A DNA stretch of 64,000 bases from Antedon bifida. Its lineage: Eukaryota > Echinodermata > Crinoidea > Comatulida > Antedonidae. Positions 1-64,000 of the stretch are shown in pieces. The notes beneath the pieces were generated by a model, which was not told the origin of the DNA, did no database searches, and saw only the letters and a list, made by a program, of their open reading frames with translations. Where the stretch lies: NCBI GenBank assembly GCA_963402885.1, contig OY727093.1, forward strand, positions 14,935,501 through 14,999,500, read 5' to 3'. The translations under genes and the position numbers were made by a program. The stretch's first letter is position 1. Every line of letters starts with the position of its first letter.

Positions 1-943
1 TGTCAACTTAATGAATAAATCACAAAGACTACATTTCTGAAACAAAATGGAGGATATCAATGCTTTCTGTACTTGCTCAAGTATAATCCAACCTCCAGGT
101 TTGGAGTAATTTTCACATGTATAGGCCATATATAGTCCAATTTTGTCCTCCCGTATAAACTCACCCCAAAACCAAATTAATAATATTAAAGGTATTTTTA
201 CATTTTTGATTTCTACTATTTAATTTCTGATTCCAGGATCAAAGAAATTTTGTTTTTTAAAAAACTAAGATGTCTTTAAATATACCATTAAGATACATTT
301 TGTTTTATGTAAATAGGATATAAATATATGCTTGTAAAAACTATAAAATTATTAAGGTAAATTGGGATGTTCACTAACTTTATGTTTTAGTATACACAGT
401 CCTGAGTCAGTGTATTGTGCAAGTTGATTGCTGTGATTATATAAGAATGTCCATAACAAATTTAAAAGATAAATTAATTATACGTCCAGTGAATATTTAG
501 TTAAAAATATGCATTTATTGTAAATTAAAGTATCTATGATTCCATCCAGAATTTCCAAAAAATTTATAATTCGTCCATATTATATAATATATTCTATTTT
601 ATAAAGTTGTCGTTTAAGTATGTTAAAATTAAAGTTTAATGAAGATGTAATGGATTGTCTTGATTATTTTGTCTATCATTGTAAAGAACTTTAATAGATA
701 CTTTTACAATTGCTCCACTTTCATCCAATGATTTTAGATATAGGTCTCCATTACTGGAAGTTAGCAACCAATTATTAGCCCCTATTATATTTAATTCAAA
801 CATGCAATAGCTATTTGTCCAAGATTAGAGTATATTAAGGTGTATAATGCTAATAGTGTACTAGCAGACAAAGATGTCGGGCCGAAGGTGTTAATATTCG
901 ATGTACAAATTAGTGAAACTAAATGAAACGACCCAACAACATG
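1..943. other. Downstream flank of RPL4, no gene seen
   Basis: AT-rich DNA beyond the likely RPL4 cleavage site. I see no open frame with codon structure, no RNA gene and no inverted repeat that I can support. Confidence 0.6.
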
Positions 944-963
944 TACTCTTTCACATGTGGTAT

Positions 964-969
964 TTTATT
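964..969 (-). promoter_or_regulatory. Probable RPL4 polyadenylation signal
   Basis: AATAAA on the minus strand, 88 bases past the RPL4 stop codon at 1057-1059. It is the first canonical hexamer after the stop. A 3' UTR of about 100-120 nt would be normal for a ribosomal protein mRNA. Confidence 0.6.
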
Positions 970-1056
970 TGTTTATATTAGGATTCAGTCTTATAGTACT
1001 TATTGTACTATCTATTGGTGACAGTTTATATAGTATTTCATTATACTACTGTTTAC

Positions 1057-9497
<8,441 letters not shown>

Positions 9498-9500
<3 letters not shown>

Positions 9501-9566
9501 TTCGATTTCTTTCGCTCTTTATATAAAAACTGCAGCGCCTGCAAAACTCGTGGGCCAAAAAGGCAG
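9498..9566 (-). promoter_or_regulatory. RPL4: Inferred RPL4 exon 1 with TOP-like start
   Basis: On the minus strand a pyrimidine tract CTGCCTTTTTGG (9555-9566) resembles the 5'TOP start of ribosomal protein mRNAs. About 65 nt later comes ATG at 9500-9498, followed directly by GTAAAG as splice donor. A TATATAAAG sequence lies between them at about 9516-9524. ATG at the very end of exon 1 is required by the phase-0 start of the next exon. Confidence 0.6.
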
Positions 9567-9986
9567 ATCCGAGGGAGAGAATCAGTGACGTAACGCATTA
9601 AAATATTTTTATGTTAATTTACAAAGTGTTAAAAATAGTTTTAAAATAATTTCGATGTACCTAATATAAATATTTGTTGTCAAACTATATTAATGTTTTG
9701 CATTTACGTATATTTTTATATTTTACAAAACAAAAAGTCACATAATATTATACAAACTTGTTTTATAGAAAGATTATACTATAGAGGGAGGTATAAAATA
9801 CCGGGAAATTTGTTTTATTTTTTTTGGTTCTTTCAAGATTTAGGCCCCTAGTTGGTAATAATTGCATAGTTTATCGGTTTTTATTTTCAAAATCTGTAAA
9901 GGCAATATTAACACCATTTGCTATAAAGTTTAGAACATGTTACGCAATAATATATTTGTGGTTAAGCTGTCTGAGAGAGGCTTACT

Positions 9987-10191
9987 TACTAACTAGGCTA
10001 GGCCTACTACTACTAGCCTACTAGGCTAGGCCTACTCCAGCCTAGGCCTACCTAGCTAGGCCTAGCTAGACTAGAGCTAGGCCTAGTCTAGTAGATGGCT
10101 AGGCTAGTAGTAGGTAGGCATTAGCCTAGCTAGGCCTACTACTAGTACTAGTAGGTCTAATAGGCAGCCCTGGCATAACTATAGGTAGGCC
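9987..10191. repeat. AGGCCTA/CTAG simple-sequence cluster
   Basis: Dense irregular repetition of TAGGCCTA, CTAGGCTA and CTACTA over 200 bp. Shorter runs of the same motif occur through the window (7060-7240, 9060-9090, 17980, 62790-62960). Both outer transposon copies abut such runs. Confidence 0.8.
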
Positions 10192-10504
10192 TAGGTACGT
10201 GTGATGAAATTTCAAACTTGTCAAAACAGAATAAATTATATTTTTTACAATTCAAAACAAAATTGACTTTGCAAAAAAAAAGAAAAAATTAAAATCGGTC
10301 AATGCGTTGAATTTATATAATTTTTTATGTTAATTTTTTTAACAAGATTTTAAGAATAGGCATTTTAGTGGTTAGTGGAAAAAGTGTGTGATACTTTAAG
10401 AGTGAAAATTGTGCTTTCAACTTTAGACGTCATTTGTTTCTTTAACAAGGTAAATCTCCAAAAAAATATTCAGGACCAACACTTCCACAGTCCCCATCCC
10501 TTAA

Positions 10505-11051
10505 AGATGTATTGTCCCTTGAAACACAAAAAAATGAAGGTCAAAATATTCTAAATTTAAATTGGCCATATCAAAGTAATATTAAAGTTATTCACTTTAA
10601 GTCGAAAATTCGAGTCAAAAACAACAATTTTACGTAATTAAAAGCTAAATTAATTTGATTACATTTCGTCTGGAAAATCGTCGCGAGCGAAAGTAAACAA
10701 AGATTTCAAACCACGAGTATACATTATGCATGATGCTAATTAGGATTGTTTACAACTCTTAACGGTTGAGAAGGTGTTTTCACACAGATCGCGAGGAAGT
10801 TTTATGAGTATGCATACAGAGTAGCCAAATAAGCGCGTTGCATTATGAGGTATGTTTTGATTGAAAACTTTGACTGGAAGTCAAAGTTATTTTTTGAACC
10901 AAAAAACGTCTGTATTTCAGTTAAATGATTTTTTTTTCGACTAATTTTTGGTGAAAGTTAATAACTATTATGATACTTCAAAATGACCCACTTTTTTTCG
11001 AAATCTTTTATTTTTTATTTTTTTGGAATTTGACAAAGGGACAATACATCT
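10505..11051. mobile_element. TTAA-flanked MITE, AGATGTATTGTCCC family, copy 1
   Basis: Inverted ends AGATGTATTGTCCC, with TTAA on each side (10501-10504, 11052-11055). Copy A keeps the empty site CCCTTAATATTC (complement, TTAA at 8784-8787), which proves insertion at TTAA. Related copies are at 41484, 55110 (truncated) and 57320. No coding capacity. Confidence 0.85.
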
Positions 11052-11055
11052 TTAA

Positions 11056-12069
11056 CACTTTGACTGCCAAACACGAAGATCTTCGTTTTTGGAAACACAA
11101 CGCTTGACTGCCAAACACGAAGATCTTCGTTTTTCGCGTTTTTTTACGAAATCCGGTAGATAGGTTTATTATTGGTATATACTATAACTATGAACACTAT
11201 ATTCGGTCTGGACCGTAAATATTTTACAATTTGAAAGTAACTAATCTGGTTACGAACGACTGTCAAAATGGTACCTGTCGAAATAACAAACACCGCGCAT
11301 CACAGTAGCGCGTAGAGCGATGGCTTGGCGCATTGTGTATCGGTCGCGTGCTAGCTATGCCGCCGAAGCATTACAAAGGTTTTTGTGGATTGACATGTTT
11401 GTTTGTTATCTGAATAAAAAATAATGGAGTCATTTTCAATATGATGTCTTTAATTTTATTATTGTATGTATACCCTAATTGTTTTGGTGTTTTACTGAAA
11501 GTTTCACGCAACAAACTTGTTTTGAAATGGTATGGATATTATCATCAGTTTACTATCTAGCCTAGGCCTAGTCGTAAAACGGTTCCTGACCAACTTTAGG
11601 CCTGGTTAACTAGGCTTGGTGTCTTTACTATGTGGATTTTGGCGATACATTGATGTAAGATTTATGATATATAAAATGTAATACATTTTTCGATAGTGAT
11701 AACTTGTTTTTATAGGCCTATCGGTGCCGTGTAAGTAACTTTTTTGTTGTTTGTTGATCTCACCAGGCGATATTTTCATATTGTGATGTCTTGCACAAAA
11801 TCGCGAATATCTCGACTTTCTTGCGCGAAACTACGAAAAACTCAAAAAGTGGGTTACTTTCATTTTACTATTACGATTTACATATTCCGATTTCAAAATC
11901 GTTCTTGGTACCATTGTAAAGCTAAAATCTTTATGATTATTTTAGTCTAAATTACATATAAATCAGATCACATACATGGTTTCAATCAGCTTTAATAAAA
12001 ACATCGAATTTGGCTAAAAACGCTGTCAGTGGCAGTTTCTAACTGGAAAAACCTTTGGCAGTCAAAGTG
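11056..12069. mobile_element. TTAA-flanked piggyBac-like non-autonomous element
   Basis: A 1014-bp element with 16-bp perfect inverted ends CACTTTGACTGCCAAA, TTAA at 11052-11055 and TTAA at 12070-12073. The left subterminal part repeats TTGACTGCCAAACACGAAGA twice. End sequence and TTAA target are typical of the piggyBac group. It shares its left TTAA with the neighbouring MITE. I see no transposase. Confidence 0.85.
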
Positions 12070-13145
12070 TTAATATTCAACATACCCGACCCCAACCACC
12101 CTCCCCACCCCCGGGGGAAAATATGTCCTTTGTCTGTACCCTATTGTCCAGCATGTCATTTGAAAGCTTTTTAAGTAAAAAATACAATGCTTCTCTTTAT
12201 TTTGCAGAAATCAGCAAGATTTATTATACAATCTGAATAGAAACCAAGACAATACTATACTACTACAGTATTATATTACTTGATACTTTACCAATATAGT
12301 ATTATACTTATAGTAATTTTATTTGTACATGAATCGTTTATAAAAATAATAATATCGAAAACGTTATACTCCTAAATTGTTCATCTTCTCTTGCGTTACA
12401 TTTTTGGGTTACATTACTTTTTTTAATATTTTAATTGATCTAGATCCTCGTTATTTTGTCTTTTAAATAATCAAATCCCCATCCATAAATAAAATCTAAA
12501 ATCAACAGCCAATTCATAAGGTGATATTTTGAAATTCTTGCCATATTCTTCATAATTCTGTCTGTCCTGCCATTACAAAAGGCTTTAAAAAAAAGAATAA
12601 AATTTACTTAAACCAACAGGAAAACAATCAACAGAAAACATTTTTAAGTATATTACAAAGATATAAACACTATTTATGTAGGAAATGGTTGAGAAACTAC
12701 ATGATTGAATTATCTACTAGCTAGGCTGAGTTAGAGGACAAGCGCCTCATCTGATTGGTCAAACTATAAAATGACTCCCCAGCTTACAAAATAATAGTTG
12801 TTATTGGGATGATGACGTCACATACACATGTCTGAATTTACAAGACATTTTCAATCTTAAAAAATAACTTTTTATCCTACTCATCATAAATACCTAGTTC
12901 TAAGTGATAAAAAACATAATGTTATGATTTGTAATAATATGTTTACTATATGTATACTATTTTTACGGAAAAATGGTATTTTAAACACATGCAAACATTG
13001 GACAGAAATCCCTATTCATTACAATGCAATTTGACATGGCCGACCCAGGCCTAAAACTGCTAAACGCCCCATAAATAAAAAACCACTTTCGCTAGCATAG
13101 ATTTTGATTAAACTTCGTCAAATGACACATTATAGTCTAAATTAC

Positions 13146-14338
13146 GGTGGCCCACAACTGTCACGCACACTATATAAATCATATTCGCACAATTAAAGAA
13201 GGAATCACACAATTAAAGAAGAAATCACACAATTAAAGAAGAGCTAAGCACAATTAAAGAAGTCCGCAACAAATTCGAAAGCTCCTCGCACAATTAAAGA
13301 AGTTTGCAACAAATCAAAAGCTCCTCGCACAATTAAAGAAGTCCGCAACAAATTTGAAAGTACCTCGCACAATTAAAGAAGTTCGCAACAAATTCGAAAG
13401 CTCCTCGCACAATTAAAGAATTCCGCAACAAATTTGAAAGTACCTCGCACAATTAAAGTACAGTAGTCCGTATGGAACACCATCGCTGCCTCCGGCAGCA
13501 AACTTTAATTCTATTCGGCTCTTTTACCATTACGTTCGACTCTTTTAGCATTCGGCGCATTTCTATTCGGCCCATTTACCATTATGTTCGGCTCTTTCAG
13601 CATTCGGCGCATTTCTATTTGGCCCATTTACCATTACGTTCGGCTCTTTTTTATTCGGCCCATTTACCATTACGTTCGGCTCTTTCAGCATTCGGCTCTT
13701 TTTTATTCGGCCCATTTACAATTACGTTCGGCTCTTTTTGATTCGGCCCTTTTTTATTCGGCTCTTTCTTCATTACGTTGGGCTCTTTTTAAATCAGCAT
13801 TTTTTTATATGGCGCAATTAAAATCTAACCTTTGCGCCGTATAAAAAAGGGCCAAATCAAAAAGAGCCGAACGTAATGCAGAAAGAGCCGAATAAAAAAG
13901 GGCCGAATTAAAAAGAGCCGAACGTAATGGTAAATGGGTCGAATAAAGAAGAGCCGAATGCTGAAAGAGCCGAACGTAATAGTAAATGGGCCGAATAAAA
14001 AAGAGCCGAATGCTGAAAGAGCCGAATGCAATGGTAAATGGGCCGAATAGAAATGCGCCGAATGCTGAAAGAGCCGAACGTAATGGTAAATGGGCCGAAT
14101 AGAAATGCGCTGAATGCTAAAAGAGCCGAACGTAATGGTAAAAGAGCCGAATAGAATTAAAGTTTGCTGCCGGAGGCAGCGATGGCGTTCCATACGGACT
14201 ACTGTACTTTAATGTGCGAGGTACTTTCGAATTTGTTGCGGACTTCTTTAATTGTGCGAGGAGCTTTTTCGAATTTGTTGCGGACTTCTTTAATTGTGCG
14301 AGGAGCTTTCGAATTTGTTGCAGACTTTAATTGTGCTT
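13146..14338. mobile_element. 1.2-kb palindrome of tandem repeats (foldback-like)
   Basis: Two arms of about 550-600 bp are inverted copies around a loop near 13833 (GGCGC...GCGCC). The outer part of each arm is a tandem array of CACAATTAAAGAAG with CGCAACAAATTCGAAAGC spacers (about 40-bp unit; 13188-13455 and 14209-14336). The inner part repeats units with TTCGGCCCATTTACCATTAC and CGGCTCTTT (13500-13800 and 13850-14155). Between them, GCTGCC(T)CCGGCAGC motifs at about 13490 and 14170 mirror each other. No protein function. A foldback-type element is the best guess. The flanks do not match copy A cleanly, so the insertion removed or replaced some sequence. Confidence 0.75.
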
Positions 14339-14722
14339 TTTCAACCACAAATTTCAAAACCTTGTCACACCTGTCATAAATGGATTTTCAATCTGAAAAA
14401 AATCCCAGTTGAAGACTAACGTCTGGTTGACATTTTGACACCGACATTTCCAGGATTGACCAATCAGAACAGCAATTTAAAAATAGATACAAGGACACCC
14501 TTTTTCCACTTGACCAATTTGTGAAACAATTTTCGTGGACACAAAAAATTGGTGGTTTTGTGGTTTATCACACGTACCTACTATAGGAAGGCGTAGGCCC
14601 CTAGTAGTAGAGGTTTGCTAGGCCTGGCCCTACTACTAGCAGTTATTTCCTAACTTTGTTTAAAAATATATTTTTATGTTTTTTTTAAGTTACAGATTTG
14701 TTTTTATTGAACCAAACAAAGT

Positions 14723-17700
14723 ATGAAAAGTCTTGTAAAGGAACATTTAAATTTTAAGAAAATTTATGAAAGGTTAGTAATAACTAGACATGAAACTCGT
14801 CACTTTGACGAGTTAGTTATCCGCACCACGACAAACGCCACGTGCACGTCATACGTTGGAATATTGCACACAGATAAAGATTATGGCATTATGACAAGAA
14901 CTGAAGAATATGATATGCTGTTAGTGCTGAATTCTGTCAATTTTGTGTCATATAGTATATACATGCAAACAGTATAAGCTGTATACATATTACATACAGT
15001 GTAGAATAGGTGAAATTACGGGACCCGCCATTTATTCCAATTTTTAACATGGCGACGGTATCAAAATGAAACACTTAGATAGCAATTTCAGAAGGAAATT
15101 ATCTCAGGAACAACATATTAACGTGTAGAAGAAATTTGAATACGTAAAATATAGATGCGCACCCTTTTAAATGTGATGAACTATTACGCAAAATATGAAA
15201 ATACGACTTTTTTTATTCAACTGGCCATATGATGACGTCAGAACATCCGATTGGCAAAATGTTTACATGAATTCGTATCTACAATCCAATAGCTTCCAGA
15301 AAACGTTTTAATCGTGATTATCACATTTTATTCTTACGAGCTATTACAGATTAAAATTTACTGTAAAGATGAAATTAATGACCCACGTAATTAAAATTTT
15401 TAGGCATGATGACGTCATAAAAATTAAAATATTTTTATCTCATGCTAAAGAAAGTTGATTGACCTACACAATATATAAATGTAGGAGAAAAAGGAATACA
15501 GATAAGCGTGATGCGCTCCATTGAATGTGATGAGCAATAACGAAAGAGACAAAAATCCTATATTTTACATTCGTGTGGCCATACGATGACGTCACAATGT
15601 TTTTTTAGCCTTATTGATGCATGATCCGATATCTACAACTCATCAACTTCTAGATTTTGTAATAAAAATAAACGGTTAACGGTTTACTTTAGAAACTATG
15701 ACTGTTTAAAAAAAGACATAATTTTGACGATTTTTTAAGCTTTTTCATAAAAAACGTGCACGAATTGTCTAATTCAACGTGTTCGTATGGCGTTATTTAA
15801 ACTGGAAAAGGTCTAAATTGTTTTCAAAATTACTAGGAAAGGCTTGAAAAATATAATTCAGGAGAAAAAAATATGTTTTTAACGCTACGTGCGCACCGCG
15901 CGCGTAAAAAATTGCGCGCCCGTGGGAATTTTTGACATGCTCAAAATGACAGGAAACGCGTAAAAAGTTGATTAGAAATTAATTTTGCGCATTTTGAAAT
16001 TTTAAATGCGCGTGCGCGCGTAACTTCTTGTGAAACATGCCATTTTTAATCCGTAGAAAGTTTGCCCCTGATATGACTTAAATTTTGTCAAAGTGTCAAT
16101 ACTAAATGACTTTTGGTTTTTAATCTATGATCAATCATTGAAATTCATAAAATTGCGCGTAAGTCACGTTGCGCAACTATGACGTCATTCAAAAATAGGA
16201 GGTGCACAACTTCACGTAAATGCCCATATGTTGTCAAAGTTATGAAATGTTATGTTTACACATTTTAGAGGAACACGACTCACAAAAAGGAAGGAAGGAA
16301 AGAAGAATAATACAGAAAACTAGATTTGAACTCGTCACTTTGACGAGTTCGGGTTATCCGCGCAAACGCAACATGCACATACTTAACTATATGAACCTCG
16401 ACAATTATTATGCCATCCTATGACATGAAATAAATATGTTTACAGTGCTGAATTGTACCTATTATGTAGCATACACCATATTACAGTATTTTACAGAATA
16501 AACTGTATATGTTATATACAGTGTAGCATAGACAAAATTACGAGACCCATCTTTTAAATCCAATTTTTAACAGGATGACGTCATCAAATTGACATATAAA
16601 GATAACAATTTTAGAAGATAATTATCTAAAAAATTACATTAAAACAAATTTGAAGAATTTTGGGCACGTAAAAGTGAGATGCGCTCTCGTTTAAACGCAA
16701 TGAACTTTTACGCAAGAGATGAAAATATGACTTTTTGAATTCAACTGGCCATATGATGACGTCACAACATCTGATTGGCAAAAAAATCACATCAATTCGT
16801 ATCTACAATCCAATAGCTTCCAGAAAACGTTTTAATCATGATTATCACTTTTTATTCTGACGAGCTATAACAGATTGAAATTTACTGTAAAGATGAAAAT
16901 AAGTGACCCACGTTATTTACGTTTTTAGACATGATGACGTTATAAAAATTAAAGTATTTTTAATTCATGCGAAAGATAGTTGATTAACGTAGACAATATT
17001 AAAATTTCGGGGGAAATGGAATACGTATAAGCGAGAAGCGCTTTATTGAATTTGATGAGCAATAAGGAAAGAGTAAAAAATCCTATATTTTACATTCGTG
17101 TGGCCATACGATGACGTCATAACATCCGAGTGGTAAAGGTTCTGCATGAATTCATATCTACAACATATCTGCTTACATATTAAATTAAAAAAATTGGGGG
17201 TCGTGGATGATCCTGAGGAGCTATAATAGATTAAAAATAGGCTTAATTTTGACAATATGTTGTCACTTTTGCAACTAAAACGCGCGCAAATGGTCTAAAT
17301 CAACGTGTTCGTATGACGTCATTTTAATTTGAAATTATGTCAATCTTTTTTAAAATGACTAAGAAAGGCTGTAAAATCATAATTCAAGAAAAAAACACAT
17401 GATTTTCATGCTCTGTGCGCACCTTACGCGTAAATTTTTTCGCGCGCGTGGGAATTTTTGACATGCTCAAAATGTCATGATCAGCGTAGAAAGTTGATTA
17501 GAAATTAATTTTGCGCATTTTGAAATTTTAAATGCGCGTGCGCGCGTAACTTCTTGTGAAACATGTCATTTTTAATCCATAGAAAGTTTGCCATTGATAT
17601 GACTTAAATTTTTACCAAGTGTCAATACAAAATGACTTTTGGTTTATAATCTATGACCAATCATTGAAATTCATAAAATTGCGCGTAACTTACGCTGCGC

Positions 17701-20700
17701 GACTCTAACGTCATTAAAAATATGGAGGTGCACAACTTCAGGTAAATGTCCATATAATGACAAAGTTATACAAAAGATATATTCACAAGCAATAGGGGAT
17801 ATGCGACGCACAAAAATCCGGGAAAGAAAGAAGAATAACAAAGAAGAAGATGAAAAAAAAGATATTTACAATCACATGGGTTATCCGCAACTAAGTTGCG
17901 GATAACCAAAAAATATTGATCTCATACAATAACAAGGAGTTATCCGCTTGGTATACCAAGCGGATAACTAATTATTAATATAGGCCTAGCTAGGCCTAGT
18001 ATGTCAATACAGGGAAGAGTGATTCACTCTTCCCTGGTCAATATTAAAATAATTAGAATTATATATGTTTTACATGTTTACGTTCTGGTTGAAACTAGGC
18101 CTAATTAATAATATATAAATTATTATAAAATTAGTCTTATCTTTAAAATCTCATTTTTCATAGACTAGACAAGAAAGAAGATGTTAGTGCAAAATACCTT
18201 AATTTTCAACTTGAAGTTATATCATGGAATGATCTTCCAAGTTCTGAGTTCATTCCAACTTCTGTGAAATTGCAAGATAAGCTTATATTAGCATACAGTG
18301 TAAAGGTAACAAAATGAAGTGAATGAATGTGAATGAACTCATGAAGAAACAGTATTTTATTTTATTCATTTCGACAGTATATACAAAAATAAGAGAGAAT
18401 ATAATTATATAAACGACGGGCACAGAACATGAATTCTAAACCGCCTGGTGATATACTGAAATTAATTTGAAACAATAAAAATAAGGAAATTTGTAAGAAT
18501 GAGAAAAAGTCGCCCCAAACCAATATTCATTCTGATGAACTGTATCATTTTTAAAAGTAGACATATTTTGCAACATTTTCATAATTTTTTATAACGTTTT
18601 ACGTGCGCAACCAGTCATGTTTAACATGCTCGTAGAACGTCAAGTTGAATAGTGAATAAAATAACGTAAAATTGTTAACCGAAGTCTGGAAAACACAAAT
18701 CGTGCAAAAGAAATGTTAATACGTGCGTAAAAATGTGCGCACCTGGTGGCAATTTTTTAAACTCTTAAAATGACCTGAATCATGCTCTAATTAAATCAGA
18801 AATTGAAAAACGCCGTTTAAGCACGCACTTTCTAATGTTACAAATTTCGGTAGCGATAAAAAAGTTAGCAATTGATGTGAAGCAAACATGGCATGTTAAC
18901 ACGTTGCAAATAAAAGTTGAACACAAAAAGTGGCGGAAATAGAGAAAAATAATAAAACTAGACATGTAACTCGTCACTTTGACGAGTTTGGTTTTCCGCC
19001 GCGCAAGTGGTGCAACATGAACGTGTAACGACGTACCTTTTAACATTAAGGGATAGGTTGAGGACAAAAGGAAGTGTTCACGTTGGCATTATGACCTGAA
19101 CTGAAGAATATGATATGTTGTTATTGCTGAATTCTATTATTTCGATTCATATATAGTATACACAGTATAATCTGTATCCATATCACACAGTGTAGAATAG
19201 GTGAAATTACTGGACCCGCTATTTATTGCAAATTTTAACATGTTGACGGTTTTAAAATGAAATGCGAAGGTAGCAATTTCGGAAGAAAATTATCTCAGCA
19301 ACAACATATTAACGTGTAGAAGAAATTTGAATACGTGAAATATTGATGCGCGCTCTTTTAAATGTAATGAATTATGACGAAAAAGATGAAAATACGACCT
19401 TTTTAATTTAACTGGCCATATGATGACGTCACAACATCCGATTGGCAAAATTTTTACATGATTTCGTATCTACAATCCAATAGCTTCCAGAAAACGTTTT
19501 AATCGTGATTATCACATTTTATTCTTACGAGCTATAACAGATTAAAATTTACTGTAAAGATGAAATTAATGCCACACGTAATTTAAATTTTTAGGAATGA
19601 TGACGTCATAAAAATTAAAATATTTTTAACTCATGCGAAAGATAGTTGATTGACCTAGACAATATCAAAATCGGGGTGAAAATAGAAAACGAATAAGTGG
19701 AGATGCGCTCTATTCAATGTGATGAGCTATGACGAAAGATACAAAAATCCTAAATTTTATATTCGCGTGGCCATACGATGACGTCACAATGTCCTGTTAG
19801 CCATATTAATACCTGATCCGATATCTACAACTCATCAACTTCCAGAATATGTCATCCACAAAAAGTTGACCGTGTAGTTTAGAAATTACGACTGTTTAAA
19901 AAAAGACATATTTTTAACGGATTTTTTAACTTTTTCATCAAAAACGCGCGCAAATTGTCCAATTCGACGTGCTTGTATGACGTAACTTTAATTTGAAATT
20001 GTTTAAAATTTGGTAAAATTACTAGAAAAGGCTGGAAAAACATAAATCACGCGAAAAAAATATGTTTTCAATGCTACGTGCACACCGCACACGTAAAAAT
20101 TTGCGCATGCGTGGGAATTTTTTACATGCTTAAAACGACATGAAATGCGTAGAAAGTTGATTAGAAATTAATTTTGCGCATTTTGAAATTTTAAATACGC
20201 GTGCGCGCGTAACTTTGTGTAAAACACGCAATTTTTTTTCAACAGAAAGTTAGCGCATGAAATAAATTAAACTTTTGGAAAGTTTCAATTTGAAATGTTA
20301 TTTGGTTTTTGACCTATGTTAAATACGAGGAAATCGTTAAATCACGCGTAAGTCACGTTGCGCAATTGTAAACGTCATGAAAAGCTTCGCAGCACATCTT
20401 CATGTGCATGACGATATGTTGAGAAAGTTACAAAATGTTATGTTTGCAAGTTTTAGAGAAAAGCGTTCCACAAAAATCATACAGAAAGAAAGAAGCCAAA
20501 TAAAAAGTTGATGATTTCGTACAATCACAAGAGGTTTTCCTGCAACTTCGTTGCGGAAAACCAACTAGACATGTAACTCGTCACTTTGACGAGTTTGGTT
20601 TTCCGCCGCGCAAGTGGTGCAACATGAACGTGTAACGACGTACCTTTTAACATTAAGGGATAGGTTGAGGACAAAAGGAAGTGTTCACGTTGGCATTATG

Positions 20701-23700
20701 ACCTGAACTGAAGAATATGATATGTTGTTATTGCTGAATTCTATTATTTCGATTCATATATAGTATACACAGTATAATCTGTATCCATATCACACAGTGT
20801 AGAATAGGTGAAATTACGGGACCCGCTATTTATTGCAAATTTTAACATGTTGACGGTTTTAAAATGAAATGCGAAGGTAGCAATTTCGGAAGAAAATTAT
20901 CTCAGCAACAACATATTAACGTGTAGAAGAAATTTGAATACGTGAAATATTGATGCGCGCTCTTTTAAATGTAATGAATTATGACGAAAAAGATGAAAAT
21001 ACGACCTTTTTAATTTAACTGGCCATATGATGACGTCACAACATCCGATTGGCAAAATTTTTACATGATTTCGTATCTACAATCCAATAGCTTCCAGAAA
21101 ACGTTTTAATCGTGATTATCACATTTTATTCTTACGAGCTATAACAGATTAAAATTTACTGTAAAGATGAAATTAATGCCACACGTAATTTAAATTTTTA
21201 GGAATGATGACGTCATAAAAATTAAAATATTTTTAACTCATGCGAAAGATAGTTGATTGACCTAGACAATATCAAAATCGGGGTGAAAATAGAAAACGAA
21301 TAAGTGGAGATGCGCTCTATTCAATGTGATGAGCTATGACGAAAGATACAAAAATCCTAAATTTTATATTCGCGTGGCCATACGATGACGTCACAATGTC
21401 CTGTTAGCCATATTAATACCTGATCCGATATCTACAACTCATCAACTTCCAGAATATGTCATCCACAAAAAGTTGACCGTGTAGTTTAGAAATTACGACT
21501 GTTTAAAAAAAGACATATTTTTAACGGATTTTTTAACTTTTTCATCAAAAACGCGCGCAAATTGTCCAATTCGACGTGCTTGTATGACGTAACTTTAATT
21601 TGAAATTGTTTAAAATTTGGTAAAATTACTAGAAAAGGCTGGAAAAACATAAATCACGCGAAAAAAATATGTTTTCAATGCTACGTGCGCACCGCACACG
21701 TAAAAATTTGCGCACGCGTGGGAATTTTTTACATGCTTAAAACGACATGAAACGCGTAGAAAGTTGATTAGAAATTAATTTTGCGCATTTTGAAATTTTA
21801 AATACGCGTGCGCGCGTAACTTTGTGTAAAACACGCAATTTTTTTTCAACAGAAAGTTAGCGCATGAAATAAATTAAACTTTTGGAAAGTTTCAATTTGA
21901 AATGTTATTTGGTTTTTGACCTATGTTAAATACGAGGAAATCGTTAAATCACGCGTAAGTCACGTTGCGCAATTGTAAACGTCATTAAAAGCTTCGCAGC
22001 ACATCTTCATGTGCATGACGATATGTTGAGAAAGTTACAAAATGTTATGTTTGCAAGTTTTAGAGAAAAGCGTTCCACAAAAATCATACAGAAAGAAAGA
22101 AGCCAAATAAAAAGTTGATGATTTCGTACAATCACAAGAGGTTTTCCTGCAACTTCGTTGCGGAAAACCAAAAAAGTAACACTACAATAACAAGGGCTTA
22201 TCCGCTTGAGGCGGATAACCAATATTGTAATAAAGCAACCATATTTCTTAGACATGATTCTAAAGTCACTAGACTGGGTTTTTTTAGGTTGTTTGGCACA
22301 GTGAAAAATGCTTGTTTCATAATGTGTAAAGTTTGTTTTAAATGTGTTTAGTCTTACAGAAAAGATCGTTTTGAAGACTCTTACACAAATGATGATGACT
22401 CATACTACAATGGAGATGACACATGCAATGTAGATGACATGTGCAATGGAAACGCATGCCTTGGAAACAGCATTCTTGATGATACTGCTGACAAAGATGA
22501 GATTCGATATCCTGGTGTCAGTCTGGGAAAAGCAAGGTATTCCATTTTATAACATGGGTTCAAGGATCTAGCTAATCAGACGCGCTGAAATGAGTCAGTT
22601 GTGCGCTCTTTATTTTTTCACTATCATGCACTGGAGTGTAAAAAGTGTGCAGCAAAAAAGTATAACAGCACTCTGTCTGTAAATCGTCAATTTGTTTACA
22701 ATTTACATTATTTTATACCATCGAATGTAAGAATTCTATTTGAAAACCAAAATTATACCTAATTAGTTATCCGCTTAGTAGCAAATAACTCCTTGTGATT
22801 GTATTTTTTTTTTCTGTATTGTTCTTCTTTCTTTCTCGCTTTTTTGTACATCGCCTTTCTCTAAAATGTGTAAACATAACATTTCATAACTTTGACAACA
22901 TGTGGCCATTTACGTGAAGTTGTGCGGCTTATATTTTGAAAGACGTCAGAGTTGCGCAACATGACTTACGCGCGATTTTATGATTTTTATTGATTGATCA
23001 TAGATTAAAAACCAAGCTTTTTTTTTTTACACTTGGTGAAAATCTAAGTCATATCAAGGTCAAACTTTCTATGGATTAAAAATGGCATGTTTCAAAAGAA
23101 GTTACGCGTACACGCGCATTTAAAATTTCAAAATGCGCAAAATTAATTTGTAATCAACTTTCTACATTTTGAGCATGTCAAAAATTCCTGTGCGCACGAA
23201 AAATTTTACGCGTAAGGTGCACACGGAGTATGAAAAACATATTTTTTTCTCTTGAATTATATTTTTCAAGCCTTTCCTAGTAATTTTGAAAACAATTTAG
23301 ACCTTTTCCAATTTAAATAACGCCATACGAACATGTTGAATTAGACAATTCGTGCACGTTTTTTATGGAAAAGCTTAAAAAATCGTCAAAATAATGTCTT
23401 TTTTTAAACAGTCATAGTTTCTAAAGTAAACCGTGAACCGTTTATTTTTATTACAAAATCTAGAAGTTGATGAGTTGTAGATATCGGATCATGCATTATT
23501 AAGGCTAAAAAAACATTGTGACGTCATCGTATGGCCACACGAATGTAAAATATAGGATTTTTGTCTCTTTCGTTATTGCTCATCACATTCAATGGAGCGC
23601 ATCACGCTTATCTGTATTCCTTTTTCTCCGACATTTTAATATTGTCTAGGTCAATAAACTATCTTTCGCATGAGATAAAAATATTTTAATTTTTATGACG

Positions 23701-26700
23701 TCATCATGCTTAACAATTTTAATTACGTGGGTCATTAATTTCATCTATACAGTAAATTTTAATCTGTAATAGCTCGTAAGAATAAAATGTGATAATTACG
23801 ATTAAAACGTTTTCTGGAAGCTATTGGATTGTAGATGTGAATTCATGTGAACATTTTGCCAATCGGATGTTGTGACGTCATCATGACTTAAAAAAGTCAT
23901 ATTTTCATCTTTTGCGTCATAGTTCATTACATTTAAAAGAGCGCGCATCAATATTTCAGGTATTCAAATTTCTTTTACACGTTAATATTTTGTTGCTGAG
24001 ATAATTTCCTTCCGAAATTGCTACCTTCGCGTTTCATTTTGAAACCGTCAACATTTTAAAAATTGGAATAAATAGCGAGTCCCGTAATTTCACCTATTCT
24101 ACACTGTATGTGATATGTATACAGATTATACTGTGTATACTATATGACACAAACTAACAGAATTCAGCAATAACAACATATCATATTTTTCAGTTCAGGT
24201 CATAATGCCATAATCTTTTTCTGTGTGCAATATTCCAACGTATATGACGTGCACGTGGCGTTTGTCGTGCAGATAACTAACTCGTCAAAGTGACGAGTTA
24301 CATGTCTAGTGTTTATTTTATATCTTTAGGCAATGTGGCCAAGGATTACCAATCGTAAATTAATCACTGTCTTATATGATAGGTGGTAATCCCCCTGATA
24401 CAGTGAAGCAGTTCACCAGGGTAACCCCCCTACTCATCTCGAATAATGAACTGGGTTCTTTAAAGTGCACACAGGTTATGTGTACACTGGACCTACAGTT
24501 TATAGTCCTTATCCGAGAAAACTTGTTCCACCACCAGAACTAGGAGTGAGTCGGCCTTCAATCCTTGCCGATATTGTTGGCTCTTTAGGTACAGTAAACA
24601 GCGCCCCTGCTTTAACCGCTCGGCCATTTGACTCTCTTTTTGATTGTCAATAAGTCCCTGGTGACAATTGTTTGTAATTTTGTACTGTATGTTTTAGGAG
24701 CCTCTTGTCATTATTTTGTTTATGGAAAGATGAGTCAACATTGCCTACAACCCCATTGTGGGTGATGTGTGACGGCAATGCATCGGAGCATGTATTCCTC
24801 ATGGGATGTTCATGGCAAAAAAATGAAGTACACAATCATGTAATTAACACCTACACAATATCCTGCCAAGGTAAATTCTACAGTTTATTCTGTCATTCAA
24901 ATGATTAAAATAAACTATAATTCGAGCAGAATAATAACAATCTGTAATAATAATTAATAGTCTTTCTGCATGTAATACAGTATATTAATGAAACTTTTAA
25001 TGGTTATTTTATAATGAAATATCTGAAATATGTTGTGTAGATTTTTAATTTAATCTAAGCTAGCAAATTCAGCAAATTTCTAGCACGCTGGGTTAATTGA
25101 GAAAACAAAAATAATACAATATTGATTTCTGCTAGGTCCATATCACAATAAGAGTGAGATTCCCTCTGTTCAACATCTCATGGAAGGGTTTTGCCAATCA
25201 GAAATTGTGAATGTAAGTCATAAATTCCTTTCTTATTTCATGAAGTTTTCTTTTTGTTGATTTCATATTTCACTTAATACTACTATTTTATTCACACTGC
25301 CGCTGCATTTTTTACAAATAGTGTTTATCCAAGGACCAGTGTTGCTGTACTTCACATGAATAATTTTGCAAAATTATTCCTGATTTGAATATGAATAGTA
25401 ATGGTTTTATAATGGAGTACATTTGCATGTTTGATTAGCCATTATATAAATATATTTATTTATCAAATTTTAGGTATATATAGAGCTTATGATCCATGCT
25501 AAAACTTCATGAAACCAAAGTTCATTTCATCCAATAAGCAAAACCTGAGAATGTGAACTTCTGTCCTTAATGGGTTAATAACATTGCAAAGTGCGATAGA
25601 GATAAACATTCTAATTATAGTCAATTGAAAGATGTCAACAAATGTATAAATCAAATATCATTGCCTTCTTTACAGTACATTTACAGTTAAAGTAGAATAT
25701 CACCTTTTTGTGTGAAAATATGCTTAAAATAAGAGCGATTAACAAGTAATGCCCACCACATACATTTAGAATGAGTTGAAAGACAAGGCCAGTAGCCTAA
25801 TTGTACAAGTTAAAGTTTAGGTTGGAGCCACTTCTTTCACTGAGGCTAGAGTTCCTACTCTTACTGGTTTACATTTATATGTTTAATTTTATTTATGCTT
25901 GGTTTAGTGTTCCATTGACAATGAATGATACTATTACTATTTTTTATATTCAGGTAACTGCTAATGGCTATGCCCAATACGATGTTCTTGGGGCAAGCTT
26001 CTCTGAGAGAAGTGCAAGTGATCTTGGTGGTGCATCTAGTGTTATTGTGGAATGTGAATGGGAAGATGTCGAAATGATGTTAGAGGTACCACATTGTGCT
26101 AAATGCAAGCTGGTGAGTGTCCTTAAAGAACAGTACCTATCAAGTTCAACTCTCCTCAGAAGGAGACTTTTTTCTGTTTGACATAAGACATAAAGACATA
26201 AACATTTATTAGTGTGCCAAATAAAATGTTCGTTTCTTGACATCACATACAATGAAATTTGCTAATAACTTAATAGTATTTGGTTTTCTAGACTTAAATA
26301 ATGAAACAAAGTAGAACATATTTGAAATATAATTTGGAATGAAATGATTTCTTTCTTGATTATATAATGGACAGTTAAAAATAAAATGAAAGATGTCCTC
26401 TACTTCTTCTTTCTTACATAGTGTACAAATGCGTTCCGGATAGGGCAAATTCATCCATTTACCTGGGCTTCTAAATTCAGAATACCAAGTCAAAAATAAT
26501 CTTCAACACAGAGATTAGTTTTAAATTGACGGTAAATGGAAAGGGATGCATAATTATTAATTCATTATCATTTACAAGTATACAAACATCCTGGGATGTA
26601 TAATTTCAAAATAGAGAAGAGATAGAGATTGACTGGAAGTTGTCAAATAAAATTATAAATTGCTTGCAACCAAAAGTCTTATGCAGTAACCATTTAATTG

Positions 26701-29700
26701 GAATCATAATCATATAGTCATAAGAATTTAATCCTAATCTAGGTTATTTTAAAGCAAAATGTTGAATTTTAAAAGTTGTATCGTTTAGTAATTTTTGTTT
26801 TGTGTTTCAGAATATAAATGCTGTACCAGGGGATAGTAGGATTACTAGTTACAAATTGTATCAAGAATTACAAATGCTAAAGGTAATGTATTGCTACTGT
26901 CCTACCCACCTTTCATTTATTTTTAGCTTAATACAGTGCACACTCTGGCCAATAATCGCTTGGATTGGAGTTTTTTAAGTGCGCTATGTCGCAAAATGTT
27001 CACGTGGTGATGTCAGGTCATTCCTACCCAAAGATTTTATATAGCCGAAGGCTAGATAGCAAATTCCAATGTTATCGAAGTTCAAAAAGTGATTCTCCGT
27101 GGAGAGGAAACCAACAAGATGGCGATGCAATCTCCAATCAGATATGCCCTACGCAGTATGCACTACTATACACCTGTGTTGAGCAACGCAGCGTGTTAAG
27201 CATATAAACGCAAACGCATTCTATATGATCCTCGTATACAAAAAATGTTAGATTACCAAGCCTTCGGCTTATTACACCTCTCTGTTCCTACCACATTTAT
27301 ATGTATACACCCCACCCCCTCCAATCCCATCTATGGTAAAACAATTTTTTATGCAGATTTATAATATTGGTAGAGACCAATCCACTACCTTTACTTTTTG
27401 TATACTCGTTTTAAGTTTTGTTTTTCTTCGAAGCACAGTTTGACACGTGTGCAACCGATATTTCCAATAAAGATTATTATTAGATTATTATTTACCTCCG
27501 CCAAAGAGGTATATGTAATCGGTCGCGTGTGTTTGTTTGTCTGTTTGTTTGTTAGCAGGATTACTCAAAAAGTAATTACAAGATCTTTACCAAAATGAAT
27601 ATACAGATAGATATGTGGTCAAGGACCATTCCATTAAATGTTGGGACCATTTGGGACCATGGTCCCAATTCTGGACCACTTTTCAGTATACTTTTCAGAC
27701 CTGCTAGTGTTAAAAGATAGGACAGAATTTTTCAAAAGCCGGCGAGCAGTCTTAAAGTTACAAGTAAATTGAAATTGCATTTTCTACTACATGTCCAAAA
27801 AACTTCATTTTTGTACAAGAGGCAAGAGTTATAATTGGTGATTTGTAATTTTAAAACATAATTTGATTTAATGTGCACCTTTTTTGATGCTATTGTTAGT
27901 CAACTGAAGCTATTGTTAATTGAAAGGCTTGTTACATAACCATTACACCAAACTCGCATACACATGCTTGTAGTGAAATTAGCCTAAATCACAGCATTAA
28001 GACACACACAAATATATATGTACATATATTTTTTCCCGGAGAAATCTTATGTAGGAGAATTTTACAGTAGGCGGAGGTATGCACTCTCGGAGTGGCTTTC
28101 TAGTTATGTTGAATGATTAAATCAGTACCAAATCCAAACTTAATACCACAATAAAAAAAGTCTTAGAATTTATTTTAAAGGGTTTTATAACTGGTATTGA
28201 GAAAGGAGAGGTGAAATGGGCGAACCACCACACTGATGAACATTCTACATTCTTCAAAAAACTCGAGCAGCTTCTAGTAGAAGAAGGAAGTAGTGGTAAT
28301 GTTGGTAGAGTAGCTGAAGAAAAAGTAGGTGCACAATAGTATAAGGTGATTGAAACAGTGCTCATATTCGGAACATTATTTCATAATCGCGTCGATCATA
28401 GCTCATCAGCGACAGTTCCATATTTTTTAGTTGTATGATAAATATATATATAATCTATTGATTTTTATCGACACGGTTGCCTGTGTGCCATAATTATGTC
28501 CTCTACCAGTAAAGGCCAATTTAAGTAAGTGGTAAATGCTAAGCAGAAAAAATAAAAAATAGAATCGTTGTTATTTTTTATGACCATTTACACAAAACGT
28601 GGAGCAGGCTGGCAGTTAATTCGACAAGCAGAATAAAAGCGGACAAAAAATATTTACATGGTGTCACAAAACCTTCCACTGATCACTGATAAATGCATCT
28701 GTTTAGTTTGAACTGAAAAGAATAGAAATGTGTGTTATTTATGTGTTATTATTAGTATTGATGTTTCAACTCACCAGAAATTACAAGAAGACGAAGGACT
28801 TTGTGAGAAGTTTAATATCCAACAAAGGAATGATCTGGACTTCACAGAACGGTTATGGAACCATCTGAAGGATTCTAGAAACCTCCAAGAACTGAGGATG
28901 GCACTTCAAATGGTTATGCAGACACTGAAAACTGGAGACTTTTATCCAGTGGTGAGTAAAGGCACACATTCCTGCAACAAGCTCTATATGATGTGTATAT
29001 TTATGGTTATAATGCTTGCCTATTAATCTTAGGTGAAGGGTTCAAAGTTTATGACACTCCTATTTATATGTGTTAGAAGCAACACAATCCTTTAAAAAAT
29101 TCTAGCTTACAGTACTTTTACCAATAAAGAAGGCTGTTTATTTATACAGTATTTGCATTTTTTATTTCATAGGTTCATGTACACAATGAGTCTAGGCTAG
29201 CAAGTCAAATCCGTGCCTGTTACCAACAACAAACCCCTTACCTGAATATGGAGGCAGTCGAGTCTTTGGAAATACTCATTGAGATGGGCCTAGAAAAGTT
29301 GAGAAGAGACTATATCGACTATTTCATTAGTAAATAAATTTATAATCTATATACTGTACAATATTTATTATTTACATTGACAGTTGATATAAATAGTGTA
29401 GTTTATATCATGGTGATATAAAGGTAACCCTTTGTATATTACTGAATTCAAATTCAGGGTCAAATATTCGATTCAGTCGATTTTTCTTCACATGTGAATT
29501 TGCTTAAGTTACTCTAAGGGAAACTTTTTCAAGCTTTGCGCGAATCGATTCGCGTGTAAACGTTCAGTGTGAACCGACTGTAAATGAAATTCAGAAATAT
29601 TGTGAAAGTGAAATACAATTACTGGTTTTATGTCTATTATAGTTTATATGTTTGTTTAACATAAGTTAACAAAAAATTATTATAAATCATACAATACAAT

Positions 29701-32700
29701 TGATGTAAGTATTTACCATTGTTTTTTAGGACATGAGGTGGTACTCCATGAACAATTAGGATTCTTTTTAAAAAGCAAGTTATCAACTCATGAACAAATT
29801 GAAAGGTTATGTAAAATGCATAATGTTCTTGAGCTTTTAGTTGTCACAGCAATGCTGAATTTACCGCTACAGGACCAGCAGGCTCTTTGCAGGTAAGACA
29901 AGTTTTCGAAAAAGTTAAATATAATCTTAATTACAATACAATTCAATTCAATTCAATTCAATTCAAATTCAATTCAAAATTCTTTAATCATCCCACACGG
30001 GGCAATTCAAATAAAAAGGTCTGGATTAAAATGATCTTACAAAATATACAAAAATCACAATACACAGTACAAAATAGAAAAAAAGTCAAGTCAAGGTTCA
30101 AGAATTTAAGAGTCGAATAGCCACTGGCAAAAACGAATTCCTTTTCCGGTTTGTTCTACATGCCGGGCATCGAAAGCGACGCCCATGAGGCATGAGCTCG
30201 AAATCACTGAACAAGGCATGGTTAATATTTTTTAGAATAGCTCTACTTTTTTCTAGAGTTTGCATGTCACAGAAAGAAGATAAGAAGATAAGATAGACAT
30301 TTGAGTTAAAATTCACATCATCAATTCGTTTGTAAAAAAAGCAAGTTTGAAAAAAGTGTGATGTGCCCAAATATGGTAGTGATATGCTCAAATATGGTAG
30401 TGATATGACATCATCATGTCCATATATGAGCACATCACATTTTTTTGTCACATAAAGTTTGATAGTGTAGACAGCGCTTTTAGACAGTTGCATGTTTTAT
30501 AACAATCTGACACATAAAGAACAGCACCATGATAGCCCAATTCACAAACATGTAATAATGTTTGTGTTTTTGATCAGCACAAACTTAAATTACAGTTAAT
30601 TATTTTACTTGTCTTTGTAAGTCTTTAATGAAGTAGAAGATAACAAGTATTGTGATTCCCACATGTCTTTGATAAACAAAGTAATGTCATTATAATGAGA
30701 ATATGTTACGTAAAAACATCTTAGACAAGTCAACCATTAGTCAAAATAATTTACTTTTGTATAGAAGACATTTTCCCTTGAGATTCACTAATTGAATCAC
30801 TTGTCTGCCATAATAATGTTTTTGAGAAATAATTCTTTGTGTATTTGGTCAGATTATGTTCATAACATTAATGCGCTGAGTGTCCGGTCAGATTATCATC
30901 AATAACAATCATTATTTATGTATCTAGTCTTATCATCCATAACAATAATTACTTGTATATCTAGTCTTATCGCCCATAACAATATTTACTTGTGTATCTA
31001 GTCTTATCATCCATAACAATAATTACTTGTATATCTAGTCTTATCATCCATAACAATATTTACTTGTGTATCTAGTCTTATCATCCATAACAATAATTAC
31101 TTGTATATCTAGTCAATATCATCCATAACAATAATTACTTGTATATCTAGTCTTATTTTCATAACAATTATTATTTATGCATCTCATCAGATTATCGTCA
31201 TAATAAGTTTTTGTGTATCTAGTCAGATCATGGAGGAAATCTTCCGGTCAGATTAGCTTTCATCAAAATGATTCTTTATATAAAGAGTATAACAATATTT
31301 ATCTTAACACATTACATAAAGTCTAAAAATAGAAATTATGTTGTGTGGTTGTTTTCATGATATATTTTACAAAAATAAATATTTAAAAAAAAAGACTAGT
31401 ATCATTATTTACATTTGTTCTTATTGTTGAAAGATATTATATTCATGTTGCCTGTGGAAACTGGAACAGTCATTCTATTCTAATTACTATAACAATTCCT
31501 TATATACAAACTCGAAAAAAAATTTAAATTACCACTGATAATTTCAGAGAAATTAATTGTAAATTCAAATTTCATGAATAATCAGTCAACCAAAAACTAA
31601 ACTTTTGATTTTGTTAAATTAAATGATATGAGGTACTCTCTAGGCCTGTAACCATGTCAGTAAAATACATTAGGGAAGTGTCGATATGCAACGACTGTAG
31701 GTCAGACTCTGGTCAATCGATATGTCGTTAGTTGTTACCTAGAAACCATCAAAACTGTGTTGAGGTGGGGAGCGAGGAAATATGTCCCAATATCCTGCAT
31801 GCACACAGTGAATATATGACATACTTTTGTCGTCACAATCCTATTGTGGACATGAAATTTAATTTGATCATCAAAAAGTTAAAAACCTGTTGAGATCTTC
31901 TGTACTGTCGTGCTACATTCATTAGTAGTCTGCCAACTAACCTTCATGTTTGAAATTTAAGTGAATCTCTAATGTCTTTTTTTAATATTATTTTTAATTG
32001 TTGTATTCTGTTTTGTTTGTTTGTTTTAAAGAATCACTTAATTTTTGCTTTAAAAATTCAGTTCAAATTGTTTACTTCATATTGTATGTTCCTTTAAGTT
32101 TGTTTAAAAATTCATGCAAGTCAGGGTTCTAGGTTAAAATCCTTTCAAGTATTTTTCCAATCATGTTCACATCTAATGTTTCAGAAATATTATTCTGTTA
32201 GGAATCAGGCTGTGTCCTTTTTTCTGCTCATGGTGCTTGCCTACCAATTCAAAGATTCTCAGTTCCAAAACAGAAAAAATCTTCACTCCCAATTATGGTA
32301 TTGAAACAATTTGTGTATGTTTAATTATATCAATTCTTAAATACGGTTATAAATTGAATAAAATTATTAATACTGTTACCATCATCAGATTATTTTCCCT
32401 AATTAATTACATTGTCATTCTGGTTCAATTAACAGCAGAAGTTAATCATTTGTTTTGGTAACAAGATATTGATTAATTTATTTATTAAATCCAGTCACTT
32501 TAAACAAAATTCAATTCTTGCGAAAAAGTCAAGGATCAATAGAAATTTCCATAATAAATAAAAAAAGTGAGATTTATGATTAATTCATATTTTTATGAAT
32601 GAGGATACATTCTGTGTTAACATGCATTATGTATGTCTCATGTGTGAGGCTACTGTATCTTTAATAGAAAATTGACCGTGAAGTATGGTAATTGTTACCA

Positions 32701-35700
32701 TAGCAACAAGCATCCAGTCTTACGACATGGATGATCTTTTAATGGTTGCTGTAACTCAGAGCTTTTAATGGCCGTATAAAAGCAACGCCCACGTACCCGT
32801 ACATGTTCCACAGGAAGTAAACTAATTAGAATATCGCAGCGCAGTATAATCTATTTTGATTTCAATTGGTGATTGAGTATAACATTAAATTGAGCCCTAA
32901 TTAAACATTCAGTATTTATGTTTCGTTTCAGTACTAGTAGAGTAGACTCTTTTCATCTAAACCTAATCCTTGTTAGGCAATGAAAAAAGAATAATGAAGC
33001 CCTGATAACAATTTTTTTTCTGTTTTATTGGATATTCAACTGTATTACTGTATACTATATTTTCTGTTGGGATCCAATATTGGAAATTTTCTCCACTCAA
33101 ATTTTAAACGTTCATTCAAAAGTTAAAGACTCGTATTGTAATCTTTTATCAGAAACATTTAAATGAAAGAAAGATTCCTGTACCAGGGGGATTCAAATGT
33201 AGTACAATTCTGGTCATTTTATGAAGGGCGTGTGGCGCAGTGTGTTGGACATTGGATTACTGATTGTGAGTTCGAATCTAACTCTCGCCGCATTGCTTGT
33301 ATCCTTAGGCAAGACACTACGTTTGCCTCTCTCCACCCAGGTGTATAATTGGGTACCCAGTTAGGTCAAGACACAACTTTGTGCTTAGTATGTTTCCATA
33401 CATGTTTGATCCAAAAAATGACCCCGGTAATAATGTGAAGTGCTTAAAAACATTGTGCAATAATTGCTATTAAGAATGAATATTATTATTATTAATTTTA
33501 TGTATAGATAAGTAAAATAGCATTTGTATAACGAACAAATTTGTATAACATGCTTTCTTATAATACAGATTGTGCAAGATCATTTATTTGAACATGCATC
33601 ACGACAATATAAATCATATTTTTATCAAATCTCCCTCTGAGTTGTAATGCAGTCCCAAAACTAATTATGATGATGGGCGTAATCTACCCACAGTTCTTAA
33701 AGTATCAACACCATCAACTTCTGATATTGTAGTTGTACATTATTTATAAAATATTGTATTAGATATTTAGAAGTTGTTTACAGTTTTACTCTAAGACAAA
33801 AATATCACATTTCTTTGGGAGTGTTAATGTTCTAAGAAATCTGAAAAAAAAGTCCTCTTTTTATTTTCTGAAACTTGGTTTCCTAATATAGCCTAATATG
33901 TTTTTTTTTTATTTATTTTTACGTTTTTATTTATAAAATGACTAAACATTTCATAGCTGAAATATCACAATTCTTCTAATATTTAATATTGATTTTAAAT
34001 CAAATATAGATATACTAGTTTCTAAGAATTCATGTTGTTCCTCTTGTGGCTAAACAGATCCAATTATAAGTACAGTTATTTCATAATATAGTCATGTAAT
34101 TACTCTTGTGGACAATGAACTCAACGATCAAAATAATAGTGTATCTGATCGCCCATTAGGAAGCGCATTCAGTCTTATTACCTTTCTGTGTTTCCTACAT
34201 AGTGTATAAAGAACATATCAGATCATTGTGTTCTAGTCACATATTATAATCAGTCTTTTTGTTCTGTCGGAGCTTCATATCCATTGTTCTGCACCATTTT
34301 TTCTGCTGACAGGTTATTTGATCATCTCTGTTTATTTGTTTGTTTTTCTCTTGGTAAAGATTATGTCAAAAACTGAATGGACCACACCATATACAGAGCT
34401 TGATCACAATTCTGGATAAGTTTTCACTTTTTACCCCTAGCGGCTGTCACAACTCTCTACTCTTTGTTTTAATATATGCATCTAAAGCTTGGTTCCCATG
34501 CAACGCAAGGATGTATGCGTAACGCAAGCATCATTTCAGATAATATAACACTTGTGATATTATGTTTTGCTTACATCAATCATTGCATTGCGTCCTAGTG
34601 GGAACCAAGCTTAACCTAGTAGTAAAAGAGGATTTCCCTGGTACAAGAGAAAGCTACTGTACACTGTAAGATACAATCTGGTGGTGATTATACCATCAAT
34701 ATTCTCTGTGTTCCTGTTAAAGTGAAAGGTTATAATATATACAAATAAACTTAAGCTCTCTCTACACTATCACACTTTATGTGACAAAAAATGTGATGTG
34801 CCCATATATGGACATGATGATGTCATATCACTACCATATTTATGCATATCACTACCATATTTGGGCACATCACAATTTTTTGTCAAACTAGTTTTATAGT
34901 TTAGACAGAGCTTTAGATCAATGATCAAAATAGAATTGAGAATAATATTCTTCTAATATATTATACATTCTTAATTTTAGCACTGGTTGTTATCATTTAT
35001 TAATAATTAGTTTGCTGTCAAAGTTAATGATCATAGTAATTTATTGCAGAATAATCCTTCAAAAAAATAGAATATAAATAATCTTTTATAAATTTAAATT
35101 AAAATTATATTTTTTCCAACTGTGTAATATTAATATTTGAGTATAATAAATTACCAATTTCTCTTTTCAATTTTAGTATTTATCTATTTTTATCAAATAA
35201 AATTGAAAAATGTTTTTAGGCTTGGCCTGAAGTATTATGAAAAGTTTCCTAGCGATAGTAATCAAACGTTTCAGTTACCGGTAGAGGCTGGTCATCTATA
35301 TGGAATCTATTCTAAGTAAGTACTTTTTATGTACTTTTGATATCTATGAGTAAAGGCCAACTTAGACAGCGTCGTACAATGAAGCCTGACATAACGTCTT
35401 GACTCGTCTGTGCTGAGTTGAATCCTGACGAGACGAGTCGTCTTGAGATAGCATCGGGTGTAGTTGTTTGGTCGTCGCGAGAACTTTAAACAAGTTTAAT
35501 CGTCTGGCCTTGTCGTACAACGCTGTCTGAGTTGGCCTTTACTTACTTGCCTACATTTATACTTACTTATTTACTACAGTATTGTAAGTAGACTTTAAAA
35601 TGTTTTAACCCACTTGGGGTAAATAACTGTACATCCTCCAAAACGTGCATAATCGGAGAAAATGTTACATTTTTTCTGATAAACTAATGCCTAAAGCCTT

Positions 35701-38700
35701 GTGTAAGACCATGTTACATTGTCAGTTTATGTGTTTTGACCTATAAAACTCTCAGAATGTAATTTCAGTATACAGATTTATAATTTATGAAGTACAGCAC
35801 TTGGCATTTAATTATATTAACTTTGTGATGCAACAGAATAGTACAGACGTAATTAAAATTTGTAAAAAACACCAAACCTTAATTATGTTATTACATTTAG
35901 TGATTGCTTCAAGTGAACATTATTTGAATTAAATCGTGGTATTATCAACTCTGTTGAAGTCAGTAAATGAGCATGTTTGTTAGTAATGAATGTTTCAGCC
36001 AAGGGAAGAAACAATATGAATGGTGACATAATGAAGGAGAATGTCCACAGAGGTTAATTTGTACAAAAAGTTAAAGTGAGATATGAATTGGTATTGGCTA
36101 TAAAGTAATGAATAATGCTTTAAAATATATTAGCAGTTTTGAGAAAAAATGTACTGCAATTTACAAAGCAAGTTTAGTATAATTTATGTATGTGTAGTTT
36201 ATACTGTATGAGTCCTGCGTTCAAATCCTGTCTGGATCTTTTCTCCTGTTTCTTCTGGGAAAAATTTTATAGCTATTCTTGGTAAGAAAAAGAATATATC
36301 TACAATGGAAATACAGTAACAGTACAGTACTATTCTCTGCAGCCATGATTAACATTAAGTAATAAGGGCGTGTGGCTCAGTGTGTTGGACGTTTTACTAC
36401 TGATCGTGAGATCGAGGTTCGAATCCAACTCTCTCCGCATTGCTTGTATCCTTAGGCAAGATACTTTACTTACATTTGCCTCTCTCTATCCAGGTGTATA
36501 AATGGATACCTGGTTAGATCAAGACACAACTTTGTGCTGATTACTATCTGCATTATGGGAGTTTGTTTCCATACGCGTTTGATCCAAAAAAATGACTGGG
36601 GTAATAATGTTCAGCGCTTTGAGGTTTCACAAAATTAGACGCTATATAAATCCAGGATATTATTATTATTAATAATAATTAGTTAAAGAGTAGAGTACAG
36701 AGAGTTGTGGCAATCTATGAGTGGTATGTGCAGACAATAAAAAAAACACATGATGAGCCTATTATCGTTCTTTGGCATGATCTGTGTGTTGTTTCAGTCC
36801 ATTGCGCCATTTCACTTAGTAAACAAACCTCTTAAGATTTTATGGTAATTTTAAATAAGTGGTAAAGGATATTATTAGGAAGGTTGTGGGAAATTAATGA
36901 TTTTGTTACCTCATGTTATAATTAGACTTAAACATAATTAATTAAAAATTTATCAGATTACCACTTTAAAACATTGGTTGTTGACACTAAAAGAGGAATG
37001 ATATGTTAGTTAATCAAAATTTGCTTTTAACATCAATTCCCCAAGGATTAATCAATTGTTTGTTATTCATGAATAAACCCAGGTATTAATGAATGTTACA
37101 GTAGTGTATTTTAGACTAAATTTCTTACAATCATTCTCACACTGCATATTCAATAATACATTTTTCATATCAGGTTAGACCATAATTCACTTCATAGTAA
37201 ATTACATGCAACTTTCCAATTTCAATATAGCTTGTGTGTGCATGAATAATATTGATGATACTAGGATAAGAAAGCTAAAACTAAATGAATATGATGAGTT
37301 AGGAAAGACATTTTTTAATCATTTAACAATTTAATATACTGTAATATAATATTACCCCTATTAAGATGACTCAACAAAGAGTCCCCTTAATAGAGGTGTT
37401 CTGTGGATAGAGGGTTTTTCCCGTAGTGATAAAAATGTATAATGTTGCTCATTCTTTTCACATTAAAAGTATTTCCTTAATAGATGTATTGCAAATGAGG
37501 GTTCTACTTGATTGTAACTTTGTATCACATTGTACTACAGTTTAAACATTCAGTACTCAATAATTAATTCTCGCTTTTTCCTGTGAAGATATTTGGCATC
37601 TGTAGTATGACGGTCTGATTTTTAAACTGTCGTTTCTTGTACCTATGTTAAGCCACTATGATTTTGAATTGAAACAAAATAAAAAATAACATGATACAGC
37701 GAATCTATTTAGTCTTTTATTTAATAGTATAATATTTATTTATTTTGTTTGATTTGTTTTTAGATGTCAGCCACGTTTATGGCGTATTGATATTGCACCT
37801 GAAGAATCTTTAGACTCAGCGTTGTACCAACTCAGTTTTACGCAACCCTTTGATGCTGCTCTATCAACAAGAGGTAATTATATCTCTGTTTATTGCAAAT
37901 TTGGAGTCTTCCATTTCCAGGGTTCAATTAATGTTCAGATGGTACACCAAGTTCATTCCTATTTTCATGTGATAATAGCATCTTAGTGTGTCTTGTGATA
38001 ATATTGCCTCCTATCTATAAGAATTGAGTTTTATTGTGATGGAAAATGAAAGTCACATTAACTACAGTGAAAATTCACATCAACTACAGTAAATAGAATT
38101 CAATTTATAATCCCTTTTGGCAGTACAATACTTGCTCTCACGCGCCATGTTTCATACTTGCCCACGTACCATGTGTAATACTTGCCCACGCAAATAAATA
38201 CTTGCTAGAATTAAATTTGGAAAATTTAGAATTCAAACATGGCATGCACAACATCAGTGTCTTGTTACAAATTGTATCTTGTTGCAAATTTGATATATAC
38301 ATTAGAAGAAAGTTTAGAATGTCTAGAAAATTATAAACTTTTAACTCTATTTTTAACTCTTGAATTTGCATTGACCCGTCAACTACAGAGAATGAGCTCT
38401 CTATTTTCTGGAAATGCTGTAAAATGCATTTCAGTTTATATCAACATTTTTAGCGGTTATTTTGAATAAAGATTTTAATAATACAGGTTAAGGACTAGGC
38501 CTTATCACTAGGATGCCAGCCTTCATTTAGAAACTTAGGGATCTAGGCTAGGGCTAGGCCTACCAATGCTATGCCACACATAGTCTGGCTTAAGCTTGTT
38601 TACTTGTGTACCACCGGCCCAGTGGAATAGCACCAACTCACTGGATTACAAGGTCATTACGTCATACAGTATGTTCATTGGCACGTCAACATGAATGTCC

Positions 38701-41700
38701 ACTTGTCAAAATGTTCATATCTGTGGATGAGTACCAGTTGACTACGACCCATGTGAAGGTTGTGCACGTTCACTCACAGTAGACCTATCTTAGTAACCTC
38801 TCAGATTAATACCTCTCTTCTGTTTATTAACAGATATTTATTGGATTAATTTTTTTTTTGGTTATCCGCACTTGGCGGATAACCCCTTGTTATTGTCACG
38901 ATCTTTTTTTTTTTCGATTTTCTTCTTTCTTTCCACGAATTTTGTTCGCAGCGTATCTCTAATTCTGGTCAACATAAGATTGTATAGCTCTGTCATAAGA
39001 TTGACCTGTAGCTGTAGATGTGCAAGAAACTTCATTTTATGATTTTAGAGTTGCGCAACGTGACTTACGCACGATTTTATGAATTTCAATGATTGATCAT
39101 AGAGTAAAAACTAAAAGTCACTTTGTATTGACACTTGGTAAAAATTTAAGTCATATCAAGGGCAAACTTTCTATGGATTAAAAATGGCATGTTTCACAGA
39201 AGGTTACGCGCGTTTAAAATTTCAAAACTTCTAATCAACTTTCTACGCGTTTCATGGTCATTTTATTTTGAGCATTTCAAAAATGCCCACGCACACACAT
39301 TTTTTTACGCGCATGTGCGCACGCAGCGCAAAAACATACTTTTTTCGAGTGATTTATGTTTTTCCAGTCTTTTCTAGTAATTTTACCAACTTTTAAACAA
39401 TTTCGACTTAAAATTACGTCTTACTAGCACGTGGAATTGGATAATTTGCGCACGTTTTTGATGAAAAAGTTTAAAAATTCGTCAAAATTATGCCTTTTTT
39501 TAAACAGTCATAGATTCTAAACTACGTGGTGAACATTTTTTAAATTAGATATTCTGGAAGTTGATGAGTTGTAGATATCGAATCATGCATCGATATGGCT
39601 AACCGGACATTGTGACGTCATCGTATGGCTACTCGAATATAAGGATTTTTGTCTCTTTCGTCATAGCTCATCACATTTAATAGAGCGCATCTCTACTTAT
39701 CCGTATTCCATTTCCCCCCATTTTTTTATATTGTCTAGGTCACTCAATTATCTTTCACATGATTTACCATTTTTTAAATTGTGATGACGTCATCATGTTC
39801 AAAATAACTTTGGTCACTTATTTTCACTTATTCTGCACTGAATGTAGTACGTATACAGTATAGTGTTATGCTGTGTATACTTAGACGTGACACAAAATAG
39901 AGAGCACACTAACATTTTTTCAATGGCATAATTGTTTTTCTGTGCGCAATATTCTAATGTATGACGTGCATGTGGCGTTTGCGCTGCAGATAACCTAACT
40001 CGTCCGCAGTGACGAGTTCAAATCTAGTTTTTTTAAAATGTTTTCTTGGTCATTGAACGTGTTCCTTTGATGTTTAATTATTGACATTTATACTCATTTC
40101 TTAGAAGAATATTTTCTGTACTGTCAGTCACTAAACTTGTCACATTTAGTCAAATGAAAAATGTCAATTTGTGTTATTGACTTTTGCCACAATTTGTCAT
40201 GTCATATTCTGTTTTAGTCATGTGTTTTCAGGCTCATGATGAGACCACAGGACTACATGGTATATGTCATGTACTCTCATTTATTTGATGGTATTGTATC
40301 CTTTTTCTTATGAACCAAACCTTGAGTTATTGTTGGCCCTTCAGTTCTTTAAATAAAGTTTTATTTATTCTGCATTCAAATTTTATTTCAGAACAGATAT
40401 AAATTTGATCAGCATTCTAGAATGATTTCAAGTTCTTCAGATAGTTGTTAGCTGCAAGTGATTACTGTTATATGATTTACTACTACTTATGAATAAACAA
40501 TATTACATTTACTAGACCATGATCATTGTTAATTAATATCTTGGCTTGCATCTCTTTACAATTTCCATAGAGATGCCAGTAAGCACAGTGAAGTAAAATA
40601 ATAAAACACCATAACTAATGGTTAATTCAATTAGAGTCAAGCTGACAATTTACGTTTAGTGATGTAAATATTTATAAATACTTGACTTGAGTAATAGGTA
40701 GTCTTACTGAACATACAAAAATGGTAAATTCTGTAATTTTACATCATGGACGAAGTGTACTAAATTTCTCTCCGTCGTACTTTGGACTTCCAGAATCCAT
40801 TAAGTCTGGTGTATTTGAACCTTAAATACACGATAGCTTCGATCGTCATAAGTAGATCTTCATAACTACTGTATCTTATATTACTCCGTATAACATTGTT
40901 AACAGCCAGAGGATGTTTTATCATGCAAATACATGCAACCATTGAAGATCTATGATCTAAATGGAATTAAGATCTTCTTCCTAATGTACATACTGTTATA
41001 AATACACTGTATTGATCATGAATTTATAATTAAACAGTGTAAATGGCACTTTTGATTTAATCCTGGTGAGCAAACAGATTTAAGCAAACATGGTATGGCA
41101 TATGCTTCTATAATTTGAGTGGCAAACGATTAAGAGACTATAACATCCCGAGTATCCTCTCTGTGATTGGTTACTCATTCTCAACACATAATTTTCTCCC
41201 ATAGTACTATCCTAATTAACATGTACTCATTTATTTTAATTAATACATTGGTTACAATATACAGTATGCCTGTTCAATAATCAGATTACACATAAAAATA
41301 CAATACAGTATTATATACGAAATTGTAGCAAAATTGAAAACTATGATAGCAAGGATTCGTTCAACAAAATTTCAAAGAAATGTATTTCCATTGGGATCTT
41401 CCAATTAATATATTTGCACTCAATATCTAAGTATCTAAATTCAATAGGGTTAAAAATTGTATCCAAAGAACATTATTAGTTAAAGATATATGGTCCCCCA
41501 AAAACATGAAAAATGAAGATTAATTAAATCAGTAGTTTTAATAAAGTTAATACTTCTGTAGAAAAAAAAAACATTAACAAAATAATGTTTTCTCTTATAA
41601 AGTTACAAAATAAATGGTTAAATTAAAAAAACCCATTGGCTGGCAGCCAATTTGACTATTTTTTGCTTTAGATTAAAGTTTTTTTCAGGTAAATAATTGT

Positions 41701-44700
41701 TTTACGATCCAATTTTTGGTCAAAGTGGATAACTATTATGTGACATTAAAATGTCATATTCAACAAACACAATTGTTTTTTTAGGGGGACAATACATCTT
41801 TAATTTAAAATGTGATATATTCATATAACTCATGGAACAAAAGAGTAAATATTAAGAGTATTAAAACTCAGGTCATATAGTAATGAAATTAAAATTGAAG
41901 AAGAAAAGCATTAATAATAAAAATGTCTTATTAATATCATGAGAATAAATTTCTCCTCAATTCCAGGTGAAAATTTATTGAATGTAATGTCATTTTGAAA
42001 AAACAGGTTGTTGTTGTTTCTAACTCGGTCTAACTGATGCTAAGATTGATTATTAGCTATTTTCGTCACATAAGTATTGACTTAGAAATTGAAGAGTTTC
42101 GCTTGCATTTGCAGGTGTAGCTATAAACTTTTCTAGTGAGCACATCTTCTCGACAGGTGTTGGGAACAATTAAAAAAGAACTAGTGTATTTGTTTAATAA
42201 ATAATTGCTGTAGATTTTATTTTTTAACCGCAATTCATAACCTCAGTCAGAGTAAACAGTAGTTTATTATAGGTGGAAAAATAAAAAAGATAAATAAAAC
42301 AGAAACGCTATAATACAGTTGGACATATTATGGATATAAATTAAATTCAGTGTGGTCATAATGAAATTTAATACTGAATTGATTAGGTAAATTCACATTA
42401 ACCATCTATCATGTTTGATCATGATCAAGTTATTATTGTGTGAACCTAAAATGATCAAATAACGTGACCAGCTTAATCAATTTAACATGATCAAGTGGAG
42501 TATGTTAAAGAAACCTTGTACAAAATGTGATAAATATTAATTCATAAAAAGAAACATAATTAGCCTTGTATGTATAATAAGATAAATATTAATTCATAAG
42601 ATTGAATCTACCAATCAGCATTTGATTTAGTATTTTCAACTGACTGAAACCATATTGGCCCTGCTTTCATGCAAAAAGACAATGAGAATGATAGATAGAA
42701 TGATAATATTCGTTCTTATATAGCGCTTATTGCACAATTCTTCTTCACATTATTACCCTGGTCATTTTTTTTTATCAAAAACGTATAGAAACAGTCCCAT
42801 AATGCATTGCAAAGTAGTATCTTGATCTAACCGGGTACCCATTTATACACCTGGGTGAAGAGAGGCAAACGTAAGTAAAGTGTCTTGCGTAAGGATACAA
42901 GCAATGCAACGAAAGTTTGATTCGAACTCACAATCTCAAGATCAGTCCAACACACTGCGCCACCTGCCCTCATAGAAAAATTAGATCAGGATCTGATTTT
43001 CATGTAAACAGTTTCTCTTTATCATACTAAACTTACCATGGTGATAGATAATTAAAGTCATGATAATAATTGGAACACACCTATTGATAAAGCAATAGCA
43101 GCAGTATTAAACTCTCAGTCTTATTGCCATTGCCAAAACGGCACTTATTACCGAGATCATATCATCTTTAATTAAACATTTTTCCTGCTGTTAGAATGCT
43201 ATAAATAAATGATAATAATAAACTCATATTGTGAAATGTAAACAACTTTAATTGATGGAAATTAAAATTACCGTTCAACAAACACTAGAATTCAACTAAT
43301 AATAAATTAATTTTCAAAGGCTAATCCCTGTATGCATTATCAATTATGTATAGTTTTTGTTTTCTTTTAAGCAAACATTCACTATTAAAAAATGATAAAG
43401 AACTGTACAGAAAGTATTTTTATATCTCTCTGACGTAGGTAGACAAACTTGTTTAATAAGATACTGTGACAAATTCCATTAAAAGTAGACAGAAGATTAT
43501 ATTAATATTCTTTTTCGACAACTGATATTTTTCTTGTTGCGTAAACAAGATTTTATGTTGCGATATTCTTTATTCGTAAACTGGCTGGTGTGAAGATTTT
43601 CAAAGTAATCACCAAGTAGGCTTCGTGTTGATAAATTATCTTTAATTTTATCATCACATTTTTTTGATAACATTTATACGAATAATGACATCATTTGTTT
43701 TATTAAGGGCACTGACATATTCAATATTCTATACATCTGTAACCACATTACAAATGGTGTAACAAAATATAATAAACACTTGGTGGTAGATTTTGTACTT
43801 TGTCAATTGGAATGATAAAAATACATTTGACTTTTTTGTATTCATCCTACAGTAATACATTTTTGGTATCACATTCTTTGAAAATTATAATGTGCTTGTT
43901 TTACGCTTTCTCCTTTTCCTTTCTTTTTCATTATGATATATCCTATATTGTATCTTCTTCTTCCCAACTTTTTGTTACTGTACTTCACTTCTGGTAGCCT
44001 AGGCGTAAAGTTTTAATTTATATAGGTTTCCTTCCACACATACAATGTTTTATTATTATCGAACGTGTTAATATCATTATTATGTTTATGTATTTTTAAT
44101 ATATGTGTGGAGAATATTATTGAATAAACAAATATCAATACATTTTGTGATTAAGTTAGGAGGAGACTAGAAGTCAGGTACTTTGTGTAACTGCAGTTGT
44201 AGTAATTCACTCCAGTCCAACTCTGATAACCTAGAAGAATTAAATACTAAAATACGGCTATAAAAACCTGTAGGAATTGCAATCAATGGCATCAGAAAAC
44301 AGTTTGTTACCCCACTTATTCTTCTGTTCAATGTCTAAATCCTTTCCTGGCCTCAACTTGGCCAGAATTACCATAATTTAATGGGATGTTTATTCATCAG
44401 TTTCGCAAATACATTGTCAATCTGTAATAATCTGTCTTTTGGATGATCATATGTATTAGAATTGATTTGTAACCAAGATTTGCTTCAAATTGAAAATTGT
44501 CAACACCATTTTATAATCGTATTTCAGTTTGCCTAGGAAAGAATAATCTGCATATTTTTTTGCTATATTCTTTCATTTAGTTACTTTGAGTACCGTATGT
44601 AAAAAATCAAATAACGGCACTGAAATTACTACTAAATTGCACTAATTAGATAGTTTTGCACTCTGGGAACACTTAGACAGAATATAACTAGTTTGTATAC

Positions 44701-45918
44701 TACCTAACCCTAGTAGAGATGAATCGCAGAGAAATCGTAACCATTAAATTAATTATTATAGTAGCACCTTTGTGACCCTATTCAGTGGACACCTATTAAG
44801 AGCTGGACACTTTTCCATAAAAGGAACAAGGGGAAATACACTAACTACTATACAGCCAACTAACTATGTTTTCACTTGTTGATAATATTGTAGTTATGAT
44901 AATACGCGCAAACAACAAGAAAATTAAGGCTAAATTATTATTAGATAATCTATGAACCAATTTAATAAAAAAACACCCACACTCTTAACACACTCTCCAA
45001 TATCATTACACCAACGCACAATTAAACCCCCACGCTATTATATAGAAAATCGAAATATATTAGTAACCTGATAGTATAAGATATTTCAGCCACTTTAAAA
45101 TAATACATAAATCTTTAAATAACACTCCTCCCATCAATTACTAGGTTGTAATGTAAATATTCCCAAGTTTCACTGTGTATATGTTGGGACTTTCCAGTTG
45201 AAGATCACATCAAAATGGGGGATCAGTTACTGTAGTTTAGTAGGTACAAACGACCAGTTAGTTCATTCTCCAATATTCTATGCATCCTATTTTTTTTTCT
45301 CAATTTGAATTAACAGTCTTGTTTTTCATTAGTAGGGTTTCCCTTGTATACAGGTTGGCTATAACATTAAAACATACAATGCCCTCATTCATTTCATGGG
45401 AAAGTGTCCCTTTAATAGAGGTGTCTCTTGAATAGGGGTGTCCCGAAGGTTCTGCTTCAGTTTAGAGTTCCCCCTAACAATTTTAAGGCCTTTTTCTTGT
45501 TTGTTTCATATTCTAAATCTGAAATGTGTCTACTATAATACCTATCAGACTATTAGTAGGCCCACTAAATAGCAATCCTTGCTCTACTCTTTTAAATTAA
45601 CTAAGACGGATTAAATCAATGTAGGGCCGGATACCAAGAGTCTATGCCCAGCCAACAACGAAGATTGACAACTTAACTTATATTAGCACAGGCTAAATTG
45701 CCAGTGTAATGCATTAGCAAATCTATCCCTCAAGCTAGCTCAGTCTGGAAATTGCGAAAGCATTCAAGCAACTAGAAACAGCTTTTAACTAAACCACCAA
45801 TTGATTTGTTTCCTTATTTGTTTTTGCAGATGAGACTAAGGTTGTTGAAAATGGTAATATTCAGACTTATTATTCTATTCACGTTCAAAGAAATCATACA
45901 AAGCCGCTATTAGGCTAA
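14723..45918 (+). CDS. ZWILCH: Kinetochore protein Zwilch (RZZ complex), 14 coding exons
   Basis: Subunit of the ROD-ZW10-Zwilch complex in the kinetochore corona, which recruits dynein and Mad1-Mad2 for the spindle checkpoint. Coding exons: 14723-14772, 18164-18305, 22352-22536, 24698-24870, 25136-25212, 25954-26112, 26811-26882, 28181-28324, 28778-28951, 29173-29329, 29730-29892, 35220-35315, 37764-37873, 45830-45918. All phases match; the sum is 596 codons plus stop, against 591 residues in human. Family landmarks: SLGKAR then TPLWVMCDG (exons 3-4), NGYAQYDVLG (6), NDLDFTERLW (9), IEMGLEKLRRDYIDYF (10), LKYYEKFPSD and QLPVEAGH (12), QPRLWRIDI (13), IQTYYSIHVQ near the C-terminus. The ATG is chosen because an in-frame TGA lies 15 bases upstream. 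Exon 8 uses a weak acceptor (TTTTAAAG) and is the least certain junction. Introns are loaded with transposons. Confidence 0.93.
14783..16318 (+). mobile_element. Helentron-like element RC-1 (old tandem partner of RC-2)
   Basis: In ZWILCH intron 1. It starts CTAGACATG then the palindrome AACTCGTCACTTTGACGAGT and a GTTATCCGC block. The body carries ATGATGACGTCA motifs. It runs directly into the start of RC-2 without its own 3' hairpin, so the pair is head to tail. No open frame longer than chance. Confidence 0.75.
16319..17907 (+). mobile_element. Helentron-like element RC-2 with 3' hairpin
   Basis: It starts CTAGATTTG plus the AACTCGTCA...TGACGAGTT palindrome and ends in a 29-nt perfect hairpin (GGTTATCCGCAACT, A, AGTTGCGGATAACC; 17879-17907). 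The same GGTTATCCGC occurs just inside the 5' end, giving subterminal inverted repeats. That layout, with no long TIR, fits non-autonomous Helentrons; class assignment is inference. Confidence 0.7.
17938..17969. other. Second terminal-type hairpin after RC-2
   Basis: A perfect 32-bp palindrome AGTTATCCGCTTGG/TATACCAAGCGGATAACT, preceded by CAATAACAAGG as at other copies. It is a second 3'-end hairpin of the same family 30 bases beyond the RC-2 terminus, probably the end of an older element into which the array inserted. Confidence 0.75.
18003..18043. repeat. Small dispersed hairpin, copy 1
   Basis: CAGGGAAGAGTGA, T, TCACTCTTCCCTG (18010-18036) is a perfect hairpin, with GTCAATA directly on both sides. 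Relatives are at about 53600 and 55059. Confidence 0.75.
18957..20563 (+). mobile_element. Helentron-like element RC-3, first unit of tandem pair
   Basis: In ZWILCH intron 2. The 1607-bp unit starts ACTAGACATGTAACTCGTCA and ends in the hairpin GGTTTTCCTGCAAC / GTTGCGGAAAACC (20533-20562). RC-4 begins at the very next base. Three TGACGTCA sites lie inside. No coding capacity seen. Confidence 0.85.
20564..22170 (+). mobile_element. Helentron-like element RC-4, second unit of tandem pair
   Basis: Almost identical to RC-3 across the full 1607 bp; I noticed about half a dozen single-base differences (for example TTACTGG versus TTACGGG near the 5' end). The ending hairpin is at 22140-22169. A further family-type hairpin, TTATCCGCTTGAGGCGGATAA, follows at about 22197-22218, as after RC-2. 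Confidence 0.85.
22760..24310 (-). mobile_element. Helentron-like element RC-5, inverted
   Basis: In ZWILCH intron 3. Read on the minus strand it runs from CTAGACATGTAACTCGTCA (24310 side) to a degraded hairpin AGTTATTTGC...GCGGATAACT (22764-22790). Internally it resembles RC-1 and RC-2. Confidence 0.8.
24335..24645 (-). mobile_element. tRNA-derived SINE, Ser/Leu-type head
   Basis: On the minus strand, AATGGCCGAGCGGTTAAAGC (about 24615-24640) is an A box of tRNA-Ser/Leu type. The body contains TTAAAGAACCCAGTTCATTA and ends near a TAATCC-rich stretch. It lies in ZWILCH intron 3, just upstream of exon 4. Boundaries are approximate. Confidence 0.6.
26196..26520 (-). pseudogene. 3' remnant of a non-LTR retrotransposon (LINE)
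   Basis: The minus strand encodes a reverse-transcriptase C-terminal tail: WMNLPYPERICTLCKKEEVE then FHFIFNCPLYNQER, the CxxC...H...C motif that closes many LINE ORF2 proteins. It is cut off upstream and lies in ZWILCH intron 6. Confidence 0.7.
27490..28104. mobile_element. Non-autonomous element with ACCTCCGCC ends
   Basis: It starts TTTACCTCCGCCAAAGAGGT, runs through a GTTTGTTTGTCTGTTTG tract and TTAGCAGGATTACTCAAAAA, and ends GGCGGAGGTATGCACTCTCG then TTTCTAGTTA. This repeat type is widespread in marine invertebrates. It fills most of ZWILCH intron 7 just before exon 8. Confidence 0.7.
29933..30290 (-). pseudogene. 3' end of a LINE with (TTGAA)n tail
   Basis: The minus strand encodes GRRFRCPACRTNRKRNSFLP then AIRLLNS and a stop, the usual C-terminus of a LINE reverse transcriptase. 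It is followed by a short 3' UTR and a pentanucleotide tail (TTGAA repeats, 29936-29975). It is 5'-truncated and lies in ZWILCH intron 11. Confidence 0.75.
30340..30480. mobile_element. MITE family P, copy 2
   Basis: AAAAAGTGTGATGTGCCCAA in the left arm, the complement of AGCGCTGTCTACACTATCAA at the right end, and an internal ATGACATCATCATGTCC. The left terminus is cut short. It lies next to the LINE tail in ZWILCH intron 11. Confidence 0.8.
30849..31225. repeat. Minisatellite, 37-bp unit, about nine copies
   Basis: Tandem units with TATCTAGTCTTATCATCCAT and AACAATAATTACTTG, spaced 37 bp in the core (starts at 30921, 30958, 30995 and on) and degenerating at both edges. In ZWILCH intron 11. 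Confidence 0.9.
31236..33225. other. ZWILCH intron 11, middle: nothing recognised
   Basis: AT-rich intronic DNA. I see no repeat with clear ends, no RNA gene and no coding frame. Confidence 0.5.
33226..33496 (+). mobile_element. tRNA-derived SINE, copy 1
   Basis: A-box-like GGCGTGTGGCGCAGTGTGTT, B-box GAGTTCGAATC, then a body with TATCCTTAGGCAAGACACTA, CTCTCTCCACCCAGGTGTAT and GGGTACCCAGTTAGGTCAAG, ending in (ATT)n. Same family at 36365 (+) and 42701 (-). Confidence 0.85.
34485..34612. mobile_element. Small MITE, AAGCTTGGTTCCCA ends
   Basis: A 128-bp element with inverted ends AAGCTTGGTTCCCA(T/C) and an extended match through the GCAACGCAAGG / CATTGCGTCC region. In ZWILCH intron 11. Confidence 0.8.
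34752..34914. mobile_element. MITE family P, copy 3
   Basis: Ends TAAGCTCTCTCTACACTATC and the complement of TAAAGCTCTGTCTAAACTAT. Inside it has AATGTGATGTGCCCATATAT and two direct ATATCACTACCATATTT units, a duplication shared with copy 2. Confidence 0.85.
35349..35543. mobile_element. MITE with AGTAAAGGCCAAC ends
   Basis: Inverted ends AGTAAAGGCCAACT(T/C)AGACAGCG with internal inverted TCGTCTGTGCTG-type blocks. It starts 34 bp after ZWILCH exon 12, near its splice donor. Confidence 0.8.
36365..36680 (+). mobile_element. tRNA-derived SINE, copy 2
   Basis: The fullest copy: GGGCGTGTGGCTCAGTGTGT, GAGGTTCGAATCC B box, GCATTGCTTGTATCCTTAGG, ACCTGGTTAGATCAAGACAC, GCGCTATATAAATCC and an (ATT)n tail. 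In ZWILCH intron 12. Confidence 0.88.
37348..37505. repeat. Relic of a dispersed repeat (AATAGAGGTGTxC motif)
   Basis: CCCCTATTAAGATGACTC and AGTCCCCTTAATAGAGGTGT occur here; similar lines occur at 44770-44840 and 45405-45465 (CCCTTTAATAGAGGTGTCTC). Element class unknown. Confidence 0.5.
38860..40028 (-). mobile_element. Helentron-like element RC-6, inverted, internally deleted
   Basis: In ZWILCH intron 13. Hairpin end GGTTATCCGCA/CTTGGCGGATAACC at 38860-38884; the other end is AACTCGTCCGCAGTGACGAG then TTCAAATCTAG. At about 1.17 kb it is shorter than its relatives. Confidence 0.8.
40029..41478. other. ZWILCH intron 13, part 1: nothing recognised
   Basis: AT-rich intronic DNA without a repeat, RNA or coding frame I can support. 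Confidence 0.5.
41484..41799. mobile_element. TTAA-flanked MITE, AGATGTATTGTCCC family, copy 2
   Basis: Ends AGATATATGGTCCCCC and the complement of AGATGTATTGTCCCCC, with TTAA at 41480-41483 and 41800-41803. The body matches copies at 10505, 55110 and 57320. Confidence 0.85.
42701..42972 (-). mobile_element. tRNA-derived SINE, copy 3
   Basis: The minus-strand head GGGCAGGTGGCGCAGTGTGT and body CTTTACTTACGTTTGCCTCT and CACCCAGGTGTATAAATGGG, ending in TATAAGAACG and an AT-rich tail. Same family as 33226 and 36365. Confidence 0.85.
42973..45829. other. ZWILCH intron 13, last part: little recognised
   Basis: AT-rich intron. It holds two relics of the AATAGAGGTGTxC repeat (about 44770-44840 and 45405-45465) and a small inverted pair TTCCACACATA / TATGTGTGGAGAA (44032-44115). 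No gene. Confidence 0.5.
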
Positions 45919-47122
45919 ATTGTTGATCGGAGCCATGAAACCTAGCCATATGACGATAGCAATGGACTTGTGAAGGTACTGAAACATTGACAACAGACGT
46001 TTTCATTATTCTACACAGATTATATTTATGTATAATCTATTTACAAGGTTAACTCTTTCTGCACAATATGCATCCTGTTGCACTTTCTCTAAACGTCATT
46101 TAAATGTTTAGACTGGTGGTATATTATGATTAGTCAGCTGTTTGCGTCAGTGTACCACCGTAGATATAAACTTTAAACGATGTAGTTTGCACCCTCTTAA
46201 AACATAGGCAGCAAGAAACTTATACACATATGTAATGACAATGCAAGGTGTGAAAACAGACCTTAAATGCTTTACATATACCATGTATAGCGACCCCAAC
46301 TTGTGAAATTGCTCTGGTGTAAACCAGCTCTTACACACGTCAACCATAAAAAAAATACTTATATATCATTCAAAGCCTGGCAGCGTCAACATGTGACACA
46401 TGTTTTGTGTACGTACGGTATCAACGTAAATACGTAGGCTAACACATGACAGTGCATGCATGCGTCAACAATTAAAATGCCGCTAATGAAGCTTACAGTT
46501 TAAACGTGCTTTCTTAAGGCCAACATTCAAATATGTTTTGAACCTGAAGATGTTGATAGATTATCTACTAAAATTCATAGATATTAGATCGAATTACCTA
46601 ATGCCGGAAACATTATGTTAATTTCTGTAGGCGAGCTTTCTTTGAACTTGATTACCAGGTAAATCTCATTATTATTGTCAGCTGCTACAACAATGAACCT
46701 AAGTCCCATTCATACTGGACGTGCGCACATAAAATGATTTCTAACATCTAATGGGTTATGTTATTTTTTTTAGACATCTTTCCATCTCCTTGGTGGAAAG
46801 GTTTAATCTCTCAATCTCATTGGTCCATTTAACAATATTCATCCACCATATATCTATAGCTTTAAAAATACAAATGCTAGTATTGTCAATTTATCAATGT
46901 CTTTATTTAATTAATGTTGTTATTATTCCTAATGATGCGTCTTGCTAATTTTTAGAAGGCGTTTTAAAAGGGGCCCAAATCCACACAGTTATTCATACAT
47001 TTGTTTTTTGCTGTAATTTGTTATGTTTTCTGTGGCTGCATTGTATGATGTTAAATGTTGAATTTAAATAAATATATCTTGAATACATGATAAATATAAA
47101 AAACAATAAGCATGTCTTTTGT
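45919..47122. other. ZWILCH 3' UTR and intergenic DNA
   Basis: Sequence after the ZWILCH stop. A canonical AATAAA on the plus strand at 47067-47072 may be the polyadenylation signal, which would give a 3' UTR of about 1.15 kb. I saw no closer canonical hexamer. No coding frame with support. Confidence 0.4.
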
Positions 47123-47370
47123 ACCCTTACCCAGGTTTGTACACCTACCCCTTGTGTACCCTGACCCCCTTTGTACACTTACCCCCTTTGTACCCTGACC
47201 CCCTTTATACACTTACCCCCTTTGTACCCTGACCCCCTGTATACCCTGACCCTCTTTGTACACTTACCCCCTTTGTACCCTGACCCCCTTTATACACTTA
47301 CCCCCTTTATACACTTACCCCCTTTGTACCCTGACCCCCTGTATACCCTGACCCCCTTTGTACACTTACG
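47123..47370. repeat. Minisatellite, 17-bp units
   Basis: Alternating 17-bp units CCCTTTGTACACTTACC and CCCTTTGTACCCTGACC, about 14 copies. The open frame across it is a product of the repeat (unit length not divisible by three, cycling through frames without stops). Confidence 0.9.
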
Positions 47371-47913
47371 CCTTTGTTTGCGCATATTAAAAGAACATAT
47401 GCGAACATATCCAAAAAGATTGATATTCATATAGCATTTAACTCGAGATTGTTTTGAAGAATATCTTTATTTTTAGCAATGATATAATCAGAGTATACGG
47501 CTTAATGCATGACATGTCTGTTTGTAATTGAAAATAATGCGGTCACATTTAAGACCACTTCTGCCTTTAGGATTCCGACACAGTTAGTGACGTCATGAGA
47601 GACATTAAATTTCATGTATTGCGAATCTTTATACAACAAATCCATTAACTGCTCACTAAACTGCAAGGTTTTAGTGTTTTTTTTTATCTGCTTAATTAAT
47701 ATACATTTAGTTTGAACTCTGTTTGTACGTAACGTTGTGGCTGTGAGATTACATCTCGCTGTTTATTCACGTTTGTTGTTGAAGAATTACACTATAATGT
47801 ACTGTTACCAACTTATACTTGCGCGATGGATTGAAAAGCCACTGTGTGTTCAAACTTCAATTGTATGACATGGGTTTTACATTTATACAAACAATATTTT
47901 GACAAACATTAAC

Positions 47914-48087
47914 TAAAGCTCTGTCTACACTATCAAACTAGTTTGACAAAAAAAAAGTGTGATGTGCCCAAATATGGTATTGATATTCCCAAATATGGTA
48001 GAATGATATGACATCATCATGTCCATAATGGGCACATTACATTTTGTTGTCAGTCATATCAAGTTTGATAGTGTAGACATAGCTTTA
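47914..48087. mobile_element. MITE family P, copy 4
   Basis: The best-preserved ends: TAAAGCTCTGTCTACACTAT on the left and the complement of TAAAGCTATGTCTACACTAT on the right. CAAATATGGTA is duplicated inside. Intergenic, 2 kb beyond ZWILCH. Confidence 0.88.
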
Positions 48088-49636
48088 TGCTATTTAACTG
48101 ATTTTATGATTCGTGGGCGAATATTTTTATTTGTGCAATCAGCTCAACACGAAATAACTCTCCAGTAGTTCATCTCATAATTCCTATTATTCGTTATTTT
48201 CAATTTGGTAGATATTTAGAAAATCGGCAGTTATAGTACCGTATATCTATACTATTAAAGAGAGAGAATTTGTACACTGTTTTTTTGTTATACAATTTTT
48301 TAATTACACTACAGGATTGGGGAGGTTTTAAAACATAGATACACTATAATATCTCAATGATTTAAACCACCATATGGCGGGTTTCGTTCCTATCGAAAAG
48401 GCACTAAATAGAAATGATATGTACCGTTACATTTAAATGTATTATTAATGAAATTATTTAAATAATCTTTTTTCCATTTTGTAATATTTATATTGGCTCA
48501 TATTTTATAGTTTAGTTATTTTATTTTCAACCTGTTATTGGTGTTTTACACTGTTGGTTTGAAATAAAGAATAAAGTTACCCCATCAATTTGAATCTTAC
48601 AATGGTCTATACGTGTATCACTTTCAGCGCAATGATTTGGTATTAACGTACTTATTATTTACAATATTTGTTAAAAGGAGTTGAAACGTATTTATTTCGA
48701 TTTAACCGATCGATAACTGCCAAGTCCTGTCGTTTGTAGAACGAAGGTTATATAGTTTCTTCGCATTTTGTTGATGAAAGTAGTAGTAGTTAGTAGCTAA
48801 TCAAATGGCATCGTCAATTCTCCAAGTGAGACTCTTTCATCATTTAATGGGCTGAGCATCGTGTGATCTTGAGCGTAGGCATACACTGGTCATAAGTAGC
48901 AAGTTACATTTAAAACTGTTACTATATCAAATATTATATTGTACACGTTTCTATGTTATTGTATTGGAAATGAAGGATACATAACCTCTGATTTGGATGG
49001 AGGAGGAAAGATATTTCACATGCTTTCACGAAGCAAATTCACAAAACGGGTAGTAGGCCTAGTAGTATAAAACTCCAGTCCTGTCCTCTAAACATAGATA
49101 GCAACATTTTAATGGGGCGACAAACCACGTTAAATCGACCAAAATACAAGATAAGGAAGAGGCTTGTACGCATTCGTAGAATAATCTTTAATTAAATTAA
49201 ACAAACCGAAATCTCCTCCGTTAAACCTCTCCGATATGAACTTGATTTTATTAGGTTGAAAGTTAATAGGTAATACAGAACTTAAGATCAGAAATAGCAA
49301 ATATCCAATCCCCGTACCAATACACTAAGCACAACAAGGTATCAACCTGTCTAAGAGATCAATTTTTCAAATCGTTCTTGCGTCATCGTATATTCAATTG
49401 TAGTTTCAAATACCCACTCTCGTTTACATCTCAAATCTTCTATTCCTTTTAGAAGTTTTGATAAATTGCAATGACGATATAGTTGTCTAGGTTATGCAAC
49501 ATGACATTAAAAACACCAATAGCTGATTTGAAAACATCGAGACATAAATATAAAAGTTGATTAAACGTAAACATAAATTCAATTTTAGTCATTGTCTTGA
49601 AATGTGCCTTATACTTTATACACCATAACAGGGTGT
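48088..49636. other. Intergenic, nothing recognised
   Basis: AT-rich DNA with no repeat ends, RNA gene or coding frame that I can support. Confidence 0.5.
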
Positions 49637-49825
49637 AAAAATGACTCCAAATAACGAGAGACAAGCCATGATTCAAATTTCCGATCTTTATTTGATCATC
49701 ATCAGGAATGAACAATAATTTCAAAGGTTTATATCTCATTTACATACTTACTGTAGTTATAATTGTCTGCCTTTGAAACGAGACGTTGAATCATGGCTTG
49801 CCTCTCGTTATTTGGGGTCAGTTTT
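49637..49825. mobile_element. MITE with CCAAATAACGAGAG ends
   Basis: About 190 bp with roughly 40-bp inverted ends: TGACTCCAAATAACGAGAGA then CAAGCCATGATTCAA, matched by the complement on the right with few changes. No coding capacity. Confidence 0.88.
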
Positions 49826-52790
49826 ATGCTATCCATAATATAATAGCACTAAACCAAAATGTTTCCTCTATCTCCTCCTAATTCGAAATTCCGACACTAC
49901 CACCGTTCGAGTTCGGGCACCTTTTAATTGCCCTTTATCCATTAGTCTATATTATAATCATATTTAAAAGTCCATTAGATTTTGTTGAAGAATCGCACGA
50001 TTAATATAACACGGGTAATACCCATTGACAGTGAGTGAGTGAGACGAATACAAATGCAAATGCAACATTAATACTGTAATAAAAAGGATGAAAACTATGG
50101 AAGTAGTAAAATATCATAACATTGGGTATTTTTATGACATCCGTAAGTTTCAAAATTAGATAAAAATACCTGACAAAGTTTACAAATTTCACTCAAAATA
50201 TATTATTAGAGCTAAAAACATTTTTGAGGAAAACCTCAATATTCTAGGGATGATATTCTCATATTCTTTGTTTTGGAGGTGTTTCTTCAGATAATCGTAT
50301 GGTATTTGTCTATATAAAGGTAGGTCTACTGTATGAAATATGTTTACAATTGTTGTAATGTTATATTTGATACATCGATAATGGCTTAATCAATATCAAA
50401 GCGCTTCGCAATATCAATGATACCAGTGTCATATAATGTATATACATAAGATCATATATACCAATTATTAATAAAGTATAATATATTAGCATTCTGTCAT
50501 CAGTCTCTCCTTAATTAAAACGAATTGTATTGGCGGTAGATATCAGTCTTTGAAATGAATAAAAATACACGCGAATTGGACATTACGCTCTACGACGTAC
50601 GTGGGCGTGAACCGTAAAACGCGGTGCAAGGTGTCATGAGTATTGTGTTCAATTTGTATAGTTAGAGGAGATCGAATTTGCCTAGTTATTAAACCTTAAC
50701 TTATTCATATTTCTCTTCCTCGCATACATTAATCTAGACAAAATGTTCTTGAAAATAGTTAACAGTCTGTAGTTAAAACAACATTGATGTCAATGAAGAG
50801 GCCATATACAGTGAAGCCAAAAAAGTCTAGAAAACAGTTTTCGTAGATTAAAAAGGTAAATTTGTACGAACATGGGTTAAACTTTACCCAAGTCTGTAGT
50901 TATTGTCGTTTTTATGTTTTTGATTTTGTCTGAAAAGACGAGCTCAAGTAGTATACGTATAAAACGCCATATGTGCCAAAATAGTTATCATTTTACTAAT
51001 ATTAAATAAACACTGCGTCTAGCAATGATTATATTAAACGTTAACCCGATCGGCCGGCGGTTTACAAAATATAGTTCTGTATGAAATATTGATACGTGAA
51101 TGTGTGTGAATAAATGTCTATTTATAGTTGGATTAATGAATATAAATAGTGATGATGATGATTGCTGACGTGCACAAGATAGTTTCGGATCGTATATGTT
51201 TCCAAGAGCAGTGATAAACATTGTTATTAATGCCTCTTTCACTAGAAGTATAGATAAATTGACTGGCTGATGAAGTTCTTTGTCAACATTTCATATCCAT
51301 TAAAAAAATACCAAATAACACCTGTAAGAACGAACTTTGCCTGCAGATGTGATCGCAAAACTAGTGACGTCAGCAACATCTACGTCAATATCTTAAATAA
51401 TATTGATTTTTACGGTTTTTTACTCGAGATTGTTGTTTGGAGCAGTTCTCTTGTGATTTCTTATTGTCCTATTTTGAATTCTAATTTATCAATTATGGTT
51501 GATTTAATTTTATCATTTTTAAATATTTCGTCGTAATGGTAGATTGTTGTTAAGCAAAATTAGGTTAGTTCAATCGAATTTACCATTCCTAGTACTTTAA
51601 TATTTTAAACATTTAATTAATGTTATAATAATACAGTAATAAGATTGTTTATACATAATTATGATACAGCATGAATTGTTGAATTTAGTGTCCATTTCCA
51701 TTATATTTGATCATGTTATGGCAATATAATAATATGTGTGACGAGAAAGATCTCCATCGCCCACGCGTTTGGTATATACTGTACAGTTTTTAGAACCGTA
51801 TAAATTCATGTACAATTATGAAAAACTAAAAATAGTAAAGGTTAAAATATAAAAAAAAAACAAGTAGGGCTTTACATTTCATACCGTGTAATTATGTCAT
51901 CCTTAAGTGTCGTAAAGTTGTACGACACATCTGTTTTTAAATTGAAATTAGTCTATTTTCCGTGGTCTAATGGCAATGACTTTCATCGTTACGTAAGTTT
52001 CATTAATTTCTTATATAATACAGTTACTATATTATTAAAATAAAGATTGGTGTGACGTCAGTACCTCGATCAACGAATTTTGTGCCGTTTAACAAGCTGA
52101 TCGTCAAAACTCAAATGTAGTTATTTCTTGACGGATTATTCAAATGTCAAAACGGTTATTGAATCACACGATTCATAAGTATTTCGAATATGGAAGAAAT
52201 GGATCGTATTATTGCGTTACGATTCAATGCATAGCGTTACATCTCAGTGAATTGCGTTACCGTTTAATGGTTTTTATATTATACTGTAAGTACTCGTATA
52301 AGACGCTATAAATATTCTGTTTATTCTTATTTGGTCGTTGTGTAAGTGATACTTGTTATATTTAAAAATATTATTGAGAAGAATATTATAATAATTCCAT
52401 AAAATAATAACCATTTTAATCAAAATGTAGGCCAATTATATAGGCCTACAAAGAATTATTTTGTATGTAGGCGATAATTGTTGTTCACATAATAGCACCA
52501 TACCGTAATTAATAACAATATTAATATTCATGTTCATCTCTTACACGCGTTAGTCTGAACAATTCTAATACACATATGACGTAACAACGTGCGTAATGTT
52601 TTCAAAAATATTGATTAGATGGCAGTGAATATAAATAAATTGATTAATTACTGATATGGAAAATAATCAGTTACATTCGATCTGAGTGGATGAATCGCTA
52701 CAATGTCACTTCAACAGTAAACATGAATTAAAAATCGATATTCATCCTAGGCCTATTAAATTACAAGTTAGTATTGTTGATAATGTTAAC
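49826..52790. other. Intergenic, nothing recognised
   Basis: AT-rich DNA. Short open frames lack codon structure or family signatures. No RNA gene or clear repeat end seen. Confidence 0.5.
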
Positions 52791-52794
52791 GTTA

Positions 52795-53460
52795 TCAAAC
52801 ATCTCAAAGATCTCAAAATAAAATAGTTAGGTTTATTAATCAATCTAATGTTAGATCTCATGTTGGTCAGTCGGAACTTCATGAATTAAGACTTTTAAAT
52901 GTGGTAAATAGGGTTAATTTTTTAAGTTTATGCTATGTTTTTAAGATTTTTAACGACACTGCTCCATCGTACCTAAATAAGCATTTTACACTTATCAGAG
53001 ATTTTCATGAGAAGGTGACCAGAAGTAGTACTATGTGTAACTTCCGTATCCCAATCATTAAAGGATGTGCTAGCAAAACTTTTTATTTTAACGCTATTAA
53101 AGCATGGCACAATCTTCCTCTTTATATCAAGAAATCGTCGAATATAACCTCTTTTAAACAGTCTCTAAAATCATTGTATTTTTAAATTTTTTTAAAAATG
53201 CAATTTATACAAATTTTAAATCTTTTAAATATTCGTATTTTACATTTTGGATTTTAACTTTTAATCTATTCTCTTCTTAAGTATAAGGAATCTGTGCAAT
53301 TTGTTTCTCTGTGTTTCTGGACCCCAATGGAAATAAGTTTTTTACTTTTTGGGATATCTTTTTAACTCGAGTCTGTTGTACTGATTTTTAATTGTTTTCA
53401 TGTTTTTATTGTATGTATCTGTGTTGACTCAGTTAATAAAGAAATCAATCAATCAATATC
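52795..53460 (+). pseudogene. 3' end of a LINE with (AATC)n tail
   Basis: Encodes NQSNVRSHVGQSELHELRLL, FKIFNDTAPSYLNKHF and FNAIKAWHNLPLYIKK then SFKQSLKSLYF and a stop: the C-terminal end of a LINE reverse transcriptase (APSYL and AxxxWNxLP are typical). A 3' UTR of about 260 bp ends in AATAAAGAAATCAATCAATC. It is 5'-truncated. Confidence 0.8.
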
Positions 53461-53593
53461 GAATTGCAATCAACCACAACCTTTTTTTGTCGATCTAGAT
53501 TTTCGTTAGAAAAGTCGATAAATGTATTTCGGTCTTTCATGTGTTGTATTTATTTATATCTATCGTTATTTCTGATAGAATAGGTCTACAGTC

Positions 53594-53650
53594 AATATAT
53601 TCATGGAAGAGTGAAATTACTAATTAATGTCACTCTTCCTTGACATATTC
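53594..53650. repeat. Small dispersed hairpin, copy 2
   Basis: TGGAAGAGTGA and TCACTCTTCCTTGA arms around a 20-nt loop, with ATATTCA directly on both sides. Related to the hairpins at 18003 and 55051. Confidence 0.6.
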
Positions 53651-53767
53651 AAACAATCATACTTTTTTTTATAGGCCACATCATCACCATTATATTACTT
53701 TAAATACTGTACTATACCGTAATTACACAAGTCGGTTATGTTATTTTATTTATTTTTTATTTATATT

Positions 53768-53976
53768 TATATATAAATCCAAAGGCAAAATACTGAAAAA
53801 TTACAATACTGTGGGTATCAGTGGATGGATCTCAATGGAGATACAAAAAAAAAGGGAAAAGCTAAATCAAAACGATAAAGTAAAACAGCCAGAAAAGTTA
53901 GCAGAGCTTTTGGGCACACTTTATCAGTGAAATATATATAATTTGTTCTGTATTTTGCCTTTGGATTTATATAAAT
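53768..53976. mobile_element. MITE with AAATCCAAAGGCAAAATAC ends
   Basis: Inverted ends ATATAAATCCAAAGGCAAAA(TAC) at 53770 and 53975, within AT-rich flanks. The internal open frame runs into the arms and is not a gene. Confidence 0.8.
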
Positions 53977-54606
53977 ATATATAAATAGTTTTCGTGTCTT
54001 AATGAGCCCGCATTGGGTTTATTACATGTGTATGTTTTAATCTCGCCTTACATGGTAACTCATTTTATAGATATTTATGTTACATCAAATTGAATTGTTT
54101 GATTTCGTAGTTGGACAATGTTTCGTATTATTATTGGCTGATTCAGTTTACTAAACTAAAACTCAATGTACATGTAATAATTATCCGTTGCCTAGAAACA
54201 TTTAGTCAGTCCATCTGATTGGCTTGAAGGACAAATTACCTTTCGAGCGCGTAACAAAGTGATTACGTTGTGACGTCATATTATGTTAAGTAAAGTGTGC
54301 GATTGACGCATCTAACGACTGAAAGGAACAGGAAGAAAATCAGAATAGCAAAACAAGTCACATGCGACGACGAATGAATGTTGGACGTCTAGGTAGATTA
54401 CGGTAGCTCATTAGATAGATAGAAAGCAACGAACGAAGACGGGACACAAGACTTACAATAGGAAAGATAAAGATACAAGAGATTCACTGGTTATAATATA
54501 GGCCTATAGGTGCCAAGTCCAACACAACGCTACAAAATAGGAATATTCATTGTCGTATACGTTCTTGTAAATATTTGACGTTTGTAGCAAAAGACACATT
54601 GACAAC

Positions 54607-57600
54607 ATGTACCAAAGTGATGTGAAACGATTTATATGGATCTTGGTTTTAGTGGCAGTTACATACTCAGCACCGGCTCGTGGTACGTTCATATCGTCAT
54701 TTGTGTTTTTAAGCTGTTCCATGTATAATATTTATTATTATTTACATGAATTTAGATAGCATATATCGCTCACCATCCCTTTGTGGTCAAAACCACAGCG
54801 TAAACACGCCGCTTAAGCAATTGGATCCAACAGCTTAACGTTTTCTAAAGGACGCGGTAGTAGGTGTACTACCAACTGGGTGTAAAACCAATTTACATAT
54901 TATTTCTCGTTCACAATATTAGTAAAATGTATAGCTTTCATTTCCAAAGTTGTATAAACATCGTATGAGAATAATTTCGATGGTGCTAAAAATATATTTA
55001 CCTGACAAAAATACAAAAATGTAATTCAAAGCTAAAAATACTTAAATTGTCTGTCATACCAGGGAAGAGTTAAATTACAACTCTTCCCTGGTCATACAGT
55101 GGTTTTTGGTTAAAATTAACCGTTTCTTTTGTCTTTTTGTCAGTGAAATACTTATTTTGTTGGGGGTTTTTTTCTACAGAAGTAAGTAACTGCAAAATGG
55201 CCTATTCAAAGTCTGATTTTATTAATCTTCATGGTTCATGTTTTTGGGGGACAATACATCTTTTTAGTAGATATATAATGTTATCATAGACTATATTGTT
55301 ATGTTTCCACAATAATAAATTATTTATTTTTCTTGAAGGGATATAATGTTAATTTTACCCTTATACATTAATTATGATATTCGATCTTAATAAATTATTA
55401 TTTAAATAACCACAATCAACTACAAACCGGATAATGGTATTTGGACGTTTAATATTAACAGATATAGGCCTAATACAACATTTTTAAATGTCTCGCATTG
55501 AAGTACTTAATTATCTTTATCCCAATCTTTAGAAATGTATTCATTTTTTGTTTTAAATAGAATCTTTAAATATAAACTGGTATTTATGCCTAAAATGAAA
55601 ATTTAAAACGAGGTAATGAATCACAATTTCCATCTTGTCGTCGGTTCAATTGTGTTCAGTGCCTCTTATTAATATTTGTTGTATTGTGTTCGAACAACGG
55701 TTTGAACTAATAAAGTAGACAAAAATAATCTGAATACTAATTTCAAGATAAAGATCATATCCTCTTAGTATATTTATTGATTGTTTTGCGAGCCTGCGAG
55801 GTAATTTGTCTTCGCTTGTTTAATAGAAGTACATTACAGCGATTTAGGCGTTAATCAAGTCGGAATTGATGTACGCACGTTAGTATTTATGAAAATGCAT
55901 TTGAAAAGATAATATGTACCTTAGCTCTGGGGGTTGCTAGGTTATGTGTTGCAGACAATGAGAGATGTTTTTTTCATGTGTTTATACCATGAATATTAAA
56001 AGTACATCATTCAAATGTAAATGATTCAACATTCGCTAGCTTACATAGGCCTAAACCTTGGCGCGATAAAAATTGTTACAATTTTGTACGCACTTGTTAC
56101 CTTTTATATAATGTATCTGACTAACATGCTTCAATAACTTGATAATTAGCGCTGAAAACGCGTAGAATTGCGTATAACGGTAGCTTAATCACGGTATACA
56201 AAATGGCATTGTAACGAATTCGTATGGAAATGTATTGATGTAAGTCACGTCACGTATTAACGACAAGTATTCCATCTTATCAACACGTGCATTCTCAGTG
56301 TTAATGATCCTTATATCACAACGTACAACAGCCATGACCTGTAATAATTTCAATTCCTATATTTAATCTATAATTATATGCGCTGCTGGCGTTTTGTAAT
56401 TTTATTCTGTTTGGTAAAGGCCTCCTACTACTACAGTGTATACGTATCTTAATTATTGTCAATATCACCATCATCTTCCTATATCGTTATCCTAATCATT
56501 GTCAGTATTACCATCACAACCATCATCTTCCTTCATCGTTATCTTAATCATTGTCAGTATCACCATCACAACCATCATCGTTATCTTAATCATTGTCAGT
56601 ATCACCATCACAACCATCATAACAAAAATGTTTAACATTATATTATATATAACAATCTTTGTTCCATATTTTGTTCATTTTCTTCATATTTCGATATTTG
56701 TAACTCGTCATATTCATGATTTTATTCGTTTACTACTATAGCATAATTTATTAATTCTCTGTCATCCGTGCGTACATAACTGTAATACTTATTACTGTAG
56801 TACATATTATTTCAATCAAGATTACCTCCGAGTGTGTATATAAAAAAGGCGGATTGCTTGCCTCTCATGGTTCGATTTTTTTATTGTCATCATCTGTCAC
56901 TAAAATATATAAGATTTCCAGTGTTCAATATGTGTATTTTTCAGCATAGATGCTGTGTGATAATCTGACTGGCTTTGATGTGTTTCAACTCTTCATTCAT
57001 TTTCACGCTGCTGCTCTAGCCCGCTACGTCACAAGAGATAAATCATTTATTAGATGAAAGCAAGTAGCAGTTTTAGTACTAGACACTGACATTTTTGCGA
57101 AAAAGGATTCTCGACTATAATTTATAGGTGGCAGCTGCTAGACCCAAAAAACGTCTGGGAAAAGAGTCTAACGGTTGAAAGACAAATCCCAAAGCATTTC
57201 TGGTACTTATGAGTCCCATGATATTATATAATACTGTAATTCGCTGTCAGATTAATCATTGAATTATTATCAAAACAGTCCATGAAAGTTTTTGTTTGTA
57301 ATAGGATATTTCACACTTGAAGTATCTAGGCGTGATGAAGTGACCCCCAGACTTGACCTTAGCAATAAAATAAACTAAATTGAGTCTGTGTTTCATATCA
57401 AAGTTATTCACTTCTGTAACAAAATTCACATATAAAAAGAGAAAAGAAACCTTTAATTATAACTCAAAAACCATTGTCTGACAGACAATTTAAGTATTTT
57501 TTGCTTTAAATTACATTTTTTCAGGTAAAATAACTATTATGTGACAATAAAATGACACATTCAAAAACAAATTTGAAATAAAAAATATTTTTCAGAGGGA

Positions 57601-60600
57601 CAATATATCTTTAAAACTGTTACGTCAATAAGCGAGCAGTGTTTTTTGTAAGAAATATTTCTTGTTTAATACTCTTTCTAGACTAGACCATTTTTTTAAA
57701 GAGTATTCCAACAAAATGAATGAATATTTCAATATGTACAGTCTGTTCTTATTATGTCTTATGTTTCAACGTTAAATTTCTATGATAATATAGTCTACCG
57801 TAGGGCGCACGTTCATGATAATGTTGTCGTGCAGGAAAAAAATTATGATTTATTTGTAACTACAGTATATTCAGAGAGATGCCTTCCTGTTAAACCATGT
57901 ATTAGCTAGCCTGCCTTCTGCGATTACGCAATCGACAATAAATTATAAAACAGGCTTTTCACTAAAGTAATGGCGTTACCACAATACACTTAATAATAAC
58001 AATAAAACATAATATTTTTATGTACAGCAGTTATTAAGAATAAATAAAAATCAATGAATGAAAAAATCGATACTATTGAATGAAAAAAAGGTAATCGATG
58101 TAAAACGTCATCTATTTGTAACTTTAGTTTTAATGATTTAAGTATTTTAATCGCTTAATGTTCCATTGGTGATTTCATTAGATGCACGGTATATCTTAAT
58201 AATGAAGAAAATACTAACTTGAAATAAACCTCTGTTCACACACAATTAAAATGCTTGTTATGTTTAGGAGATAGAATAATGAACGAGGAAACGCCGCCGA
58301 TATCATTGACTGACTGGCAATGTTAAAGAAATTGGTTACTGCTATCTTACCACTGGCAATTCATTTATTTGTTAATCTTAATTCTTATCAAAATCGTTGA
58401 ATTAAGTTTGGAATTTAAATCAACTCTGTTAGGCATGTCTACTTCATAGAATTATACAGCCAGGGACTTACTGTTGTAAGAGGTTTCATGGGTTATTAGG
58501 CTAATCATTTTTAGTATGCATGTTTTCAATTATCATTAATATAATATATATAAATATATCATAAAATATTTCTATTTATTACCTGGTACCTCATTAATAA
58601 TAGATATTTTGTTTTGGTATTACGTGTTTGCGTGCGTGTAGGTATACTAACGTTTACTTCACACACAGAGAGCTTGAAAAAACCGGATACCATTGTTCTG
58701 ATCATCAACCTATCCCCTTTTTCCAAATTGACTCATTAATTAATGCCTTAGCTTGAATAAGACATTGATAATAATGCAGGAAAATAAATATCACAAAAAG
58801 AAAATTATAATCAGCAATACAAATTACCTATTCTAAAAATCTAATTAAAAAAAACTATGGGAGAAATAAGTGTCATGGCAAAACCTGTACAATGTATCTA
58901 CGCCACCAGAGCGCGCTTAAACTGGCATAAAACCATCACAGAAAAATAACAAAATAATAATAATCTTAATTATTTTCTCAGCTTGATGCTAAAAAACACG
59001 TTTCTACCTTATCACGAAACATGAAAACACACGCCGTCAAGACAAGTCGTGTGAATTAACGCTGTACGTGTTTTATGAATTTATGTACAAGAATATAATA
59101 CCGTATAATTGGAATTAACGTGTAATGGTTATTGGCCATTACCTGCCGACATACTACAGCTTTAATTAGCATTGAATTCGCTATTCTAATTAACATTTAA
59201 TTTTAAAGCAGAAAATATTGCCGTTTTGTGATTGACGCGATTGTAACGCATTTAATTTAAGAAAGTAATGCGATATTATTACGACGCATTTAATACCATG
59301 TTGTCTGAATAATTCCCGTTTATATATTTATATGTTGGGAAGCGACAAATTGGAATGTTTTTTAATCTAAGGTAATTAGCTATAATATAAAGTTAACGAT
59401 ATAATGATTCACCAGTCAATGTACTGTTACTTTTATTTAGAAATGATTCGGTCTAATTGTCTGTCTCTTCCAAACTGGTTATTGTTGCGTAAAACCAAAT
59501 TTTTATAATGTCGCTAAAAGCCTGTACTATTCAATTCGGTTTCGACTTCGTTGAATAGAACAGTCAATCTTTAAGACATGTCTTTTATCCATGTAAGCCT
59601 ATTTTTCTTCCTTTTACGAAGACAGTTTTAACTGTAATAGTTTTCTGCTTGGTATATTAAATGCCATCAGTACCGTCGGTCGCATCATAGTTATTGATGT
59701 TCATTATATCAAATTCACTTCTAATTTCCTCATGAAAAGCAATCAATACATACATCTCTATAGTGACCTAGGCAACGAATAACCGTTGATTGAACGGAAC
59801 ACTCGTATTAGTTTCCATGTATCAGTTTCGATCATTACACAAAAACGATACAGCATTTTATTGATGATCGTCGACCTGACGTCAGGGACAAAATTTACGT
59901 GAGCCTAATTCATATCAGTGACTTGAGCCCAAGGCATAAATTTTTCATGAGGGTGTATAGCATAACATTTCTAGCAATCAATTGTCTTAATGGAGACACT
60001 TGAACGTTATGTCCCCGTAGCTATAAAGCAAACATTCTCTTTGCTGCCCACGCTTTACGCAAACACGTAGATGATCACCTGATTGCGTGTATATCGCGGG
60101 ATTTATCGCGATGTTGAGTATACACGTCAATGGTAACTTCAGAATGCTCATTTGAATGCAGTGTGTCTTCTGAAAAGAATATATTTTAAACTACTTCTTA
60201 TATCAAGGAATTAATCATTTATCAACTTTCAGCAGCCTTCGTCAGCAACACACCGAGAACCATAATCGTTGACGCGCCCGCTCCGAACTTTACAGCGTTT
60301 GTGCAAACGAATGCGTCACCCATTTGTGCGAACGCGTCATGTCACTGCCTAATTATGACGATAAATGTATGGTTTAATGACAGCTTCTAGAACGTCTCTT
60401 TGAGATATTTTAATTTTATGAAACCGTTTCTCATGATATTTCCTACTTTCTTGTATTTGCTCACCTTGTGCTCATACTAACTCCGTGTCAACATGTGATG
60501 TTTATCGTCTCTCTATCTTCTCTTTAATTTGCCCTTTTTCTGCTATTTCCCATGACATTAATTCTGCTCTAGTTTATCGATTGCATTTATAGCTGACAGT

Positions 60601-62793
60601 GCACTTCTTAAATCCATCTTACATTAAAGATAATGTAATTTACTATTTATATTTTAACCTGTTAATTGCAACTGCGAAACGTTCGAGATGTAATCCTGCC
60701 CTTCCATTGAACGCCATATATTACACACTGATGTATTCTGTCATTATATACATGCATATTTAAACTTAAAATTAATTTTTTAGGCTGGATAAAAGAAAGA
60801 ATTTTAGAATGGAAGCCAGTGAGGGGTTTTATAAGAAATTATTGTTAGCACATTTTAGTATTCAACATGTTACACAGACGCGTAGGCCTAAATCTAATAT
60901 GCCGTCCAGAATTCACACGTACGAGTACAAAGTACCCACATCGTTCGTAACAACAACTATGGCCTGTCACAAGTGCATAACATACGCCGATCTAATTTGT
61001 TGCTTATTTATACCGTTATGCATTAGGCCATTCTATAAATTAGTCACGCATAACGAACTGTAACTAGCGCCATCACAAATCTTAGCTTCAAGGCGCCTCG
61101 GAGAAAAGATCACTAATATTTCTTAACATTAAGCATAAAAAGTCTTCCAGAAACGACTAAAATAGCTGTATAGAATAAAATCAATTCTGTATTTTCAAAG
61201 TAGATGATTAGATTTAAAAATAAATATTTAACGATAGTTTTTACCGAATAATAATTGTGCCTACATTGTTGGCCTACGCAATTCTCGGTTTACGAGAACC
61301 ACGACTTTAAAAATCACATTATAAATAGATTCTTCAGAAGTATGATGACAAATTTCAATTACACATTAATACAGCTAAATTGCTTTTCAACTGAACGAAA
61401 ATAACATTTCCTTATACTTTTGACATTGAAATCTTTTATCCGCAAGTGATCAGAATGATAAAGTAGTACCTGAGGATAATGTATTACAAAATGTGTTGAT
61501 GATGTTAATGTTTCAGTTTGACCTTTTAGCAAACTTTCTCATGTTCATGCTACATAATAATGGCGACTGCGGATTATCCCTTAACATCCTCTAAAAGAAA
61601 TTGACTTTGTTTTAATTTCCATTTAAGACCTTCTTGTTTGTGTATACAGTTATAAATATGAATGAACGATAGCTTTCAGTTTTTTTTATGAGAAGAGTAC
61701 TACTCTTTAAAAAAAAAAAAGAAAGCTATCCGATATCTGTCTACTAGACAGATATCGGAAAGCTTTCAGTTAAGAAAGAAAGCAGAATTCGAAAGTTAGG
61801 GTTTTGTAAGAACAGTTTGAAGAACATATTGATGCAGTTTTTTAAAATCTGAGCACTAAAAATGGATCTTTTTAGACCCTACGTGGTTTGTATGTTTTTA
61901 AACGGTTGTAAGTAGTAATTTTTTGTGTCTGTTGTGTGCAAAAGGCATATTAACTATTTAATGTATACTAACGGTATAATACTCGACCTGTAAGCGAGAG
62001 GTCGCAGGTTCGAATCCCGCCAGACATTTAAAAAAAGTACGGAACTTTCGCCGATGAGCTCGACGCGATTATGAGATCATGTTCCGAATATGAGCACTGT
62101 TTCTATCATTTGACAGTATTATTCATATATAACTTACTTTTATCTATTTTCAGATGCATCTGTTTCGAAACAACTGGAAGACCAAGAAGTATGTATTACT
62201 TGTTTTTTATAAATAACTTTTTATGCAAACTATTTCATTGTGTTAAACCTTGAAGTTGCCAAAGATATTCGAGTTTGACAAAACTAGACTATACAGTATT
62301 AATTCAAGTATATAATTTGGCTGCCGTACTTTTGTAGAACACAGTAGATGCGATAATCACTTCTTTAATTAATGTCAATTAAAATAGCGAATTGCGTCAT
62401 CTACTGAGCTATGAAACCCAGAGGAATGCATAACAATTTAAGACATGATGCCGCAATCTTAAAATAGATTCCCAATTGATATACTATACGGACAATTAAG
62501 ATTAAATGAGCTTTTTTTATATCTTTTATTATCAAAAAAGTAAATTGATATTGTTCATGGCAAAGACATATGGCTGCTAATTTTTGAATACCAATATAAA
62601 TTCCGCACACAGTAATATACGAATATGAAATACATTTTATTACAATGTAATTAATCATTTTGACGCATGCTTCTCTCTGTTCATTGCCTCTATTTTATGT
62701 GTCTATTGTATGATTCTTTTCAGACAAACAAAGATATGAGTAAAGATGAGCAAGTTCTTGTCACAAAACCTCCGTCGTCTGAGGAAAATACAG
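54607..62793 (+). CDS. Unidentified secreted protein, first three coding exons (partial)
   Basis: Exons 54607-54682, 62154-62188 and 62724-62793 join in phase (1, 0, 1), and the gene continues past the window. The product starts MYQSDVKRFIWILVLVAVTY then SAPAR: a short charged N-region, a hydrophobic core and a likely cleavage site after SA. The rest is an acidic, hydrophilic stretch (SKQLEDQE, NKDMSKDEQVLVTKPP, SSEENTG) with no domain I recognise. All splice sites are good (CGTG|GTACGT, TTTTCAG, GAA|GTATGT, TTTTCAG, ACAG|GTAGGC). The first intron is 7.5 kb. It could be a precursor of a secreted or ER-luminal protein; the EENTG ending the visible part weakly recalls the start of nucleobindin, which I cannot test. 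The model rests on splice and phase logic and a signal peptide, not on homology. Confidence 0.55.
55051..55098. repeat. Small dispersed hairpin, copy 3
   Basis: CCAGGGAAGAGTT, a 7-nt loop, AACTCTTCCCTGG (55059-55091), with GTCATA directly on each side. Same arms as the hairpin at 18010. Confidence 0.75.
55110..55261 (-). mobile_element. Truncated AGATGTATTGTCCC-family MITE
   Basis: Only one end is kept: the complement of AGATGTATTGTCCCCCAAAA then CATG at 55230-55261. The body to about 55140 matches the 41484 copy in inverse orientation. The other end is missing, and the TTAA on this side has become TTTT. Confidence 0.7.
56453..56622. repeat. Short tandem repeat, TATCACCATCACAACCATCA units
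   Basis: Three to four imperfect units with ATCTTAATCATTGTCAGTAT and CACCATCACAACCATCATC. The open frame over it (56499-56741) follows from the repeat. Confidence 0.8.
57320..57610 (+). mobile_element. Decayed AGATGTATTGTCCC-family MITE
   Basis: The right end is GAGGGACAATATATCT followed by TTAA (57611-57614). The body (TATTTTTTGCTTTAAATTAC, AATAACTATTATGTGACA) matches the 41484 copy. The left end is worn and approximate. Confidence 0.7.
61724..61771. repeat. Strong isolated hairpin
   Basis: GAAAGCT(A)TCCGATATCTGTCTA / TAGACAGATATCGGAAAGCTTTC folds into a stem of about 20 bp with a tiny loop. It lies after an A-tract and TACTACTCTTT. No relation to other hairpins in the window noticed. Confidence 0.75.
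61926..62027 (+). pseudogene. tRNA-Thr(UGU)-like relic
   Basis: CTCGACCTGTAAGCGAGAGG (anticodon-arm-like, TGT in the loop), GTCGCAGGTTCGAATCCCGC (T arm with B box) and CAGACA that could pair with TGTCTG at 61926-61931. The D-arm side is about 30 nt too long and position 33 is C instead of T. It is therefore more likely a tRNA pseudogene or SINE head than a working tRNA. Confidence 0.45.
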
Positions 62794-62985
62794 GTAGGCC
62801 TATTCCTAGCCTAATTAAAATACAGGTAGGCCTACTTCTAGCCTAATTAATAATACAGGTAAGACCTACTCCTAGCCTAATTAATAATACAGGTAAGGCC
62901 TACTCCTAGCCTAATTAATAATAAAGGTATGGCCTACTCCTCCTAATTGCCATTACAGGTAGGCTTACTCCTAGCATAAAAATAC
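62784..62985. repeat. 32-34-bp minisatellite spanning a splice donor
   Basis: Units AATACAGGTAGGCCTACTCC then TAGCCTAATTAAT recur with AG|GT or its equivalent at 62793, 62825, 62858, 62892, 62926 and 62958. The first is the donor of exon 3 of the secreted-protein gene. Confidence 0.85.
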
Positions 62986-64000
62986 GGTACTACAGATAGG
63001 TACTCTTAGTCAAAGCATTACGAAACGGCAAATTTCGAAATTTAAATTTATAGCCGGACACGAAGATTGGTTTTGTAAGCATTAAATACGATGTATAAAT
63101 CAGATTATATAAATATATTTCATGTGTAATTTTATGTACGCCTTAGTATTAATTTAGTGAACCGCCTACGCCTATAACTGGGTAGGCCTACGCATATGAA
63201 TTATTATTGGCTAGTACATAATCGTTGCGACTTTCTTGTAACCAGAATTAATTTGCAGGGCGAATACGTCCGCTTATTTTATAATGATAAAACAAATAAT
63301 AGAAAGAAAAATGATGGCGATTGTTCACAAACACGACAAGATGATCTATCTTGCACCAGATAAAACTGCGTATAATATTTACAATTATTATGAATGCAAA
63401 CAGTGCAATGTATTAGTAAACAACCTGTGTGAATGCTGTCCTATTTAATATTAGAACTTAAACATTCGTTTACACGCGGTCACCATATTTCTAGTCGTAC
63501 ATTTCAAGCGAAGAATATAACTTTATTTTATATCTTATTTTTAAAGTCAATATTATGCGATGAAAAAACTGCCTTCGCTCACCTTCTATAGCTGTGTTGA
63601 ATTTCTATTATCAATACATTAATAAATGGCAGCATTAGTAGGCCTACATCATGCATAACAACTTAATGATGGCTACTGTATTATCTGAATTCTTAAATGA
63701 TACAGTAGAGAATAATTACAGCAAATTTATGAAAGTGAAATTGTTTAGAAATGTTGCCTAATACTACATGTAGAAAAACAAGGTCGAGTAATTTGAAAAT
63801 ATTATGATAACACATACGATTAAAATATCGCTCTAATTTTGATCAAATTGTTAATGTTACATAATTTAAACCAAAGATTGGATAAGATAAGATGACATGT
63901 CATTGTTATATAAAATAACATAACAATATTCAATAACAACAACATTTGTTTACGTTCCGAAAAGTTTTCCATCAAAACACATCTTTCCTTTTAATATTAA
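62986..64000. other. Start of the next intron, nothing recognised
   Basis: AT-rich sequence to the window end. I see no further exon with both splice sites and an open frame. Confidence 0.45.

Follow-up and report, generated by a model that had tools for sequence, protein, structure and literature searches.

Within a 64,000-nucleotide stretch of Antedon bifida DNA (the window), two 1607-bp units, RC-3 and RC-4, lie head to tail with no base between them and with five mismatches, at unit positions 255, 1126, 1152, 1190 and 1423. The match between the two is far beyond chance. A sequence-only reading had rightly described them as near-identical units joined base to base, and had regarded such a junction as what a rolling-circle element would leave on reading past its own 3' terminator. 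How do two such units come to be joined so exactly? The boundary reads ...GGAAAACCA|ACTAGACATG..., and the parts of the pair are as follows.

18957..20563, minus strand (inferred by the Helentron convention that the CTAG end is 3'): RC-3, a predicted 1607-bp non-autonomous Helentron (HINE).
20564..22170, minus strand: RC-4, the second 1607-bp unit, with five differences from RC-3 and one from a single copy on contig C15.
20533..20606, no strand: the exact RC-3/RC-4 junction, with a palindromic end and subTIR at 20533-20562, an A at 20563, and an ACTAGA end, palindrome and subTIR at 20564-20606.
18968..18988, no strand: the RC-3 palindrome AACTCGTCACTTTGACGAGTT, 11 nt from the ACTAGA end and by convention the 3' palindrome.
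18990..18999, no strand: the RC-3 subTIR GGTTTTCCGC, with an inverted copy at 20553-20562.

The ends of the units indicate the class of element. One end consists of ACTAGA, the palindrome AACTCGTCACTTTGACGAGTT and GGTTTTCCGC; the other is a palindromic hairpin that closes in GCGGAAAACC-A. In the reverse complement the order becomes TGGTTTTCCGC...GCGGAAAACC, the palindrome, 11 nt and a CTAGT terminus; one subTIR then starts at base 2, and the other lies 33 nt short of the opposite end. This layout is close to the Helentron plan given in the available text of PMC4067079. By that plan the CTAG-T terminus, which has its palindrome 11 nt further in, fits the 3' end and the hairpin the 5' end. The hairpin that had been called the 3' terminator is thus probably the 5' end. 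A counterpoint is that the transposase frame of the group then opposes the conventional direction. Such a frame is also reported for a D. ananassae Helentron in the same available text, and further elements of this kind are named in the accessible portion of PMC5148889.

The other Helentron/HINE features tested are present in the sequence, except that the subTIR distances fall slightly outside the mite values: the subTIR starts at base 2 and its other copy lies 33 nt from the opposite end, close to but slightly outside the mite ranges of about 2-4 nt (5') and 38-60 nt (3'). The palindrome, 11 nt from the CTAGT end in the reverse-complement reading, falls within the 8-35 bp from the 3' end that is expected of Helentrons. 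Insertion is into TT without target duplication, seen as AA on the strand read. An A follows the terminal A at all 91 palindromic ends, and the base preceding ACTAGA is A in 74 of 90 cases (G in 10, T in 4, C in 2), the first A of ACTAGA itself being demanded by the search pattern. In one locus (L021) a known S2 end is interrupted by a chain of units, at ACTAGAATTTA|ATTCGTC, and no base is missing or duplicated. A canonical Helitron (5' TC, 3' CTRR, insertion between A and T) was considered and rejected, as the 5' end is TGGTT and the insertion AA/TT; the 3' CTAG-T does hold CTAG.

Whole units were delimited by pairing ends as brackets, both in the window and across the 20 fetched loci L009-L028 (L019 is part of a joined stretch of contig C11), a procedure that works per strand and is blind to insertions in the opposite orientation. 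The same type of subTIR stands at both ends in 69 of the 71 bracketed units, while 20,000 shuffles gave a mean of 19.5 and never reached 69. RC-3 and RC-4 are classed as HINEs, the short non-autonomous members of a Helentron group in which the long members code for Rep, helicase and endonuclease.

That these are rolling-circle elements, as first proposed, is supported, and a Rep-helicase element with ends of the same plan is present in the genome. Helitron_like_N has 39 genome matches, fragments included, 11 of them in frames of at least 3000 codons, and one such neighbourhood, on contig C11, was read. There an element of 17,822 bp between paired ends of GGTTATCCGC type carries a stop-free frame of 3133 codons with OTU, DUF6570, Helitron_like_N (E value 3.4e-35), PIF1 (2.4e-29) and, behind PIF1, Exo_endo_phos (5.2e-10) domains. 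Rep (HUH) and a PIF1-type helicase are thereby found in one frame, which includes an HVH motif and a Walker A motif, and Exo_endo_phos supplies the endonuclease (EEP) domain after the helicase. A simple-pattern search for the two-tyrosine Rep motif returned one Y-xxx-Y, at residue 2138. The element adjoins other units exactly on both sides. Its subTIR, GGTTATCCGC, differs from that of RC-3/RC-4 by one base, and it is therefore of the partner's kind, a candidate rather than the proven actual partner. Of the autonomous partner with the same ends for which the sequence-only reading had suggested a search, the Rep-helicase and the end plan exist; the subTIR is one base off.

Elsewhere in the window, RC-1 and RC-2 had been proposed as an older version of the same tandem. 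The claim fails because RC-2 is nested in RC-1: end pairing places pieces of RC-1 on both sides of RC-2, with AGTTATCCGC and GCGGATAACT of RC-1 flanking it, and RC-1 without RC-2 aligns to the uninterrupted reverse-strand copy RC-5, with 1432 of 1558 aligned bases equal. The units concerned, and one more of the group, are these.

14783..16318, minus strand: first part of RC-1, its remainder lying at 17909-17970.
16319..17908, minus strand: RC-2, nested in the A-tract of RC-1.
17909..17970, minus strand: remainder of RC-1 with its own palindromic end, of AGTTATCCGC type.
22764..24310, plus strand: RC-5, an uninterrupted relative of RC-1 in the opposite orientation.
38859..40028, plus strand: one more short member of the group; its identity to the S3 reference unit is about 85%.

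The window also holds four frames of at least 110 codons, and a tRNA scan of it found none.

The pair itself sits in an A-tract of another Helentron-like repeat, S4, that has uninterrupted paralogues, as judged from its two flanks.

18760..18956, no strand: left S4 flank, part of an older Helentron-like repeat whose A-tract is interrupted by RC-3/RC-4.
22171..22221, no strand: right flank, the last 51 bp of the S4 host, including its palindromic end.

The ACTAGA end of the host itself was not found. When the flanks were joined in silico and 40 of 754 candidates scored, 33 of 97 matches ran unbroken across the insertion point (query 197/198), spanning query 126 to 249 or 251, the best 13 at 93%; six more end at query 190-199, that is, at the insertion point. 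These empty paralogues align with about one gap base.

Tandem junctions of the RC-3/RC-4 type are not confined to this locus. The RC-3 family has at least 108 BLAST matches in the genome (315.6 Mb in 27 contigs), a lower bound as 39 of 3511 first-look candidates were scored; besides the query, three of the listed matches print as 100%, namely RC-4 and a copy on each of C15 and C14. There are 212 palindromic ends of this type. The junction string GTTGCGGAAAACCAACTAGACATG has 34 exact occurrences genome-wide and its reversed control none.

The position of these junctions is sharply defined. Ends of GGAAAACC type are followed by ACTAGA within 30 nt in 75 cases, with a spacer of 1 nt in 46, 2 nt in one, 3 nt in none and 4-29 nt in 28. 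Random landing in A-runs was rejected as a source of exact junctions on the strength of the single case at 2 nt and none at 3 nt, against 46 at 1 nt. A wider pattern gave 285 exact-junction matches on the forward strand of the genome; the reverse-strand count of 1423 is inflated by repeated variable-gap matches. A second tandem-end pattern was set aside as unspecific: with palindromic hairpins, other arrangements are among its 149 forward matches. A count restricted to ends with ACTAGA and 3-6 further bases ahead of CTCGTCAC misses S2 and the type of RC-3/RC-4, and no figure from it is used.

Junctions also show a preference for matching subTIR types. Among the 43 distinct junctions listed, all of them on contig C1, 32 join matching types, with 15.0 expected and none of 20,000 shuffles reaching 32. 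In the fetched loci, types match in 28 of 38 exact joins, the other 10 joining differing types, and in 2 of 16 A-tract insertions (Fisher p = 4.9e-5); the 16 are those that could be paired with a host of agreeing end types, others being omitted, and the loci were picked for S1 copies, which biases host and neighbour frequencies, hosts towards family S2. The A-tract insertions are narrowly placed, 15 of 16 starting 1495-1561 bp from the host ACTAGA end and one at 2847; the host of the latter shows two S2 stretches. Spacings of 51-83 bp between palindromic ends occur 32 times, and spacings below 300 bp between ACTAGA ends not at all among 89 ends. The short spacings were dropped as evidence of the direction of replication, as A-tract nesting alone suffices to produce them.

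If each tandem arose from one element copied past its own end, neighbours should be siblings. Exact junctions whose left unit is bracketed number 28; one near a locus end was skipped and 27 were compared over the first 900 bp, relatives being sought among 84 units (83 others per left unit). One of the 27 offered too little sequence to align and was counted as unlike. In 26 of the 27, a unit elsewhere is more closely related to the left unit than its neighbour is, the exception being RC-3/RC-4. In one lineage of four copies (0-8 differences), three copies exactly follow three different residents, themselves 91.6-97.9% alike, and the fourth lies in an A-tract. Of the seven copies of another lineage (3-16 differences), four follow a resident end and three lie in A-tracts. 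Self read-through as a general cause is rejected for most of the compared junctions, their neighbours seldom being nearest relatives. Given this result and the joins of unlike types (10 of 38), a perfect junction is not diagnostic of an element reading past its terminator.

The explanation that we prefer, with moderate confidence, is that HINE copies land at A/A, either in host A-tracts or exactly at the ends of resident copies, and that chains grow by subTIR-guided joining. New copies would insert between two As (two Ts on the complementary strand), one preferred site being the A-tract about 50-85 bp inside the palindromic end of a resident copy and the other its exact end. The transposase would recognise the resident end via the subTIR and join the incoming element there, presumably through the Rep reaction that also cuts donor ends, and head-to-tail chains would lengthen by accretion. 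The exact junction, its sharp position, the subTIR preference in the sample and the scarcity of nearest relatives among neighbours can be read from the sequence. End recognition would be required because exact junctions are both sharply placed and subTIR-preferring. Since few neighbours are siblings, one element copied twice is disfavoured and end-to-end joining, which fits the sample better than self read-through, is favoured. Against it, junctions are partly non-independent, through segmental duplication and exchange among closely alike units, the choice of loci biases the sample, 10 of 38 exact joins lack a subTIR match, the base before ACTAGA is not A throughout, and certain unlike pairs recur.

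RC-3 and RC-4 themselves are members of a single recent lineage. For them, read-through during rolling-circle copying, or a multimeric circle, is a serious contender, if one that falls somewhat short of an even chance: one insertion would have brought in the pair as a dimer. Precise head-to-tail junctions are known from Helitron circles (PMC4778049, as far as its available text goes), and this junction alone among the 27 has a neighbour that, over the first 900 bp, is also the best match. Of the five sites at which RC-3 and RC-4 differ, the two closest other copies agree with RC-4 at four and with RC-3 at one; each unit therefore has private changes only, as would follow from a single arrival. 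In a set of 33 units, three of the five sites are invariant in every other unit, and at the remaining two the RC-3 base is also present in one and two other units. Over the full length, however, RC-4 (one difference) and RC-3 (four) are each nearer the single C15 copy than each other (five), and they have no common change absent from that copy. Both other known copies of the lineage are single, and the identical type of exact junction also arises between different families. Docking on a sibling end by chance looks unlikely, with four known siblings against 212 ends, which favours a dimer event here. Two docking events and one dimer are inseparable by the sequence data for this pair, and the dimer is about as likely.

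The recurrent unlike pairs (B followed by A on both C14 and C12, X followed by D on both C14 and C8) also fit pairs moving as one unit. On this account the inner terminator is skipped, homologous exchange swaps partners and end docking is rare. The A-tract positions of the recurrent pairs differ between loci, as joint movement would have it, and pair movement with unit exchange could be the source of part of them. This account is unlikely. Against it, joins of differing bodies (S2 to S1, S3 to S1, and an AGTTAT type to the autonomous element) need separate events. Assembly or segmental duplication of one unit would account for the near-identity of RC-3 and RC-4 but is highly improbable. The five differences are scattered, the breakpoints coincide exactly with element ends, the contigs are long, and the genome has 34 identical junction strings and, on other contigs, many like junctions.

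End-to-end joining may extend to the group as a whole. The Helentron transposase may use resident ends as subTIR-matched docking sites, so that chains of unlike copies, including the 17.8-kb autonomous element, form by exact joining; tandem Helitrons elsewhere may share this origin rather than stem from read-through. We hold this wider claim tentatively, as a possibility slightly more doubtful than not. Helitron tandems can be taken for the footprints that rolling-circle replication leaves behind. The kind of element is known, and the joining rule is the interesting part.

Helraiser is not known to have an endonuclease. It is likewise a rolling-circle element with a hairpin near its CTAG end and precise head-to-tail circle junctions; in contrast to the crinoid units, it is a canonical Helitron with a 5' TC (PMC4778049, available text). 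The available text of a rice Helitron paper (PMC4683698) has no bearing on the joining question. Tandem Helitrons and self-insertion are already in print (accessible portions of PMC5148889 and PMC7492417). In the open-licence literature no prior statement of subTIR-matched exact joining or of precise adjacent insertion was found, which is no proof of novelty.

Helentrons and HINEs/DINE-1, as presented in the accessible part of PMC4067079, resemble the elements described here in their subTIRs, a palindrome near one end, TT insertion without duplication and a Rep-helicase-endonuclease partner. They differ in that exact end-to-end chains, mostly subTIR-matched, are frequent here, and in the 3' subTIR, 33 nt from the end here and 38-60 nt in the mite. 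Cg_HINE of the Pacific oyster shares the HINE anatomy and T-rich targets, but the subject there, in the text available, is short repeats inside the element (PMC7492417), whereas here whole elements are in tandem.

The Helitron2-type FoHeli of Fusarium has terminal hairpins, asymmetric inverted repeats, self-insertion and duplicated 5' termini in common with this group. According to the available text of PMC5148889, that study found no endonuclease domain in the fungal elements, and a Metarhizium tandem of three copies could stem either from repeated insertion or from replication of a circle, the choice being left open. Here, in contrast, many junctions let both causes be compared. With hundreds of exact junctions in several subfamilies, the relatedness of neighbours and the type of end can separate insertion from circle replication, and the first sample points away from self read-through as the usual cause of tandems.

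Seven young copies make up one lineage within S1, the family of short Helentron-type units by which the fetched loci were chosen. They differ from each other by 3-16 differences and occupy loci L022-L027 and the joined stretch on contig C11 (L019). Three of the seven lie in A-tracts, the insertion sites some 50-85 bp inside the palindromic end of a resident copy, and the other four lie exactly at resident ends. This lineage offers a ready-made set for dating and for the study of target choice.

Elsewhere in the searched genome, matches to the palindromic ends are clustered as close tandem runs at C8:14549309-14549784 and C8:18268808-18269652. The first of these runs contains seven consecutive matches with a start-to-start spacing of exactly 50 bp, a period so even that nested insertions alone would hardly suffice to produce it. 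Within the window, positions 13327-14336 are self-complementary over about 1 kb (90% on inverted self-alignment), with repeats at 52-bp spacing, and positions 7946-8787 and 12070-12903 form an inverted pair of about 840 bp at 92% identity.

On a larger scale, same-strand Helitron_like_N matches occur about 33-37 kb apart (C10:7512334, 7545862 and 7583191; C11:11231037 and 11264147), as if long autonomous elements plus short companions were repeated. The N-terminal half of the transposase frame also contains an OTU domain, together with a match to Herpes_teg_N, and relatives have Lys-rich repeats, such as KYRSNLKFRQ, ahead of the Rep domain; these observations cover the autonomous C11 element (L049) and loci L031, L032, L039, L045 and L046.
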